Source: Amphibacillus jilinensis Y1 (GTDB lineage: Bacteria; Bacillota; Bacilli; Bacillales; Amphibacillaceae). From it: a stretch of DNA of 64,000 bases. Positions 1-64,000 of this stretch are shown piece after piece (positions within the stretch are counted from its first letter, which is position 1; each line of letters starts with the position of its first letter). Location: positions 1,021,807 to 1,085,806 of the forward strand of contig NZ_JH976434.1 of assembly GCF_000306965.1 (NCBI RefSeq), in the 5' to 3' direction. The notes under the pieces were generated by a model, which saw only the letters and a list, made by a program, of their open reading frames with translations, made no database searches and was not told the DNA's origin. A program made the position numbers and the translations under genes.

Positions 1-13
1 ATGGTTGTCGTTT

Positions 14-1030
14 CTAATTAAATCCAATCATTTTTCGAGACAGTTTATAGGCCCCTACTGAAATTCTCCGACCAAACCAACCGGGTAGGTTTATTAAGTG
101 ACCTAAAAGTCCAAATCTTATATTATGGTACATTTCCGGGTCTTTGTTTCGAATATAGATCATTAGTTGCTTTTTCTTACGCAAATTCTCTCTCGTGCCT
201 GAACGAATCAGGAAGATAGCAGAAATAACAGTGACAATTTCCAATTGATGAAGCATATAGCGTTGAAGCTTAACATCATCAATTAACCTTAAATCAACTT
301 GCTCGACCATAAGTTTATTGACCTTAATTTGTTGATCAATCCGTTTTATCATCATGTTTTCATTGACAGATTGATCGTCTCGACCAATGAAATAACGGTA
401 AAAATCAACATTCAAATAGTAGATTGTCTTTACTAATGGCAATGGTTGATAGACATAGAGATTATCAACATAGAACGTATGCTTAGGAAGTTTCAACCCA
501 GAATCTCTTAATAATTGTGTTCGATAAATAATAGAATGCATCATCAAATATTGACTTTTTCGGAAATCTTTAATGTCTTTCCACCGAAAGATCGTCCCCT
601 CAGGAAGGACATCATCATATCTCATGACCTTTTTATACTTTGCACCTTCTTTTTCGTAGACAAAATTACTAATGAGCATATCTACGGTTAACTCTTCTTC
701 CTTTAAGCTCCGCAACGTTTTCAAGACCTTTAGATAAGCTCGAATATCTACCCAGTCATCACTATCAACGACCTTAAAATACAAGCCATTCGCATGTCGA
801 ATACCTGTGTTTACTGCTTCCCCATGACCGCCATTACGCTGATGAATGACGTTTATCATGTCAGGGTACTTGTTTGCATAATCATCAGCAATAATCCCTG
901 TTTGATCAACCGAGCCATCATTGACGATGAGCAGCTCCACATCCTCACGACCAGGTAAAAGGGATTCAATGCAATCGCTCATATAATCTTGAGAATTATA
1001 GCAAGGAATAACAACCGATAACAATTTCAT
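14..1030 (-). CDS. Family 2 glycosyltransferase
   Basis: A GT-A fold glycosyltransferase of family GT2, about 338 residues. The N-terminal 110 residues show the nucleotide-sugar binding pattern: VIPCYNSQ near residue 7, IVNDGSVD near 36, and the metal-binding DSDDW near 90. The last 200 residues are a basic, poorly conserved extension ending in LSRKMIGFN, with no clear membrane span. It is probably a cytoplasmic or membrane-associated enzyme that transfers a sugar from a nucleotide or lipid carrier to a surface glycan; the acceptor cannot be told. It lies last in the minus-strand run that contains a GtrA-like protein 17 bases upstream, and GT2/GtrA pairs are common in lipid-linked sugar flipping and glycan decoration. 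The ribosome binding site is weak. Confidence 0.85.
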   Translation of the reverse strand: MKLLSVVIPCYNSQDYMSDCIESLLPGREDVELLIVNDGSVDQTGIIADDYANKYPDMINVIHQRNGGHGEAVNTGIRHANGLYFKVVDSDDWVDIRAYLKVLKTLRSLKEEELTVDMLISNFVYEKEGAKYKKVMRYDDVLPEGTIFRWKDIKDFRKSQYLMMHSIIYRTQLLRDSGLKLPKHTFYVDNLYVYQPLPLVKTIYYLNVDFYRYFIGRDDQSVNENMMIKRIDQQIKVNKLMVEQVDLRLIDDVKLQRYMLHQLEIVTVISAIFLIRSGTRENLRKKKQLMIYIRNKDPEMYHNIRFGLLGHLINLPGWFGRRISVGAYKLSRKMIGFN

Positions 1031-1047
1031 GCTTACACAACCTTTAT

Positions 1048-1683
1048 CTATTTATTAGGCTCTTCAGGCACTTGTTTAAAGATAATTTTGAAGATAGGGA
1101 AAAACACCCAAAATGAAATTGCACTATTAATAATCATTGTCACTACATCGGCTACAGTTTCTCCAAAGCTACCCCAACCCAATGTGTCCATAAAAAAGTT
1201 GTAGACAGGTGTTTGATAGAATCCTAAGGCAATTGCTGCAACAATGGTAATAATGATATACGCGACAAAATACCAAAATGCCGCCTTCCAGATACTACTG
1301 TTTGATTTAAACGTTATACTCCTCTGTGCGAAGAAATTAATAATTTGTGCAACCGCAATACTAATTTGTACCGCTAGAAAAAAAGCGAGACCACCGCCAC
1401 CACCTTCAGAAATAGGGCCAGCAGGAAAATCAAAGATATAATATGGACTTCCATCGATATTTGTACCTAACTGCCAAATTTGAAAGTTTGTGCTCACTAA
1501 TGCTGTTTGAGCAAAAACATTTCTAAAGACAGGCATCAATACCAATTGTAGCACCGTCACCCCATTACTCAGCATAAAAAACACAAAAAACTGTGCACTA
1601 TTCGGGTATTTCTCTTTCATATTATTCCAAAAATTAGCTATCCCTGAAGAGGAATGAATTTTCTCCATACTACCTCTTTTCAT
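1048..1683 (-). CDS. GtrA-like multi-spanning membrane protein
   Basis: A protein of about 211 residues with four predicted membrane spans (near 31-55, 100-120, 130-155 and 180-203). The segment NFFAQRSITF after the second span resembles the NFxxNRxWTF pattern of GtrA/DPMS-type proteins, which move or handle lipid-linked sugars for a partner GT2 enzyme. A partner GT2 gene lies directly downstream. A glycine-rich loop (five Gly) precedes span 2. Its ATG overlaps the TGA of the upstream GH3 gene (ATGA), with GGAAGGAGAGG as ribosome binding site, so translation is coupled. The family call is moderate; transport of a polyprenyl-linked sugar is inference. Confidence 0.6.
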   Translation of the reverse strand: MKRGSMEKIHSSSGIANFWNNMKEKYPNSAQFFVFFMLSNGVTVLQLVLMPVFRNVFAQTALVSTNFQIWQLGTNIDGSPYYIFDFPAGPISEGGGGGLAFFLAVQISIAVAQIINFFAQRSITFKSNSSIWKAAFWYFVAYIIITIVAAIALGFYQTPVYNFFMDTLGWGSFGETVADVVTMIINSAISFWVFFPIFKIIFKQVPEEPNK

Positions 1684-4139
1684 AATACCTCTCCTTCCCC
1701 AGTTTTTGAAGTGCCAAATTCACCCTTATCCTTATTTAATTTTACCAGTTTTTTTCTTTCTCTTAACACATGTCGCATACCTTTAAAGAAATGTCCATTT
1801 ACAATCATCAGAACACCATCAACCATCGGCATATTGATCACGCCTCCCGTCATTCGTGCATAACCACGAAACGGCATATGATAGACAGACATCATAATCA
1901 AGTTTGCTGTATCTCTTTTTCCTATCTTCCATAAAAATTTATGAGAAAGTTTAATCAACTTAAATGCAAATCGAGCAAACAAGCCCTTCGCATATTGACA
2001 TTGCGCAATGGTATCGTTATAGCCCAGTGGCTTGTTTCTATCCCATTTAGGATCTGGTACCTTATGGCCAAGGAGAGTCTCAAACTCTTCGATACTAACA
2101 TCATTTACTTTTCCAGAATAATAAGATGGAAGCTTATCTTTATCATAGGGTAGCGGTGCTTCCGTCCCTTCTATGAAAATAACATCTTCTAAGCGAATAT
2201 CATCACTTGCTGCACCAATCATAATCTTATAATCAGCTGATTCAATCTCCCACTGGTTGGTTTTTACATTAAAATAACGAAATGTTTTATCATCAAATAA
2301 CAGGGTTACTGTTTTTGTTTCACCAGCATTTAAGTCGACTTTTATAAAGCCTTTTAATTCTTTATCCGGTCTAAAGATCGCTTTAGACTGACACCTCACA
2401 TATAGTTGGGCCACTTCTTTACCAGCAACTTCACCTGTATTTGTAATATTAAAGGTAACCCCTTCTTCACTCACTTTTATATCTGAATATCCAAACGACG
2501 TATAACTTAATCCGTAACCGAACGGAAAAAGAACATTAACATCAGCTGTATCATAATAACGATAACCAATATACGGACCTTCTCTGTACTCGACACTCAC
2601 TTCTTTACCAGGGAATTGATGAGAGGCTGGCGTGTCTTCATATCGAAGAGGATAAGTTTCTGCTAGCTTCCCTGAAGGATTGACTGCCCCAGTGATGATC
2701 CTTTGAACAGCCTTTGCCCCTGCCTGACCACTTAAATAAGCATGGACTAATCCTTTCACCTTAGTCATCCATGGCATCTCAACTGCTGCACCACAAGAAA
2801 GAACAACAACAATATTTGGATTCACCTCATACAAAGCATCCAATAATTCAATCTGATTCGCAGGAATGTCCATACTTTGGCGATCTAAGCCTTCTGCTTC
2901 TGTCACTTCATCCAAACCCATATACAATAGCACAACATCAGCTTGTTCTGCTAATGCACAGGCTTTATTTATTTTTCTTGTACTTCGCTTCCCATAGCGA
3001 TCAAATCCTTGCTCATAACCAATACTGTTTAGCTCAGTTTCCTCCAACAAATCTAATGGATGATCTAAAAACGTTGGATTAACAATTGACGAACCTGCGC
3101 CTTGGTATCTTGTTTCTCTGGCAAAATCTCCAATGACTGCGACTGTTTTATCCTGCTGAAGTGGGAGGATATTTGCTTCGTTTTTCAAAAGAATAATCGA
3201 TTCTTCTGCGACGCGTTGTGCCATCTGATGATGTTCTTTTTTATCAACGGTTTTAGGTTTTTGTTTAAAAGCTTTTTCTGTTGTGAAGACGAGGTCTAGT
3301 AGCCGATCAACACATTGATCTAGTACGTCCTCCTTTATTTCCCCACTCTCAATAGCTGTGACGATATCTTGATTGGTTTCACCAGCAGTTGTAGGCATTT
3401 CTAGCTCATTCCCTGCAATTAAACCAGCAACCCGCTCATTACTTCCACCCCAGTCTGTAACCACCACACCATCGTAATTCCAGTCATCCCTTAAAATTTG
3501 CTTCATTAAATCCATGTTTTCGTTCGTATATTCACCATTTAACTTATTATAAGCTGACATAACAGCCTTTGTTTCACCTTCTTTAACAGCCATTTCAAAT
3601 GCCGTTAAATACATTTCCCTAAGGGTTCTTTCATCGACAATGGTATCAATCGACATCCGCCGTTCTTCTTGGTTATTGACCGCAAAATGCTTTACACAAG
3701 CTGATATGCCGTAAGATTGAATTCCCTTAATCATTCCAGCCGCTAGTTTTCCAGCAAGATAAGGATCTTCACTAAAATATTCAAAATTACGCCCCGACAA
3801 GGGACTTCTCTTCATGTTGATTCCTGGTCCTAACAAAACATTAACTTTTTGCTCAACAGCCTCTTTTCCTAGGTAAGTACCCATTTGCATGGCAAGCTCC
3901 TCATTCCAACTATTCGCTACCGTTGCAGCTGTTGGAAAGCAAGTTGCCGGAATACTCTCATTAAGACCTAAGTGATCTGCCGCTTCCGCCTGCTTCCGAA
4001 TACCATGCGGACCATCGGCTAAGAAAATACTTGGAATACCCAGTCTTTCTATGTCCATCGTTTGCCAAAAATCTTTCCCGGACATCAAAGAGGCTTTTTC
4101 TTCACGGGTCATCTTGCTAATTATCTCTTTGTACTTCAT
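1680..4139 (-). CDS. GH3 beta-glucosidase-type glycoside hydrolase, cytoplasmic
   Basis: About 819 residues in the usual GH3 order: N-terminal barrel domain (residues 1-280), GH3 C domain (310-520) and a fibronectin III-like domain (560-650). The nucleophile is the Asp in VVVTDWGGSN near 230. SGRNFEYFSEDPYLAG and KHFAVNNQEERR are typical substrate-site motifs. There is no signal peptide, so it should act on imported oligosaccharides; beta-glucosidase or beta-xylosidase are both possible. A C-terminal tail of about 130 residues follows the Fn3 domain and is unassigned. The second ATG is chosen because GAGGG sits six bases before it, while it touches the first ATG. It overlaps the GtrA-like gene by 4 bases. 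Confidence 0.88.
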   Translation of the reverse strand: MKYKEIISKMTREEKASLMSGKDFWQTMDIERLGIPSIFLADGPHGIRKQAEAADHLGLNESIPATCFPTAATVANSWNEELAMQMGTYLGKEAVEQKVNVLLGPGINMKRSPLSGRNFEYFSEDPYLAGKLAAGMIKGIQSYGISACVKHFAVNNQEERRMSIDTIVDERTLREMYLTAFEMAVKEGETKAVMSAYNKLNGEYTNENMDLMKQILRDDWNYDGVVVTDWGGSNERVAGLIAGNELEMPTTAGETNQDIVTAIESGEIKEDVLDQCVDRLLDLVFTTEKAFKQKPKTVDKKEHHQMAQRVAEESIILLKNEANILPLQQDKTVAVIGDFARETRYQGAGSSIVNPTFLDHPLDLLEETELNSIGYEQGFDRYGKRSTRKINKACALAEQADVVLLYMGLDEVTEAEGLDRQSMDIPANQIELLDALYEVNPNIVVVLSCGAAVEMPWMTKVKGLVHAYLSGQAGAKAVQRIITGAVNPSGKLAETYPLRYEDTPASHQFPGKEVSVEYREGPYIGYRYYDTADVNVLFPFGYGLSYTSFGYSDIKVSEEGVTFNITNTGEVAGKEVAQLYVRCQSKAIFRPDKELKGFIKVDLNAGETKTVTLLFDDKTFRYFNVKTNQWEIESADYKIMIGAASDDIRLEDVIFIEGTEAPLPYDKDKLPSYYSGKVNDVSIEEFETLLGHKVPDPKWDRNKPLGYNDTIAQCQYAKGLFARFAFKLIKLSHKFLWKIGKRDTANLIMMSVYHMPFRGYARMTGGVINMPMVDGVLMIVNGHFFKGMRHVLRERKKLVKLNKDKGEFGTSKTGEGEVL

Positions 4140-4254
4140 CGACATCCCTCTTTTTTAGAAATTGGTGGCACTTTAATGACGTGCCACCAAACTCAAACTT
4201 TTTCTCGTACAGCTATTTGGTTATTATCTCACTAACATCTTTTAAGTTTGTTGT

Positions 4255-7125
4255 TCATCCCGTTGTAACATGTGCTTCACTTTCATTATTTTTTCTTCTA
4301 AACGTGTAGTAAAAGCCAGCCCCTATAGCTAAAAGAAGAAAGGCATCGACAATAATTGTAATAATAACCCATGTTGGCATTGTAGAACTTAAATCACCCT
4401 CAACACCTCTACTATTTGCAACCATATATAGGATATTATGTGATGCATCTCGCATCGCCCATAACGTATCATTACTGCTTGTATCGACCTCTGGCGCGCC
4501 CATCGGTGCAACACCGGTTAGCATCATGTCATTACCATTACGAATGGCTTGTTCATAGACCATATAAGGGTAGAAATCAATGATATACATGTCTGTGTTT
4601 ACTGTTCCTTGGAAGCCCCATTCATTGCGCAGGACTTCTTGAAGCAGACTTGAATTTGCCCCCGCCCAAACAGGTCCAATACTATTAAATCCAGACATAA
4701 CACCACTTGCGCCGCCTTCTTTTACAGCCATTTCAAAAGGCTTCAAATACACATCTCGCATCGCTTGCTCATTGCTCCAAGTTAGCACGGCATTGGTTCT
4801 ATTTTCTTCTTGATCATTTAATGCAAAGTGCTTCATATAGACAAATCCACCTTGACTCTCATAACCACTGATCGTGCCCGCTGCCATTTTACCCGAGATT
4901 AACGGATCTTCTGAATAATACTCAAAGTTTCTTCCACTAAATGCGGTACGGTGAATATTGATTCCTGGGGCATACCAACCTGTGGTGCCATAAGCTACAC
5001 CTTCTGCACCTACAGCTTCACCCATCCTTTCGGCAAGCTCAATATTCCATGTCGATGCCAGCACCACGCCGGCTGGAAAAGCAATACCAGCTACGGGTGA
5101 GTTAGAAATGTAGGCTGTAATCCCTGAGGGACCATCATAGTCCACTGTTGCCGGCTTGCCAACAGATTCAATTTCATATGTTCGATAACCACCTAATGTT
5201 GTCAGATCAACGAGATCATCTACTGACATCTGATCTAATAACTCATCCCATTGCTCATCATCGTAGTCTACACCAGTGAGATCAGCGAGTGTTAAGCCAT
5301 TATCTGCATTGGTAGTAGGCGCGTCCGAATAGGTGTCTTCCGGAATGTTATATCTAGCAGCATTAACCATATCTACAAAGCTACTTTCTACTAACTTTCC
5401 TCTTAACGTCTCGGTCTCGCCATCTGAATTGGTAACCGCAAATTCTTCGTGGTTAACTAGCTGATCCAAATTTTCAAAGCCATTTTCCCTTGAAAGATAT
5501 GTGTCGATACTGCCCTCGCCCGTAACAAAATCATCAAATTGGTTTATAGGGGCTTGTAAATCAGTAGAACGGCCGGACTCGAACACGACTTCTGACAGCT
5601 CTCTAGACTCTATTTCTTCAATGACTTCATGAGAGTTATCCATAAGGTAAATCGTGTATTCTCCTTCTTCTAGCACATAGGCTCCGGTATCGCTATATAC
5701 CCCGTTATGATCGAAAGCAGCCATATCCTCTGTGTTGTAGGAGATAGTGACCGTTTCAGATTCACCCGGTTCAATCATGCCTGTTTTCTCAAATGCAACT
5801 AAATCTCTAGCTGATCTTTCAATGTTACCTGTATATGGTGCAGAATAGTAGGTTTGTACGACTTCTTTCCCAGCCACAGAGCCTGTATTTGTAACCATCA
5901 CATCAAAGGAAACCTCTGTATCATCCCAGTTTAAACTTCCATCAACTACTTCTTGCTCAAATGTTGTGTAGCTTAGTCCATATCCAAATGGAAATTGCAC
6001 GTCATTATAGTAATCAATGACACCTTCATCTGCTGCTGTTTCATAATATCGATGTCCCACATAAATGCCTTCTGTGTAATCAACATATTTTAAAGGAACG
6101 CCAGCTTGATCCATCGCTTGTTCGTAAGATCCATCTTCCGTTTCAACAATGTAATTGAAATCACCAAAATTCGTTATTGCTGGTGCATCAAGAAGATCTC
6201 TAGTATAGATATCTACTGTTCTCCCAGAAGGATTGACTTCTCCGGACAATATTTTCCCTAACGAATTAAAACCACTTTGTCCAGGCCCTCCAATTGACAC
6301 AACACTTTTAATTTCACTGTAATCTTCTACCCAACTAAGTTCGAGAGTATTGCTACTGTTTACAACAACGACCACATCATCAAAATGTTCTGTAACGATG
6401 TCAACCATATCTTGTTCCCGATTACTTAATTGTAAATAGTGTTTAGTTGGGTCAAGATCATCTTCGTAACCATAGCGACTACCCGTAGAGTAAAAATCGC
6501 CCTCTCCGAAAGTATCTGGACCATCCATAACTCTTGGAAGATCAGAACCTTCACCACCAGAACGGGCAATAAAAATGATTGCTGTATCTGAAAAGGACGT
6601 TGCTTGTTGCATCCGTTCCTCAGTATAAAATTCTGCAGCAATAGGTTCCGGAATCGTCCAGTCTTGATCATTCATTTCAACCTCTGGTCTTTCATCTTGA
6701 AAAGCAATGTAGTCCTCATATAATGCTTCATTTATTTCAAACCCTGCATTTTCCAGACCTTTTCTTGGTGTTACTGTCGTTTCAGCATTCACACCACCAG
6801 AACCCGTCCCTCCATATACAGGATGGGTAAAGCTCCAACCGAAAACGCTTACTTTTTCGTTGCTATCTGTTGTTGAAATTGGCAACATATCTTCATTGTT
6901 TTGCAGCAGAACTATACCTTCATCAGCTATTTGTTCTGCAACAATTTCTGATTGCTTCCTAGCTTCAATGGCTTCCGGACTTTCGATATCAATTTCATTA
7001 AAAAACTCTGTAACAACGTCTGAATAATAAGCTAGTGCTACATTACCTGCAACTCCAATTAGCAGTACTAACGATAAAATCACACTTATTATGACGCGAA
7101 ATCTTTTCTTACTTTTCCTAGACAT
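4255..7125 (-). CDS. Membrane-anchored GH3 glycosidase with permuted domain order
   Basis: A 956-residue surface enzyme. It opens with a basic stretch and a hydrophobic segment (residues 8-32, signal anchor) and ends with a second span (about 920-942) followed by FRRKNNE. Between them the GH3 domains come in reverse order: C domain first (VFGWSFTHPVYGGTGSGG near 75), then Fn3-like (PFGYGLSYTTF near 380), then the N-terminal barrel domain (residues 620-890) with SGRNFEYYSEDPL, KHFALNDQEENR and the likely nucleophile Asp in TVNTDMYIIDFY. This reversed order is known in a minority of GH3 proteins. The start is set by AAGGAGG before the ATG at 7125; a longer in-frame start has no such site. A cre-like box lies upstream. 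Confidence 0.88.
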   Translation of the reverse strand: MSRKSKKRFRVIISVILSLVLLIGVAGNVALAYYSDVVTEFFNEIDIESPEAIEARKQSEIVAEQIADEGIVLLQNNEDMLPISTTDSNEKVSVFGWSFTHPVYGGTGSGGVNAETTVTPRKGLENAGFEINEALYEDYIAFQDERPEVEMNDQDWTIPEPIAAEFYTEERMQQATSFSDTAIIFIARSGGEGSDLPRVMDGPDTFGEGDFYSTGSRYGYEDDLDPTKHYLQLSNREQDMVDIVTEHFDDVVVVVNSSNTLELSWVEDYSEIKSVVSIGGPGQSGFNSLGKILSGEVNPSGRTVDIYTRDLLDAPAITNFGDFNYIVETEDGSYEQAMDQAGVPLKYVDYTEGIYVGHRYYETAADEGVIDYYNDVQFPFGYGLSYTTFEQEVVDGSLNWDDTEVSFDVMVTNTGSVAGKEVVQTYYSAPYTGNIERSARDLVAFEKTGMIEPGESETVTISYNTEDMAAFDHNGVYSDTGAYVLEEGEYTIYLMDNSHEVIEEIESRELSEVVFESGRSTDLQAPINQFDDFVTGEGSIDTYLSRENGFENLDQLVNHEEFAVTNSDGETETLRGKLVESSFVDMVNAARYNIPEDTYSDAPTTNADNGLTLADLTGVDYDDEQWDELLDQMSVDDLVDLTTLGGYRTYEIESVGKPATVDYDGPSGITAYISNSPVAGIAFPAGVVLASTWNIELAERMGEAVGAEGVAYGTTGWYAPGINIHRTAFSGRNFEYYSEDPLISGKMAAGTISGYESQGGFVYMKHFALNDQEENRTNAVLTWSNEQAMRDVYLKPFEMAVKEGGASGVMSGFNSIGPVWAGANSSLLQEVLRNEWGFQGTVNTDMYIIDFYPYMVYEQAIRNGNDMMLTGVAPMGAPEVDTSSNDTLWAMRDASHNILYMVANSRGVEGDLSSTMPTWVIITIIVDAFLLLAIGAGFYYTFRRKNNESEAHVTTG

Positions 7126-7375
7126 GTTTATTTCCTCCTTATTGATCGTGATGATATTTGGCCGGCTAAATTCCACCATACCTAGAGATACTTAAAGCGT
7201 GGGAAGAATGCTTAACAAGGTATACTGAGCAACAAGTATTAAACACCTGTTTTTGTTTGTCCTTTTAAGTAAAGGCTTACAAATGATTGCCCCAAATAGA
7301 AAATATAAATAGCAAACATTCCAACGTTTTGTAAAGGCATTCATTTTTTTAAATCTTTTCTCCCCATACGTTTAA

Positions 7376-7389
7376 TAAAAACGTTAACA
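7376..7389. promoter_or_regulatory. cre-like CcpA site upstream of the GH3 genes
   Basis: TAAAAACGTTAACA matches the catabolite-responsive element consensus TGWAANCGNTNWCA with one mismatch (position 2). It is the clearest element in the 378-base gap between the kinase gene and the membrane GH3 gene, about 250 bases before that start. A TTTACA/TATTTA-like promoter pair reading leftward lies around 7310-7336 but is weak. Carbon catabolite repression of the GH3 genes is inferred. Confidence 0.45.
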
Positions 7390-7503
7390 TATATGTAAAC
7401 CTACAAATGCGATTTGCATGAATGGTTGCTTTTTTTGTATGAGCTGCAAAATAAAATAAGTTTGAATATGCATGCAACAGCGTATTCAAACTTATACGTA
7501 ACC

Positions 7504-8832
7504 TCATATAGTATTTTGCGACCTAACTGCACGGACCGGAATCAGTATCTTCAACTCGAACCAATTATTTTTTTGATCTACATTGACCACACCATCATAC
7601 TTCTGTGCTGTATAGCGAATACTCTTTAAACCATAGCCGTGGTTATCTGTATCATTCTTTGTTGTTGGTGGTAAACCGCCCTCTAATTTAAGACCCTCTC
7701 CTTCAAAGTAATTTTCAAAGCGAATCATCAAAAAACCTTTTTGTGCAAAAACTGAAACATGAATTAATCTTTTTTCTTCATCTACTTGTTTCTCATACTC
7801 AATAGCATTGTCGAGTGCATTACCAAAAATCGTACATATGTCCATCACATCCATATCATTTAGCAACGAGCCATCAGCTACGCATGTTAAAGTAATGTGG
7901 TGATTCATACAATACATATTTTTACTTGCAAGCAATGTATCTAACACCTGATTTCCTGTCTTATTCTGTGCTTCAAAAGCCTTGATCTCTTCTTCCATCT
8001 TTGTTAAAAAGGCATGTCTTTTCTTCGGATCCTCTTCAGCCCTAAGCGCAATAATTTGATGCTTTAAATCGTGATATTTATAATTGATAATTTCAATACT
8101 CTCTTTTGATTGCTGATATTGCACATATTGATTTTTAAGGATGTTTTGAACAGCTTCTAATTCATGTTTTATTCTTATATCGTTGATCTGTATATGATAG
8201 GCATATAAGATAGCAAAACCACCCAAATCGACTAAGGTGCGAATATTAAGAATCTCTTGAGCATATTGACCACTAAACGGGGTTCGAGAGGTGATAAAAC
8301 TTAAATTACTAATTCCGAAGACAGCAACACCTGTAATCACTGTTGCCCATAGTTCACGTTTTCGAATATTTAATTTCCCATCATCAGGTATATATCTTTT
8401 TTCGAGCAACCAAATTAATGAAAACACACCGCCATAGATAACCACTAATAATAAAACCTCAAGTAACTGAACACCCTGCTCTCCATATCCCAAATAAAAT
8501 TGCACTTGCCACTGCAATGAAGCAACTAATTCCGCAGCAACAAATGCCTTGACCGTAAAATAACCTGCTTCAGTCGCCGTAATATGACAACTTATATAAA
8601 TGAATAAAAACATCATTCCAATAGCTACAAGCATACTAGGAATCCAAAACCCAATAGGTAAATCTCTTGTTACCACTAAAAAAACAGATTGCAGACAAAG
8701 TGCGAGTCCCGAGACAGCCACAAGCCTCCAACCTGTTAAATACTTCTTTAATATCGAGATATAAACCAAACAAGCTAGCCATTCCGCTAAGGCAGTATAT
8801 AGCCTTGGAATATCAGGAAAGACATCGATCAT
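7504..8832 (-). CDS. AgrC-like sensor histidine kinase (GHKL type)
   Basis: A 442-residue membrane kinase. Residues 1-220 contain about six or seven hydrophobic spans; the C-terminal half holds the dimerisation and GHKL ATPase domains. YKYHDLKHQI near 255 provides the phospho-accepting His, FGNALDNAIE is the N box and NHGYGLKSI the G box. This is the class that pairs with LytTR regulators (AgrC/AgrA, LytS-like). Its ATG overlaps the TGA of the regulator gene (ATGA) with GGGGAGAGGTG before it, fixing the start. No peptide-pheromone gene is visible beside it. The signal is unknown; the two GH3 genes downstream make a sugar-related signal or target plausible. Confidence 0.85.
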   Translation of the reverse strand: MIDVFPDIPRLYTALAEWLACLVYISILKKYLTGWRLVAVSGLALCLQSVFLVVTRDLPIGFWIPSMLVAIGMMFLFIYISCHITATEAGYFTVKAFVAAELVASLQWQVQFYLGYGEQGVQLLEVLLLVVIYGGVFSLIWLLEKRYIPDDGKLNIRKRELWATVITGVAVFGISNLSFITSRTPFSGQYAQEILNIRTLVDLGGFAILYAYHIQINDIRIKHELEAVQNILKNQYVQYQQSKESIEIINYKYHDLKHQIIALRAEEDPKKRHAFLTKMEEEIKAFEAQNKTGNQVLDTLLASKNMYCMNHHITLTCVADGSLLNDMDVMDICTIFGNALDNAIEYEKQVDEEKRLIHVSVFAQKGFLMIRFENYFEGEGLKLEGGLPPTTKNDTDNHGYGLKSIRYTAQKYDGVVNVDQKNNWFELKILIPVRAVRSQNTI

Positions 8833-9539
8833 TTTAACACCTCTCCCCAATGATTAGAGACCGCTTCCATAAATGTTTTTCTTCTATTACGACTGACAGG
8901 AATCTCTTCGCCATTCACGATCGCACAGCTATCATTGACGCCATCAACATGTTCTAAATTAATCAAAAAACCTTTATGCCCACGAAAGAAAGGCAGACCA
9001 GACAGTTCCTTCTCTAGCTCTTTCATCGTCCCAATCGTCGTTAACGCTCCCTCTTTTGTAAAAAAAACAAGCTTATGCTTCTGACTTTCCACATAATAAA
9101 TGTCTGATATATTTAGGCGCCTTACACCACCCTTTATCCTAATCGTAACAAATCTAGCTTCTCTTTTTTTCATACGATTAATGGCGCGTTTCAACCGTTC
9201 TGAAAGCGAAAAATATGAGATCGGCTTCAACACGTAATCTAGTGCATCGACGGCATAGCCTTTAATGGCATACTGCGTCATATTGGTTATAAAAATAATC
9301 ACCACTTCTAAATCTATTTTTCTTATTTCTTCTGCTGTAGACATCCCATCCATCAAAGGCATTTGTATATCCATTAAAATAAGATCAAATTGAGCTTTAT
9401 AACTATTAATAAATGCATCACCATCTGAAAACGTCTCTATGTCAATCGATTCTTCGCTTTCCTGTTCGAATCGTTCAATATATTCAATTAGCTGTTTTTG
9501 ATAATTAATTTCATCTTCCACAACGGCAACGCGCATCAT
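8829..9539 (-). CDS. LytTR-family response regulator
   Basis: A 236-residue two-domain regulator. The receiver domain (1-120) has the acidic pair in VVEDE, the phospho-acceptor Asp in LILMDIQMP and the Lys in VLKPISY. The LytTR DNA-binding domain (130-236) starts at FVTIRIKGGVRRLNISDIYYVES and contains FFRGHKGFLINLEHV. The start at 9539 is supported by AAAGGAGGC eight bases before two consecutive ATG codons. It is co-transcribed with the kinase through an ATGA overlap. By family it binds paired direct repeats upstream of target promoters; the nearby GH3/GT genes are the likeliest targets but no convincing repeat pair was found. Confidence 0.88.
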   Translation of the reverse strand: MMRVAVVEDEINYQKQLIEYIERFEQESEESIDIETFSDGDAFINSYKAQFDLILMDIQMPLMDGMSTAEEIRKIDLEVVIIFITNMTQYAIKGYAVDALDYVLKPISYFSLSERLKRAINRMKKREARFVTIRIKGGVRRLNISDIYYVESQKHKLVFFTKEGALTTIGTMKELEKELSGLPFFRGHKGFLINLEHVDGVNDSCAIVNGEEIPVSRNRRKTFMEAVSNHWGEVLK

Positions 9540-9857
9540 AAAAAAAGCCTCCTTTTGAAGCACTCCTAAGTTTCTGTTGTAATTAATTGTAACACGCGTA
9601 TGGCTATTTCACACGATGGACTTTCATCATAATAGTTAAATGATAGCATTCAAATAAAGATTCTATCAACTAGAACAACTTAGTTGTATATAACACATCT
9701 TACCATTTGAAAGTGTGACTTCTCGCTTATTTTTCACCTTTCAATCCTGGTCTGATTATATTTTAATGATCAATCGTATTGCCAAACCTTTATTATTGTG
9801 AAAAAATTAAAAAAGGGAATAAAACCATAATTAAATGATTAATAAGGAGACCTATCC
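9540..9857. other. Divergent intergenic region, no gene
   Basis: This 318-base AT-rich gap separates the LytTR system (leftward) from glf (rightward). It contains a short inverted repeat, ACAAC-TTA-GTTGT, at 9675-9687, and no coding potential on either strand. The glf ribosome binding site AAGGAGA lies at its right end. Promoters for both directions must be here but none matches the consensus well enough to call. Confidence 0.6.
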
Positions 9858-10958
9858 ATGTACGATTACTTAATAGTTGGGGCTGGATTATTCGGATCTG
9901 TATTTGCACATGAGGCAAGTAAAAGAGGGAAAAACTGCCTTGTTATTGACCAACGCGAACACGTCGGTGGGAATATTTATACAGAAGAAATAGAAGACAT
10001 CCATGTTCACAAATACGGCGCCCATATTTTCCATACAAATAATAAGCACATTTGGGATTACATTAATCAATTTGCTGAATTTAATAGATATACGAATGCT
10101 CCTGTGGCTAACTATAAAGGAGAAATTTATAATCTTCCATTTAACATGAACACATTTAATAAATTGTGGGGGGTGACAACACCAGAACAAGCTAAACAAA
10201 AAATTGATCAACAACGCATAGCAGCTAAAATTGAAAATCCGACAAACTTAGAAGAACAAGCGATCTCTCTCGTCGGCACTGATATCTATGAAAAATTAAT
10301 TAAAGGCTACACTGAAAAACAATGGGGAAGGTCGGCAAAGCAATTGCCCGCTTTTATTATTAAACGGCTCCCTGTTCGATTTACTTATGACAATAATTAT
10401 TTTAATGATCGTTATCAAGGGATTCCAATCGGTGGCTACACGGCTATTATTGAAAAAATGCTTACAGGTGTTGACGTTAAATTAAATGTAGACTTTTTCA
10501 AAGAAAGAGACCAGTTAGAAGCGTTAGCAGATAAAGTTGTGTTTACTGGCATGATCGATCAATATTTTGATTACCAATTTGGCGTGCTCGATTACCGAAG
10601 TCTACAGTTTGAAACACAAGTATTAAGTACAACTGATAACTTCCAAGGTAACGCGGTTGTAAATTATACCGATCGCGAGACCCCTTATACGCGAATCATA
10701 GAACATAAACATTTTGAGTTTGGCAAACAAAAGCATACCGTCATTACTAGGGAGTATCCTGTCGAATGGGCAGATGGCCTCGAACCCTATTACCCGATCA
10801 ACAATGATCAAAACAATGCTATTTACAAACAATATAAAGCGTTGGCTAACAAAAAGCCAACTGTATTATTTGGTGGTAGACTAGCGACTTATAAATACTA
10901 TGATATGCACCAAGTCATTGGAGAAGCATTAGCTACGGTTAACAAAGAATTTGAATAG
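9858..10958 (+). CDS. glf: UDP-galactopyranose mutase
   Basis: A 366-residue flavoenzyme that interconverts UDP-galactopyranose and UDP-galactofuranose for galactofuranose-containing surface glycans. The FAD Rossmann motif GAGLFGSVFAHEA is at residues 7-19, followed by VIDQREHVGGNIYTE and the family motif HKYGAHIFHT near 55. TEKQWGRSAKQLP, YFNDRYQGIPIGGYT and the C-terminal GRLATYKYYDMH are also characteristic. Length matches the family. The start has AAGGAGA eight bases upstream. It stands apart from the neighbouring operon by strand, but the GT2/GtrA pair 9 kb away could belong to the same glycan pathway; that link is inference. Confidence 0.95.
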   Translation: MYDYLIVGAGLFGSVFAHEASKRGKNCLVIDQREHVGGNIYTEEIEDIHVHKYGAHIFHTNNKHIWDYINQFAEFNRYTNAPVANYKGEIYNLPFNMNTFNKLWGVTTPEQAKQKIDQQRIAAKIENPTNLEEQAISLVGTDIYEKLIKGYTEKQWGRSAKQLPAFIIKRLPVRFTYDNNYFNDRYQGIPIGGYTAIIEKMLTGVDVKLNVDFFKERDQLEALADKVVFTGMIDQYFDYQFGVLDYRSLQFETQVLSTTDNFQGNAVVNYTDRETPYTRIIEHKHFEFGKQKHTVITREYPVEWADGLEPYYPINNDQNNAIYKQYKALANKKPTVLFGGRLATYKYYDMHQVIGEALATVNKEFE

Positions 10959-10998
10959 TACACGATTAAAACAGCTTTAGAAGGAGGTTTAATTATAA

Positions 10999-11220
10999 AT
11001 GGAGAATAAAAGGAAATTCAGTTTAAGTATGCTCATTATTGCTATATTGTCTTTGTTTTCACCGTCAATCGTATCTTCGATGCTTAGCTTCAAGCAGGGC
11101 GTTATAGTTTTGGATGCATCTTATTATTTTACTTGGTCAATTCATGTTATTAGTATGAATATATCCTTAGTTTTTTTGGCTTTTTTATCTTACGTAATAT
11201 TTATAAAGGCAAATAAGTAA
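10999..11220 (+). CDS. Small two-span membrane protein, unknown
   Basis: A 73-residue hydrophobic protein with two predicted membrane spans (about 8-30 and 45-68) and a short basic C terminus (FIKANK). AGAAGGAGG precedes the ATG, though at a longer than usual distance of about 13 bases. It follows glf by 40 bases on the same strand and is probably co-transcribed. No family is recognised; it could be a polytopic accessory protein of glycan synthesis or unrelated. Confidence 0.5.
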   Translation: MENKRKFSLSMLIIAILSLFSPSIVSSMLSFKQGVIVLDASYYFTWSIHVISMNISLVFLAFLSYVIFIKANK

Positions 11221-11346
11221 TATAAACTACTTGCACAATTGCGATTTTTATTAAAAATGTTAATGATAGTATTATCAATAACGGTCAAACGAGGAGCGAG
11301 CGTTTAGCTCACCCCAACTTTTTTTGACTTAGAAACATGATTAAAT

Positions 11347-11384
11347 GAGTAGCACAAGACTATGACTCAGCATTTGTGCTACTC
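11347..11384. terminator. Terminator hairpin after glf and the small membrane gene
   Basis: A perfect 11-bp stem, GAGTAGCACAA paired with TTGTGCTACTC, has a 16-base loop and is followed by TTTC. It lies between the converging glf unit and the P450 remnant, so it can act as a terminator for the plus strand. The T run is short, so efficiency is uncertain. Confidence 0.5.
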
Positions 11385-11470
11385 TTTCGTATACATACCA
11401 CAGATCCTTATAACGATTAATTGGCTTTACCCTTGCTAATTGCATCTTACACCCTAACAGCACAAGGATG

Positions 11471-11960
<490 letters not shown>

Positions 11961-12077
11961 TTAATAGTTACAAATCAAACCTTTAGTAGCTAACCGTTAC
12001 TTATCACACTGAAACTTAACTTTCTGCCACAACGTTATTATTAATTCTTTAAAATGCGTTCACCTAATGCTCAACAT

Positions 12078-12222
12078 TTAACATGTTTTTTGTTTAATTA
12101 TCTTCCCAATCGAATAATTTTGTGCTAATTTATTGTAAGAAGTTTCTGTATATTCCGCTTTTTTATCAATCACGCTCCCTATACGATCAGCACCTTGATT
12201 TAGTACTCGCCATAAAACAAAA
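12078..12222 (-). pseudogene. Possible C-terminal gene remnant, unidentified
   Basis: On the minus strand a stretch of about 44 codons stays open and ends in a stop at 12078. It reads VLNQGADRIGSVIDKK and then SYNKLAQNYSIGKIIKQ, a composition typical of a real protein. It has no plausible start codon or ribosome binding site and its upstream end runs into an interspersed repeat at 12231. I read it as the tail of a gene cut off by the repeat; chance openness cannot be excluded and the family is not recognised. Confidence 0.3.
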
Positions 12223-12230
12223 ACCTTCGA

Positions 12231-12375
12231 TCACTGGGCGTTTTCGTTCTCCTTCCTCTGATTGGTAGCTGAGTCAATCAGGAGATTAGCGTCCATTAGC
12301 TTCCGCCTAAATAATCTACTCTCTTATTTTGAGACAGACGTTTTACGGACGATTATCTGGATAAACGATCTTTTC
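12231..12375 (+). repeat. Interspersed repeat, family 1, copy B
   Basis: About 145 bases that align with the copy at 28297-28441: both begin with CACTGGGCGTTTTCGTTCT or CAGTGGGCGTTTTCGTTCT, contain CTGATTGGT, then GCGTCC(A/G)TTA(A/G)CT(T/C)CCGC, and end in CGATTATCTG followed by GATAAA. The 5' part can form a hairpin. It sits between a decayed gene remnant and the AGCS symporter gene, on the same strand as the symporter and 50 bases before its start. Confidence 0.65.
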
Positions 12376-12424
12376 TAGATGTATGATAATTAAGAAACTT
12401 TTAAAAAACTTTAAGGAGAAGCAC

Positions 12425-13801
12425 ATGAATTACATTGATATTATTGAAAAAATTAACAGTATTTTATTGGGACCCATTATGTTATTTCTTTTGGTGGGAA
12501 CAGGCATCTTTTTTACCTTTCGACTAAAAGCGATACAAATTAGAAAATTCAAACACGCTTGGAATGAAACTTTCACTGGAGTATTTAAGAAAAAAGATAT
12601 TAACGGCTCTAAAGATGGAATATCACCGTTTCAAGCCCTAACAACTGCGGTTGCCGCACAAGTAGGGACAGGCAACTTAGCAGGGGTCGCGACAGCCATT
12701 GTATCCGGGGGACCTGGCGCCATTTTTTGGATGTGGGTTAGTGGTTTTTTTGGTATGGGAACGATCTTTGCCGAGGCAATTCTCGGTCAGCTCCATACAG
12801 AGAAGTTAGATGGTGAAATAACTGGTGGACCCGCTTACTATATTAAAAAGGGATTAGGGAGTAAGTTTCTTGCTGGCTTCTTTGCTGTCTCAATCATCCT
12901 CGGACTTGGTTTGATGGGGAATATGGTGCAATCCAATTCAATTGCTGAGTCAGCTAAGGTTGCCTTTAATATGCCAAACCTTGTGACCGGGATTATTACC
13001 GCACTAATCGTTGGCTTAATCATTATTGGTGGAATTAAACGGATTGCTTCTTTTACTGAAATGATTGTTCCAATCATGGCCGGCTTTTATATCGTTGGTG
13101 CACTAATCATTATTTTTATGCATGCTGACATGATTTTACCTTCATTTCGAATGATTTTCCACGGTGCTTTTAATCCATCAGCAGCCACTGGAGGCATAAT
13201 CGGCGTGTCCGTTAAAGAAAGTATTCGATACGGCGTTGCGCGGGGACTATTCTCTAATGAAGCCGGGATGGGGTCTACCCCACATGCCCATGCTGTGGCT
13301 AAGGTCAACCACCCAGCACAACAAGGTCTTGTCTCGTTTATGGGAGTGATTGTCGATACCGGCGTGGTTTGTACCTTGACAGCGCTCGTTATTTTAACAA
13401 CAGGCTCTTTCTCAACTGGCCTATTTGGTGCACAACTTACACAAGAAGGCTTTACAATCGGATTTGGAAACTTCGGCTCCACGTTTATTGCCATTTGTCT
13501 GTTTTTCTTCTCTTTATCAACGATTATTAGTTGGTATTACTTTGGAGAAGCGAATGTTAAGTTTCTGATGGGTAAAAAAGGGATTACATTCTATCGAGGG
13601 ACCGTGCTCATTTTTATCGTGATTGGTACAACAATTAATGCTAAAATCATTTGGGAGCTTGCTGATACTTTTAACGGTCTGATGGTAATCCCAAACTTAA
13701 TTGCACTTCTGGGCTTAGCCTCACTTGTTATTAAAGTAGCAAATGATTACGAGGATCATTTTATTAAAGATAAACCGTCTAAATATCGACGGAACGAATA
13801 G
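12425..13801 (+). CDS. AGCS-family sodium:alanine (or glycine) symporter
   Basis: A 458-residue integral membrane carrier with about ten to eleven spans. The family signature appears near residue 80 as TAVAAQVGTGNLAGVATAI followed by GGPGAIFWMW. SNEAGMGSTPHAHA near 280 and the C-terminal IISWYYFGEANVKF are also typical of AgcS/AlsT proteins, which import alanine, glycine or glutamine with Na+. The ATG at 12425 is chosen because AAGGAG lies five bases before it; an in-frame ATG 14 codons upstream has no such site. It stands alone on the plus strand. Confidence 0.92.
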   Translation: MNYIDIIEKINSILLGPIMLFLLVGTGIFFTFRLKAIQIRKFKHAWNETFTGVFKKKDINGSKDGISPFQALTTAVAAQVGTGNLAGVATAIVSGGPGAIFWMWVSGFFGMGTIFAEAILGQLHTEKLDGEITGGPAYYIKKGLGSKFLAGFFAVSIILGLGLMGNMVQSNSIAESAKVAFNMPNLVTGIITALIVGLIIIGGIKRIASFTEMIVPIMAGFYIVGALIIIFMHADMILPSFRMIFHGAFNPSAATGGIIGVSVKESIRYGVARGLFSNEAGMGSTPHAHAVAKVNHPAQQGLVSFMGVIVDTGVVCTLTALVILTTGSFSTGLFGAQLTQEGFTIGFGNFGSTFIAICLFFFSLSTIISWYYFGEANVKFLMGKKGITFYRGTVLIFIVIGTTINAKIIWELADTFNGLMVIPNLIALLGLASLVIKVANDYEDHFIKDKPSKYRRNE

Positions 13802-13817
13802 ATCATTAATACCATTA

Positions 13818-14121
13818 AGAGGTCGGGACAAAAGTAAAAGACGTAAGATCAGTTGCGAATGATCCGTTTGTTTTGTGAATGGATTATTCGTCTTTATTAT
13901 ATTAAAACGAATGATACCAAATAGCTGAGGAAATATGCGACACTCTAGCGGGAACAGCACGAGCTGAAGATCCATTCAGTAAAGCGCTTTTGGCTTTACT
14001 GAATTAGCTGAAGCCGTGCCCGCAGAAAGGGAGTATATTTCCTCTGCGGGTATGTGATAAACCTACACATTCTAACACCATTCGTATTTGGAGAGCATAT
14101 TTTTGTTATGTCCCGGCCTCC
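13818..14121. repeat. Structured interspersed repeat with inverted ends
   Basis: A non-coding element of about 304 bases fills the gap between the symporter and the GH2 gene. Its ends are inverted copies: GAGGTCGGGACA at 13819-13830 and TGTCCCGGCCTC at 14109-14120, with A/T-rich flanks. Inside is a nested hairpin, 13924-14045: outer arms GAGGAAATAT and ATATTTCCTC, then AGCGGGAACAGCACGAGCTG against AGCTGAAGCCGTGCCCGC, and a perfect central stem ATTCAGTAAAGC/GCTTTACTGAAT. Sequences with the GCGGGAACAGCACGAGCTGAAG core are, from memory, scattered in Bacillaceae genomes. It may also terminate both converging genes. Confidence 0.65.
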
Positions 14122-14202
14122 TAATTCTCGTTCAATTTATTAAACTTTATGCTATGCGAGATGACAAACTTACCTGTCGTTATATTGTCCGTCCGCGTTC
14201 AT

Positions 14203-16485
14203 TTAATTGTTATCATCATTTAGTGGAATAACATTTAATTCACTATTGATGACGCCAAGTAATTCTTTTGGAATCTTAAAACGCGAACGTTTTGACATAC
14301 TTTCAACCGTCATTAATCCGGTCATTAGACGCATGGTGTCATTTTCCATTACGTCCCCAAAATACTTTTTAAAAACAGCTTTTGCCTTTTGATTTTTATA
14401 TAGATCTTCTATGGTGTCAAAAATCGAATAATAACCCTCTTTTACATTGACTTCTTGTACTTCTTTTAAGTCAAATTTTTCAAACCAGTTCGTTACATTA
14501 CTTTTTTCTTCCGCCTGAATAAAGGTATAGCCTTTATCTTGTTCCTTAACGTGATGAATTCGCATTTCATCTTGATACTGATTCCCATCTTGGTCATAGC
14601 CGTTTACTTGAATGACGTTCTCTCCTAATGTTAAGGCTACATCCTTAACGGTTTCCAAAGGCTTGGTCACCACTCGTTCAACAACCTTGCTTCCGTTAAC
14701 CAGTAACTCCAATCGGGGCAGATTTGATAAGATAACGATGTCATTATTTTTTCTGTGACGATTTACAAACCTACTGCCCGCTAATTTGACAAATGCATCA
14801 TCTGACCAATAAGCTTTACACAAATAAAAAGCATCTTTTTTTGTTTGTCTATCAATGGTCACGAGCCCCTTTTGATTAATGCCCTTCGCTCCACCTTCGT
14901 TTCTGATTTCACTGCCAAAATCAAACATAGCCCATACGTAACCACCAAGAACATAGGGCCGTTCTTCAAAAGTTCGTAAGGCGTTATCTTGAAATAACAA
15001 TTGGTACTCTTCTGTATAATCTTTTACTTCTGGATGATAACTATGGAATTTAGGATTTGTATCAACCCCATATTCTGAAACGAGGACTGGTATATTGGGT
15101 CTATCTTGGTTAAACGCATCGAGTCTTTCACCTAGTCCACCCATCTCACCATAATACCAGCCATAATAAAGGTTATAGCCAACTATATCTGTTAATCCAT
15201 TTAAGTAACTATTGTTATTGACAGAGTGGATATTGGCTTGCGCAATAATCCGGCTTGAATCTAATTTTCGAGCCAAACCAACAAGCTCTTCCACTAACTC
15301 ATAAATTCTTTCATTTTCCACGGCGATGGTTATTTCATTTTGCACGCCCCAACAGTAGATTGAACTGTGATTGTATCCTTGTTTAATCAGCTTTTCAAGT
15401 TGTTCTTTTGCATTTTGATTTTCTGCGTCAGTTGTAGTCGGGACACTAATAAAAGGGATTTCCGCCCAAACCAATAAACCAGCCTCATCACACAGCGTGT
15501 AAAAATAATCATGGTGTTGATAATGAGCCAATCGAACGGAATTTGCACCTACCTCTTTTATTAAAGCAAGGTCCCTTTCCATATGTTCTTTCGTCAAAGC
15601 ATTGCCTACTTCAGAAAAATCTTGATGACGACTAACACCATTTAACTTAACAGGCTCTCCATTTAATAAAATACCTTGATCAGAGGTTACTTTTACTGTT
15701 CTAAATCCAATCGATAGTTGTCTGTTATCGATAAGGTTGCCATCGGTATATAAGCTTACGTGTAATTGATAGAGGTAAGGATCTTTTACCCCCTGCCAAA
15801 GATGAGGACTTTCAATCTGTTCAGTAAATTCGAAACGTAATGCATCTTTACACTGATCGAGTTTCTCGCTTTTCAAAACACAATTATTCTCACGATCAAA
15901 CAACTCAATTGCAACGACTACGTCATCAGCGGTGTTTCTCTCATTGATCATCGTTCCTGTTATTGATAGTTCAAAAGCATCCTGATTTAAAGCTTGCTGA
16001 GTAACATAGATACCGTCTCTTCCATTATCCATTAAATCAAAGTGAATATGGTCTACTTCAATTAATTTAACATCTCTATATAACCCGCCATAAAATGAGA
16101 AATCGGCCATTAAAGGATACACGTCATCATGTCTGGCATTATCAACAAAAATAGTAATTGTATTTTCACCATTAACCAAATACGGCGTTAAATGCACTCT
16201 AAACATAGAAAACCCACAACGATTGAGACATACATAGTGATCGTTCACATAAACCTCGGCAACTAAACTTGCTGCACCTACCTCAAGAAAATAGTAATTA
16301 GAAATATGATCTAAGGTTATTTTCCTTTGATAACGAAACTTTCCTTTAAACATGCCATGACCACTCTGACCATCTTTAGCATTAAAGCAGTGCGGTAGAT
16401 CCACACGTGTTTCCTTATGATCAGCTGAATTTTCATTTACTTTAGTAAATAACCAATTTTGATTTAGTTCTTTAATATTTATCAT
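14203..16485 (-). CDS. GH2 beta-glucuronidase or beta-galactosidase
   Basis: A 760-residue cytoplasmic GH2 enzyme with jelly-roll, immunoglobulin-like and barrel domains in order. VRLAHYQHHDYFYTLCDEAG near 315 is the family motif, the acid/base Glu is in WGVQNEIT near 380 and the nucleophile Glu in VLVSEYGVD near 465. GINQKGLVT carries an N-x-K arrangement as in beta-glucuronidases, though some beta-galactosidases share it. A C-terminal region of about 150 residues is unassigned. Position last in the glucuronate operon favours beta-glucuronidase acting on an imported glucuronide. GAGGGGG precedes the ATG. A family 1 repeat separates it from the PTS genes upstream. Confidence 0.85.
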   Translation of the reverse strand: MINIKELNQNWLFTKVNENSADHKETRVDLPHCFNAKDGQSGHGMFKGKFRYQRKITLDHISNYYFLEVGAASLVAEVYVNDHYVCLNRCGFSMFRVHLTPYLVNGENTITIFVDNARHDDVYPLMADFSFYGGLYRDVKLIEVDHIHFDLMDNGRDGIYVTQQALNQDAFELSITGTMINERNTADDVVVAIELFDRENNCVLKSEKLDQCKDALRFEFTEQIESPHLWQGVKDPYLYQLHVSLYTDGNLIDNRQLSIGFRTVKVTSDQGILLNGEPVKLNGVSRHQDFSEVGNALTKEHMERDLALIKEVGANSVRLAHYQHHDYFYTLCDEAGLLVWAEIPFISVPTTTDAENQNAKEQLEKLIKQGYNHSSIYCWGVQNEITIAVENERIYELVEELVGLARKLDSSRIIAQANIHSVNNNSYLNGLTDIVGYNLYYGWYYGEMGGLGERLDAFNQDRPNIPVLVSEYGVDTNPKFHSYHPEVKDYTEEYQLLFQDNALRTFEERPYVLGGYVWAMFDFGSEIRNEGGAKGINQKGLVTIDRQTKKDAFYLCKAYWSDDAFVKLAGSRFVNRHRKNNDIVILSNLPRLELLVNGSKVVERVVTKPLETVKDVALTLGENVIQVNGYDQDGNQYQDEMRIHHVKEQDKGYTFIQAEEKSNVTNWFEKFDLKEVQEVNVKEGYYSIFDTIEDLYKNQKAKAVFKKYFGDVMENDTMRLMTGLMTVESMSKRSRFKIPKELLGVINSELNVIPLNDDNN

Positions 16486-16508
16486 ACAATCCCCCTCTAC
16501 TAAATCAT

Positions 16509-16576
16509 CTATGGACGCTAATCTCTTGGTTCAATCAACGAACAATCAGTGGGCGAAGAACGAAAACGCCCACTAA
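16509..16576 (-). repeat. Interspersed repeat, family 1, copy C (partial)
   Basis: Read on the minus strand this is the 5' half of the repeat also seen at 12231 and 28297: AGTGGGCGTTTTCGTTCTT then CGCCCACTGATTG, followed by GAGATTAGCGTCCAT. AGTGGGCG and CGCCCACT pair perfectly across an 11-base loop. It lies just upstream of the GH2 gene in the same orientation, in the PTS-GH2 gap, and could act as a processing or attenuation hairpin; that role is inference. The remaining gap to 16749 shows no supported gene. Confidence 0.6.
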
Positions 16577-16749
16577 TTGAAGGTTTCATTTTATACTTTT
16601 TGTGATTTTATGTCGTGACTTACTTAAATTGATTTATTAGCGACGTAATAACGAAACGGTAGCTTTTATCACAGTTTAATTACCAAATGAAATCATCTAA
16701 CGTCTTTTGGTCATGACGCGCTTCTTTTAACATCACCGTCTTATTGTGA

Positions 16750-18027
16750 CTAGACCGTTTCTGCTGCCACTTCTTCATCTTGCTCTTTTTTAAATGCAGC
16801 CCGGTCTGCTTTTTTAAAGAATGGATACCATACTAAGACTTGCAAAGCAACTAACGCTACTTGTAAAGCTGCAATTCGCCAACTTCCCCCTACAAAACCT
16901 CCGATAACAATCGGCATGCCAGTTATTGGTGCGATTCCATTAACCCTTGGTATCAATTCTATAAAGGTTAGAAAATAAGCAACGGATATACTAATGGCAT
17001 TCATAAAAATGAAAGGGATTGCAAATTTAAAATTAAATACTAAAGGAACACCAAATACTAAAGGTTCCGAAATACCGAAAAGAGCTGGAATCGTTGTCAA
17101 TTTCCCTAAAGCTTTATATTGCTTGCTCTTTGCCACAAATAACATTAACAGGGTCAGACCAATAGCACTAGCTGACATTGTATACGTACTAATAAATGCA
17201 CGGCCAACAATATTTGGTAATGGATCACCTGCAGCATATGCTGACAGTTGGGCAGCATCCATTGCCGTGAAAATTGGTAATACTACTGAATAAACAACCA
17301 AGGTCCCGTGAATTCCGAAAAACCATAATAATTGTGCAATTGTCCACAAAATAATAACAGAGAATACGTTCGCTCCTAGTCCTTCAAGCGGAATCTGCAG
17401 AAATGTATAGATTAAATCGTGAAGCGAACCTAATGGTGTTGCTTCAAAGGCAACCGATACGACAGCAAAAAACATAACAGCGATAATACCAGGTATTAAA
17501 CCACTAAAGCTATTGGAAACCACTGGGGGAACACTAGATGGCATCTTAATAGTTATTCCTTTTTGTTTTATTACGACATATATTTTGGTTGCCACCAATG
17601 CAACAATAATCCCCGTAAAGATACCAAAACCGCCTAGCCAGTGCATAGGAATAGCTATCCCCTCTGCGTCTGTTACTGGTGTGACAATAAAGAAACTCAT
17701 TAAGGTTATTAGACTTGCAGTAACCCCATCCTCACCCAATTGCTTGGCGTAATTACTCGCAATCGCGACTGCAAAAATAACAGCTAAGAAATCAGTAGAA
17801 AACATAATAACAACTTCTAATACAGAGCGGATACCACTCGTATCAATGAAACTTTGCCAAAACTCTAATGGCAAATTAATAAATAGAGCCGCAAACGCAC
17901 CAACCAACGTAATTGGCAAGGCACCCATCATCCCGTTTGTTATCCCATTTACAATTTTACTTTTTTGAATTTTATTAACTTTCTTTGATAGCTTCTTCGA
18001 AAACTCTTGTGAATTAAACTTCCCCAT
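16750..18027 (-). CDS. PTS lactose/cellobiose-family EIIC permease
   Basis: A 425-residue membrane permease of the Lac family (PF02378 type) with about ten spans. It begins with the basic helix SKKLSKKVNKIQKSKIVNGI and has the substrate-site segment FGISEPLVFGVPLVFN near 330. It takes up a disaccharide or glycoside while the partner EIIB phosphorylates it. The EIIB and EIIA genes are upstream on the same strand (88 and 472 bases away from the start, in that order). GAGGAGGG precedes the ATG. In this operon the substrate is presumably glucuronic-acid-containing; this is inferred from neighbours only. Confidence 0.92.
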   Translation of the reverse strand: MGKFNSQEFSKKLSKKVNKIQKSKIVNGITNGMMGALPITLVGAFAALFINLPLEFWQSFIDTSGIRSVLEVVIMFSTDFLAVIFAVAIASNYAKQLGEDGVTASLITLMSFFIVTPVTDAEGIAIPMHWLGGFGIFTGIIVALVATKIYVVIKQKGITIKMPSSVPPVVSNSFSGLIPGIIAVMFFAVVSVAFEATPLGSLHDLIYTFLQIPLEGLGANVFSVIILWTIAQLLWFFGIHGTLVVYSVVLPIFTAMDAAQLSAYAAGDPLPNIVGRAFISTYTMSASAIGLTLLMLFVAKSKQYKALGKLTTIPALFGISEPLVFGVPLVFNFKFAIPFIFMNAISISVAYFLTFIELIPRVNGIAPITGMPIVIGGFVGGSWRIAALQVALVALQVLVWYPFFKKADRAAFKKEQDEEVAAETV

Positions 18028-18114
18028 TATAACCCTCCTCCAATTAGTTATTCCTTATAATGTTTATCCCGCTCAAGCTTCTAAACACGATTAAGCTTGA
18101 ATGAGGACAGTCCC

Positions 18115-18420
18115 TTAATCCAATAGTGCAATTGCTTCACGCAAAACCTTGTCTCCATTCATCATGCCGTAATCAGCCATATTAATTACATTAACTTTCA
18201 TTCCTTGCGGTTCGTATTTTTCCCTTAGTTCATCTTCAAGGTAAGAAATTTGTGGCCCAAGCAACAAAACATCCGTTTTTTCTGTATACGCTTCAAATTG
18301 AGCTTCTGACATCGCAATAATTTCTGCATCAAGATCTTGTTTTTTTGCACTTTCTTTCATCTTCGCCATTAACATAGATGTCGACATCCCTGCTGCACAA
18401 ACTAATGTAATATGAATCAT
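18115..18420 (-). CDS. PTS lactose/cellobiose-family EIIB
   Basis: A 101-residue cytoplasmic phosphocarrier of the Lac-type IIB fold. The phosphorylated Cys is in the loop LVCAAGMSTSM at residues 6-16, and LLGPQISY near 55 matches the family. It passes phosphate from EIIA to the incoming sugar held by EIIC. AAAGGGTG lies seven bases before the ATG. It lies between the EIIA and EIIC genes of the same operon. Confidence 0.93.
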   Translation of the reverse strand: MIHITLVCAAGMSTSMLMAKMKESAKKQDLDAEIIAMSEAQFEAYTEKTDVLLLGPQISYLEDELREKYEPQGMKVNVINMADYGMMNGDKVLREAIALLD

Positions 18421-18498
18421 CTAATCACCCTTTTTTATTTATTAGCTATTTTAATAACGCTCTAAACCATACACGTGCAAACAAACATGCTTTTACAT

Positions 18499-18810
18499 TT
18501 AGATTGCTTCTAATTTTTCACTTAGTTTAATCACATGTTTGGCTAGATCCCTTACTGTTATAGCATTCATAAGATGATCTTGCGCATGAACCATTAAGAG
18601 CGATAGTTCTGTTTGCTCACCTCGTGATTCTGCCTGAATTAAGTTAGTCTGGATTTTATGAGCTTTACTCAACTCTTCATCGGCTTCTGAAACCAATTGA
18701 TTTGACTGTTCTAATTCATTTTCTTCTGCCTTCTTTAAAGCTTTCATCGTTAGGCTCTTAGCATTTCCAGCATGCATGATAATGCCCATAATCAATTCTT
18801 GATTGACCAT
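18499..18810 (-). CDS. PTS lactose/cellobiose-family EIIA
   Basis: A 103-residue all-helical Lac-type IIA. The active-site His is in LLMVHAQDHLMNA near residue 75, and the N-terminal IMGIIMHAGNAKS is typical. It accepts phosphate from HPr and hands it to the EIIB encoded 78 bases downstream. AAGGGGGG precedes the ATG. It is the first gene after a 188-base gap that holds an operator-like box, so it may start its own transcript as well as being read from uxuB. Confidence 0.93.
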   Translation of the reverse strand: MVNQELIMGIIMHAGNAKSLTMKALKKAEENELEQSNQLVSEADEELSKAHKIQTNLIQAESRGEQTELSLLMVHAQDHLMNAITVRDLAKHVIKLSEKLEAI

Positions 18811-18854
18811 ACGTGATGCCCCCCTTATTTTCGAATGCGCTTTCTTAACTGCGC

Positions 18855-18868
18855 GTATACTTGTAAAC
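18855..18868. promoter_or_regulatory. GntR-type operator candidate before the PTS genes
   Basis: GTATACTTGTAAAC shares TATACTTGTA with the box at 24051-24065 before kdgA. The shared core is a near palindrome, TATAC-TT-GTATA. Having the same box before two transcription starts of one pathway points to one regulator, most simply the GntR protein encoded at 24408. A cre-like GAATGCGCTTTC lies next to it at 18833-18844. Confidence 0.5.
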
Positions 18869-18998
18869 TTTTGTTTCAGGTTTCTCTTATCAATAAATTT
18901 TGTGCTTGAATGAATGGTTATTAATTTAACGATAGATTTGCAAACATAACGTAAATCATTTTCTTAATAATAGGACTAACCGTCACATCATGCGCACT

Positions 18999-19853
18999 CT
19001 AAACACCCGAGTAGCTAGAAAAACCACCATCCACCGGAACGACCACACCAGTCACAAAACTTGATAACCGGGCGTCAGCAAGGAATAGTACCGCTCCCAC
19101 TAATTCTTCAGGCTCTCCAAAACGCCCCATAGGTGTAGCGTTTAAAATCTTCTCCGCACGTAACGTGTAATCCCCTTCTTCATTTTTTAATAACTTCTCA
19201 TTCTGTGTAGTAATTAAAAACCCCGGGGCAATAGCATTTACCCGCACCCCCACTTTAGACATATAAGTAGCCAACCACTGTGTAAAGTTACTAATAGCTG
19301 CTTTAGCACCACTGTATGCCGGAATCTTCGTTAATGGCGTAAAAGCATTCATTGATGAAACGTTAATGATCGTTGCACCTTCTCGCTTGGCCATACTTTC
19401 ACCGAAAACCTGTGCAGGTAGTATGGTCCCCATCACATTCAAATCCATGACAAAACCGATACCTTTTGGATCTAAATCAAAAAACGTCTTTACATCTGGG
19501 TCTTGCTTATTTGCATCGACACTGTAGAATTCATCATCAGTTGTACCGTTTGGATGATTTCCTCCAGCCCCATTTATGAGAATATCTATCTCACCTAACT
19601 CGCTTTCAATAATCGCTTTTGCTTCCTTCAAGTTATCGATGTCTAAAACATTTGAAGCAACGCCTAATGCCGTGCCTCCTTCCTCAATAACTTCATCCGC
19701 AATTTTCTGAGCAGATGCTTCTGATAAATCAACTACGGCTATTTTCGCCCCTACTTTTGCTAAAGCTTTGCAAAAATAACTACCTAATACACCTCCACCT
19801 CCTGTTACAACAGCAACCTTTCCTGTTAGATCAAAACCATAGTTATTCAGCAT
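18999..19853 (-). CDS. uxuB: SDR-type fructuronate reductase (D-mannonate oxidoreductase)
   Basis: A 284-residue short-chain dehydrogenase. The NAD(P) motif is [13 protein letters not shown] near residue 12, NGAGG near 92, the catalytic Ser in [11 protein letters not shown] near 160 and YSGAKAA near 175. In Bacillaceae an SDR of this type (YjmF-like) replaces the mannitol-dehydrogenase-type UxuB; it interconverts D-fructuronate and D-mannonate. The ATG at 19853 with AAAGGAGGG upstream is the start and overlaps the end of uxuA by 11 bases. Placement with uxuA and uxaC supports the role over other SDR substrates. Confidence 0.88.
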
Positions 19854-20916
19854 TTTTACCCTCCTTTTGAATGAAACGACTTTTGACTTCAGCTTCCCAT
19901 AATCCATTTAAATATGTTGCTCCTAACGCACGATCAAATAGGCCATAGCCTGGTTTCCCTGTTTCTCCCCAAATCATCCTGCCGTGGTCTGGACGAATCG
20001 GACCCTGGTAATCAAAGTCACTTAAAGCACGAATAACTTGGTACATATCAATTGAACCTTCTTTTGATAGATGAGCCGATTCTTGGAAAGAATATCGTCC
20101 CGAACGTTTGATATTTCGAGCATGTACAAAATTCACGCGCTCTTTCTTTCCAAAATAACGAAGCATATCATAAAAATCATTGGTTGATACGGCCCCCAGT
20201 GAACCACTGCACATCGTTAAGCCATTATAAGGACTGTCATAGATGTTAATAAAACGCTCTAAATTGTCTTTATTCGTTATAATTCTAGGTAAGCCAAAAA
20301 TATCGAATGGTGGATCATCAGGATGAATAGCCATCTTCACACCAACATCCTCTGCAACAGGCAAGATTGCCTTGATAAAATACTCAAGATTTGCCCATAT
20401 TTTCTCATGATCAATCTTCTTATAATGACTAAATAGCTGACTCAATTCATCTTTCTCATAGCTAGCATCCCACCCTGGTAAAGATAGCTCTCCACTTAGT
20501 GGATCCATCTTTTTCACGATGTCTTCCTCAAAGATCAATGTTTTAGAACCATCAGCTAACTCATGGTCAAGTGACGTTCTCGTCCAATCAAAGACAGGCA
20601 TAAAATTATAACAAACAACTGGAATGCCACATTTACCCAAATTAACAAGGGTCTGCTTGTAATTTTCTATATACTTATCTCGAGTTGGTAAACCTATTTT
20701 AATGTCTTCATGTACGGGTACGCTCTCAATTACTGATAAGCTTAAACCATGCTTTTCAACTTCCTGCTTTAACGCTCCTATTTTATTTAATGGCCATACC
20801 TCTCCAACTGGGATATCATAAATTGCCGAAACAATCCCCTTCATACCAGGTATTTGACGAATATATTCTAATTTGACCGGGTCACTATTCCCGTACCAGC
20901 GAAATGTCAATTCCAA
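19843..20916 (-). CDS. uxuA: Mannonate dehydratase
   Basis: A 357-residue cytoplasmic enzyme converting D-mannonate to 2-keto-3-deoxygluconate. The N terminus MELTFRWYG, the central [18 protein letters not shown], the metal-site segment FVHARNIK and the C-terminal [11 protein letters not shown] are diagnostic. It appears to start with TTG: AGGGGGG lies eight bases before it and no in-frame ATG fits. It sits between uxaC and uxuB in the minus-strand operon and overlaps uxuB by 11 bases. Confidence 0.95.
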
Positions 20917-20928
20917 TTAAAATCCCCC

Positions 20929-22335
20929 CTAATCGCTTTTAAAATATCTTTTTGCATTATAGTAGCTTATATTAGTGACTAATCTCTTGAGTAGACTTTC
21001 ATTATTTGGAAGTTCACCTTCCTCCACCCACTGTCCAATTAAATTAGCAAGTACGCGTCGAAAGTACTCATGCCTACTAAATGAAAGGAAGCTACGTGAG
21101 TCCGTTAACATACCGACAAAGTGCATTAATAAGCCCTGATCAGCTAATGTCGCTAGCTGTCTCTCCATCCCTTGTCTTGTGTCATTAAACCACCACCCTG
21201 ATCCAAGTTGGACTTTCATCTTTATGCCTGGTTCCGTTTGAAAGTTCTGGATGGCGCTACCTACAAGGTTGTTATAGATAGGATTTAGGTTATACAAAAT
21301 GGTTTGCGGCAAGCCATCGTTTTTCTCACATTGATCCAACAACCCATTTAGTGAAGCACCAAGATCAGATTGATCAGAAATAGAGTCAAATCCGGCATCT
21401 TTACCGACTCTTTTAAACATTTTCGTATTATTGTTTCTAATCGCTCCAAAATGAAGTTGCATCGTCCAGCCGCTCTCTTTATATTTCCGCGCAAGCGCAA
21501 CCATCATTGCTGTTTTAAACTTGAGCTCTTCCTTGGTTGAGATGCCTTCCCCTGCCAGAGCTTTTTGAAAAATAGCTTCAATCTCTACATCTGTAAAACT
21601 TGAAAAAGGGACTTTAGCTAACCCATGATCCGAGAGCTTACAGCCCATCTCATCGAAGTAATCGATTCTTTCTTCTAAAGCTTCAATATAACTTCGATAC
21701 GTTCGAATCGAACGATTAGTAATAGTAGATAGTTTATCAATAAAATGACGGAATATTGGTTTGGTTATCTCCATGCCATCATCAGGACGAAAAGTTGGTA
21801 ACACCGTAACGTTAAAGTTATCCTGTGCTTTAATCTGCTTATGATAGTCTAATTGATCGACAGGCGAATCCGTTGTACAAATGCTTTCAACATTTGAACG
21901 TTCAATTAATTTTTGTACAGAGAAATCCAACTGTGCTAGTTTTTCATTTGCCATTGACCAAACGTCTTCCCAATTCTGTTCATCCAATAAAACATTGATA
22001 TCGAAGTACTTCTTAAGCTCTAAATGCGTCCAGTGATACAATGGATTCCCAAGGGTATTTGGTACAGTTTGAGCCCAAGCTCTAAACTTATCTTTAGCGC
22101 TTGCATCTCCAGTAATATAGTGCTCATCAACACCATTTGCACGCATCGCTCTCCATTTGTAATGATCACCTTCAAGCCAAATTTCTGTAAGATTTTTGAA
22201 TTGGCGATTTTCAGCAATATCTTTCGGCGATAAATGGCAATGATAATCAATAATAGGAAGGTCCTTTATATAACCATACAATGTTTTAGCGGTTTCATTT
22301 TTCAGCATAAACGTATCATTAATAAATCCCTTCAC
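20929..22335 (-). CDS. uxaC: Glucuronate isomerase
   Basis: A 468-residue uronate isomerase that converts D-glucuronate to D-fructuronate (and galacturonate to tagaturonate). Family motifs include IIDYHCHLSPKDIAEN near 30 with the metal-binding His pair, TDSPVDQLDYH near 155, LHFGAIRNNN near 295, and MLTDSRSFLSFSRHEYFRR near the end. The GTG at 22335 is preferred as start because GGAGG lies eight bases before it, whereas an in-frame TTG two codons earlier is too close. Length is standard. Confidence 0.95.
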   Translation of the reverse strand: MKGFINDTFMLKNETAKTLYGYIKDLPIIDYHCHLSPKDIAENRQFKNLTEIWLEGDHYKWRAMRANGVDEHYITGDASAKDKFRAWAQTVPNTLGNPLYHWTHLELKKYFDINVLLDEQNWEDVWSMANEKLAQLDFSVQKLIERSNVESICTTDSPVDQLDYHKQIKAQDNFNVTVLPTFRPDDGMEITKPIFRHFIDKLSTITNRSIRTYRSYIEALEERIDYFDEMGCKLSDHGLAKVPFSSFTDVEIEAIFQKALAGEGISTKEELKFKTAMMVALARKYKESGWTMQLHFGAIRNNNTKMFKRVGKDAGFDSISDQSDLGASLNGLLDQCEKNDGLPQTILYNLNPIYNNLVGSAIQNFQTEPGIKMKVQLGSGWWFNDTRQGMERQLATLADQGLLMHFVGMLTDSRSFLSFSRHEYFRRVLANLIGQWVEEGELPNNESLLKRLVTNISYYNAKRYFKSD

Positions 22336-22361
22336 AGTCAAGACCTCCTTGTTTAAGTGGT

Positions 22362-23381
22362 TTAGCGAATAATAGATAAGGGGTGGTCTGCGTTCATAAA
22401 ATGCAGTATGTCACTTAAATCTAAAATGTTCGCATCTCCTTCAATGGTATGTTTTAATGCAAAACTTGCCGTAGCAAAATCTATTGTTTTTTGCATGGAA
22501 TCAAATTGAAGTAAGCCATAAATCATACCAGCGGCAAAAGCATCTCCTGTCCCTACTCGATCAACAATCTGAACATCAACTGTTTTTGATTTAAAAAAGC
22601 CTTGATCGTCCATTACGATAGCACTAATTTCGTTCTGATTGACTGATTTCTCTGTCCGGAAGGTATGAACAATTTGGGTAAATTGATACATTTCTTTTAA
22701 TTGGGACATAATTTTTTTTATCTCTTCCTCAGAAAAGGGCTTTTCACATCTATCTTTATAATCTTGGTCATCGTATGTTGGTAACTCGAGTGGTTCAATC
22801 CCAAAGCAAACATCAATATTTTTCATTAGTATGGACATTTTTGCTCGAGCCGATTTAAATGACCAAAGTGATTTCCGATAATTCAAGTCACAACTCGTTT
22901 TTACGCCTTTCTTTTGGGCTATCTCTAAAGCTACTAGACTAATCTCAAACAATTCCTCAGACAAAGCAGGTGTGATACCACCTAAGTGGAACCAATCGAC
23001 ATTTTCAAAGATGATATCGAAGTCATAGTCATTAATTTTCGAACAGGCAAAACTAGATTGTTCACGGTCATAAATCACACGTGTCGGTCTAATAGAATAA
23101 CCTTTTTCTAAAAAATAGACGCCCAATCGTTGCTCATCATATACGACATGATCTGTGTTTACACCGAAATAATTAAGAAATTGCATGGCAGACCTACCTA
23201 AGGCATGTTTAGGAACCTTTGTTACAAAATTTACATTAAAACCATATTGAGCAAGCGCCATTGCTACATTAGCCTCACCCCCACCAAATACGCCATCAAA
23301 CGATTGCGACTGTTTGATCGTCTTGAACCCTGGTGTCGTTAGACGGAGTAAAATTTCGCCAAACGTTACAATATTTTTCAT
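22362..23381 (-). CDS. kdgK: 2-keto-3-deoxygluconate kinase
   Basis: A 339-residue PfkB/ribokinase-family kinase making 2-keto-3-deoxy-6-phosphogluconate. It begins MKNIVTFGEILLRL, has GGGEANVAMALAQYG near 35 and the catalytic loop DRVGTGDAFAAGMIYG near 265. The ATG is separated by one base from the stop of kdgA and has AGGGGGAG before it. Sugar specificity is deduced from the adjacent aldolase and uxuA; PfkB homologues alone would not decide it. Confidence 0.9.
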   Translation of the reverse strand: MKNIVTFGEILLRLTTPGFKTIKQSQSFDGVFGGGEANVAMALAQYGFNVNFVTKVPKHALGRSAMQFLNYFGVNTDHVVYDEQRLGVYFLEKGYSIRPTRVIYDREQSSFACSKINDYDFDIIFENVDWFHLGGITPALSEELFEISLVALEIAQKKGVKTSCDLNYRKSLWSFKSARAKMSILMKNIDVCFGIEPLELPTYDDQDYKDRCEKPFSEEEIKKIMSQLKEMYQFTQIVHTFRTEKSVNQNEISAIVMDDQGFFKSKTVDVQIVDRVGTGDAFAAGMIYGLLQFDSMQKTIDFATASFALKHTIEGDANILDLSDILHFMNADHPLSIIR

Positions 23382-23382
23382 A

Positions 23383-24024
23383 TCAGCTCCCCCTAATCCG
23401 CGCCAGTTCTTGTGTGAATGATTTTGATATTTCTGTAATCGATTCATACCCACTTTCCGTTACACGCTTTGTTAAAGCGCTTCCAACACCTATTGCAAAT
23501 GCACCCTTATTAAACCACTCTTGTAGATTGGTCATATTCACTCCTCCTGAAGGCATTAGTTCAACATTCGGAAGTGGCCCCTTAATATCATTTATAAAAC
23601 TCGGTCCAAATTGACTGCCCGGAAACAGCTTTACAATATCAACTCCCACTGATAACGCTGTCACTATTTCTGTAACAGACCCACAACCAGGTAAATACGG
23701 GATAGAATAACGGTTACAAATTGTTGCTATCGCTGGATCTAAGTGCGGACTTACAACATATTTCGCCCCATTCAAGATGGCAATTCTCGCTGTCTCTGCA
23801 TCTAATACTGTTCCCGCACCAACAATTACACGTTCATCACTCAATGCGGAAAGCTCTTTAATAGCTTGATCGGCATGTGGTGTAGAAAAAGTAATTTCTA
23901 AAGTAAAGATCCCCCCTTCATAAGCTTTCTCAGCTATTTTGACGGCTTCAGACTTTGTGTCTCCTCTTATAACAGCAACGAGATAGTTTTGATGAATAGA
24001 TCTCAATATTTTATACTTTTGCAA
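23383..24024 (-). CDS. kdgA: KDPG aldolase
   Basis: A class I aldolase of about 213 residues that splits 2-keto-3-deoxy-6-phosphogluconate into pyruvate and glyceraldehyde 3-phosphate. Motifs are LVAVIRG near the N terminus, ITFSTPHAD, VGAGTVLD, YVVSPHLDPA with the Schiff-base Lys region, and LMPSGGVNM. A TTG start at 24024 is proposed: GGGGTGA lies seven bases before it and the resulting N terminus (MQKYKILRSI) matches the family, whereas upstream ATG codons lack a ribosome binding site. It is the first gene of the uronate operon. Confidence 0.92.
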   Translation of the reverse strand: MQKYKILRSIHQNYLVAVIRGDTKSEAVKIAEKAYEGGIFTLEITFSTPHADQAIKELSALSDERVIVGAGTVLDAETARIAILNGAKYVVSPHLDPAIATICNRYSIPYLPGCGSVTEIVTALSVGVDIVKLFPGSQFGPSFINDIKGPLPNVELMPSGGVNMTNLQEWFNKGAFAIGVGSALTKRVTESGYESITEISKSFTQELARIRGS

Positions 24025-24050
24025 TGATTTTTCACCCCACTTCATCGTTC

Positions 24051-24065
24051 TATACTTGTATACTA
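24051..24065. promoter_or_regulatory. GntR-type operator candidate before kdgA
   Basis: TATACTTGTATACTA contains the palindrome TATAC-TT-GTATA and lies just upstream of the kdgA start; a related AATATACAAA follows ten bases on. The same TATACTTGTA core recurs at 18856-18865 before the PTS genes. FCD-type GntR regulators of uronate pathways use palindromes of this general kind. The 3' end of a family 1 repeat may be present at 24346-24376 in the same 383-base gap. Confidence 0.5.
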
Positions 24066-24189
24066 GCATCCCAATATACAAATTTCAATTGTTTTTTACA
24101 ATATTCTTTATTTTTTTTACTAAATTCATTTCATAATTAGCATCTGCGTAAAAAATGAATCTCGTTGTCAATCTGTATCGTTTATTTAT

Positions 24190-24230
24190 AAAAACAAAAA
24201 AAGAGCGTTGCATCTATTCGATGAACGCTC
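24190..24230 (-). terminator. Intrinsic terminator after the GntR gene
   Basis: Read leftward, GAGCGTT-CATC pairs with GATG-CAACGCTC (one bulge) across a short AT loop and is followed by TTTTTTTGTTTTT. It lies about 180 bases beyond the GntR stop and upstream of kdgA, separating the regulator from the operon it probably controls. Confidence 0.7.
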
Positions 24231-24407
24231 AAAAATTGTATGTCATTTAAAGATATTTTTGTCACAGACTAAGCTTGTAGTACAATTAAAAACATTAATC
24301 AATACTTAGAAGAAACCCAATATAAAAAACTTTAATTAGAGCCGATCCTTTTACGAGCGGTTATCTGTCGCAGATGTACTACTAGTTATTCTTTAAATAG
24401 ATTTCAA

Positions 24408-25130
24408 TTAATTTAAATTAAAGACAGAAGTTGAAACGGCTCGCTCAAAGTAATCTGAAAACGGACTATCTTCTTGATAAAGATCTTTCCAAACTTTCAT
24501 GGGTTCCAATATATGTTCATTTATAATTAATTGGACTTGATTTACGGCTTTTGTTTCAATCACGTCTATAATTCTTTTATGTTGAATAACTGCATCTTCA
24601 AAACTAAATTCTAACTCTGATAATAAACGAATTCGATTATAGTGAGTACTTAGTCTTGTTACAGCAAACCATACATTTTCTTTTTTATTCGCTTTAAAAA
24701 TCATGTAATGGAACTGCTTGTCCAATTCATGGAATTGTTGGTGTGACTTATTTTGTTTTAGGAGCTTTTCTTGCTTCAAAACATTTTGCCTTAATTCAAA
24801 TAGAATATCATCTGGAAAGTGCTCACAAGATAACTTTAATATCTCTTTTTCCAAGGTAACCCGAGTAAACACCGCTTCCTCCACCAACTGTGGTTTAATT
24901 CTAGTTACATATGTTCCTACTTGAGGCTTCACCTCTACTAAATTTTCCTCTTTTAATCTTGCTATAACTTCTCGTATCGGGGTACGTGATACATCAAGTC
25001 TTTTGGCAATTTCAACTTCACTTATGATTTGACCTGGTTTCAGTTCAAGTGACATTATTGCATTTTTAATAACACGATAAGCATAATCTCGATTTCTTTC
25101 ATCTGGTAACCTCTCAAGCACAGCTATCAT
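24408..25130 (-). CDS. GntR-family (FCD) regulator of the uronate genes
   Basis: A 240-residue regulator with an N-terminal winged helix (residues 10-75; EVEIAKRLDVSRTPIREVIARL is the recognition region) and an all-helical FCD effector domain (90-215) with ELDKQFHYMIF. It belongs to the FadR/UxuR branch that senses small carboxylic or uronic acids. The ATG at 25130 has GGAGTGGAG in front. It lies upstream of, and in the same direction as, the kdgA-GH2 operon, separated by a terminator, and is the likely controller of the TATACTTGTA boxes. Effector and sign of regulation are unknown. Confidence 0.85.
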   Translation of the reverse strand: MIAVLERLPDERNRDYAYRVIKNAIMSLELKPGQIISEVEIAKRLDVSRTPIREVIARLKEENLVEVKPQVGTYVTRIKPQLVEEAVFTRVTLEKEILKLSCEHFPDDILFELRQNVLKQEKLLKQNKSHQQFHELDKQFHYMIFKANKKENVWFAVTRLSTHYNRIRLLSELEFSFEDAVIQHKRIIDVIETKAVNQVQLIINEHILEPMKVWKDLYQEDSPFSDYFERAVSTSVFNLN

Positions 25131-25571
25131 AACTCCACTCCACATTTTAATAAATTTTGTTAATTGATTTGCTCATTAATACTTTCCACTAGCTTGAACG
25201 TATATGATCCTCCATTCAGTGGGCGATTTATGGACAGAATGATATGTTATAAATAACTTATATACACTCATCAAACCACTGACATACTTGTATTTTAATG
25301 TTTTCTACTTAAATTATCAATGCTTTGCCTGTTAATTTTTTCATTTCATAGCTTTATTAAAATTCTTCACCTCTAATAAACCTAGACAAAAAGATAGGTA
25401 CTTATTAATAAAAGTGGCGATCTCTCATTGAACAAAACTAAAATAATACTGTATAACCACACATTAAATCTTAAGAACCATCACCTATTTCATTCCAGAT
25501 CCATCAAAATCGTGTATAATAGAAAAGCAAAGAAATCTAATCAAATTATAAATAGAAAGTGGGTTTGAACA
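25131..25571. other. Divergent intergenic region with yeeI promoter candidate
   Basis: This 441-base AT-rich gap has no coding potential. A TATAAT hexamer at 25515-25520 with a weak ATTCCA 17 bases upstream is a candidate promoter for the rightward YebC-family gene. CAGTGGGCG near 25217 matches the first nine bases of the family 1 repeat but the match does not extend. Confidence 0.45.
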
Positions 25572-26288
25572 ATGGGACGTAAATGGAACAATATTAAAGA
25601 AAAGAAAGCCAACAAAGACAAAAATACAAGTCGTATTTATGCCAAATTCGGTCGAGAAATTTATGTAGCAGCCAAACAAGGCGAGCCAAACCCTGAATCA
25701 AATCAAGCGTTAAAATTTGTTCTCGAACGCGCAAAAACATATAGTGTTCCCAAACACATTATTGACCGTGCGATTGAGAAAGCAAAGGGTGGCGGTGACG
25801 AAAATTATGATGAATTGCGGTATGAAGGATTCGGGCCCAATGGATCAATGGTGATCGTTGATACGTTAACGAACAATGTTAACCGTACCGCTGCAGAAGT
25901 ACGTACGGCTTTTAACAAAAATGGAGGTAACATGGGGGCAAGTGGTTCAGCCGCTTACATGTTTGATGCTACCGCGGTACTGGGCGTTGAAAACCACACT
26001 GTTGACGACATCTTAGAAATGTTAATGGAAGCGGATGTCGATGTCCGTGATTTAATTGAAGAAGATAGCGCCGTGATTATTTATGCTGAACCTGATCAAT
26101 TCCATGCCGTGCAAGAAGCATTAAAGCAACAAGGTATTCAGGATTTTACTGTCGCAGAATTAACAATGCTTCCGCAAAACGAGCTTCACTTAAGCGGTGA
26201 TGACTTCATTCAATTTGAAAAGCTCCTTGATGCATTAGAAGACTTAGAAGACGTGCAGCAGGTTTATCATAACGTTGAAAACGATTGA
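25572..26288 (+). CDS. YebC/PmpR-family regulator, YeeI type
   Basis: A 238-residue DUF28/TACO1-family protein. It starts [18 protein letters not shown] and has [42 protein letters not shown] and [15 protein letters not shown]. In Firmicutes two paralogues exist; the [11 protein letters not shown] start is that of the YeeI type rather than YrbC. Members act as transcriptional regulators or as factors that help ribosomes through difficult sequences. It has a good ribosome binding site (GAAAGTGGG) and is followed by pepF. Confidence 0.92.
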
Positions 26289-26323
26289 ACATATTAAATT
26301 TACCTATTGAAAGGACGGATTTT

Positions 26324-28132
26324 GTGGCCAAGAAATATATTGATACGTGGAATCTTGATAGCATATTTGTTGGAGGAACAAAGTCAGCTACGCTCCAAAC
26401 TAAATTAGAGGGTGTTAGTCAACTAATTAATAACTATCAAACTTCACTTCACAATTGGAAGAACACCACACCTCATACAGATGTGTTTATTGACTTACTG
26501 ACACAACAAGAAGCCATTGAAAAAGCTCTAGGACAAGTGGCTACATTTATTAATATGTGCCACGATGCTTATACCGATGATACCCATGCCAGTGTAGTCA
26601 AGGGCCAAGTCATGACACAATACAGTGAATTTAAAAAACTTTTAAATCAGTTTACCAAGAAGGTAGTTGCCATTCCAGCACCAGATTGGCATACACTTTT
26701 ATCAGATAATAAACTAACAGAAATCGCATTTCCATTAAATGAATTACGCAATAAAGGGGCTCGCTTACGTTCAGAGGCCGAAGAAGCGTTGATAGCAGAA
26801 TTACATAAAGATGGCTTATCTGGATGGAGTGACATTTATGGAACGGTTGTATCAACGATGACGATTCCATTTACCGACAAGCAAGGTGATACAAAGATGC
26901 TCTCAATCGGTCAAGCAATGAATCGGATGTATGCTGACCCTGATCCAGCAGTCAGACAACAATTGTTCAATAATTGGGAAAGTGCTTGGCAAAAGCAGGC
27001 ACCCATTTTTACAGATATAATCAATCACCTAGACGGCTACCGCATTACACTACAGAATAAGCATGATTATAAGGAACATTTAGAAGAACCTTTAGAATAT
27101 AATCGCATGACAAAAGCAACTTTAGAAGCGATGTGGCAAGCTATTTCCAAGCACAAGCAACCATTTATTGATTTTCTTAACAAAAAAGCTGAGCTTTTCG
27201 GTATGGAGGAATTGGGCTGGCAAGATGTTGAAGCCCCATTAGCTCTCGATGATTATCAAACAAAAGCGTTTAGCTATGATCAAGCGTGCGACTTCATCAT
27301 TGAGCATTTTAGCTCTTTCGGTCCTGAGTTGACCGATTTTGCAAAACACGCTTTGACCAACCAATGGGTTGAAGCTGAAGACCGTCCTCATAAAAGACCG
27401 GGGGGATATTGTGCAAACCTGCCTGAATTTAATGAATCTCGAATTTTCATGACTTTTACTGGTTCTTCATCAGACACAAGCACACTTGCACATGAATTAG
27501 GACATGCTTTCCACAGTCATGTCTTAAAGGACGCCCCCTACTTGAATCGGCACTATGCCATGAATGTAGCTGAAACAGCAAGTACCTTTGCGGAAACGAT
27601 TATTGCCAATGCAACCGTACAACAAGCAAAATCAAAACAAGAGAAATTAGCACTTTTAAATACAAAGTTAGAGAATGCAACAGCCATGTTTATGAACATT
27701 CATGCTCGTTTCTTATTTGAAGATGCCTTTTATAAAGAGCGGACGGCAGGTATTGTGTCGACAGAACGCTTAAACGAATTAATGATCAATGCACAAAAAG
27801 AAGCTTTCGGTGATACACTTTCTAGTTACCACCCACACTTTTGGTGCAGTAAACTGCACTTTTTTATTGATGATATACCGTTTTATAACTTCCCCTATAC
27901 GTTTGGTTTTTTATTCAGCCTAGGGGTATATGCTAAATATTTAGAAAACCCTAACGAATTTGAAGCAAAGTATATTGCTTTACTTAAAGATACTGGTGCA
28001 ATGACGGTAGAAGATTTAGCGAAAAAACACTTAGACGTCGACTTAACTGATCAAACGTTTTGGACAAACGGGATACAGTTAATGGTAAAAGATGTCGAAT
28101 CGTTTATCGAACTTGCTGACCAAATTGTTTAG
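26324..28132 (+). CDS. pepF: M3-family oligoendopeptidase F
   Basis: A zinc metallopeptidase of about 602 residues that cleaves short peptides in the cytoplasm. The catalytic site is HELGHAFHSH near residue 395 with the third ligand Glu in NVAETASTFAETI about 30 residues on. GGYCANLPEFNESRIFMTF just before it is typical of the PepF/M3B branch. A GTG start at 26324 is preferred (GAAAGGA eight bases upstream); a TTG at 26285 overlapping the yeeI stop is possible. It is probably co-transcribed with the YebC-family gene. Confidence 0.92.
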   Translation: MAKKYIDTWNLDSIFVGGTKSATLQTKLEGVSQLINNYQTSLHNWKNTTPHTDVFIDLLTQQEAIEKALGQVATFINMCHDAYTDDTHASVVKGQVMTQYSEFKKLLNQFTKKVVAIPAPDWHTLLSDNKLTEIAFPLNELRNKGARLRSEAEEALIAELHKDGLSGWSDIYGTVVSTMTIPFTDKQGDTKMLSIGQAMNRMYADPDPAVRQQLFNNWESAWQKQAPIFTDIINHLDGYRITLQNKHDYKEHLEEPLEYNRMTKATLEAMWQAISKHKQPFIDFLNKKAELFGMEELGWQDVEAPLALDDYQTKAFSYDQACDFIIEHFSSFGPELTDFAKHALTNQWVEAEDRPHKRPGGYCANLPEFNESRIFMTFTGSSSDTSTLAHELGHAFHSHVLKDAPYLNRHYAMNVAETASTFAETIIANATVQQAKSKQEKLALLNTKLENATAMFMNIHARFLFEDAFYKERTAGIVSTERLNELMINAQKEAFGDTLSSYHPHFWCSKLHFFIDDIPFYNFPYTFGFLFSLGVYAKYLENPNEFEAKYIALLKDTGAMTVEDLAKKHLDVDLTDQTFWTNGIQLMVKDVESFIELADQIV

Positions 28133-28163
28133 GTTCTATACTATTGATAAGAAAAATTAAAAT

Positions 28164-28197
28164 GAAAAGAAACCGAATCAGCTCGGTTTCTTTTTTC
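28164..28197 (+). terminator. Intrinsic terminator after pepF
   Basis: AAGAAACCGA and TCGGTTTCTT form a 10-bp stem with a six-base loop, followed by TTTT. It ends the yeeI-pepF unit. Confidence 0.85.
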
Positions 28198-28296
28198 GTT
28201 TGAGATCATAGCATATAACTATAAATACATTTTTTTCATAAAAACTATGATAAAGTCAGATCTTTTTAACTATTATTATAAAAGGAACCTTCATAT

Positions 28297-28441
28297 CAGT
28301 GGGCGTTTTCGTTCTTCGTCCACTGATTGGTTGTTGAAAAAATCATCACATTCGCGTCCGTTAACTCCCGCTAAATAGATGAGCTCTGTTCACTATTTTG
28401 TGGCGGCGTTTTTCCGTCGATTATCTGTGATAAAGCTACAA
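28297..28441 (+). repeat. Interspersed repeat, family 1, copy A
   Basis: A 145-base element between the converging pepF and ROK genes. It begins CAGTGGGCGTTTTCGTTCTT and CGTCCACTG, which pair as a hairpin, continues ATTGGTTGTTGA, then GCGTCCGTTAACTCCCGC, and ends CGATTATCTGTGATAAAGC. It aligns over its full length with copy B (12231-12375) and over its first half with copy C (16509-16576). No coding sequence is present in the gap from 28198 to 28492. Confidence 0.65.
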
Positions 28442-28492
28442 GTCTTTTTATTTCAATACTTCAAAGACTTCACCTAAGTGTATTCAACTGTT

Positions 28493-29392
28493 TTACGACA
28501 TCACTAATCCTTGATATTCAAGGAGATGTTGATATAATGCTCCAACCAAATTAGCATTGTTTTTAAACTTACATGGTGTCACTTTTGGATTTGCCATCGA
28601 GAACTCAGATGCTTGCTTGACCACTTCAATTTGTTTAATGATTTCATCAATTAATATTGATTGTTCACTAATTCCGCCGCCAATCGCAATAATATTTGGA
28701 TCGAGAATATATTGTAAATTAAGGATTTGAACAGCAATATGACTGCAGTAGATTTTAAACGATTCAAGTGCTTCATGATCACCCTTATTAATATAATCAA
28801 ACACCCGTTCACCAGCATTTTCGGGCAACCCCTTTTGCATGGCAATTTGATTAACCATTTGGGTGGCAGAACAAGAACGGCCAACCATTCGTGCCCTTTT
28901 CTGTTTGTAAGGAAAGCGATCCACAACAAAACTTAGTTCACCTGCCCCCAAGTGTGCACCTCTTAGTAATCTATCATTAACAATAATTCCTCCACCAACG
29001 CCCGTACCAAGTACGAGTACGATACTATTTGAATAACCGGCTGTTGCCCCTTTCCAGTACTCAGCTAAGGCAGCACATTTACCGTCGTTCTCAATCGACA
29101 CATGAATAGATAAACGATCAGCTAGATCGTTTTTCATATTTTGCTTATGAAGATATGGCAATGCGCCACCATAAAAAATCTGTCCCTCTTTCGTATCCAC
29201 CGTTCCTGGCGCACTTATTGCTAACCCTTTAATTTGTACATTTAGACCATTGTAAATCGCTACAATCTGCTCAATAAGCGCCTGATAGTTTGCTTTTGGT
29301 GTTTTCAGTTTACTATTTTGCACAATCTTACCATCAATGGTCGCTAATCCATATTTTAAATACGTTCCACCTATATCAATGACTAAAAACAA
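28493..29392 (-). CDS. ROK-family sugar kinase
   Basis: A 299-residue ROK protein without a DNA-binding domain, so an enzyme rather than a repressor. The ATP site is DIGGTYLKYG at residues 6-15, the catalytic Asp is in SIENDGKCAALAE near 105, and LGTGVGGGI is near 135. The usual zinc motif CxCGxxGCxE after GAGELSF is missing; the segment reads VVDRFPYKQKRARMVGRSCS. This is the pattern of zinc-free ROK beta-glucoside kinases, but the substrate is not proven. The start is TTG with AAGGAGGAG upstream. It is last in the ABC transporter operon and would phosphorylate the imported sugar or glycoside. Confidence 0.85.
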   Translation of the reverse strand: MFLVIDIGGTYLKYGLATIDGKIVQNSKLKTPKANYQALIEQIVAIYNGLNVQIKGLAISAPGTVDTKEGQIFYGGALPYLHKQNMKNDLADRLSIHVSIENDGKCAALAEYWKGATAGYSNSIVLVLGTGVGGGIIVNDRLLRGAHLGAGELSFVVDRFPYKQKRARMVGRSCSATQMVNQIAMQKGLPENAGERVFDYINKGDHEALESFKIYCSHIAVQILNLQYILDPNIIAIGGGISEQSILIDEIIKQIEVVKQASEFSMANPKVTPCKFKNNANLVGALYQHLLEYQGLVMS

Positions 29393-29428
29393 TGCGTCTC
29401 CTCCTTGTGCTTTGATCTATTACTTACT

Positions 29429-30088
29429 TTAACGAGTTAAGTGCATACTTGTTAAATAAATACGATAGAATAAGGCAAACAACAAGTAACTGTATAGACT
29501 ACTCAAGAAAGCGAGATAAAAAATCCCGCTGTACCAACCAATTATGATGAATATCGCCGTCAATAGAATAACGCGCACACTAAATTTCAAATGCAATAAA
29601 AGCAAAAGCGCTTTTTTAAAGTACGCGTTTAACTTAAAGTCATAATGAACAAACGTTATCAATAAGCAAAGAGCATAGAGTGCAAAAGCAAAGGCAACAA
29701 ACAAAAACAAATAAAACAAGGCCATTTGATTTTCGCTAAAATAAACAATGTCAACGATTAATATCCCTGTAGCAATTGTGATAAATAGACCGATGACTAA
29801 GCTCTGTTTATATGTCTTTTTCAAATAGTAAAAATACCCTTGCTCAATACTATCTTGCTGATTATGAATGACCCAGTGTCTAACAACCGAAAAAAGAGCA
29901 ATGGTTGCCGGAATCAAACTGAAGGCTAGAAGGAAGAGCAAAGTTAAAATAAAGAAAGGCCTGTCAACAGAATTAGCCATTAACAAATGAGACAAAATGA
30001 ACCAAACAGGTAATGTGGCAACTAGCCATTTAACACTTAAGCTAAAGAATTTAATAAAATAAACACAAAACTTATAAACAGTTTCCAT
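29429..30088 (-). CDS. DUF624 (YesL-like) membrane protein
   Basis: A 219-residue protein with five or six membrane spans. It belongs by its layout and position to the DUF624/YesL family, often encoded beside carbohydrate ABC importers and YesMN-type two-component systems in Bacillaceae. The molecular role is not known. The ATG at 30088 has AGGAG before it; a GTG one codon earlier is possible. It lies between the permease and ROK genes. Confidence 0.75.
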   Translation of the reverse strand: METVYKFCVYFIKFFSLSVKWLVATLPVWFILSHLLMANSVDRPFFILTLLFLLAFSLIPATIALFSVVRHWVIHNQQDSIEQGYFYYLKKTYKQSLVIGLFITIATGILIVDIVYFSENQMALFYLFLFVAFAFALYALCLLITFVHYDFKLNAYFKKALLLLLHLKFSVRVILLTAIFIIIGWYSGIFYLAFLSSLYSYLLFALFYRIYLTSMHLTR

Positions 30089-30117
30089 CACCCGCTTCTC
30101 CTCTCTTATTTATCGAC

Positions 30118-30945
30118 TTAGCCCTTTACTGCCCCTTCAGCAATACCGTCTAAAATATATTTTTGCAAAAAGACATAGGCAGTAATGAGTGGAATTGTTG
30201 TAATGACCAATGATGCTAAGATCTTCGGCCAGTCGTTATTGTATTCACCGAACAATGTATTCACAGATAAAATAATCGTGTAATCATTAACATTTGTTAA
30301 CATAAGAAGAGGTAATAAAAAATCATTCCAAATCCACAGTAAATTTAAAATCCCAATCGTAACAAGTATTGGCGATAAAAGCGGAAGAATCACCTTAATA
30401 AATGTTTGCATTTCATTTGCTCCATCTATTTTGGCAGCTTCTTCTAATTCTTTCGGAATTGTTTTGACAAAGCCTGTTGTGAGGAAAATCGACATGCTCA
30501 CCCCTAAACCAATATAAATAAGCCCTAACCCTACCGTTGATCCTTGAATACCAATCATGTTTGCCATGCGAGTTAACGTGATCATAATGGAGTGAAAGGG
30601 AATCAGCATGGACGACATAAAGAAGAGAAAAATGATCTGACTTAACTTCCCTGGTGTGCGGGCCAATTTGTAGCCTGCCATGGAGCCAAATAAGACAATG
30701 CCAGCAATCCCAATCCCTGTAACAGTAAGCGAATTCCATAGTGCTTGGGCAATATTGATTTGTGAAAATGCTTCAGTATAGTTGGTAAAATGTAATGTTG
30801 TTGGGAGTTGCAAGACACTGTTAAATATTTGATCTTGGCTTTTAAATGAGTTGATGACGACCATATAGATAGGAAAAAGTGAGATTGCACCAAATGCGAT
30901 CAATATGACCATGTTAAAAATTGAAGATAATCTGTTTTTTTTCAT
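30118..30945 (-). CDS. Sugar ABC importer permease (MalG/LacG type)
   Basis: A 275-residue inner permease subunit with six spans. The EAA loop, KELEEAAKIDGANEMQTFIKVILPLLSP near residue 180, contacts the ATPase. The C terminus YILDGIAEGAVKG is typical of MalG-type partners in CUT1 importers. Its ATG overlaps the stop of the other permease (ATGA), with GGAAGGAGG before it. No ATPase gene is nearby, so a shared MsmX-like ATPase elsewhere is expected. Confidence 0.93.
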   Translation of the reverse strand: MKKNRLSSIFNMVILIAFGAISLFPIYMVVINSFKSQDQIFNSVLQLPTTLHFTNYTEAFSQINIAQALWNSLTVTGIGIAGIVLFGSMAGYKLARTPGKLSQIIFLFFMSSMLIPFHSIMITLTRMANMIGIQGSTVGLGLIYIGLGVSMSIFLTTGFVKTIPKELEEAAKIDGANEMQTFIKVILPLLSPILVTIGILNLLWIWNDFLLPLLMLTNVNDYTIILSVNTLFGEYNNDWPKILASLVITTIPLITAYVFLQKYILDGIAEGAVKG

Positions 30946-31871
30946 GATTCTACCTCCTTCCCTCGCATTACATACACTTGAACAATAGTGATTATGAGTA
31001 TAATGACAAATAAAATCATTGACTTCGCATTCGCATAACCATATCTAAAATTACCAGAAAAAGCTTCTTCAAATATATTCAAAGCCACAACTTGTGTACT
31101 ACGCCCTGGTCCGCCTCCCGTTAATCCATAAACCACATCGAAGACTTTAAAAGCTTCATTTAAAGTTAAAAATACACATATTGTTATCGCGTGCATAATC
31201 ATGGGTATCGTAACATGGATAAAATTTTGAAATGAAGAGGCGCCATCTATAATAGCTGCTTCTTTTAAGTGAACAGGTACACCTTGCAAGGCAGCGATAT
31301 ATATAATCATCATATAACCGGTTCCTCGCCAAATCGCCACGATAATAATTGAATAGAAAGCAACGTCTGGATTGCCAAGCCAGCCCTGATCCAGAAGAGA
31401 CAACCCATACTCCGAAAGCTGAGGTAAGACAATAGTGAAAATAAACGACCACATAAAGGCACTGATGATCAAGCTAACCATGTTCGGCATAAAAAATACG
31501 GTGCGAAATAAATTTCGCGTTCTATTTCGATATTCAATTAATAAAGCAATCAACAAAGCTAAGACGTTCTGAACAATGACGACAATTGATGTATACTTAA
31601 TTGTCAATAACATCGATTCTTTAAAATAAGGATCGTTTGTAAAAGCTTCAATATAATTTGATAATCCAACAAACCGTGTCACTTGTGAAGCCGCATTCCA
31701 ATTAGTAAAGCTATAATACACTGCACCAATCAAAGGGATTAGCATGAACAATGCATAAAATAAAAAGGCTGGTGTTAAAAACATTAAAAAAGATAAGCAC
31801 TTTTTCTTTTTAGCTTTATTAAATCGAAACGTGTTGGATTTGGTTTTTACAGTTGCAAGCTCTGTATCCAT
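30942..31871 (-). CDS. Sugar ABC importer permease (MalF/UgpA type)
   Basis: A 309-residue permease with six spans and a basic N-terminal tail. The EAA loop is LKEAAIIDGASSFQNFIHVTIP near 215, and GLTGGGPGRSTQVVALNIFEEAF is typical of CUT1 family members. It forms the channel with the MalG-type permease whose gene overlaps it by 4 bases. GAAGGAGG precedes the ATG. Confidence 0.93.
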   Translation of the reverse strand: MDTELATVKTKSNTFRFNKAKKKKCLSFLMFLTPAFLFYALFMLIPLIGAVYYSFTNWNAASQVTRFVGLSNYIEAFTNDPYFKESMLLTIKYTSIVVIVQNVLALLIALLIEYRNRTRNLFRTVFFMPNMVSLIISAFMWSFIFTIVLPQLSEYGLSLLDQGWLGNPDVAFYSIIIVAIWRGTGYMMIIYIAALQGVPVHLKEAAIIDGASSFQNFIHVTIPMIMHAITICVFLTLNEAFKVFDVVYGLTGGGPGRSTQVVALNIFEEAFSGNFRYGYANAKSMILFVIILIITIVQVYVMRGKEVES

Positions 31872-31942
31872 ATCAATAACCTCCTTCGCTATTTAAAAGT
31901 TAATAGGCAACAGTATAAAGTTGCCTATTAACTTTTTTCACT

Positions 31943-33220
31943 TTAATCTAACGCTAATGATTGTTCCCATGTCCGATCTAACGCTTCTAATACATCATCT
32001 TGACTGTCTGAACCTGCTAAATAGGTTTGGAAAACGCGCTCTGATTCTGATTTAACCGCATTAGGTATTGGTGGATCTTGATAAGATCGTCCTGCCTCCA
32101 CGTATTCCATTGCTTCATCTAACCATGGAAAAGGTTCGAAGTCATGATTAGTCGAGACTGGATTAAAGAGTAAGTCTTGGAATAAGTCATTTGAAGCTTC
32201 ACTTTCTAAGAAATAGTTCACTAGATCCTTTGCTATATCTTTATGATCACTGTCCTTAGATACAGCTAGCGATGTTGATACACTTGCATTAATTAATGTT
32301 GCTTCTGGATTATCATTAATAGGTAAGGGTGCCACTCTAAAATTAAGCGCTTCATTTGAAGCTAGAATAGACTCTGCATACCATGGCCCTTGCACCCACA
32401 TAGCAGCTTCTTCATTGGCAAACATGTTACTACCTTGTGCACCATCAATTTCAAACGGTCGATCTGTTCCGTGCTGATTCTGAATGTCCATCATGTCGAA
32501 GAAACCTTCAAATTCCTTTAGTGATGCATCATTATTATCCATCCGCTCAAAGAAATCCGGTTTTTCTGTTTCTGCAAGCGCTCCTACTACTAATGGTAAA
32601 AATAATTGTGGAATGTTACGTTCCTGGAATGAGCGAATGAACGGTGTCACATCATTTTCATTTAACGTTTCCACGACCGTTTCCATCTCACTGATCGTTT
32701 CTGGCACCTCTAAATCATAAGCTTCAAAAATATCAACATTATACAAATAACCCCAATATATTGTTTCTAAAGGTGCGGCTAAAACTTTCTCATCTCTCGT
32801 TACCGCATTTAATGGCGCATCCAATAAATTTTCTACAAATGGCAAATCAGACAAATCTTCTAAGTAACCAGCGTTATCATAGACAGGTATATTGTTTAAA
32901 GCATGTAGCGTAAAAACATCGGGGCTATCATTTGAAGACAGGCGCGTTTGTAAAATTTGAGCTGCTTCATTTGGACCCGGCATTTCAAGTTGGAATCGAA
33001 CGGTTATGCCGTTTTCCTCTTCGTAATACTCAGTAAAGCCATCTAAAAAGTCCTCATAGTACGTTTTAAATCGCGGTTGATCAATAAATACTTTTAATTC
33101 CACATCATCTGAAGCATTCGCACCCTCATCTGTAGTTTCTGAAGTGTCTGCATCGTTTCCACATGCAACGATTAAGACAAGGGTGGTCATTACAGATAGA
33201 ATCATGAATAACTTTTTCAT
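31943..33220 (-). CDS. Sugar ABC importer substrate-binding lipoprotein
   Basis: A 425-residue extracellular binding protein. The first 20 residues are a lipoprotein signal with lipobox LIVAC, after which an acidic linker rich in Asp, Glu and Thr precedes the mature lobe. The family 1 solute-binding pattern is seen in QTRLSSNDSPDVFTLHAL and NEEAAMWVQGPWYAE. It captures an oligosaccharide for the two permeases encoded downstream. The ATG with AAAGGGG eight bases upstream is preferred over the adjacent GTG. A cre site lies directly before it. Confidence 0.93.
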   Translation of the reverse strand: MKKLFMILSVMTTLVLIVACGNDADTSETTDEGANASDDVELKVFIDQPRFKTYYEDFLDGFTEYYEEENGITVRFQLEMPGPNEAAQILQTRLSSNDSPDVFTLHALNNIPVYDNAGYLEDLSDLPFVENLLDAPLNAVTRDEKVLAAPLETIYWGYLYNVDIFEAYDLEVPETISEMETVVETLNENDVTPFIRSFQERNIPQLFLPLVVGALAETEKPDFFERMDNNDASLKEFEGFFDMMDIQNQHGTDRPFEIDGAQGSNMFANEEAAMWVQGPWYAESILASNEALNFRVAPLPINDNPEATLINASVSTSLAVSKDSDHKDIAKDLVNYFLESEASNDLFQDLLFNPVSTNHDFEPFPWLDEAMEYVEAGRSYQDPPIPNAVKSESERVFQTYLAGSDSQDDVLEALDRTWEQSLALD

Positions 33221-33242
33221 CACTTATTCCCCTTTCTTTATT

Positions 33243-33256
33243 TGAATGCGCTTTCA
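33243..33256. promoter_or_regulatory. cre site before the binding-protein gene
   Basis: TGAATGCGCTTTCA matches the CcpA consensus TGWAANCGNTNWCA with one mismatch and is nearly palindromic. It occupies the 61-base gap between the response regulator and the binding-protein gene, so repression or roadblock of the importer genes by CcpA is likely. Confidence 0.7.
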
Positions 33257-33281
33257 TTATAAGGGTATTAAGTACAGATTA

Positions 33282-34367
33282 TTATTGATTATCTTGATTT
33301 GCTTTTTTGGACATTATTAATTCTTTAGGGGTACACCGAAAATACTTTTTCCATACACGGTAAAAATAAGAGAGGTCGCCATAGCCAACTTGTTCTGCCG
33401 CATGCTTAATCTTGACTGCATCGTTAACGATTAATGCTTCCGCCTTCTTCATCTTTAATTCAATAATATATTCTGTTAAATTGTTACCATATCTTTGTTT
33501 AAATACCCGGCTTAAATACTCTCTCGTCACATGAAATTCATCAGCAATTTTACTTAATGATATATCTGCATCACTGTAGTTTCGATCAATATAATCCCTT
33601 ACATCGATTAAATTTAAAGCATTATTGCCGATTTCGAGTTTCTTATCTATCAGCATGGCAAAGATGTCATGATAAATTTTAGTCAATGCAGCCAAATCTG
33701 ATTGTGCATCTATTCGATTTAAATAACTAATCGATAACTGATCCAATCTTAAGTTATAAGTGTATAAAATATCTTCAATCGATTTATTTAACTCTCTTAA
33801 AAATTTATTGAGAAGTGGCTTGTCGCGGTAGATTGCTTCACCTTGATCCGCAAGGGAATACGCAATAAGCTGATCAATCTGGTCTAAATGATTGTTTTCA
33901 AATCGCGCTCTAACATTGAACACAATATCCTTGAGACGCTGCATTTTTTTCGCATCTATATCTTGAAGCCATTGGTTATTTGTTAAAGAACGTGCTAATT
34001 CAATTTCAACATGTTCTAAAGCTTGATTTAATTCATGTTTGTTAATTGGCTTTAATAAATAATCAATAGATTGTGCCTGAATCGCTTGCTTAACATAGTC
34101 AAAGTGATCATAACCACTAATAACTAATGTCTGTGTAGAAATCTGACTCTCTTTTAAATAGTTAAGCAACTCGACCCCTGACAAACCTGGCATCTCCATA
34201 TCTGTAATAATAAGATCAACTTGATGACGCTCTAGATGTTGAATAACGTGTTGGGCATCATCAAACATACCGACTACTTCCATATTATAAACATCCCACT
34301 GACCCAACTGCTTAATTGTTGCGATCGTAGTTGGCTCGTCATCGACAATAATTACTTTATACGTCAT
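33282..34367 (-). CDS. YesN-type response regulator with AraC domain
   Basis: A 361-residue regulator: receiver domain (1-120) with VDDEP, phospho-acceptor Asp in LIITDMEMPGLSG and Lys in LLKPINK; a linker; and a C-terminal AraC DNA-binding domain (260-355) with FHVTREYLSRVFKQRYGNNLTEYI and AAEQVGYGDLSYFYRVWKKY. It pairs with the kinase encoded two bases upstream and should activate the adjacent importer and glycosidase genes in response to an external sugar. GGGAGG inside the kinase gene serves as ribosome binding site. Confidence 0.92.
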   Translation of the reverse strand: MTYKVIIVDDEPTTIATIKQLGQWDVYNMEVVGMFDDAQHVIQHLERHQVDLIITDMEMPGLSGVELLNYLKESQISTQTLVISGYDHFDYVKQAIQAQSIDYLLKPINKHELNQALEHVEIELARSLTNNQWLQDIDAKKMQRLKDIVFNVRARFENNHLDQIDQLIAYSLADQGEAIYRDKPLLNKFLRELNKSIEDILYTYNLRLDQLSISYLNRIDAQSDLAALTKIYHDIFAMLIDKKLEIGNNALNLIDVRDYIDRNYSDADISLSKIADEFHVTREYLSRVFKQRYGNNLTEYIIELKMKKAEALIVNDAVKIKHAAEQVGYGDLSYFYRVWKKYFRCTPKELIMSKKANQDNQ

Positions 34368-34369
34368 TA

Positions 34370-36109
34370 CTATCTCGCCTCCCTTACAATGGGTAATCGA
34401 ATCTCAATCTCAAATCCTTTTTTAAAATCACTTTTAATAAACAAACCATAATCATGTCCATACATATATTTAATCCGAGCATTTACATTTTTTAAGCCAA
34501 TATGGTAATAATGATTAACATCTTGCTCATCATTCTTTTCCAACTCTGCTTGGAGTTCAGCGAACCGTTGCTCTGTTACACCCATACCATTATCTATGAT
34601 TCGAATCTCTACATCATCAAATACTTTCTCTGCTGATATAAACACGTGCCAATTATCTTGCTTATAAGCAAATCCATGCTGAAAAACATTTTCAATTAAA
34701 GGTTGAAGCATTAAGATCGGAACCTGCGCATCCTTGATCGCTTCATCAATGTATAAATCTATAGCTAAGCGATCTTTGAAACGTTCCTGTTGAATAAATA
34801 GATAATATTCAATGTGTCGGACTTCCTCAGCTAACGTTACACTACAGCCCTCTGTTCGAAGGGTATATTTAAACATCGCTCCCAATGCCTCAATCAAGCG
34901 ATACACGGTAGCACCATCCTCCTGTAGTGCACTATTCCCGATTGTTTGTAACGTGTTATGCAAGAAGTGGGGATTGATTTTGTTCTGTAACATTTTAAAC
35001 TGAGCATCTTTTTTTGCCAACTCACTGCGATATTGTGTTTCAATAAGATATTTAATTTGATTAATCATCTTAATAAAATTATTATTAAGTACGCCTATCT
35101 CATCTTTTCTAAATTGATATGGCTGATGATCAAGTGACCAATCCCCTTGCTCAATTTCTCTCATATTATTGGCCAGTGCCTTAATCGGTTTAATTACAGA
35201 ACAATAAAAATAAGTGATAAAAATGAGATAAAGGCCTATCGATGAAAAACCGATGACCATACTAACTTCCAACAATGATTGACTAAATCTAAATACGCTT
35301 GTCTCTTCAACCACTTTGTTGACTTGCATGTAGTCATCGATTACGCTCGTAAAGAGGTGGAAGCGATCAACATTATAATGGTGGGTGCCCTGAGTAGCGT
35401 TCACCATTAAATCGGTGTGATTAGCTAATAGGCTGGCGGTTTGATCCGTATTTGAATAAACAAGATCGCCTTGTCGATCGGTAATGAACACATAATCAGT
35501 GTTAGTAGCAAGGAGGTCAAAGGCGGTGTCCATTATAGACCAATCCAAAACAATGGATACTAAAGCGATTCGCTCTCTTGTATGGAAATCATTAACCTCT
35601 CGCGTTAACATAAAACCACTATCATGAAATTGAATCGCTTGATGAATGACATCTTGATTTGGGATATAGTCATAGTTAATATAACGATCAGTTGCCAAAA
35701 AAACATGGCGCTGATTCCAATAGGTATAGACTTCAACACCTTGAATCACTTCTGTATTTAGATTGTGGATATTGATCATTTTAGATTCAATATAATTTTG
35801 TGCTGCAAAATTCAATCGTTCATTCCCACGATCTGTCAAACTGGAAATAAACTGCTCATCAAACAGCATTGAATACAAAATTTCATCATACCTCGCCATC
35901 TGTTCTTCAAAATAATTCGTTGCTGTATCCATACTAGCTAAATTCACGTCTAACATTTCATTTCGAATCTCTCGCGATGATATTGTATAGAATGCTATTG
36001 CAATAATCGCAATTAAAATGATGAAAAACAGTGAACCAAAAAAGAAAATACGATAATGCAGTTTTTGCTTGAAGTTGTTTACTAAATATGACTTATTCAA
36101 GACATCCAA
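34370..36109 (-). CDS. YesM-type sensor histidine kinase
   Basis: A sensor of about 579 residues: one span near the N terminus, an extracellular domain of about 260 residues, a second span (near 290), a HAMP region with FRKDEIGVLNNNF, a His_kinase domain with NPHFLHNTLQTIGN (phospho-His), and an HATPase domain with LQPLIENVFQHGF and NGMGV. No suitable ATG exists; TTG at 36109 has AAGGGG nine bases before it, and a GTG at 36127 is an alternative. Together with the YesN protein it probably senses an oligosaccharide or its binding protein. Confidence 0.9.
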   Translation of the reverse strand: MDVLNKSYLVNNFKQKLHYRIFFFGSLFFIILIAIIAIAFYTISSREIRNEMLDVNLASMDTATNYFEEQMARYDEILYSMLFDEQFISSLTDRGNERLNFAAQNYIESKMINIHNLNTEVIQGVEVYTYWNQRHVFLATDRYINYDYIPNQDVIHQAIQFHDSGFMLTREVNDFHTRERIALVSIVLDWSIMDTAFDLLATNTDYVFITDRQGDLVYSNTDQTASLLANHTDLMVNATQGTHHYNVDRFHLFTSVIDDYMQVNKVVEETSVFRFSQSLLEVSMVIGFSSIGLYLIFITYFYCSVIKPIKALANNMREIEQGDWSLDHQPYQFRKDEIGVLNNNFIKMINQIKYLIETQYRSELAKKDAQFKMLQNKINPHFLHNTLQTIGNSALQEDGATVYRLIEALGAMFKYTLRTEGCSVTLAEEVRHIEYYLFIQQERFKDRLAIDLYIDEAIKDAQVPILMLQPLIENVFQHGFAYKQDNWHVFISAEKVFDDVEIRIIDNGMGVTEQRFAELQAELEKNDEQDVNHYYHIGLKNVNARIKYMYGHDYGLFIKSDFKKGFEIEIRLPIVREAR

Positions 36110-36247
36110 ATCTATCAGCCCCTTCACCTGTTATCCAGCTTCTTGTGATGAAAAACCTCATGTGCTTTTGCACTGAAAAACAGTGGAAACAGACAAAACT
36201 TAGATTGCGACCTTTCCAGTCCGAACAACCTAAGTTCTGATTATGAC

Positions 36248-37582
36248 TTACAATCCTTTATATACAATCGTATTAAATGATTCTGCTTTTAACTCAAATT
36301 GATATGGGCGATTCGCTATCATTAAATGCAATGGACGATGATCTTGAAATGGATTCGATATGATGACAACGATCTCCCCATTGGGATTCACAAATGCTAA
36401 TGCGTTACCCGCCCATGGCCCAGTTAGCATTAACCGCTTTGCACCGGGTTGAATCACATGCGAGAAATGCTTCATCACATAATATTCAGGATTAGGCTTA
36501 TAGTCCTGCTTGACTGGGTCTATGGTTAACATACTATTTTGTTTCCATCCCCATGTACTCTCACCATTTGGTTCCAAAATCATATTCCAATAGAAATAAT
36601 TGTTTACACCGTTAGAAAAATAGTGATGATAGAGGTTAAAAACATAGCGAGCATAGCCCCAACTGTTCTCTCCGTCGCCACATTCATTTTCCGTTTGTGA
36701 ATATTTTAATTCTGGGTAACTTTGTACCGTGCGTTGTAGCGCATACTTACCTGCCCATTGATAACCAACACCTTGAATATACTTATAGGCTTCTGGATCA
36801 CTCAGAACTAGGTTGGCATAGACATCATAATCGGACGTTTTCTTATGAATCAACTCATCTAATGGTTCAGGCGCATTAATTGTACCTAACCATATGCCTG
36901 TTTTAATTTTATATTTCTCAAAGGCGGGGCCTAAATAATCGCGAATGAACACTTTTAACTGCTCACCTGTCCAAACACATGAAGGAAACTTCTGGTCTGC
37001 AACAACTTCATTCTGGACATGAATATGATCAATCATAATTCCCTCTTTTTCATACGCTTGAATAAATTTCACAAAATACAAGGCATAGGCGTTTAAAATA
37101 TCTTCTTCCCATCTTAACGTCCCATAATTATAAGCCTTCGGTGACTTCATCCAAGTTGGTGGACTCCATGGTGAGGCAAAGCATTTTAAATCCGGATTTT
37201 GTGCAAGTGCTTTTTTAATATATGGAATTAAAAATTTCTCGTCACGTTCAATAGAAAAATGTTCCATTGAATAATCATTTTCTACTTCATTTAAGCTGTA
37301 CCATTCCATCGCGTAGTCACTTGCTCCAATTGGCAAACGGCACATCGTAAACTTATGGTCCCCTTCAGGATGAAACAGATCATACATTAGTTGATCCTGT
37401 TTTTCTTGAGGTAATTTTGATAAGGCTTTAAAACCTAATTCATTAAAACAACCTCCAAAATGCCCAACCTCTTGAGCGGTTATTTCAGTAACTGTTAAAT
37501 TCACTCGTTCAGTTTGTCCATGATCCTCGTTTCTAAGTTCCCAAGCTTTGTCCTTTGTTGTTGAATACCATTGAATGGTCAT
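36248..37582 (-). CDS. GH30 glycoside hydrolase
   Basis: A 444-residue enzyme of the glucosylceramidase-like GH30 family without signal peptide, so cytoplasmic. FGGCFNELGFKAL near 43 opens the barrel, CFASPWSPPTWMKS near 140 is diagnostic, the acid/base Glu is in HVQNEV near 192 and the nucleophile Glu in YSQTENECGDG near 300. A small beta-sandwich forms the C terminus. Known members act on beta-1,6-glucans, beta-glucosides, beta-xylosides or fucosides; the exact substrate is unclear. GGAGGGG precedes the ATG. It is divergent from the GH42 gene and followed by the kinase gene after 138 bases. Confidence 0.9.
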   Translation of the reverse strand: MTIQWYSTTKDKAWELRNEDHGQTERVNLTVTEITAQEVGHFGGCFNELGFKALSKLPQEKQDQLMYDLFHPEGDHKFTMCRLPIGASDYAMEWYSLNEVENDYSMEHFSIERDEKFLIPYIKKALAQNPDLKCFASPWSPPTWMKSPKAYNYGTLRWEEDILNAYALYFVKFIQAYEKEGIMIDHIHVQNEVVADQKFPSCVWTGEQLKVFIRDYLGPAFEKYKIKTGIWLGTINAPEPLDELIHKKTSDYDVYANLVLSDPEAYKYIQGVGYQWAGKYALQRTVQSYPELKYSQTENECGDGENSWGYARYVFNLYHHYFSNGVNNYFYWNMILEPNGESTWGWKQNSMLTIDPVKQDYKPNPEYYVMKHFSHVIQPGAKRLMLTGPWAGNALAFVNPNGEIVVIISNPFQDHRPLHLMIANRPYQFELKAESFNTIVYKGL

Positions 37583-37598
37583 ATAAATCCCCTCCTAT

Positions 37599-37612
37599 AT
37601 AAAGCGCTTACA
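37599..37612. promoter_or_regulatory. cre site before the GH30 gene
   Basis: On the minus strand TGTAAGCGCTTTAT fits the CcpA consensus except at its last two bases. It lies 17 bases upstream of the GH30 start, between it and the large inverted repeat, as expected for catabolite repression. Confidence 0.6.
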
Positions 37613-37650
37613 TTATATTTTACTTAATCCTTCCCAAGATTCTATTGACT

Positions 37651-37706
37651 ATTTTGCAGGTCAATATTGTACTATATTAATATGTTACAATATTGACCTA
37701 CAAAAT
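37651..37706. promoter_or_regulatory. 56-bp inverted repeat, putative shared operator
   Basis: Two 21-base arms, ATTTTGCAGGTCAATATTGTA (37651-37671) and its inverted partner (37686-37706), match at 20 of 21 positions around a 14-base AT spacer. The repeat lies midway between the divergent GH30 and GH42 genes. TTGACT at 37645-37650 could be a rightward -35 box, which would put the repeat over the promoter. It is not followed by a T run and its place suggests a binding site for a dimeric regulator rather than a terminator. The YesN protein encoded nearby is one candidate binder. Confidence 0.65.
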
Positions 37707-37774
37707 AATACATAAACTTTTAATTGTAAGGGGTTACAATGTGTGTAAACACGCTTTTTAGAAAGGGAGCTAAT

Positions 37775-39790
37775 ATGATGAACAAGCTATACTATGGGGT
37801 CGCCTATTATGACGAATATATGCCTTATGACCGCCTCCAAACAGATATTCAGTTAATGAAAAAAGCAGGTATAAATGTTGTCCGTATTGCGGAATCGACC
37901 TGGAGTACCCACGAACCCCAACCAGGGTCTTTCGACTTTTCATCAGTTGATCGCGTCTTAGATGCGATGTATGAGGCCCAGATCGATGTCATTGTTGGAA
38001 CGCCTACTTATGCCATTCCAACGTGGATGGTTAGCGCTCACCCTGACGTTTTGGCAGTCACAAAAACAGGTCAAGGAAAATATGGTGCGCGTCAAATCAT
38101 GGATATCACCAACCCCACTTACTTGTTTTACGCTGAACGCATCATTCGTAAGTTAGTCGCTCATGTCAAGGACCATCCAGCCGTGATTGGCTATCAAACA
38201 GATAATGAAACAAAGCACTATGGTACAGCGGGTGAAAATGTTCAACACCAGTTTATCAAATACCTTAAACAACAATTCACTAGTTTAGATGAACTAAATG
38301 AAAAATTTGGTCTTGCTTATTGGAGCAACCGTATTAATGCTTGGGAGGATTTCACAAGCACAATTGGAACGATTAATGGTAGCTTAGGAACAGCTTTTGA
38401 AAAATTCCAACGGCAACTCGTGGCGGATTTTCTGAAGTGGCAAGTCGATCTTGTTAACGTCTACAAACGAAGCGATCAATTTGTTACCCAGAATTTTGAC
38501 TTTGAATGGCGCAATTATTCATATGGCATCCAACCTGATGTCGACCATTTTAAAGCTTCCGAACCATTCGATATAACAGGTGTGGATATTTATCATCCAT
38601 CACAGGATGAGTTAACAGGCATCGAAATTTCCTTCGGAGGCGATGTGGCACGTTCAACTAAGCAAACAAACTACCTGGTACTTGAAACACAAGCACAAGC
38701 GTTTACCCATTGGACCCCATATCCCGGACAATTAAAGTTGCAAGCGTTTAGTCATATTGCCTCGGGAGCGGCGATGGTATCTTACTGGCATTGGCATTCG
38801 ATTCATCATTCATTTGAAACCTATTGGAAAGGCCTACTGTCTCACGATTTTAAACCAAACTATATTTTCGAGGAAGCGGAGACGATTGGTTCAGCATTCA
38901 AGCGCTTATCTCCTGTGCTTACAGGCTTAAAAAAACAAAATGAAGTTGCCTTTCTAATTAGCAACGAAGCATTAACAGCCCTTGAATGGTTTAAGCTAGG
39001 TTTCAATAGCGACGTCAATTATAACGATATTGTCCGTCGCTATTACGATGAACTTTACAAATTAAATATCGAGTGCGACATGCTAAGTGCAACAAATGAG
39101 AATGATTTTTCCCAATATAAATTAATCATTGTTCCCGCACTATATACAGCATCACAACGATTACTTGAGCAACTCAATGCGTATACTGAGCAAGGGGGAC
39201 ATGTCCTCTATACATTTAAGACTGGCTTTACCGACGAGCACGTCAAAGTCCGCCATAGCGAACAACCCGGCGGTATAGCTCAAGCTTGCGGCATTTACTA
39301 CAATACGTTTGTCGAGCCAAAACACGTCCAGCTACGGAGCAATGACTTAGCATTGCCTGATATAACGGATGTAACCGATTGGATGGAACTGATTACACCA
39401 AAGACCGCTGAAGTATTAGCCTATTATCACCACCCACACTGGGAAAAGTACGCAGCCATTACGACCAATCGCTATGGTGAGGGACGAGCAACCTACGTTG
39501 GCGCATTTATCAATCAAACATCGACACGCGCCCTGTTACAACGCGTGCTTGAGTACGCTAACGTAACCGATTATAGCCATAACCAATACTTCCCTATTAT
39601 TATAAAGCGTTGTCGCAACACCGCCGGTAATGACATTTATTTTTACTTTAATTATTCAAACGAGACACGAACCCTCAAGCTTCCTTGTAAAGAAGTGATC
39701 GAGTTGCTGTCTGAGCAACATAGCGCATCTGGACAAGAACAGTCAATTGAAGCTTGGGGTGTAAGGATATTTAAAGTATATAAGAAATAA
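37775..39790 (+). CDS. GH42 beta-galactosidase
   Basis: A cytoplasmic enzyme of about 671 residues in the usual GH42 order: barrel (1-385), trimerisation domain (390-600) and a short C-terminal beta domain. YYDEYMP at the start replaces the common YYPEQWP; the acid/base Glu is in GYQTDNETKHYG near 155 and the nucleophile Glu in YLVLETQAQA near 313. It hydrolyses terminal beta-galactosides, or possibly alpha-arabinosides, brought in by the neighbouring importer. AAAGGGAGC precedes two consecutive ATG codons; the first is used. A longer in-frame start lacks a ribosome binding site. Confidence 0.93.
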   Translation: MMNKLYYGVAYYDEYMPYDRLQTDIQLMKKAGINVVRIAESTWSTHEPQPGSFDFSSVDRVLDAMYEAQIDVIVGTPTYAIPTWMVSAHPDVLAVTKTGQGKYGARQIMDITNPTYLFYAERIIRKLVAHVKDHPAVIGYQTDNETKHYGTAGENVQHQFIKYLKQQFTSLDELNEKFGLAYWSNRINAWEDFTSTIGTINGSLGTAFEKFQRQLVADFLKWQVDLVNVYKRSDQFVTQNFDFEWRNYSYGIQPDVDHFKASEPFDITGVDIYHPSQDELTGIEISFGGDVARSTKQTNYLVLETQAQAFTHWTPYPGQLKLQAFSHIASGAAMVSYWHWHSIHHSFETYWKGLLSHDFKPNYIFEEAETIGSAFKRLSPVLTGLKKQNEVAFLISNEALTALEWFKLGFNSDVNYNDIVRRYYDELYKLNIECDMLSATNENDFSQYKLIIVPALYTASQRLLEQLNAYTEQGGHVLYTFKTGFTDEHVKVRHSEQPGGIAQACGIYYNTFVEPKHVQLRSNDLALPDITDVTDWMELITPKTAEVLAYYHHPHWEKYAAITTNRYGEGRATYVGAFINQTSTRALLQRVLEYANVTDYSHNQYFPIIIKRCRNTAGNDIYFYFNYSNETRTLKLPCKEVIELLSEQHSASGQEQSIEAWGVRIFKVYKK

Positions 39791-39802
39791 AAAATGGCGA
39801 TT

Positions 39803-39833
39803 GTAAACCACCAGTTAATAACTGGTGGTTTAC
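39803..39833 (+). terminator. Hairpin after the GH42 gene
   Basis: GTAAACCACCAGTTA and TAACTGGTGGTTTAC form a near-continuous 13-15 bp stem with a very small loop, 15 bases after the stop codon. No strong T run follows, so it may stabilise the mRNA end as much as terminate. Confidence 0.6.
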
Positions 39834-39946
39834 TAGTTTATCGATTCTTGTCAATAGCTCTATTTCAAACATTACAATTGAAAATGATGAAGTTTTTTCA
39901 AAATTATAACCACTTTTTTGAATTTATCGGTATAATTATACACACG

Positions 39947-40132
39947 AAGTCACTTTAATAAATTATGAAGCGATTAAAAGAAGAGGAGAGAAGGAAAATG
40001 AAAGTAACCACTTTATTAAAACTAGGTGGCTGTTCAATACTTGTATTCATATTATTTACCAATCGTTTGATGGTAAATGCTAAAACTACTACACTTTGGC
40101 GCCATTCGAATTTAAGACTATTAAAGTGACTT
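39947..40132. repeat. 13-bp inverted repeats flanking a small ORF
   Basis: AAGTCACTTTAAT at 39947-39959 and its exact inverse ATTAAAGTGACTT at 40120-40132 bound a 186-base segment carrying the small ORF at 39998. No flanking target duplication is seen. A strong TATAAT box sits just outside the left arm at 39931-39936. It could be a small mobile-element remnant, an invertible segment, or an RNA stem that encloses the ORF. Confidence 0.4.
39998..40129 (+). CDS. Small secreted-type peptide, possible bacteriocin remnant
   Basis: A 43-residue ORF with a strong ribosome binding site (GAGGAGAGAAGGAAA before ATG). It has a basic start (MKVTTLLK), a hydrophobic core (GGCSILVFILFTN) and VNA-K as a possible signal peptidase site, leaving a 15-residue tail. 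It lies first in a unit resembling lactococcin-972-type loci, where a secreted bacteriocin precedes the membrane and ATPase genes, but it is much shorter than those bacteriocins and lacks their Gly/Trp-rich motif. It may be a truncated precursor or an unrelated small peptide. Confidence 0.35.
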   Translation: MKVTTLLKLGGCSILVFILFTNRLMVNAKTTTLWRHSNLRLLK

Positions 40133-40158
40133 TATTACTTTCATTTATCTCGATTACC

Positions 40159-41180
40159 ATGAAGATAATTAAAAAAAATAGTTTGTTTATAACGCTAGCC
40201 TAGCCTTACTTACGAATGTTTGTCTTTTGTTTACGGCAAATTATGCAGTAGCCTCAATTATAAATGAAGAGCTTATGCCATATGAACTTAGCCAAAACTA
40301 TGTTGAATTAACAAGAATTAAAAAAACAGATACTCAAGCACAGGACATCATTGATTTTAACGACTATGATCAGCTTGTTGTCATTGCAGAGATCAACGAT
40401 TCACATGTCGTTGGATTACTTGATCTTCAAATGAAATTTTACAACCAATCTACCAAAGCCATTGCACCACACATTTATAGATACTTCTCCAAAGAAGATT
40501 ACATGAGTGGTGCGGCAATTGGATTCGCGGTTAATACTTGTGATTTTGTAGATGTCGAAGCTGTCAAAGCGATGAATAGCAGTTATGAATTGGACGAAGT
40601 TATCAATTGTCTCTATTCAGAGGTTTGGGATGAAGGCACCATTGACATGGTACAAAACATTTATTCCATTGATTTTACTAAAGTGGCGCGCGTATTTATT
40701 GATTCACCTGATAGTGAAGAAGTTATAATGGCTAAAAGTAAGCTTACCGACCATGGATTTGCTAGCGTCAATAAAGATTATAAGCTTTCAGCTGTAAACA
40801 TCTTCTTAGACTCCCTTTCCCGTGGAAAACATGAACAATTTCTCACGGTAGCCAGCCTTTCAGTATTTGCACTTTACGTTTCAATGTCAGTCTTGTTTTT
40901 TCATAGATATACAAAATACATCCGTGTCAGTAGGATTGTCGGTGGCAACTTTAAAAGGATGCTGATATTCACATTCACTGTGACAGCTGCCATTAGCTTA
41001 ATCCTTTCCTGCTTAGCTTATTTAGTCCTCTTCTACTTTAAATTTATTAATGCTTATTATATGACTTTTGACATTTTTTTAAAAATACAAGTATTCATGC
41101 TTTTATGCAATTTAATCCTTACAACGCTTAATCTGAGCTTATATTACAAACGCACCAGAAACTTAACAAGGAGATCTTAA
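40159..41180 (+). pseudogene. FtsX-like ABC permease, frameshifted by a 5-bp duplication
   Basis: From 40227 a frame of 317 codons encodes an extracellular domain and three C-terminal spans (about 210-235, 250-275, 285-305), an FtsX/MacB-like half-permease. Its N terminus is missing, but an ATG at 40159 encodes MKIIKKNSLFITLA and then hits TAG. At that point the DNA reads CTAGCCTAGCC, a tandem 5-bp repeat; deleting one copy joins the frames into a normal signal anchor (FITLALLTNVCLLFTANYA) and a 338-residue protein. The gene is therefore disrupted, or phase-switched, unless a TTG at 40227 is used. Resembles the N-terminal half of bacteriocin-associated 7-TM (DUF1430-like) proteins. Confidence 0.65.
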
Positions 41181-41181
41181 T

Positions 41182-42234
41182 ATGATGGATGCATTGATGC
41201 TCGGTTTTAAAGATTTATTTAAACACAGACGGTTGTTTTTCATATTTGAGGCTTGTCTGTTGATGGTTTGTGTGATCATTATGTCTGCATCATTCGCTTT
41301 GATATGGGAGCTCGATCAACGTTCAATAGACACGACATCATTAGAGGCGTACACGGTTATCCCTACTTCTAATGATATGACATCCAATTCCCAGCTTATT
41401 CGTAAAGCAAATCAATTACTAAATAAAGGTGGACGCTCCTTCTTCCATTCAGAATACTTAACAAGTCAAATTGGCCTTACTACCATCATCGTGATTGATA
41501 GTGACCTGAATAACTTACTCTATAACGATGAAGAGATGAGTCAAACAACATATGCTAAGATTTTTACAAAGGCTGATCTTGGTCAGACACTCACGACATT
41601 CGATTTCCCAGAACCTACTGAAATTGGATCAACCGATATCAGCCGTTTCGATGACAGAATATTCGAATCTTTGTTTGAAGATGAAGTTGTTATTGTGCTA
41701 CTTAACACCAATCATTTGGACAAATGGATGGAGAACACGTATGGCTCAGAAATATTTGACTTGGTAGACAATGTACAATTCAATGCCTTAGATAAGAAAA
41801 ATGGAGTAGTAGCTGAGTTTGAAGCCATCTTTGAGGATAGCTTTTTAACATTGCAGTCGAACAACTATCCAAATGATGAACTGAGGTTTATTTTACTTTA
41901 TGTCTTTCCCGCCGTTGCATTTGTTATTGTAGCCTTACTTGTAGCATTAACCATTATGTATGTCAGTCTATTCAAGAAACTTTATCGAGAGTATACGATA
42001 CACTTAATAGCTGGGGCGACATTAAGAGCTATTTATGTGCGTAATTCTGTCTTTATTATTACGCTTATTGTCCTTTGCCTTTTTGGGGTGTCCGTTTTAA
42101 ATGGGTTTGAACTGAACGATATATTCGGTATCATTTCTATTACTCTATTACTAATATTTTTCATCTTTGAACTTCTACTATATGTCGTACTCAAGAAAAG
42201 AAATATTTCGATAACCTTAAAAGGAGAGGATTGA
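41182..42234 (+). CDS. FtsX-like ABC permease subunit
   Basis: A 350-residue protein with one span near residues 15-40, an extracellular domain of about 190 residues, and three spans near 233-258, 285-305 and 315-340. This is the FtsX/MacB half-transporter layout. It starts two bases after the preceding permease frame, with AAGGAG upstream, and the two together have the length and layout of a single bacteriocin-associated integral membrane protein. With the ATPase encoded next it likely forms an exporter or immunity pump. Confidence 0.7.
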   Translation: MMDALMLGFKDLFKHRRLFFIFEACLLMVCVIIMSASFALIWELDQRSIDTTSLEAYTVIPTSNDMTSNSQLIRKANQLLNKGGRSFFHSEYLTSQIGLTTIIVIDSDLNNLLYNDEEMSQTTYAKIFTKADLGQTLTTFDFPEPTEIGSTDISRFDDRIFESLFEDEVVIVLLNTNHLDKWMENTYGSEIFDLVDNVQFNALDKKNGVVAEFEAIFEDSFLTLQSNNYPNDELRFILLYVFPAVAFVIVALLVALTIMYVSLFKKLYREYTIHLIAGATLRAIYVRNSVFIITLIVLCLFGVSVLNGFELNDIFGIISITLLLIFFIFELLLYVVLKKRNISITLKGED

Positions 42235-42235
42235 C

Positions 42236-42919
42236 ATGCGTTTACTTGCTTTAGAAAATCTGTCAAAAGTTTATCATAAAAATACACGATCAGAAACTCA
42301 TGTGCTCGAGAATTGTTCTTTTGAATTAAATAAAGGAGACATTCTTGTTATTTCCGGAGAATCTGGGTCTGGAAAATCAACATTTTTAAATATTACTGGA
42401 TTATTGGATAAAGTATATGATGGAGAATATACCATTCGTGGTCAAGCTGTCAAAAAACTCAATAACAATCAACTTGCTATTTTGCGAAATGAGATGTTTG
42501 GGATTGTTTTTCAGGACTACGTATTAGTTGAACATGCATCAGCTTATGAAAATATCATTATACCACTCTATTATTCAAAAAAGTACAAACGAAAAGAACG
42601 ACGACATCGGATCCGTGAAATCGCACAAACACTAAAAATTGAAGATATCCTAGACAAAAGTGTCAGTCAATTATCAGGTGGACAAAGACAACGCGTTGCA
42701 ATCGCACGAGCCTTAATTAATGATCCTGATGTGCTACTATTAGATGAACCGACCTCTGCTTTAAACCCAGATTTAGCTCTAGATATATTAAAATTTATAT
42801 TGTCATTTGGACAAAAACACCATAAAACCATTGTCCTCGTTACACATGACACGCAAACTTTACCGAATGTTTTCAACAAACACTATCAGTTAATTCAGGG
42901 TAAAATGACGTTATCTTAA
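42236..42919 (+). CDS. ABC transporter ATPase (MacB/lactococcin-972 group type)
   Basis: A 227-residue ATPase. Walker A is GESGSGKST near 40, the Q loop is in FQDYVLVEH, the signature LSGGQRQRVAIARAL near 140, Walker B VLLLDEPT and the H loop VLVTHD. It is of the LolD/MacB/FtsE type that drives FtsX-like permeases, including the putative bacteriocin export ATPases of lactococcin-972-type loci. It starts one base after the permease stop, with AAAGGAGAGG upstream. Confidence 0.9.
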   Translation: MRLLALENLSKVYHKNTRSETHVLENCSFELNKGDILVISGESGSGKSTFLNITGLLDKVYDGEYTIRGQAVKKLNNNQLAILRNEMFGIVFQDYVLVEHASAYENIIIPLYYSKKYKRKERRHRIREIAQTLKIEDILDKSVSQLSGGQRQRVAIARALINDPDVLLLDEPTSALNPDLALDILKFILSFGQKHHKTIVLVTHDTQTLPNVFNKHYQLIQGKMTLS

Positions 42920-42960
42920 TTAAAAATATAGCATCCCCCAAAAAAAGTTTTGCCAAAACG

Positions 42961-42994
42961 ATTAACGCCATCAGTTATTCCTGATGGCGTTAAT
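42961..42994. terminator. Hairpin after the ABC exporter genes
   Basis: ATTAACGCCATCAG and CTGATGGCGTTAAT form a perfect 14-bp stem with a six-base loop. It lies between the rightward exporter genes and the leftward oxidoreductase gene and may stop both. The T run is poor on both sides. Confidence 0.6.
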
Positions 42995-43081
42995 TGTGCG
43001 TCACTGATGTTAGGCTATAGTTACTACTTTATTTACCATAGCAAGCAATATTAAGTGCATCTATTGGTGTTAATCACCTTA

Positions 43082-44098
43082 TTACTTCAAGTGTTTAACG
43101 CCCGTCTCTAGCATCTCCATTTGCAACAATGTTTCTTGATCGGTAATTGTTTTCTCTTTTCCATTTATAACTGCTTCATATAAATCATCATATACTCTAC
43201 CATAATCACCATCTACCGATTTCACCGTTTCTTCATGGATCGTTCCTTCTTGATCGATAGAGGTCAATACACCATAATGGGCTAACGTATCTACACCAAA
43301 GTCGTCATGATCTGGCATGTGGAATAACTTTAAGTGTTCTTCCTGACGGTCTTTTGTTTGTTTTACAAAACAACCCTTCGTACCGTAAACAACAAAACTA
43401 GGTCTCGATTTCAGCCTAAAATAACTCGATTTGACTGATACTTTTAATTTACCGTAATATAAGTCTAAATCAAAGTAATCATTCATCCGGCCTGGTCCTA
43501 ATAATTGTCTTACATCATAGTGAACATGATCTGGCTTGCCAAAATAACTAACGACTTGGTCGAGTGTATGACAGCCGTGTTCATATAAAAATGACGCAGC
43601 AGCATTGAAAGAATTGACGGACTCTGGTACATGGGGACGATAGTAATCATAGTGCATCTCCACTTCCAGCAACTCTCCGACTTTCCCCTCTTCAATCACT
43701 TTTTGAACGGTTAGAAAATCACTATCAAAACGTCTATTTTGATAGGCTTGAATAATTAAACCCTTCTCCTTAGCCAATGCAAAGATCTCTTTCGCTTGTG
43801 CTGAAGTTTCCATAAAGGGCTTCTCAACCAAGCAGTGTTTATCGTGTGCTAAAACTTGCTTCGCGTAATCGTAATGACTATCATATCTGGTGCAAATGAC
43901 AATAAGTTGTATCTCCTTGTCCTGTAGCAGTTCATCTAAATCCGTTGTATAATGCACATCTTCCACCTTATCCCACTGATCACGCTCAGGACTTCTTCGG
44001 TAAATCGTTTTTACTTTAATATGTTCGCGTTGCTGGACAAAAGGAAAATGATACCTGTTCGTGCTTTTTCCATTTCCAATATAACCAATAGTTAGCAT
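43082..44098 (-). CDS. Gfo/Idh/MocA-family oxidoreductase
   Basis: A 338-residue NAD(P)-dependent oxidoreductase. The Rossmann motif is GYIGNGKSTNRYHFPF at the N terminus, VICTRYDSHYDYAK near 70 and CLVEKPFMET near 92, where the Lys is catalytic. YLGNGKSTNRYH-like starts are typical of the YdgJ/YhhX branch, related to inositol and sugar dehydrogenases. The substrate is not known. It lies alone on the minus strand downstream of the mannose-type PTS genes, separated by their terminator. Confidence 0.88.
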   Translation of the reverse strand: MLTIGYIGNGKSTNRYHFPFVQQREHIKVKTIYRRSPERDQWDKVEDVHYTTDLDELLQDKEIQLIVICTRYDSHYDYAKQVLAHDKHCLVEKPFMETSAQAKEIFALAKEKGLIIQAYQNRRFDSDFLTVQKVIEEGKVGELLEVEMHYDYYRPHVPESVNSFNAAASFLYEHGCHTLDQVVSYFGKPDHVHYDVRQLLGPGRMNDYFDLDLYYGKLKVSVKSSYFRLKSRPSFVVYGTKGCFVKQTKDRQEEHLKLFHMPDHDDFGVDTLAHYGVLTSIDQEGTIHEETVKSVDGDYGRVYDDLYEAVINGKEKTITDQETLLQMEMLETGVKHLK

Positions 44099-44193
44099 TG
44101 TGGCCTCCTAAAATATCTTGATCTGTTTTTGTTTCGTTTAAACTTAAAAAAACGTGTCATCAATCACATGATTTCTCCTATTTAACCGTATCA

Positions 44194-44239
44194 AAAAGCA
44201 CCTCCTAATGGTGACATCTATCATACTAGGAGGTACTTC
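44194..44239 (-). terminator. Terminator after the mannose-type PTS operon
   Basis: On the minus strand AAGTACCTCCTA pairs with TAGGAGGTGCTT and is followed by a T run. It is placed about 60 bases after the EIID stop. Confidence 0.75.
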
Positions 44240-44296
44240 TCAATTGTGATTCAACAGGTATTATTTTTAAAAAATATTAATCAATTATTACCCGTA

Positions 44297-45208
44297 TTAC
44301 ATAATTCCTAAGACGTGGAAGACAATACCGACTACGAACAAGCCAAGAATCATCGTAATTGGAGAAACTTTCTTTCTTAACAACCACATACAAAGAAGTG
44401 TAATTAATAGCCCTGATAAACCTGGAATAAAGCCATCTAAGTTGTCTTGCAAAGTGGTTACATCATATTGGGACAACGAGAGACCAGCTGCTTGCTGTTC
44501 CAGTGCCGTTCTTATGCCTTCCGCTCCAGCAGGTAAGCTATCCCAATCAATATAAGCACCCTCGTCAAGTTGCACTCTTGATACAACAGGGGTAAACGCT
44601 ACATTTACCCAACGGTTAACAAGTGCACCAAGAACAAACATCCCGAGGATCGATGCACCTTTAGTAACATCTTGAAGCAAGCCGCCAGACATGTCATCAG
44701 TAATTTTTGCACCGGCTTTATAGCCAAGTTCTTGTGTATACCATTTGAATCCCATCCGAATAAGATTCCATAAAACGAAATAAAGAATTGGACCAAGTAT
44801 ATTCCCTGTTAAGGCAAGTGAAGCTGCTAATGCGCCGAGAATGGGTCTTACGGTAAACCAAAAAGTTGGATCCCCAATGCCGGCTAATGGACCCATCATA
44901 CCGACTTTTACCCCTTGGATTGCCGCATCATCAACTGGCACACCACTTGAACGTTCTTCTTCTAACGCTAAAGTTACACCAATTATCGGTGATGCCACAT
45001 ACGGGTGGGTATTAAAGAATTCTAAGTGCCGTTCTAGTGCCGCTGCGCGGTCTTCTTTTGATTTATATAAGCGCTTGATGGCAGGAATCATCGCGTATGC
45101 CCAACCACCGTTTTGCATACGTTCATAGTTCCATGAACCTTGAATAAAAGTGGAACGCCACCAAATAGCAATGCGATCTCTTTTTGTTAATTTCATTTCT
45201 TGTGCCAT
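44297..45208 (-). CDS. PTS mannose-family EIID
   Basis: A 303-residue membrane subunit of a mannose/fructose/sorbose-type PTS. It starts with the cytoplasmic TKRDRIAIWWRSTFIQGSWNYERMQ, contains GVKVGMMGPLAGIGDPTFWFTVRP near 105 and ends in three spans. It forms the sugar channel with EIIC, encoded 17 bases upstream. Length is at the family's usual value. GGAGGAGG-type ribosome binding site is present. Confidence 0.95.
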   Translation of the reverse strand: MAQEMKLTKRDRIAIWWRSTFIQGSWNYERMQNGGWAYAMIPAIKRLYKSKEDRAAALERHLEFFNTHPYVASPIIGVTLALEEERSSGVPVDDAAIQGVKVGMMGPLAGIGDPTFWFTVRPILGALAASLALTGNILGPILYFVLWNLIRMGFKWYTQELGYKAGAKITDDMSGGLLQDVTKGASILGMFVLGALVNRWVNVAFTPVVSRVQLDEGAYIDWDSLPAGAEGIRTALEQQAAGLSLSQYDVTTLQDNLDGFIPGLSGLLITLLCMWLLRKKVSPITMILGLFVVGIVFHVLGIM

Positions 45209-45225
45209 GTTATCTCCTCCTCCTT

Positions 45226-46032
45226 TTAATAGTCTTCTATAATGTCGCCTAACGGATCACCAGTGTTTCCACCACCGCCATTACCTGAACCACCTTGTTT
45301 AGACAGTGCCAAATATATAAGGGCAAGAGCTACACCGATACCACCAAAACCTAAAAGGGTAATCGACGGAATCGTTGCTAACACGAAACCAATTGCAAAG
45401 AATGGCCAGACTTCTTTTGTTGCCATCATATTAATAACCATCGCAAAACCTACGGCTACAACCATTCCCCCACCAACAGCTAAGCCGTCGGTTAACCAAT
45501 CTGGCATCGCTTGAAGTAACTCTCGCACTGGACCCGCACCAATCGCCATAATTAGCGCTGCTGGAATCGCAATACGTAACCCTTGTAAAATAATTGCAAC
45601 AACATGCCAAAATTCAATTGCTCTAATGTTGCCTTCTTTAGCCGCTTTATCCATTAAATGGACCAAAGCTGTTGCGATTGTACGCACAATAATCGTAAGT
45701 AATAAACCAGCCACTGCAAGTGGAATAGCAATCGCAATTGCGGCATCCACACCAGCTTCCCCACGACCACTTAAAACAAGAATAATTGCAGACGCAACGG
45801 AGGCCAAGGCAGCATCTGGTGCCACAGCAGCTCCGATATTTGCCCATCCTAAAGCAAGTAATTGGAGCGTCCCACCCAAGATAAGGCATGGGATTAAGTT
45901 TCCTGTCACCAAACCGATTAATGTACAAGCCAAGATCGGTTGATGGAATTGAAATTCATCTAAAATGCCTTCAATACCAGCTAAAAACGCTATAATTACA
46001 ACTAATATTATTTGAATAATTGTCAAATCCAT
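45226..46032 (-). CDS. PTS mannose-family EIIC
   Basis: A 268-residue membrane permease subunit. ILACTLIGLVTGNL near 30 and LGGTLQLLALGWANIGAAVAPDAALASV near 55 are characteristic. The C-terminal tail is rich in Gly and Asn (GGSGNGGGG) and probably cytoplasmic. It lies between the EIIAB and EIID genes; AAAGGAGG precedes its ATG. Confidence 0.95.
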   Translation of the reverse strand: MDLTIIQIILVVIIAFLAGIEGILDEFQFHQPILACTLIGLVTGNLIPCLILGGTLQLLALGWANIGAAVAPDAALASVASAIILVLSGRGEAGVDAAIAIAIPLAVAGLLLTIIVRTIATALVHLMDKAAKEGNIRAIEFWHVVAIILQGLRIAIPAALIMAIGAGPVRELLQAMPDWLTDGLAVGGGMVVAVGFAMVINMMATKEVWPFFAIGFVLATIPSITLLGFGGIGVALALIYLALSKQGGSGNGGGGNTGDPLGDIIEDY

Positions 46033-46067
46033 AATGATTTATCCTCCTTTTTCATCTAATAATTGGA

Positions 46068-47036
46068 CTACTTTTGTTTATCTAATTCTACTTGTGCTCT
46101 TCTAAGAATTTCATCCATATTCCCCTTCGAATCACTTGGTACTTTGCGCACATCGAAGTTCACACCAAACGCTTTTAATTCCTTAAATGTATCAATATCG
46201 TCTTGGTCAAATGCCAACACTTTATTCGGTTGAACCTTACCAAGTGAATGTGCCATCGACCCGACATTTATCGTCTCTAATGGAACACCACCTTCTACTG
46301 CACGCAGTACATCTTGTGGGTTCTCGAACAGAAGCAAGGCGCGTTGACCACCAAAATGCTGGTCGTCTTTTGCTAATTCAATCATTTTGTCTATCGGAAC
46401 AACATGGGCCTTTACCCCCGATGGTGCAGCCTGTTGAATTAATTTCTTACGAAGTTCATCTTTCGCTACTGCATCAGATACAACGATAATTCGTGTTGGC
46501 AATGTATTTTTCGTCCATGCTGTCGCTACTTGACCATGGAGTAGACGAGAATCAATACGTGCTAACACGTACTCAAATTGACCCGGTCTACCAGTCGTTG
46601 AAGGTCCAGCAGCAGCTGTATCTGTCGTAGCTGGCTCTAATTGTTCAGGCTTTACTTTAACTGCTTCTTTAGCTGTACCTATAATTTGTGCAGCAATTTC
46701 ATGTGCTGTGTCCATCGATAAGCGAGATGCATAAGCCTCGATCAACATCGCTAAATTCATCCCAGCGACGATCGCCCAGCTCTCTTTGTGTGCTTCAATT
46801 AAGCTGTTGGCTTGATTGAAAGGGGTTCCACCCCAAAGATCAACTAAGAATAACACTTGATCTTGGTTGTCAAAAGCGGCAATTGCTTGTTCCATTTTTG
46901 CTTTTACATCATCAGGTCCTTCACTAGGCTGCAAGGTTACTGCTTTTACATTTTCCTGCTCTCCAAAGATCATCGCTCCAGATTGCAACAGGCCATTAGC
47001 AAATTCACCGTGACTTGCAATGATAATCCCTACCAT
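46068..47036 (-). CDS. PTS mannose-family EIIAB fusion
   Basis: A 322-residue cytoplasmic fusion. The IIA domain (1-135) has the phospho-His in IIASHGEFANG; a flexible Ala/Thr/Pro linker (about 140-160) follows; the IIB domain (162-322) has its phospho-His in RIDSRLLHGQVATAW. It transfers phosphate from HPr to hexoses entering through EIIC/EIID. First gene of the operon; expression appears controlled by the leader between 47142 and 47357. Confidence 0.95.
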   Translation of the reverse strand: MVGIIIASHGEFANGLLQSGAMIFGEQENVKAVTLQPSEGPDDVKAKMEQAIAAFDNQDQVLFLVDLWGGTPFNQANSLIEAHKESWAIVAGMNLAMLIEAYASRLSMDTAHEIAAQIIGTAKEAVKVKPEQLEPATTDTAAAGPSTTGRPGQFEYVLARIDSRLLHGQVATAWTKNTLPTRIIVVSDAVAKDELRKKLIQQAAPSGVKAHVVPIDKMIELAKDDQHFGGQRALLLFENPQDVLRAVEGGVPLETINVGSMAHSLGKVQPNKVLAFDQDDIDTFKELKAFGVNFDVRKVPSDSKGNMDEILRRAQVELDKQK

Positions 47037-47141
47037 CTTTTTACCTCCCTATTTTTAATATTAATGCTTGGTAAACTCTTTAAAATCCGCCATTCCACAA
47101 TCAAGGGAAGCGATTTCATTTTCGGTTCAATAATTTAAAAA

Positions 47142-47225
47142 CAAAAAAAAGAGTAAAAAGTAGATTAAATGAAGACATAGGTACACTAGGCCCTTTATCT
47201 TTCATTTTAATCAAACTTTTTACTC
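47142..47225 (-). terminator. Leader terminator of the mannose-type PTS operon
   Basis: On the minus strand GAGTAAAAAGT plus GATTAAAATGAA pairs with TTCATTTAATC plus ACTTTTTACTC over about 22 bp, with a loop of about 26 bases, followed by TTTTTTTTG. It lies between the promoter at 47329 and the EIIAB start at 47036, so it can stop transcription before the genes. Its 5' arm overlaps the RAT-like sequence, the classic layout of PTS-controlled antitermination. Confidence 0.75.
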
Positions 47226-47254
47226 ATGCCTGATCGAATCAGTAACACGCAAAA
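47222..47254 (-). promoter_or_regulatory. RAT-like antiterminator site
   Basis: On the minus strand GTGTTACTGATTCGATCAGG, followed by CATGAGT, matches the core of ribonucleic antiterminator sites bound by LicT/SacY/GlcT proteins (TGTTACTG, loop, CAGGCA). Flanking ACTTTT upstream can pair with AAAAGT, which is part of the terminator's 5' arm, so the two structures exclude each other. The binding protein is not encoded in the window as far as seen; the PRD regulator at 60558 has DNA-binding rather than RNA-binding domains. Confidence 0.6.
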
Positions 47255-47278
47255 GTGATTGCGTTCATTATTAAATTA

Positions 47279-47292
47279 TTAAAACGTTATCA
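47279..47292. promoter_or_regulatory. cre site in the mannose-type PTS leader
   Basis: TTAAAACGTTATCA matches TGWAANCGNTNWCA with one mismatch. It lies about 30-45 bases downstream of the promoter's expected start point, a position suited to CcpA roadblock repression. Confidence 0.6.
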
Positions 47293-47328
47293 TTAACTTA
47301 AAAAATCTATAAAGAGTTTACACGAAGA

Positions 47329-47357
47329 ATTATAGCACAGCTTGAATACCCTTTCAA
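47329..47357 (-). promoter_or_regulatory. Sigma-A promoter of the mannose-type PTS operon
   Basis: On the minus strand TTGAAA (47352-47357) and TATAAT (47329-47334) are separated by exactly 17 bases. Transcription should start near 47322 and give a leader of about 285 bases, holding the cre, RAT-like site and terminator. Confidence 0.8.
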
Positions 47358-47502
47358 GAACATTTTTATTTTAAATTTATCACAATTTGTTAAGAGAACG
47401 TATTAAATAATGAAAAATTTATTAAAGGGAAAATACATAGCTTATACAAGCTTTATAAAAGTTATTGCAGTGATTTGAGATAAACATACAACAATTTTCT
47501 AA

Positions 47503-47874
47503 TTACTTTTGAAATTTACGCTTAAAGCCACGTTTGATGACATCAAAGAAACCGAGTGATCGGACCATATCATTCGGATCTATATATTCACGCATGGCGC
47601 GAAGTACTTTCTTAGGATCTTTAGATGAAAAGGTATAAGTGCCATTACGTTTCGTTTTGATTGCATAGCGTGGAATCCACTTCCCCTTAAATAAAACAGA
47701 AGCGATCACACTATCAACTTCTTCCCACGGAATTTGAATGAACTTACGTTTATCTCGCTTGTTGAAAAATTCAAACCCCTTGTCGCCAATCATAATCTGA
47801 CCATAATCCGACGCCCTTATATGTGAGGTAGCATCAATTACTAAATCGACCTTCGTATTGATTGATTGGACCAT
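47503..47874 (-). CDS. DUF956 (ManO-like) protein
   Basis: A 123-residue soluble protein of the DUF956 family, nearly always encoded beside mannose-family PTS operons and thought to influence their expression (ManO). Motifs are IDATSHIRASDYGQIMIGDKGFEF and IPWEEVDSVIASVLFKGKWIPRYAI. Usually it follows EIID; here it lies upstream, with its own gene separated from EIIAB by the regulated leader. The ATG at 47874 has GAGGAGTGA in front and is chosen over an upstream in-frame ATG. Confidence 0.88.
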   Translation of the reverse strand: MVQSINTKVDLVIDATSHIRASDYGQIMIGDKGFEFFNKRDKRKFIQIPWEEVDSVIASVLFKGKWIPRYAIKTKRNGTYTFSSKDPKKVLRAMREYIDPNDMVRSLGFFDVIKRGFKRKFQK

Positions 47875-48674
47875 TTGATCACTCCTCTTCCCTACTTTAT
47901 TCACCATTATTATACACGCTTTACTACTTTAAGCAAAAAAAATTAGTATTTTGTTTAACTTCCTGTTCGATAAACTAAGCGTCCTCTTTAACATAAAAGG
48001 TGTTGTAAAAATACTTTTTCACTCACGGAAATAAAAGCATTCTAATTTAAGATTTCAGCAGTTTTAGTAAAATTTAGTGCCTGACTTGCGACTTGAAAAG
48101 CAGTCAATTAAATATCGACTTAATGTGCCGCTCCCTTTATATCTAGCTATCGTTATCTATCCTCTATTGAAACGTTAGCATAAAATCCATTCAGAAGCAC
48201 TAACACAGCAGAAAGTGAACTGATTGTGACAAAAACGTTACATTTAAACCCATTTTTATAAATTTATAACGAAAAAGCAGGATATCTAACCTTTTATATC
48301 GAATGTTAAATTATTACTTTAATATAGATGAGATTTCATGAGTCAAAAGTTTTTTGATTTTATTCAGCACAGAGCTACTAAAGACCAATTGATAGATCTT
48401 TAGAGGCGTCAAAGTCAGAAATACCAAAGACCAGTATCTTTAGAACTATAAATAATAATAATAATTCCATTTTTACGTAAAATTAACAAAATAAATATTT
48501 ACAAATATAGAAAATACATGTAAACTATACTCAAAGGTGAGTTGAGATAACATAAGGCTATTAAACTCATATTTAATCATAAGATCAACTTGTCTAATTA
48601 AAAGCAAAGCAAAATTGATTTCGCAGCTTGAAGGGCTTCGTTTTCATTTCTTTGTCTTGCATTAGGAGGTGATT
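47875..48674. other. 800-base non-coding region upstream of the peptide locus
   Basis: No supported gene on either strand. It holds two similar boxes, CTAAAGACCA...TCTTTAG at 48378-48403 and CCAAAGACCAGTATCTTTAG at 48424-48443, each with inverted ends AAAGA/TCTTT. A promoter candidate for the peptide gene is TTTACA (48498-48503), 17 bases, TAAACT (48521-48526). The rest is AT-rich with no clear structure. Confidence 0.5.
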
Positions 48675-48743
48675 ATGATGAAAAAAGTGACAGTGCGTAG
48701 AGCAGTTAAAGTTGAAGCAACAGCTTGGTGGATCGTTTTCTAA
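48675..48743 (+). CDS. 22-residue RiPP precursor peptide candidate
   Basis: Two consecutive ATG codons follow AGGAGGTGATT, a perfect match to the 16S rRNA tail; the second ATG is eight bases from it. The peptide begins MKK, has Arg-Arg at 8-9 and ends EATAWWIVF, then TAA. It is basic at the front and aromatic/hydrophobic at the back. A strong hairpin follows and then the gene for an E1-like adenylating enzyme. This size and layout recall MccA/MccB of microcin C and the yydF precursor, but MccA peptides end in Asn whereas this ends in Phe. I infer a substrate for the E1-like enzyme. Confidence 0.75.
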   Translation: MMKKVTVRRAVKVEATAWWIVF

Positions 48744-48762
48744 GATGATTTCGTGTAAAGAA

Positions 48763-48808
48763 ATAAAAACAAAATTGAGGTTCTTAGTAGCCTCAATTTT
48801 GTTTTTAT
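48763..48808 (+). terminator. Attenuator hairpin between precursor and enzyme genes
   Basis: AAAAACAAAATTGAGG and CCTCAATTTTGTTTTT (extended by two A/T pairs on the outside) give an 18-bp perfect stem with a ten-base loop. The T-rich 3' arm acts as terminator tail. It lies 20 bases after the peptide stop and 24 bases before the enzyme's ATG, so most transcripts would carry only the peptide, as is common when a precursor must outnumber its enzyme. Confidence 0.85.
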
Positions 48809-48831
48809 AAGTCATTTTTTTGGAGGCTAAG

Positions 48832-49980
48832 ATGAATAATAAATACAACAATCCTCGTATTAAACCAATTTATCCTTTGTATCGTCTTAACAAAGAAGAG
48901 TTCAGAATTGGTGCACAATTAGGAATTACGGCCGAATTTGGAGATCCAGATGGTCACTTATGGGAATTAGCTTCGCGCTTAGATGGAAGAAATCTTGAAC
49001 ATGTGATTAAAGATATGATAGAAACCTTCCCTGAGTTATCACGAAAAGATATTATAGAAGGTATTGATTTATTAAACAATGAAGGATTCTTAGAGGAAAC
49101 CTTTGACAAGAAAAATGACGAAATTCCACAACGTTATATGGCAAATGTAAATTATTTCAGCAGATATATAGGAACTGACGGTAATCGTTTTGACATACAA
49201 CGGAAAATGAGCGAAACAACGATTCTACTGTTGGGTCTTGGCGGTGGGGGCTCGAATATACTGACGCTACTATCTGGACTTGGTCCAAAAAAAATTATTA
49301 TTGTAGATTACGATAAGGTAGAAGAAAGCAACCTTGGGAGACAATTGTTGTATAAAGAGTCTGATATCGGTTCACCTAAATGCCAAGCAGCAGCAAGAGC
49401 TATTTCACAAATGAATGCTCAACTGGAAATTGAAGCACATAATGTGATGATTAAATCAGCTGAAGATGTCTTAAGATTTACAGATGGTGTAGACTTAGTC
49501 ATTTGTGCTATAGATGAACCACCATTTGTTGCCCAACGTATCGTCAATCAAGCCATAATTAAAGCAAATGTACCTTGTGTTTTTGGCGCCTCTCAAGTTA
49601 GTCGTGGAAGAGTTTTTACGGTCATACCAGGGAAAACAGGTTGTTTTGATTGTTTAAACCTTCATTACAGTTTAAATGATCCACAATTTATAGAGCAGTT
49701 TGTTGCTTTTAGAAATATTAATTTTGACCCGCCTACAATAGCTTATGCACCCGCTATCTATCAATTGACTGCGGCAATTGTAGATGAAGCAGTCAGGCTT
49801 ATAACAGGATACGCACCACCGAGAAGTCTAAGTACGCAATATGAGGTTAATTTTGAAGATGGCTCTTCATTCACTCATCCATCTTGGAAAAGGTATGCAG
49901 ATAAGTGTCCAACATGTGGTGAGGGCGATGCCAAGAATTGGGAAATTTTTAGCTATTACGAGACCGCGAACAAGGTGTGA
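48832..49980 (+). CDS. E1/ThiF-like adenylating enzyme with N-terminal clamp domain
   Basis: A 382-residue enzyme. Residues 10-90 (YPLYRLNKEEFRIGAQLG to NNEGFLEE) look like a winged-helix peptide-binding domain as in RiPP-modifying ThiF/MccB proteins. The E1 domain follows: ATP loop LLLGLGGGGSN near 130, DYDKVEESNLGRQLLY near 158, the Lys in IGSPKCQAA, and the metal-site Asp in VICAIDEPP. Two Cys pairs, GCFDC near 270 and CPTC near 365, probably bind zinc. By family it should adenylate the C-terminal carboxylate of a peptide, presumably the one encoded upstream. GGAGG precedes the ATG. Confidence 0.85.
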   Translation: MNNKYNNPRIKPIYPLYRLNKEEFRIGAQLGITAEFGDPDGHLWELASRLDGRNLEHVIKDMIETFPELSRKDIIEGIDLLNNEGFLEETFDKKNDEIPQRYMANVNYFSRYIGTDGNRFDIQRKMSETTILLLGLGGGGSNILTLLSGLGPKKIIIVDYDKVEESNLGRQLLYKESDIGSPKCQAAARAISQMNAQLEIEAHNVMIKSAEDVLRFTDGVDLVICAIDEPPFVAQRIVNQAIIKANVPCVFGASQVSRGRVFTVIPGKTGCFDCLNLHYSLNDPQFIEQFVAFRNINFDPPTIAYAPAIYQLTAAIVDEAVRLITGYAPPRSLSTQYEVNFEDGSSFTHPSWKRYADKCPTCGEGDAKNWEIFSYYETANKV

Positions 49981-49986
49981 CTTCTA

Positions 49987-50880
49987 ATGATGACGGAATA
50001 TGACCTTAAACCCGTATCTGTTAGACAATTAAAAAATGGCATGTGGATTGTATTAGCAGAAGATACAACTCCACTTGTAGTCGATGAGGCGTTCGCTAGG
50101 GCTTTGACCGAGCATGGTGCACTAAGCGCGTATGATGATGCACTATCTATTTTAAAGGATAATGGTTTTTATAAAGAAGTTTCTAGCGAAATAAAATCGC
50201 TCCCCAAAGAACCTAGCAGTTTAAATTGGAAAATCAGCATGTATCTGCTTTTTATTATAGGTTTAATGTCTGCGATGGTTGCATTTATATTAACAGCTTT
50301 CAATGGCTTATTTACTGGGATCGACATTATGAATGCACCCACTCCTGTCTTTATTACTATACCTTTTATCATTATATTTTCATTAGCAACAACATTGGTT
50401 CATGAGTTTATGCATGTCGTATTTGCACGCTCACATCGGTCTATGTTTGGCGGGATCCGTTTGAAATTTCTTCAAGCCAAAGCCTATGTTTCAATGACTC
50501 ATATTTGGGTTTGGCCTTTGACAGCAAGACTCGCAGCTTTATCAGCTGGATTAGTCTTTGATTTTTTTCTGTTAGCTAGCCTGCTCATTATTCAATTGTT
50601 TACAACAAATGGATTATTGGCTACAGCTATTTCTATTCAATGGTTACGAATCACTTGGCAGTTCCGTTTTCATAAAAATTGTGATGGACAGCTTATGGCA
50701 TTATCGATTTTAGACAACCCAACAGTAGCGATAGAAAAGACTGATCATTCAATTCGTGATGTTCGTATGTGGAGGCGTTTTGAAATAATAGGACATCTTG
50801 TTAACCTATTTATTTTTATATACTGGATTTTCCCTTTATTATGGATGTTAACTGCAAACCTATTTAATTTTTTTTCTTAA
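49987..50880 (+). CDS. Membrane zinc metalloprotease (M50-like, YydH-like)
   Basis: A 297-residue protein with a soluble N-terminal part of about 75 residues that looks like another small winged-helix-type domain, then five or six membrane spans. The zinc motif HEFMHVVFA lies in span 3 near residue 138, and KNCDGQLMALSILDNP near 235 resembles the second metal-site motif (NxDG) of site-2-type proteases. Such proteases occur in RiPP loci such as yydFGHIJ and may cut or release the modified peptide in the membrane. It begins six bases after the enzyme gene stop. Confidence 0.75.
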   Translation: MMTEYDLKPVSVRQLKNGMWIVLAEDTTPLVVDEAFARALTEHGALSAYDDALSILKDNGFYKEVSSEIKSLPKEPSSLNWKISMYLLFIIGLMSAMVAFILTAFNGLFTGIDIMNAPTPVFITIPFIIIFSLATTLVHEFMHVVFARSHRSMFGGIRLKFLQAKAYVSMTHIWVWPLTARLAALSAGLVFDFFLLASLLIIQLFTTNGLLATAISIQWLRITWQFRFHKNCDGQLMALSILDNPTVAIEKTDHSIRDVRMWRRFEIIGHLVNLFIFIYWIFPLLWMLTANLFNFFS

Positions 50881-50911
50881 TAAATGTATCAGGACAATAT
50901 AAATAAGAAAT

Positions 50912-51874
50912 ATGGTGAGAACAAGAATGAATAAGCAGAAAACCAGCATAAAAAGCCTAGAAATTAAATCACTATCAAAGTCTTATAAACGTGGTAGTGT
51001 AAAAGCTAACCGTGATATTTCAGCTTCCTTTAATCCAAATGAAATTGTAGCAATTATTGGTCATAATGGCGCTGGAAAAACAACACTATTAAATCAAATT
51101 ATCGGGATTGCCAAACCTGACCAGGGTGACATCACGTTTGAAGGTCAATCTTTTATTGATAACACAAAACTAGCTAGAAACCTTGTGTCGATGATGCCCC
51201 AATTCCACGCCCCTTTAGCAGGTGTTACGTTAAGACAGTCCATCTCCTCTGTTCTTTTAATTCGGGGGATTTCAGGGGATCAAAATAAACGCTATGTGAA
51301 TGCAATTTTAAATGACTTAAAGATTGAACAATGGGCCGATCGTTCAGGAGATAAGCTTTCAGGTGGTTTACAACGTTTAGCTTCATTTGCAATGGCGGTT
51401 GTCTGCCCACCCCCGATTATTTTGCTAGATGAGCCCACTAATGATGTTGATCCTGTTAGGAGAAAACTGGTTTGGAGCTATATGAAAAAGCTAGCGAAAA
51501 AAGGACATATTGTCATTGTTGTTACACATAATTTATTAGAAGTTGAACAATATGCCGATCGCTTCTTATTATTTGATCATGGACAACTTATTAAAGATGA
51601 GGCGACCGGCGAGCAGAACAGACCCTTTGCATTAAATACGCTCACAGTTATTTTAAATGATTGGAATGATGTATCAAACTTACCCAAAGCTATGGATACG
51701 CAATATTTAGAAGATGACTTGCAAGTTGTTATTACACTGTCAGCAGAACAAGTTCCTGTTGCGATAGATTGGGTATTAGCCTTAATAAGCGAGCGGAAAA
51801 TTGTTAATTATAAATTGACTTCAGCATCATTGGAAGTTTCATATGGGGGATTAACAGATGGAAACGAAAAATAA
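50912..51874 (+). CDS. ABC transporter ATPase with C-terminal extension
   Basis: A 320-residue ATPase: Walker A IIGHNGAGKTT near 50, signature LSGGLQRLASFAMAV near 150, Walker B IILLDEPTNDVD near 172, H loop VVVTHN. The last 80 residues form a separate domain as in CcmA/DrrA-type drug and peptide exporters. The start may be ATG 50912 or ATG 50927; neither has a strong ribosome binding site. It overlaps the permease gene by 17 bases, and the pair likely exports the peptide or protects the producer. Confidence 0.88.
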   Translation: MVRTRMNKQKTSIKSLEIKSLSKSYKRGSVKANRDISASFNPNEIVAIIGHNGAGKTTLLNQIIGIAKPDQGDITFEGQSFIDNTKLARNLVSMMPQFHAPLAGVTLRQSISSVLLIRGISGDQNKRYVNAILNDLKIEQWADRSGDKLSGGLQRLASFAMAVVCPPPIILLDEPTNDVDPVRRKLVWSYMKKLAKKGHIVIVVTHNLLEVEQYADRFLLFDHGQLIKDEATGEQNRPFALNTLTVILNDWNDVSNLPKAMDTQYLEDDLQVVITLSAEQVPVAIDWVLALISERKIVNYKLTSASLEVSYGGLTDGNEK

Positions 51875-52637
51875 TGTAATCTTACACCATGGAGGAGATG
51901 GGGTATTATTTAATCTAAAGAAGCTTTGGGGGCTAATTCGCTGGAGTTTAATCAGGCATAAATATTTGTTACCAACATTTAGTATTGTACAAGCAGCGTT
52001 TGCTTTAGCTATTGTTTACGGTCTAGCCTTACTAATCCCTGACGAGAGCCAGACTACAGCGATGTATTTATCGTCAGGCGCCATCTCGCTCGGTATTATC
52101 GCAGTCGGGTGTGTCTTAGCACCACAAATCGTCAGTACAGCAAAGCAAGAAGGTATTACCAAATATCAACGCACATTGCCAGTCACCCGATCCGCACTGC
52201 TGTTTGCTGATATTGCCATATGGTGCGTGGCCTCGTTACCTGGTGTGTTCATGGGATGTCTGGCGGCTATCCTTCGTTTTGATATTACGCTAGACATAAC
52301 GCTATTAAGCTTCCTAATCATTGTCATTGCTCAACTAACGATGATTTGTATTGGGTTTGCGATTGCTTATGCTTTTCCACCAAATGTAATGGCTCTAGTG
52401 ACGCAATTAATCATGCTTGGAGGATTGCTTTTTTCTCCAATCACTTACCCTATCGATCGATTACCGGAGTGGACGACTTATATTTATCAATCCATGCCCT
52501 TCGTACCGATAACTAATTTATTGCGTTCTACATTGTTTAACTATGGCCTCTTTTCTTTAATCGATCTAGTTGTTGCTATATTATGGGCCATTCTCGGTTT
52601 CTCACTATCTCTTTTCGCACTTTCCAGAAGGGAATAA
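51858..52637 (+). CDS. ABC-2 type permease
   Basis: A 259-residue membrane protein with six predicted spans after a short cytoplasmic N terminus. ITKYQRTLPVTRSALLFADI near 95-115 and PITYPIDRLPEW near 195 match ABC-2 exporters. It pairs with the ATPase encoded before it. The stop codon overlaps the ATG of the next ATPase (TAATG), so the whole set is one operon. Confidence 0.85.
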   Translation: METKNNVILHHGGDGVLFNLKKLWGLIRWSLIRHKYLLPTFSIVQAAFALAIVYGLALLIPDESQTTAMYLSSGAISLGIIAVGCVLAPQIVSTAKQEGITKYQRTLPVTRSALLFADIAIWCVASLPGVFMGCLAAILRFDITLDITLLSFLIIVIAQLTMICIGFAIAYAFPPNVMALVTQLIMLGGLLFSPITYPIDRLPEWTTYIYQSMPFVPITNLLRSTLFNYGLFSLIDLVVAILWAILGFSLSLFALSRRE

Positions 52638-53377
52638 TGATCATGACACCTATTACAATTTCTAATCTGCAAAAATTTATTAATGCTAAACCGATTATAA
52701 AAGTCGCTAATTTTGATGTAGCAGAAGGTGAAATTTGTGCACTTATCGGGCCGAACGGGGTAGGGAAAACCACTTTACTTAAATGTTTATTAGGTCTAGT
52801 TAAACCCGATCAAGGAACGATTAAAATAAATGATACCATTCTTACAGAAACAACACGTCCTGAAATATTAAAGGCGATTGGAACAGTCTTTCAATTTCCA
52901 CCAAACATTTCTGACATGACCATCTCTGAACTTCTTAATCAACATTTTAATTATCTTAAATTAGACATGCCAGACTCTTATGTACAGCTTTTAAAGGTTA
53001 CTGAACTAGACGTGCCACTTACAACAAAAGTAGGGAAATTGTCATTAGGTATGAAACGGCGGCTTCAACTGACCATGGCACTTGCTCACCAGCCTAAAAT
53101 ACTAATATTGGATGAGCCTTTTAATGGCCTTGATATTGACGGAATAAATTTAATAAAAAATATCCTAACTGATTTGAGAAAAAAAGATATCTGTATAATG
53201 GTCACAAGCCACTCTCTATCAGAACTTGAAGAATTTGTTTCTAGTGTTGTATTTATGCTGAATGGTGAAACTTGTGAAAAACAATACCTTGAGCACATAA
53301 AGAAAGAATATGCTGGAGGTCTTCAGGCGTATTATCAAATAAAAAAGGAAGAATTTAAAAATGAAAAAAAATTATAG
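52637..53377 (+). CDS. Second ABC transporter ATPase
   Basis: A 246-residue ATPase: Walker A LIGPNGVGKTT near 37, signature LSLGMKRRLQLTMAL near 135, Walker B ILILDEPFNGLD, H loop VTSHS. The short type (no C-terminal domain) resembles immunity ATPases such as BcrA or LanF. AGAAGGG lies before the ATG at 52637; upstream in-frame codons lie within the permease gene. It likely teams with the permease encoded next. Confidence 0.88.
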   Translation: MIMTPITISNLQKFINAKPIIKVANFDVAEGEICALIGPNGVGKTTLLKCLLGLVKPDQGTIKINDTILTETTRPEILKAIGTVFQFPPNISDMTISELLNQHFNYLKLDMPDSYVQLLKVTELDVPLTTKVGKLSLGMKRRLQLTMALAHQPKILILDEPFNGLDIDGINLIKNILTDLRKKDICIMVTSHSLSELEEFVSSVVFMLNGETCEKQYLEHIKKEYAGGLQAYYQIKKEEFKNEKKL

Positions 53378-54077
53378 CTTTGAAGTTTCTCAACTTAAGA
53401 AGTATAGATTAGTTATTTTCTCAATAGCTTTTTTTACGCAGCTCTTATTTCTTTATTTTTTCACGATCGTTGGCCGGTTTGATAGCGCTGAATCGGATGA
53501 TATACTGAGGAATTACATAAGCCTATCAGGCTTAGCTTCTACGATTTCGATGTGTATGCTCGTTGTTTACGGAACGGTTATTGTCAATCGGTTTCTTGTA
53601 AAAAATTATATTGGTGAAAATAAAGCAAGATTATACGCATATCCAGTCGGACGTTCACAACTATTCCATACTAAAGTCACAGCTTTTCTCAGTACATTTT
53701 TTATCTTTCAATTGTTAGGCATAAGTCTATCTAATATTCTGTTTCTAATCACAGAAACACTATTCCCGATCCTTGATACTGCACAACCGGCTGTAGTGTA
53801 TCTCGTTGAATTTTTTGTCACTGCAATCGCAACGGTCGTACTTACTATTTCGATCATCTTTCTTTCAAGTATTGTCGGCATTCATTTAAATTCCACCGTA
53901 GCCACTATGGTTACAGGCATCATCTTGATTGTTATCTTTGGAAATATCCTAGCAATGGCGTTTGTCAGTAATTTACTTATTACCTTAAGCTCTGCAATTT
54001 TAATTGCAGTTATCACTGGTATTGCGATCAAAATAACCGGATCGAAAATTGATAAAGAAGATGTGCTTACACGGTAA
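53361..54077 (+). CDS. Second ABC permease (immunity-type)
   Basis: A 238-residue protein with six predicted spans. It begins MKKNYSFEVSQLKKYRL and has RLYAYPVGRSQLFHTKVTAF near 85, as in ABC-2/LanE-like permeases. The gene overlaps the ATPase gene by 17 bases, with AAGGAAG as ribosome binding site, and ends the operon before a hairpin. Having two different ATPase/permease pairs suggests one for export and one for self-protection. Confidence 0.8.
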   Translation: MKKNYSFEVSQLKKYRLVIFSIAFFTQLLFLYFFTIVGRFDSAESDDILRNYISLSGLASTISMCMLVVYGTVIVNRFLVKNYIGENKARLYAYPVGRSQLFHTKVTAFLSTFFIFQLLGISLSNILFLITETLFPILDTAQPAVVYLVEFFVTAIATVVLTISIIFLSSIVGIHLNSTVATMVTGIILIVIFGNILAMAFVSNLLITLSSAILIAVITGIAIKITGSKIDKEDVLTR

Positions 54078-54118
54078 GGCGTACGTTTAAAGGCCCTTCC
54101 CCTTTATGTTTGTACAGG

Positions 54119-54163
54119 GAAAAGAGGGACTTGGGACTTAAGAGTCAGGTGCCCTCTTTTATG
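54119..54163 (+). terminator. Terminator after the peptide locus
   Basis: AAAAGAGGG and CCCTCTTTT frame a 25-base interior, 40 bases after the last permease stop, and the 3' arm ends in a T run. It closes the operon on the plus strand. Confidence 0.6.
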
Positions 54164-54273
54164 TTGCCTATATCATCTACAACAAATACCTCTGCGCAAA
54201 TGATTATAGTAGCTTTGATCGGTGAGCAAGATAATACAGGCTTAATAGAATAACAGACTTATTCCCATTAAAA

Positions 54274-54308
54274 TAAGGATACTCACCATTAATTGGCAAG
54301 CATCCTTA
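54274..54308 (-). terminator. Terminator after the NUDIX gene
   Basis: On the minus strand TAAGGATGCTTGCCA and TGGTGAGTATCCTTA pair with two mismatches around AATTAA, followed by TTTT. Confidence 0.7.
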
Positions 54309-54320
54309 GTTGGCAACTAT

Positions 54321-54938
54321 TTAATCCAATCTAGCAAACTGTTCAGGACGGTTCCGCTGATCAAAAAGCCATTGGATTTGTGAAGCTGTATTACGACCTA
54401 CCGACAATGGTGGACACTCTGTCTCTGCAAAGAAATCAACGTCCTTTGTTTCAATGCCGGTCTTTTCAGCACCACCAATTATTTTACACTCGATAAATAA
54501 TTTATAGACATGATATGGAGAGGCAGGATGCGGGTGACACTTTTTATCAAGAACACCTAACAATTTAACGGCTTCGACTTCAAAGCCTGCTTCCTCTTCT
54601 ACCTCTTTGACAGCTACCTCACTAGGTGTTAGACCAATATCGCCCCAGCCACCGGGGAGGGCCCAATGTCCATCTGTCACTTCCTGTACCATCAATAGCT
54701 TTTCATTTTGAAAAATAACCGCACGAATATCAACCTTTGGGGTGGCATAGCCTGTCTCGTTAGCAAATAAATCCTTAATTATTGTCTGATCAACTTCCGT
54801 GTAATGATTCATGATCTCAATACTCATGTCTCTAATTTGCTCAAATCGCTCAATGTCGTACACATCCTTTGAGTAGGTCAAGCCTGCTTGAGCAATGGCT
54901 TGAAGCTGTTTTGCCCATTCTAACCACTTCTCTTCCAT
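54321..54938 (-). CDS. NUDIX hydrolase with N-terminal helical domain
   Basis: A 205-residue hydrolase. Residues 1-60 match the small helical domain (Nudix_N) found in Firmicute NUDIX proteins (WLEWAKQLQAIAQAGLTYSKD). The Nudix box GGWGDIGLTPSEVAVKEVEEEAG spans about residues 99-121, the Arg of the usual RE pair being replaced by Lys (KEVEEE), a mild change. Members cleave ADP-ribose or similar nucleoside diphosphates. ATG at 54938 follows GGTGAAG; a longer frame upstream lacks support. Confidence 0.88.
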   Translation of the reverse strand: MEEKWLEWAKQLQAIAQAGLTYSKDVYDIERFEQIRDMSIEIMNHYTEVDQTIIKDLFANETGYATPKVDIRAVIFQNEKLLMVQEVTDGHWALPGGWGDIGLTPSEVAVKEVEEEAGFEVEAVKLLGVLDKKCHPHPASPYHVYKLFIECKIIGGAEKTGIETKDVDFFAETECPPLSVGRNTASQIQWLFDQRNRPEQFARLD

Positions 54939-55168
54939 CTCTTCACCACCAATTTTAGTATATCGTTCGCATAGACCACTATTAGTTATAGTCATGCCTT
55001 ATTTTAGTGTGCCATAGACCGACACCGAATGCGAATCATAGCTTAAAAATCTTAGGCATGGGCGTAATATCAGTAGGAAATATGCGAACGGTTTTATATG
55101 GATAGGGAACAGATACACAGGAGTTTCCATGGCAAGGATGACACCCTCGAGCTAGCAACCTAAATACG

Positions 55169-55196
55169 AAAGACTAGCTTTCTAGGTAGGCTAGTC
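55169..55196. terminator. Hairpin after the nitroreductase gene
   Basis: AAAGACTAGC and GCTAGTCTTT form a 10-bp stem with an 11-base loop about 12 bases from the stop of the leftward nitroreductase gene. Confidence 0.55.
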
Positions 55197-55208
55197 TTTG
55201 TTCAGATT

Positions 55209-55964
55209 TCAAATATACTTATTTTTATCATCAGCTTGTAAAAACCCCTTATTTTTCAAAAAGGCATCCATGTGAGGGCGTTTGCGCGCTTCTGTATAGG
55301 CTGCCATTAGCGCTGTCCACGATGTATGGCGCGCCCCATTCTTCCGCATGTGATAATACTGCTCCATTTCTTGATCATATTGCTCGATTTCGTTGATGTG
55401 ATTTGCATTGTAGCCTTCATAATGGACGACAGCTGCTTGAGGTAGTCTTGGTTTTTGTCCAACCAATTGATCTGGGTGTCCCACTGTAAGACCAACAAGA
55501 GGAAAGACAAAATCCGGTAGTTCTAACAGAGCGCTCACTTGATCAGGATGATTACGAATACCACCGATCATAACCCCACCTAGACCTAGTGACTCCGCAG
55601 CAAGTTGCATATTCTGCGCAACTAGAGCAGCATCGACAGCTCCAACAAGTAATTGTTCTGCTCCCCCTACATCAAAGTTCATTTGCTGTTTTTCACTTGC
55701 ATATTTCTGACGAGTATAGTCAACACAAATGACAAAAAACACCGGACACTGCTCAACCCAGCTTTGGCCTCCAGTTAGCTCAGCTAGTATACGCTTCTTC
55801 TCACGATCCTTAATCACAATAACCGTATAGGACTGCACATGATTTGAGGTCGAAGCCCATCTTGCCGCCCGGGTAATTGCCTCAATCTGCTGATCTGAAA
55901 CAGCTTGATCCGTATAAGAACGAATCGATCGATGGGCTTCCATTTGCTTAATCACTTCATTCAT
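55209..55964 (-). CDS. NfsA/NfrA-type NADPH-dependent FMN oxidoreductase
   Basis: A 251-residue flavin reductase/nitroreductase. HRSIRSYTDQAVSDQQIEAI at the start binds FMN phosphate, AARWASTSNHVQSYTVIVI and GLGGVMIGGIRNHPDQV are family motifs, and the C-terminal basic segment MRKNGARHTSWTALM covers the active site. It reduces quinones, nitro compounds or FMN with NADPH. AAAGGAGTG lies before the ATG. It is a single-gene unit. The upstream gap to 56265 holds only hairpins. Confidence 0.9.
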   Translation of the reverse strand: MNEVIKQMEAHRSIRSYTDQAVSDQQIEAITRAARWASTSNHVQSYTVIVIKDREKKRILAELTGGQSWVEQCPVFFVICVDYTRQKYASEKQQMNFDVGGAEQLLVGAVDAALVAQNMQLAAESLGLGGVMIGGIRNHPDQVSALLELPDFVFPLVGLTVGHPDQLVGQKPRLPQAAVVHYEGYNANHINEIEQYDQEMEQYYHMRKNGARHTSWTALMAAYTEARKRPHMDAFLKNKGFLQADDKNKYI

Positions 55965-56167
55965 TTATCATCACTCCTTTTGCTTTTGCAACGCTACTAT
56001 TAGCGTACTTCATATCAGCTAAAATGCAAGCAGCAAGCATTCGGATTGGCATGTTTGCTGCTCAATTTCATCATTAGTCATCTTTGCACTAACCATGATT
56101 TTGATGGTATTGGCATTGCACTGGAATGTCCATCTATGAATTAGCAGATTATTTTAATATAACAACT

Positions 56168-56211
56168 CCAAAAAGCAGTATCAACCACTGTTAGGTCGTA
56201 CTGCTCTTTGG
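56168..56211 (-). terminator. Terminator of the aldolase/PTS operon
   Basis: On the minus strand AGCAGTA and TACTGCT, extended by A/T pairs, enclose a loop of about 20 bases and are followed by TTTTTGG. It lies 55 bases after the aldolase stop. Confidence 0.65.
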
Positions 56212-56265
56212 TCATTATACGCTCTTTTCACTGTAAATAATTTGATGAATATGGTATAATACGAC

Positions 56266-57108
56266 TTACATGAGTTGGAACAGCTTTGATTTCTCTACAA
56301 CAATTTCTTTGATTCTATTATTGGCAGGTAATAGAAGCTTTCGTAATGACGTTAATGGTGTTGCTGTAGAAAAGGTTTGATTGACTTCTTCGATGTATGA
56401 TTTATTCAATTCTGTTCCAACGTTTACTTTTTTCATCCCTTGTGTGACACAGTTTCGCATATCCTCGTCTGATACACCAGTTCCGCCATGCAAAACGAGC
56501 CCAACATCCCGAAGGTTAGTAGCGAGTTCTGTTAAGAGATCGAAATTGATTTTAGCCTTTGATTTGTATTGACCATGAGTCGTTCCGATCGCTACCGCTA
56601 TTGCGTCTACCTTCGTTTCCTTAACGAATCGATACGCATCTGCTGGATCGGTGTAAATAGCGTCCTCTTCAGCTACAACCAAGCCATCTTCTGCACCACC
56701 AATCGTCCCGACTTCACCTTCAACTGACACCCGTTTCGATTTTGCATAGTCCGTGACCTTCTTTGTGTTTTTAATATTCTCTTCTAGCTCTAAACTGGAA
56801 CCATCATACATGACCGAGGTATACCCAGCATCAATTGCTTCCTTTAAAAAGTCGATTGATTTACAATGGTCCATGTGTAGACAGGCATTGATCCCGAACC
56901 GTTCGACTAATGTACGCATACTTGAAACGAGCAGATCCAAGCCAATATATTCAGCCGTCCCCGGAGATGTTTGAATAATAATGGGTGCATCGAGCTCCTT
57001 TGCTCCTTCTAGCATGGCTGGCAGCATCTCCAAGCAATGAACATTGAATGAACCTATAGCCCGTTTTCCTTCATTTTCTTTAAACAACTGATCTAAACTT
57101 TTTAACAT
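56266..57108 (-). CDS. Class II ketose-bisphosphate aldolase
   Basis: A 280-residue zinc aldolase of the fructose/tagatose-bisphosphate type. GSFNVHCLEM at the start, metal ligands in LHMDHCKS near 82, EGEVGTIGGAED near 130, AIGTTHGQYK near 178 and VLHGGTGVSDEDM near 207, and substrate binding NVGTEL near 233 are all present. It should split the bisphosphate made by the operon's phosphofructokinase homologue. Fructose- and tagatose-bisphosphate specificity cannot be separated by eye. ATG at 57108 has GAGAGGGG upstream. Confidence 0.9.
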   Translation of the reverse strand: MLKSLDQLFKENEGKRAIGSFNVHCLEMLPAMLEGAKELDAPIIIQTSPGTAEYIGLDLLVSSMRTLVERFGINACLHMDHCKSIDFLKEAIDAGYTSVMYDGSSLELEENIKNTKKVTDYAKSKRVSVEGEVGTIGGAEDGLVVAEEDAIYTDPADAYRFVKETKVDAIAVAIGTTHGQYKSKAKINFDLLTELATNLRDVGLVLHGGTGVSDEDMRNCVTQGMKKVNVGTELNKSYIEEVNQTFSTATPLTSLRKLLLPANNRIKEIVVEKSKLFQLM

Positions 57109-57122
57109 GATTGTATCCCCTC

Positions 57123-57509
57123 TCACATGTTTCCTCTAATTGTATCTTTCGTTAATTTCATTAACTCATCTGACTTCTGCAAGTAATATTGCACACCATC
57201 ACGATCATTCTCACTTGAAGCTTGTTTCCGTTTAATGTTGTATAATTTAACCAAGTCAGTAAAAGCCTTACCCATCACCTTATTTTGCTCAATGCTTTGC
57301 TCATAATAGCGAATGGACTGATCGTAATCCTCTAGCTCGAAATAGAGACTGCCTAACCTATTGAACAAAGGAACGTGATCTTCATCATTGTTACTTGCTA
57401 GCTTATTTTGGCAGATTTCAATTTCCTCTAAAAGATCCTCTTTTTTCACCATTTGTTGCTCCTCTGTCTTTGGCTGCTGCTCTTGCTTTTTCCGTTTAAA
57501 AAAAGCCAT
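57123..57509 (-). CDS. TPR-containing small protein in a PTS operon
   Basis: A 128-residue soluble protein. The N terminus is very basic and Gln-rich (FFKRKKQEQQPKTEEQQ). Residues 45-85 form a tetratricopeptide repeat (PLFNRLGSLYFELEDYDQSIRYYEQ) and a second, weaker helical pair follows to residue 125. Proteins of this kind mediate protein contacts. It lies between the EIIC and aldolase genes and shares their operon, so it may organise enzymes or PTS parts; no function is known to me. Confidence 0.75.
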   Translation of the reverse strand: MAFFKRKKQEQQPKTEEQQMVKKEDLLEEIEICQNKLASNNDEDHVPLFNRLGSLYFELEDYDQSIRYYEQSIEQNKVMGKAFTDLVKLYNIKRKQASSENDRDGVQYYLQKSDELMKLTKDTIRGNM

Positions 57510-57524
57510 TTACTCCCTCCTTTA

Positions 57525-58808
57525 CTATCCGAATAAACTCATAATGGGTTGGATGATCCATTCAAATAACAAACCTGCTGTTACCGTATCAACATCGGTT
57601 GCAGTCGTATTAACAAAACCTAGACCATTAAAGCTAGGAACAAGCAATGCGGGTAGCAACGTGATGAAAAAGCCATGCGCAATCCCCCCTATTAGTACTC
57701 CACGCCGACCTCCTACCGCGTTCATGAAAATACCTGCTGTTCCACCAGCAAAGAAATTTGTCAACATACCGGGTAAAATCATTGCCAACCCAAACCACGG
57801 CAGAACAAACATGGCAATAACCGTTCCGATTGTTGTTGTCACGAAACCAGCCGTTACAGCGTTTGGTGCATATGGAAAGAGGACCGGGCAGTCTAAAGCA
57901 GGTTTGGCATCAGGGACAACCTTAAGCGCAATCCCTCTAAAAGCAGGTACAATCTCGCCTAATAACAGACGAACACCAGAAAGTAACACATAGACACCGA
58001 CAACGAATTGAACAGCCTGCAAGAAAGCATATACGATGTAATTAACATCACCAGACAAAGCCGTGCCAAACTCTGATCCGGCGAAAGCAGCTGTGATGAC
58101 ATATAAAGGCATCATGACGATCGCAACGGAAAGATACGTATCAGATAGAAAGCCCAACCCCTTTGGAAATTTAATATTTTCTGTGGAATCTGAACCCTTA
58201 CCGACTACTTTCGCTATACCCGCTGCAAACAAATAACCAATTGTACAGAAATGACCTAAGGCAATATCATCACCACCGGTAATTTTTTTGACGATCGGCT
58301 GTGCAATGGCAGGCATCGCTACTGCAAAGATACCGCCGACAAGTCCACCAACTAGAATAAGTCCTATTCCTCTAAAACCAGCCGCACTTCCAAAAACAGT
58401 AGTGATGGTCGCCATCCATAAAAGCGCTTGTCCAGTTAAGAAGATATATTTCCATTTAGTCAGCCTCGCCAATAATATGTTAAAGATGAAGATAGCTAGA
58501 AAGGTCAGTGCAATTTGATTAGCTAACCCTAACTCATTCATTGCCTGGCCATTAATTGCCTCAATTGAAGGAACAATTCCCTCCATGCCGAACCCTTCTG
58601 AGAAGATCTCTCCAAAATAAAGCAACGAGCCAACGATAATGGATGATCCAGCCGACAGCACGAGAAAACCAAGCATCGTTTTAAAGCTTCCAGACATTAC
58701 CTCTCCAAAAGGCTTTCGTTGCAATAAGAGTCCAGCAAAAGCAATTAATGCAATCGTGATTGAAGCCTGTGTCAAGATACTATTAATAATAAAATCAATA
58801 AATCCCAT
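57525..58808 (-). CDS. PTS EIIC of the ascorbate (UlaA/SgaT) family
   Basis: A 427-residue permease with about ten to eleven spans. GLLLQRKPFGEVMSGSFKT near 25 and the motif DCPVLFPYAPNAVTAGF near 308 place it in the UlaA/SgaT family rather than the GatC or FruA families. The known substrate of that family is L-ascorbate, but the operon lacks the UlaD/E/F/G enzymes and instead has a phosphofructokinase homologue and an aldolase, so a ketohexose-like substrate is more likely. It works with EIIB and EIIA encoded upstream. Confidence 0.85.
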   Translation of the reverse strand: MGFIDFIINSILTQASITIALIAFAGLLLQRKPFGEVMSGSFKTMLGFLVLSAGSSIIVGSLLYFGEIFSEGFGMEGIVPSIEAINGQAMNELGLANQIALTFLAIFIFNILLARLTKWKYIFLTGQALLWMATITTVFGSAAGFRGIGLILVGGLVGGIFAVAMPAIAQPIVKKITGGDDIALGHFCTIGYLFAAGIAKVVGKGSDSTENIKFPKGLGFLSDTYLSVAIVMMPLYVITAAFAGSEFGTALSGDVNYIVYAFLQAVQFVVGVYVLLSGVRLLLGEIVPAFRGIALKVVPDAKPALDCPVLFPYAPNAVTAGFVTTTIGTVIAMFVLPWFGLAMILPGMLTNFFAGGTAGIFMNAVGGRRGVLIGGIAHGFFITLLPALLVPSFNGLGFVNTTATDVDTVTAGLLFEWIIQPIMSLFG

Positions 58809-58824
58809 TCCACTACCTCCTTAT

Positions 58825-59115
58825 TTATAGTGCTCCTTTAGCCTTTAAAACCGGGACGAGCTTTTCTTCAATTTCCGCTTTATCCACTAGACGTTCCAGG
58901 AAAATCAGATCCATTGGCAAATCATAACGTTGAAATTGTGATTCAAAATTTTTGCCCGAAATAATAATGTCGGCTCTCGTTCCAGCTGCTGACGAAATAT
59001 CTGAATGATCTAAATCGGCTTTCACACCGATATCTTGCAGGACGCTTTCTACACTCATCTGACAGGCAAAGCTACTCCCTAAGCCTGCTCCGCAGACAAC
59101 TAATATTTTCAACAC
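58825..59115 (-). CDS. PTS EIIB of the UlaB/GatB type
   Basis: A 96-residue phosphocarrier. The phosphorylated Cys is residue 8 in LVVCGAGLGSSFA. The rest has the alternating fold of lactose/galactitol/ascorbate IIB proteins. It lies 16 bases before the EIIC gene and just after the phosphofructokinase-like gene. Confidence 0.9.
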   Translation of the reverse strand: MLKILVVCGAGLGSSFACQMSVESVLQDIGVKADLDHSDISSAAGTRADIIISGKNFESQFQRYDLPMDLIFLERLVDKAEIEEKLVPVLKAKGAL

Positions 59116-59119
59116 ATTC

Positions 59120-60121
59120 TCACCTCCCTTCCATGATCACCTTATGATTATATTCAGCTACTTCAACCGTCTGTGGGTGAAGGGTGTTTAGTGAGGCTTT
59201 TAAATCCTGATAGGCTTTCGCTATAACTTGATCATTTGTCACGCCGATCATTTGACCAAATTGTTCCTCCATCATACATTGCACGGCCTTTGCCCCCATC
59301 TTGACAGCTAAAGAAGCATCTCTGAAAGATGGCCGACCAGCTCGGATATAAAAGCCGGCGATTGTTTTTCTTACCCGAATACCAGTTGCCTCTTCTATTG
59401 CATTTGCAATATCAAAAGACACACCCTGTTGTCCCGCTTTATAGTCCTTTTTCTCATAGGCAGATTCAGAGCAAACAATAATTAAGGATTTTTGATTGAC
59501 AAGCTTTTGCTTCACGACACGGGTAATGTCACTCAATTTTGTTGAATATTCCGGGATAATAGCTAAATCTGCCGCCCCAGCAATGGTGCTTTCTAGTGCC
59601 AGATTACCTGATGATCCTCCCAGTACCTCAACTAAAAAAATTCTACCTGGCATGTTAGCCGCGGTATCATGAAACCCATATAATAGATCAAGCAATTTGT
59701 TAAGCGCGGTGTCATAGCCAATGCTATGCTCGCTGCCTATGACATCGTTATCGACTGTCATCGGAATAAACAAAGTGTCCATCCCTTCTTCATACAAAAG
59801 CTCAGCTGCTTTTTGCGAACCATTGCCACCGCATACAATTAAACATGAAAAGCCGGCTGACTGAAGCTTATTCTTGAGTTTATTTCTTCCTTCTGTTGTG
59901 TAGGGGAGATCACTTCTGCCCGTTTGTACATAGTGCACGCCCCCAAGTGCCTGATGCTGAATAACCGCTTTGGTAAGTAAAATCGGCTCACCTGTCAGAA
60001 TGCCTTGGTAGCCACCATTAAAGCCATACAGGTTAATATCCGGATGCTCAGCGATGATATTAATGGCGGCATTTACACCTGCTCCATCCCCTCCACTGGT
60101 AATTAAAGCAACCTTTTTCAT
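59120..60121 (-). CDS. Atypical PfkA-family sugar-phosphate kinase
   Basis: A 333-residue PfkA-family protein. SGGDGAGVNAAIN opens it, QTGRSDLPYTTEGR keeps the Arg equivalent to E. coli R72, TVDNDVIGSEHSIGYDTAL keeps the catalytic Asp, and PGRIFLVEV and RKTIAGF keep R162 and R243. Changes at sites conserved in E. coli PfkA are: GGDGS reads GGNGS (D103 to N), VEVMGR reads VEVLGG (R171 to G) and GHIQRGG reads GFYIRAG (H249 to F). The Gly after N supports ATP rather than pyrophosphate. It may phosphorylate tagatose 6-phosphate or another ketose phosphate. ATGA overlap with the EIIA gene. Confidence 0.82.
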   Translation of the reverse strand: MKKVALITSGGDGAGVNAAINIIAEHPDINLYGFNGGYQGILTGEPILLTKAVIQHQALGGVHYVQTGRSDLPYTTEGRNKLKNKLQSAGFSCLIVCGGNGSQKAAELLYEEGMDTLFIPMTVDNDVIGSEHSIGYDTALNKLLDLLYGFHDTAANMPGRIFLVEVLGGSSGNLALESTIAGAADLAIIPEYSTKLSDITRVVKQKLVNQKSLIIVCSESAYEKKDYKAGQQGVSFDIANAIEEATGIRVRKTIAGFYIRAGRPSFRDASLAVKMGAKAVQCMMEEQFGQMIGVTNDQVIAKAYQDLKASLNTLHPQTVEVAEYNHKVIMEGR

Positions 60122-60561
60122 GGCTGTTCCTCCCTTATTAAATAATTTAGATCAGCTAGTGAATTTATTTGTGAAATTTGATCGATAAGTCCTTTCTCAA
60201 CAATCTTAACGATGACTTTAATAATATTGAGGTGCTTCTCACTATCAGTCGCAGAGAAACTGATCATTACTTTAACGGGTTCTTGCGTATCTTTAAAAAA
60301 CACAGGCGTCTTCAACGTGATGAGGCTCATCCCTACTTTTAGCGCCCCATTCTCTGGTCGCGTATGAGGAATGGCTATGCCTGGTGATAACACAATATAT
60401 GGACCAAACTCATTTACATTGTTAACTACCGCTGTTGCATAATGCTCATTGACACATCCATTCTTCTTCAGCAATGCCACACCTTTGTATATGGCGTCCT
60501 CCCAATCTCTCGCTTCCACATTAAATGCAACATTTTCTTCGGTAAAATAGATTTCTTTCAT
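60118..60561 (-). CDS. PTS EIIA type 2 (fructose/mannitol/ascorbate class)
   Basis: A 147-residue phosphocarrier. The active-site His is in SPGIAIPHTRPENGALK near residue 70. It phosphorylates the EIIB protein of the same operon. The gene overlaps both neighbours by 4 bases (ATGA), showing tight translational coupling with the regulator upstream and the kinase downstream. Confidence 0.92.
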   Translation of the reverse strand: MKEIYFTEENVAFNVEARDWEDAIYKGVALLKKNGCVNEHYATAVVNNVNEFGPYIVLSPGIAIPHTRPENGALKVGMSLITLKTPVFFKDTQEPVKVMISFSATDSEKHLNIIKVIVKIVEKGLIDQISQINSLADLNYLIREEQP

Positions 60562-62507
60562 AAACTCTTCTCCTTATACTTACTTAGGTTTCTTATGAAA
60601 TCATCATAGGAATACGTCGATATTAATTTTGTAATCCCCAACTCTTCTATTAAAAAGAGATACAACTGTCTAAATAACGTCTCCCAAGTTTTCTGCTGAT
60701 GTTTAGGTACACTTAAAACAATAACAACCTGAACTTTTTCTCGATCCCATCTGATTGGCTTTGCTAATACACACACCGCAATGCTAGACGCTGTCATACT
60801 GTTATCAAGCGGATGGGGAATAGCAAGTAGGTTGCCAAGCTCTGTTGAAGCCATCACTTCTCGCTCATAGATCGATTGCTTTGTATACGAATCAATGTAA
60901 CCTTTTGCAGTCATTAAATCTGTTAAATAATGTAATACATCAGTTTTTGAAGACAGCTGTACATCTTTTATAAATAAGTCCTTTTTGAAAATAGAATGAA
61001 AATGAATGACTTTTGAATCATGCTTATCCCGAAAAATACTTTGCTTGAGTGCTCTTAGATCATGAGAGCTCAACACAGGGCTAATCGTGAGAATTTTATC
61101 GGATTCAATTGCGATAGGCACCGTCGTTACAATCATATCTACCTGATTAATCAGGTTCGCTTGAAATTCATTGAGACTTATCGTTTCTACCACACTCACC
61201 TGATCCCCATAGTGACTTAACAGCTTCTCTCTAATCAGAGAGGCCGTGGCTACTCCTGATCCACACACGATAATGATCTTTTTTACATCCTGCTTGTTTA
61301 ACCCTTTTTGCTCTAAAGCAACGCCAAAATGAATCGCTAAAAACCCTATTTCATTTTCATCAACATTTAGCCCCGTTAGCTCGCTAATTTTGTTACTTGC
61401 AATAGCTGCAAGCTGAAAAGCCAATGGATAGTTGTTCTTAATACTGCTTAAAACATCATTCCGGCTGTTCATTTGGTATTCAATTCGCTTTAGTGCCACA
61501 CTAAGGTGAACGATCAAGCCATCGATCAGTTTTGAGTCATTATACAAATGAAGTGACGTCTTTCTTTCTATTTCACCAAAAACCTCATTGAGTATGTCTG
61601 CTATTTTACTGTATTCCTCCTTCACAATATCCTTCATGTGGAGCCTGCTACTAGCAAGCAGGTGCTGCGTCAGATAGAAAATCTCACTTTCAATATCAAT
61701 CGCCAAGACTTCCTTTATATGATCAACCATTTCGCGAGCAACTTTATACTCTTTTGTCTTCATCAAATTCTCGGTGACATGCACATGATAGTCAGACAAT
61801 CTATTCTTCATAGCTCTTCTTATTGTAATTTCAATGTGAATAATTAAGTTTTCTAAGGCTACATCCGTTAATTGCAATTGGTGACGCAGGAGAATGCATA
61901 GCGTCAGATCCTTGAGGCGTTTTATTTCATTGTCAGGAAAAATATCATTATAGACCCCAATACTTTGATGATTGAAAAGGTATTGGGAAATACAGAACCT
62001 AATTTTGTCTTCACTACCCGTTACTTTAATGCCCGTTAATCGATCGGTGATGAGCACTAAATCATATGCGGCTATTTTTGCTTTAATTGAAGTTAAGTAG
62101 CTCTTCAAAGCCGAAAGACTAATAAACAGTTCTTCTGCCAATTCCTCCTGATAGATACTGGTATCTGTTAAACAATTCATCAGTATTTTCTTTATAATCT
62201 GTTCCTCTATCTCATTTTCAGATCTGACGCCTGTCATAATCTTGTGGTTTTTAATTAGTGATAAGTGACGACTATATAATTGGTGGAAAATATCACCCTC
62301 CCGTATCTCCAACTCATAACCCTTTCCTTTATAAGCTATGATTTCTGCGCCATATTTGGAGATCGTTGCATTTAACTTCTTAACATCATTCCTAATTGTC
62401 CGCGGCGTAACACCTAACAACAGGGCTAGGCTTTTTCCCGTTTGCAGCTCCTTACTGTTACGTAACAAATGAAGAATTTCTACTTCTCTTTTCGTTAGTA
62501 GCTCCAT
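60558..62507 (-). CDS. BglG/MtlR-type PRD transcriptional activator
   Basis: A 649-residue multidomain regulator: HTH domain (1-65; LALLLGVTPRTIRNDVKKLN), a second HTH/Mga-like region (85-170), two PTS regulation domains (about 175-290 and 295-405; His in LIVHLSVALKR), an EIIB-like domain with Cys in IIIVCGSGVATASLI near 425, and an EIIA type 2 domain with His in LLAIPHPLDNS near 570. It is phosphorylated by HPr and EIIB and activates transcription of its operon when the sugar is present. First gene of the operon; a cre-like box lies 31-44 bases upstream. Confidence 0.93.
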   Translation of the reverse strand: MELLTKREVEILHLLRNSKELQTGKSLALLLGVTPRTIRNDVKKLNATISKYGAEIIAYKGKGYELEIREGDIFHQLYSRHLSLIKNHKIMTGVRSENEIEEQIIKKILMNCLTDTSIYQEELAEELFISLSALKSYLTSIKAKIAAYDLVLITDRLTGIKVTGSEDKIRFCISQYLFNHQSIGVYNDIFPDNEIKRLKDLTLCILLRHQLQLTDVALENLIIHIEITIRRAMKNRLSDYHVHVTENLMKTKEYKVAREMVDHIKEVLAIDIESEIFYLTQHLLASSRLHMKDIVKEEYSKIADILNEVFGEIERKTSLHLYNDSKLIDGLIVHLSVALKRIEYQMNSRNDVLSSIKNNYPLAFQLAAIASNKISELTGLNVDENEIGFLAIHFGVALEQKGLNKQDVKKIIIVCGSGVATASLIREKLLSHYGDQVSVVETISLNEFQANLINQVDMIVTTVPIAIESDKILTISPVLSSHDLRALKQSIFRDKHDSKVIHFHSIFKKDLFIKDVQLSSKTDVLHYLTDLMTAKGYIDSYTKQSIYEREVMASTELGNLLAIPHPLDNSMTASSIAVCVLAKPIRWDREKVQVVIVLSVPKHQQKTWETLFRQLYLFLIEELGITKLISTYSYDDFIRNLSKYKEKSL

Positions 62508-62537
62508 TTTCCATTTGCTCCTTTCTATTTATAGTAT

Positions 62538-62551
62538 AAGAAAGCACTTAC
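62538..62551. promoter_or_regulatory. cre-like site before the PRD regulator operon
   Basis: On the plus strand AGAAAGCACTTACA matches TGWAANCGNTNWCA with two mismatches. On the minus strand it adjoins TATACT, a -10 candidate reading into the operon, so CcpA could block initiation. Confidence 0.5.
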
Positions 62552-62731
62552 ATTTTATTAAGCTGGATTTTTTCCTATGAAGCGGAAACCCTACCACAAC
62601 TAATTATACGCTAATTAGCAAATACGACGATAACCAGAGATCATCACCGTTAACAAATGATGTTATGCATAAACCTTTACAAGTCAGGGAAATTCATTTA
62701 CCATAATCACCATAAAATGAATAGCGAAAAT

Positions 62732-62824
62732 TGCACTAGGGGTGCCGTACAAGATGGCTGAGAGGAACAATTATGTTCTAACCCTTTGGACCTGATCTAG
62801 ATCATACTAGCGTGGGGAAGTGCA
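62732..62824 (+). promoter_or_regulatory. TPP riboswitch (THI element)
   Basis: The conserved core is present: AGGGGTGCC, GGCTGAGA, then ACCCTTTGGACCTGATCTAG, ATCATACTAGCGTGGGGAAG. GCACT and AGTGC close stem P1. The element binds thiamine pyrophosphate in the nascent RNA and controls the downstream ykoF gene. Confidence 0.95.
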
Positions 62825-62888
62825 GTCGAACAGGTCTATAACTAAAAGGATAAATTCGACTGCATGCCCATGGGCGTGCAGTTTTTTT
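62821..62888 (+). terminator. Riboswitch expression platform: antiterminator and terminator
   Basis: TGCAGTCGAA (62821-62830) pairs perfectly with TTCGACTGCA (62855-62864) as antiterminator. The alternative terminator is CTGCATGCCC/GGGCGTGCAG (62860-62881) followed by seven T. The antiterminator shares bases both with P1 of the riboswitch and with the terminator's 5' arm, so thiamine pyrophosphate binding should free the terminator and switch the gene off. Confidence 0.9.
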
Positions 62889-62909
62889 GCATTTAAGGAG
62901 GCAACCGTT

Positions 62910-63506
62910 ATGAACAAGTTTATTTGTGGAAGTAACCGAATCGCAGGGTGTAGCTTTTCAATCCATCCCATGCGTGATGACTTTATTGAGATTATTATGG
63001 GTGCACTGAAAAATGTCGATACCTCGAAGGTTTGGATGCAGACCGATGAGGTGACCACCTTAGTGAGAGGAAGAATTCCACATGTTTTCGATGTGACTAA
63101 GGCGATTTTTCTCCATGCCGCAAAAACAGGAGCTCACGTCGCATTTGAAGCTACCTATTCAGTCGGCTGTACTGGCGATACGGCTGGTGATGTCTATATG
63201 GCAGAAGATGACAACGTGCTGAACAAGAAAAACGTTGACGTCATCAAACAAGAAGCAGCGACTAAATTCGCTTTATATCCATTAGGCGGTGGTGATTACA
63301 TGGAGCAAATCTATACGCAAATTGAAGCGATGAAACAACATGGCGTTGAGGTTAGCGGGACCCATTATGCCACTCGGCTAGACGGTGAAGTTGTTAATAT
63401 CTTTAATGGATTAGAGAAGGTGTTTATTGATATGGAAGAAAGCGGATCTTCACATACAGTGATGACAGTGTCAATGTCAGCAAATAGTCCTTCAGCAAAA
63501 AATTGA
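62910..63506 (+). CDS. ykoF: YkoF-family thiamine/HMP-binding protein
   Basis: A 198-residue protein with two tandem repeats of the YkoF fold: the first includes CGSNRIAGCSFSIHPM and QTDEVTTLVRG, the second follows about residue 105 with ALYPLGGGDYM. In Bacillus subtilis YkoF binds thiamine or its pyrimidine (HMP) and is encoded with the YkoEDC transporter. Here it follows a TPP riboswitch, which supports the role, but no ykoE, ykoD or ykoC follows. AAGGAGG lies before the ATG at 62910. Confidence 0.9.
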   Translation: MNKFICGSNRIAGCSFSIHPMRDDFIEIIMGALKNVDTSKVWMQTDEVTTLVRGRIPHVFDVTKAIFLHAAKTGAHVAFEATYSVGCTGDTAGDVYMAEDDNVLNKKNVDVIKQEAATKFALYPLGGGDYMEQIYTQIEAMKQHGVEVSGTHYATRLDGEVVNIFNGLEKVFIDMEESGSSHTVMTVSMSANSPSAKN

Positions 63507-63981
63507 AACAGGAATGAATGACCGTAGTAACCATCCCTTCATGTTTAGCTCGTATAGCGCAGGGGTAAGACTGTAAGTTATCCCTGCCTATAAACTTATA
63601 ACGCGTTTTCAATGCTGTTCAAGATAGGTAACAAACAAAAAGATGCATAGTCATTTTTATCTCCACCACTTAACGCTTTGTTCACTTTTTTCCATTGTAT
63701 GTATTAAATCCTTTTCCACAATGGATTTTTCCATTTGCGTTTCGAAAATAACAACAGAAAACTGATACCAAACAGACATATACTTAGCTAATAAGTAAGC
63801 ACAACTATGGAAAAAATAACTTTGTTTTTTCTAAATGTAGCAAAAGTATCTATAATTTCTCTAAAACCATAAAGAAAGCGCTTTAGTTTCCGATATATAT
63901 TATGTGAACATGATTGTGAAGCGACAAACTTTCACTAATTGACAGCTAATCATCAGCTGAACAAAAGATAGGGTGGGGAAT
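63507..63981. other. Intergenic region after ykoF with cre-like site
   Basis: 475 bases with no supported gene. CAGGG(G)TAA and TTATCCCTG form a small hairpin at 63559-63585. AGAAAGCGCTTTAG at 63873-63886 is a palindromic cre/LacI-type box that probably regulates the gene starting at 63982. Confidence 0.5.
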
Positions 63982-64000
63982 ATGAAAAATATCTTTAAAC
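63982..64000 (+). CDS. Start of a truncated gene at the window edge
   Basis: An ATG after GGGTGGGGAAT begins MKNIFK and runs off the window. The basic start preceded by a cre-like box would fit a signal peptide of a sugar-binding protein, but six codons cannot identify it. Confidence 0.45.

What the first reader, a model, noticed from the sequence alone, without database searches (positions are those of the whole stretch)
48675..54077. Candidate undescribed RiPP system: tiny peptide, E1-like enzyme, membrane protease and two ABC pairs
Seen: a 22-codon gene with a perfect ribosome binding site, then an E1/ThiF-like enzyme with a clamp-like N-terminal domain, an HExxH membrane protease and two ATPase/permease pairs, all co-oriented and overlapping. 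Known: MccB (microcin C) and PaaA (pantocin) are E1-like enzymes acting on short peptides, and yydFGHIJ combines a precursor, modifying enzyme, M50-like protease and ABC exporter. Inference: this is a hybrid layout with an E1-like enzyme in the yyd role and a Phe-terminated precursor, unlike Asn-terminated MccA. The chemistry could be C-terminal adenylation, nucleotide attachment or cyclisation.
Basis: partly seen in the sequence, partly recalled or inferred. Interest (0 to 1): 0.92.

Follow-up and report, generated by a model that had tools for sequence, protein, structure and literature searches.

The report
Enterofaecin-type cyclic peptide gene cluster
This stretch holds the genes for a tiny peptide and the machinery that probably ties its tail into a ring, cuts it and exports it; it belongs to a recently described family known from lactic acid bacteria, found here in a Bacillus-like relative, and comparing its members suggests that the ring closes on a tryptophan, which can be tested directly.

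Summary
A 21/22-codon gene (48675-48743, MMKKVTVRRAVKVEATAWWIVF) with an AGGAGGTG ribosome-binding site precedes a terminator-like hairpin, an RRE-ThiF enzyme, an M50/YydH-like membrane protease and two ABC pairs. The peptide is conserved: of 18 loci with close ThiF (window included) 17 carry it whole, one keeps only the leader; against the nearest homolog 7 of 8 changed codons are synonymous. The RiPP reading is right, but "undescribed" is not: this is the enterofaecin (EnfA/EnfB) type, reported from Lactobacillales in 2024. One fetched locus matches published EnfA/EnfB by length, motif and residue numbers (Trp17, Trp18, Ile19; Arg167, Lys180, Asp225), and the window matches it gene for gene. 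New here: members in Bacillales, a Phe terminus, and evidence on chemistry. In 15 distinct precursors only Met1, Val6, Arg7 and Trp(-4) never vary; Trp(-4) is where IndA forms its Trp-to-C-terminus indolylamide. Three IndF residues that mutagenesis tied to activity have equivalents in 11 of 11 close enzymes and 0 of 44 others. I predict an indolylamide (Trp18 N1 to Phe21), not the published imide. A wider set of ThiF plus RRE-M50 systems with tandem precursors sharing this leader occurs across Bacilli.

The parts
48664..48671 (+). ribosome-binding site AGGAGGTG of the precursor gene
   Evidence: sequence read directly
48675..48743 (+). precursor peptide gene (EnfA-like), MMKKVTVRRAVKVEATAWWIVF; 21 residues from the second Met; leader motif VRRA, predicted core EATAWWIVF
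   Evidence: homologs at all 17 other close loci examined, one of them reduced to the leader; 7 of 8 changed codons synonymous against L039
48763..48808 (+). terminator-like hairpin (20-pair stem, 6-nt loop) between precursor and enzyme genes; perhaps keeps precursor transcripts in excess
   Evidence: its function is inferred
48832..49980 (+). RRE-ThiF adenylyltransferase (EnfB-like), 382 aa; Arg170, Lys183, Asp228 align with Arg167, Lys180, Asp225 of L154 (the EnfB numbers); Phe232, Arg260, Thr302 align with IndF-type Tyr228, Lys256, Thr298
49987..50880 (+). membrane metalloprotease with HExxH (His139, Glu140, His143) and Asp233; YydH/LiaK-like, homologous to RRE(PqqD)-M50 proteases of the wider set
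50912..51874 (+). ABC ATPase 1 (DrrA-like), probable exporter ATPase; its pair is found in all 18 close clusters
51858..52637 (+). ABC-2 permease 1, partner of ATPase 1
52637..53377 (+). ABC ATPase 2 (best NCBIfam model: lantibiotic-protection ATPase, below that model's cut-off); longest frame starts at 52583, likely start 52637 or 52643
   Evidence: immunity role inferred
53361..54077 (+). ABC permease 2, no family match; a 98% identical copy remains at the same site in a sister species that lost most of the cluster

Best explanation
The locus is an enterofaecin-type ThiF-RiPP cluster. The 21/22-residue precursor is bound through its VRRA leader motif by the N-terminal RRE of the EnfB-like enzyme. 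The ThiF domain uses ATP to adenylate the carboxylate of the C-terminal Phe21, and the indole nitrogen of Trp18, three residues back, attacks it, giving a Trp18-Phe21 indolylamide macrocycle with loss of water. The membrane M50/YydH-like protease then cuts the leader, most likely just before Glu13 (core EATAWWIVF, as IndP does in IndA). ABC pair 1 exports the product; ABC pair 2 probably protects the producer. Shown by computation: cluster anatomy, conserved precursor, RRE-ThiF architecture, membership of the EnfA/EnfB-like clade, invariant Trp(-4), shared active-site residues. Inferred: the indole linkage, the cleavage site, the transporter roles and an antimicrobial or signalling use. (Family membership alone I put at about 0.93; the confidence given is for the whole statement with the indole linkage.)
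For: Gene-for-gene correspondence with L154, whose ThiF has Arg167/Lys180/Asp225 and whose precursor MKKVNVRKADTVDATAWWIVI has Trp17, Trp18, Ile19, the numbers the review gives for EnfB/EnfA. 11-member clade, SH-aLRT 99% and 98%. In 15 distinct precursors Trp(-4) is 15 of 15, Trp(-5) 10 of 15 (Arg, Leu or Ser in 5), Ile(-3) 11 of 15. IndA joins Trp6 to Ile9, the same -4/-1 spacing. IndF Tyr228, Lys256 and Thr298, whose Ala mutants substantially lost activity, correspond to aromatic, basic and Thr/Ser in 11 of 11 close enzymes and in 0 of 44 other RRE-ThiFs. Asp/Glu sits at -9 in 10 of 15 precursors; the S. equi IndP cuts IndA before the Glu at -9. The fold is that of MccB/PaaA.
Against: The published assignment for EnfB is an imide on the Ile19 backbone nitrogen, said to rest on MS and NMR (review); [quoted passage not shown] Trp(-4) could be invariant for binding alone: the review calls both Trp17 and Trp18 crucial for substrate binding and activity. 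IndF-type L145 is only about 27% identical, sits on a long branch, and the Ind cluster uses an M16 protease. L145 is identified as IndF-type by five residue numbers and its precursor core, not by name. The natural Trp17Arg variant (L155) lies in a cluster whose ATPase 2 is a fragment and whose permease 2 was not found, so that peptide could be decaying. No enzyme-peptide complex could be modelled here.
Confidence: 0.65

Rival explanations
1. Same cluster and family, but the enzyme closes the ring as the published enterofaecin imide: the backbone nitrogen of residue 19 attacks the activated C-terminus.
For: Reported for EnfB from MS and NMR according to the review. A backbone NH exists whatever residue is at -3, so variation there does not exclude it.
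Against: A backbone amide is a very poor nucleophile (general chemistry, recalled). It gives no direct reason for Trp(-4) to be invariant while Trp(-5) varies, nor for the IndF residues near Trp6 and Ile9 to be kept. The Org Lett paper calls the structure unsettled.
Confidence: 0.17
2. The enzyme activates the C-terminus but passes it to an outside amine, so the natural product is a C-terminally amidated or conjugated linear peptide.
For: EnfB amidates the C-terminus when amines are supplied (review). No amine donor would need to be encoded.
Against: No amine-supplying or transferase gene was recognised in the cluster; invariant Trp(-4) is left unexplained.
Confidence: 0.1
3. A microcin C-like Trojan horse: a nucleotide is attached to the C-terminus.
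For: Closest solved structures are MccB, about 21% identity in the fold alignment.
Against: MccB acts on a C-terminal Asn through a succinimide (review passages); here the terminus is Phe, Ile or Val in 15 of 15. No genes for nucleotide decoration were recognised.
Confidence: 0.04
4. On function (not exclusive of the chemistry above): the product is a secreted signal (pheromone-like) rather than an antimicrobial.
For: The review suggests quorum sensing because regulators lie in the Enterococcus cluster; a response-regulator receiver protein lies near the end of L001 (read by eye).
Against: No regulator was recognised beside the window cluster. In 6 of 18 close loci ThiF is broken (best single-frame coverage 29-81%) while homologs of ABC1/PERM1 remain, a pattern expected of retained immunity. 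ATPase 2 is closest to lantibiotic-protection ATPases.
Confidence: 0.35

Closest known systems
Enterofaecin (enf) cluster of Enterococcus faecalis, EnfA/EnfB (ACS Omega 2024, not read; seen through review PMC12250964 and PMC12150305)
   Same: 21-residue precursor with a WWIV-x end and a (V/I)R(K/R)A leader, RRE-ThiF with the same Arg/Lys/Asp, four transporter proteins; L154, which matches the published numbering, also has the HExxH protease
   Different: window ends in Phe not Ile, has VRRA not VRKA, lies in Bacillales, has no recognised regulators beside it; ThiF 63% identical to L154's
Ind indolylamide RiPP of Streptococcus pneumoniae, IndA/IndF/IndP (PMC12150305)
   Same: Trp at -4, hydrophobic C-terminus, acidic residue at -9, RRE-ThiF with aromatic/basic/hydroxyl residues at IndF 228/256/298
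   Different: about 27% identity to the IndF-type L145, longer acidic leader, M16 protease instead of M50/YydH-like
Epipeptide yydFGHIJ (Bacillus subtilis; PMC7026026, abstract and passages)
   Same: short precursor, membrane protease of the YydH/LiaK type, ABC transporter postulated to protect
   Different: modifying enzyme is a radical SAM epimerase there, ThiF here
Microcin C (MccA/MccB) and pantocin A (PaaA)
   Same: RRE fused to ThiF adenylation domain; same overall fold
   Different: C-terminal Asn plus nucleotide (MccA) or internal Glu-Glu chemistry (PaaA substrate); here a Trp-x-x-Phe C-terminus

Membership tests
Enterofaecin-type ThiF-RiPP | 21-residue precursor with C-terminal WWIII/WWIVI motif | tested here: met
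   MKKVTVRRAVKVEATAWWIVF from the second Met; WWIVF, so Phe for the last Ile
Enterofaecin-type ThiF-RiPP | leader motif (V/I)RKA | tested here: met
   VRRA in the window (Lys to Arg); VR in 15 of 15 distinct precursors, then R 5, K 9, E 1
Enterofaecin-type ThiF-RiPP | RRE-ThiF with Arg167, Lys180, Asp225 | tested here: met
   window Arg170, Lys183, Asp228 align with Arg167/Lys180/Asp225 of L154; RRE-type N-domain by fold. These residues are general to the ThiF set
Enterofaecin-type ThiF-RiPP | four transporter proteins | tested here: met
   two ATPase/permease pairs, homologous and in the same order as in L154
Enterofaecin-type ThiF-RiPP | regulatory genes in the cluster | tested here: not met
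   none recognised next to the window cluster (by reading); mentioned by the review for E. faecalis but not a chemical hallmark, so not taken as excluding
Enterofaecin-type ThiF-RiPP | product cyclised at the C-terminus | not testable with these tools
   needs enzyme assay and NMR
Ind (indolylamide) RiPP | Trp at -4 and the residues Tyr228, Lys256, Thr298 | tested here: met
   aligned Phe232, Arg260, Thr302: same side-chain type, one of three identical
Ind (indolylamide) RiPP | M16 protease IndP | tested here: not met
   M50/YydH-like HExxH membrane protease instead
Epipeptide (yyd) | radical SAM epimerase | tested here: not met
   no radical-SAM match or CxxxCxxC frame seen in the cluster
Microcin C | precursor ends in Asn | tested here: not met
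   ends in Phe; Phe/Ile/Val in 15 of 15
Pantocin | Glu-Glu core with follower | tested here: not met
   single Glu, no Glu-Glu

The most novel reading that the evidence does not exclude
Enterofaecin-type enzymes, this one included, are indolylamide synthases that close a Trp(-4) N1 to C-terminal carboxylate ring, so the published imide structure is wrong; and they are one branch of a much larger set in Bacilli in which an RRE-ThiF enzyme and an RRE-M50 membrane protease act on short, often tandem precursors that share one leader (V/I-x-V/A-K/R-K/R) but carry quite different C-terminal cores, each probably closed by a different bond.
Probability: 0.5. Interest if true: 0.65.

Novelty: new member of a known kind. 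Interest (0 to 1): 0.5.

Why it matters
It takes the enterofaecin type outside the lactic acid bacteria (the window's genome and a Niallia taxi megaplasmid, among others) and turns an open structural question (imide or indolylamide) into a one-peptide assay, because natural variants already separate Trp17 from Trp18. According to PMC12150305, N-acylindole rings were unknown in ribosomal peptides before IndF; an enzyme that makes them on a 21-mer would be a useful cyclisation tool. The shared leader of the wider ThiF plus RRE-M50 set offers a simple genome-mining handle for many peptides that look uncharacterised.

Tried and rejected
Housekeeping MoeB/ThiF: rejected; the own genome has one match at E <= 0.001, the N-terminal domain is MccB/PaaA-like and the neighbours read as a mannose PTS and a Nudix gene (by reading). 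Anti-phage E1-E2 systems: PADLOC models match only the ThiF part. Viral carriage: none found in viral contigs; 6 phage records give partial matches to the E1 domain. Solved structure for the protease: Foldseek found nothing at E <= 0.001 and a profile search nothing at E <= 0.1. The M50 and PqqD assignments rest on relatives: at E <= 0.05, 17 and 15 of the 32 proteases scanned (32 of the 37 found); 10 of 32 match the daptide HExxH model and 4 the YydH/LiaK model; profile comparison of close against wide proteases gives 97.8%. Pfam gives no RRE match for the window's own ThiF or protease, so those RRE labels rest on fold and homology. Recent insertion of the cluster: rejected; the sister species keeps a remnant at the same site. 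Promoter scan: 27 sites against 23.5 in shuffles, so no promoter is claimed.

Limits of the counts. The leader pattern was written after seeing the peptides; 47 of 66 loci against 2 of 66 on the reverse strand is a specificity check, not a blind test, and several of the 66 are near-copies. The 8 control loci gave 0 hits, but one (L030) is the same place as L129 of the 66, so 7 are independent controls. Not every hit was fetched: 21 of the 32 places listed and 23 of the 27 were, near-copies being skipped. The ThiF table holds 56 rows; before it I dropped L112, L130, L131, L134, L136, L137, L138, L146 and L147 (stops, fragments or copies) and never included L156 and L157, and the tree also leaves out L002, L003, L129 and L142 (long branches).

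Literature: review PMC12250964 read in part (abstract and introduction; sections 12, 14, 17, 20, 26; passages); PMC12150305 whole main text, no supplement; PMC7026026 abstract and passages. The primary enterofaecin paper (ACS Omega 2024, PMC11256085) is not held, so its claims are taken from the other two. Searches aimed at the wider ThiF-protease set; nothing describing it was seen in the listings of this open library, which lacks most subscription journals.
Full report
What is there. The window holds, on the + strand, a 21/22-codon gene (48675-48743) with the ribosome-binding site AGGAGGTG, a terminator-like hairpin of 20 pairs (48763-48808), an RRE-ThiF gene (48832-49980), an HExxH membrane-protein gene (49987-50880), and two ATPase/permease pairs up to 54077. 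The neighbours, a mannose PTS with a small gene on one side and a Nudix gene on the other, look unrelated (by reading).

The small gene is real. A search of public genomes found a 68% identical enzyme in Lactococcus ileimucosae (L001). I examined 18 close loci, the window included. The peptide gene lies upstream of ThiF in all of them; in one (L156) only the leader is left, because a deletion runs from the core to the ThiF start. Between the window and L039, 7 of 8 changed codons are synonymous. The type is rare: at E <= 1e-100, 2 of 397 genomes of the order, 2 of 398 of the class, 7 of 295 of the family of G441 and 6 of 395 of the order of G441.

What it is. The review PMC12250964 describes enterofaecin: a 21-residue EnfA with WWIVI, a (V/I)RKA leader motif, EnfB with Arg167, Lys180 and Asp225, and four transporter proteins. 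The window matches L154 in gene order, all six large genes included. The window and ten other W(-4)-type enzymes form one clade (SH-aLRT 99%, 98%). Membership is therefore well supported (about 0.93).

How it works. The AF2 model (pLDDT 93.5) matches MccB (query TM about 0.75 over about 360 columns) and PaaA, so leader binding by the N-terminal domain and ATP-driven activation of the C-terminus follow from family knowledge. The question is the nucleophile. The review says the Ile19 backbone nitrogen (imide); PMC12150305 says that the enterofaecin structure needs more NMR, and shows by NMR that the related IndF joins Trp6 N1 to the C-terminal Ile9. Aligned from the right, the 15 distinct close precursors keep Trp at -4 in 15 of 15; Trp at -5 is present in 10 and replaced by Arg, Leu or Ser in 5; position -3 is Ile in 11, Val in 2 and Gly in 2. 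IndA has its reacting Trp at the same -4. Locus L145 encodes the core EDTTNWYFI, and its ThiF has Gln167, Lys179, Tyr228, Lys256 and Thr298, the residues and numbers published for IndF. Tyr228, Lys256 and Thr298, which lie near the core in the authors' model and are needed for activity, correspond to Phe/Tyr, Arg and Thr/Ser in 11 of 11 close enzymes; the triple is found in 0 of 44 other RRE-ThiFs of the same survey. The simplest reading is one chemistry: an indolylamide between Trp18 and the C-terminal residue. Against this stand the published imide and the possibility that Trp18 only helps binding; the review reports that both Trp matter in EnfA.

Cutting and export. The membrane protein has HExxH plus a later invariant Asp (His139, Glu140, His143, Asp233), matches the YydH/LiaK model weakly (E 8e-6; 3 of 9 close members match at E <= 0.05), and is homologous to longer proteases of the wider set (hhalign 97.8%). 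Of 32 proteases scanned, 17 match Pfam M50 and 15 match PqqD, the RRE-type domain, at E <= 0.05; the window protein itself matches neither. The S. equi IndP cuts IndA before the Glu at -9; the window has Glu at -9. All 12 loci of the long type (W(-4) with the 21-residue precursor or its remnant) have a protease match (a fragment in L146; the match covers 40% in L131, whose frame has HExxH). All 12 have ABC pair 1, and 11 have both members of pair 2 at least in part: ATPase 2 is in pieces in L132 and L146, and in L155 it is a fragment and permease 2 was not found. The 6 loci of the short Streptococcus type (no Trp at -5) have only ABC pair 1 and no protease match. Pair 1 is therefore the probable exporter and pair 2 probably protective. 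In 6 of 18 loci ThiF is broken (single-frame coverage 29-81%) while pair 1 persists. The sister species G1338 keeps at the same site a 39-nt piece of the protease end, the ATPase 2 tail and a 98% identical permease 2, so the cluster is ancestral there and was mostly lost.

The wider set. Among 66 RRE-ThiF loci, 47 have an upstream short ORF with a leader like MKIxVKKxEKLxPT or VxVRRAxKV, against 2 of 66 on the reverse strand and 0 of 8 control ThiF loci, one of which turned out to be the same place as one of the 66 (pattern written after seeing the peptides, some loci near-copies, not all hits fetched). At least nine loci carry three to six tandem precursors with varied C-terminal ends, and 37 of 46 loci scanned hold an HExxH membrane protease in the fetched stretch. 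[quoted passage not shown] whether this subset is described I could not establish.

Verdict. What is worth following is the prediction about its ring bond and the wider set.

Noticed in passing
L055, L056, L128, L058, L120, L052, L054, L057, L126, L044, L045, L047, L048, L051 and others: RRE-ThiF with an HExxH membrane protease nearby and one to six short precursors sharing a leader (for example MKIEVKKTEKLKPT, MKKIVVRKLETVSVPQ, MKIQAKKVEMVRTT) but very different C-terminal ends; several end in PYGG, others have two Cys near the end (L046, L049, L117).
   Followed up: partly
L166 (sister species G1338), about 3663-4660: Remnant of the window cluster at the same site: 39 nt of the protease end, ATPase 2 tail, and a whole permease 2 at 98% identity; the rest was not found.
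   Followed up: yes
L156, minus strand about 8510-8455: A deletion joins the precursor gene just after the leader to the start of ThiF; the core is gone and ThiF is also broken, while protease and ABC matches remain.
   Followed up: partly
L111, L133, L134, L135, L136, L137: Short Streptococcus-type clusters with precursors ending LWVVF, SWGVF, SWGII or SWVIV, one ABC pair and no protease match; ThiF broken in L135, L136, L137.
   Followed up: partly
G441: L111 and L147: One unnamed Streptococcaceae-like genome carries both a short W(-4) cluster and an Ind-like precursor ending NTTNWYFI with a shortened ThiF frame.
   Followed up: no
L041, L042, L043: RRE-ThiF with short K-x-K-K-type precursors followed by a 9-11-TM transporter-like protein instead of the HExxH protease.
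   Followed up: no
L143, L144: RRE-ThiF loci with a 45-residue upstream peptide (DPGPAN near its end) and an HExxH membrane protein about 3 kb downstream.
   Followed up: no
window 48675-48680: Two consecutive ATG codons start the precursor; homologs support either 21 or 22 residues.
   Followed up: partly
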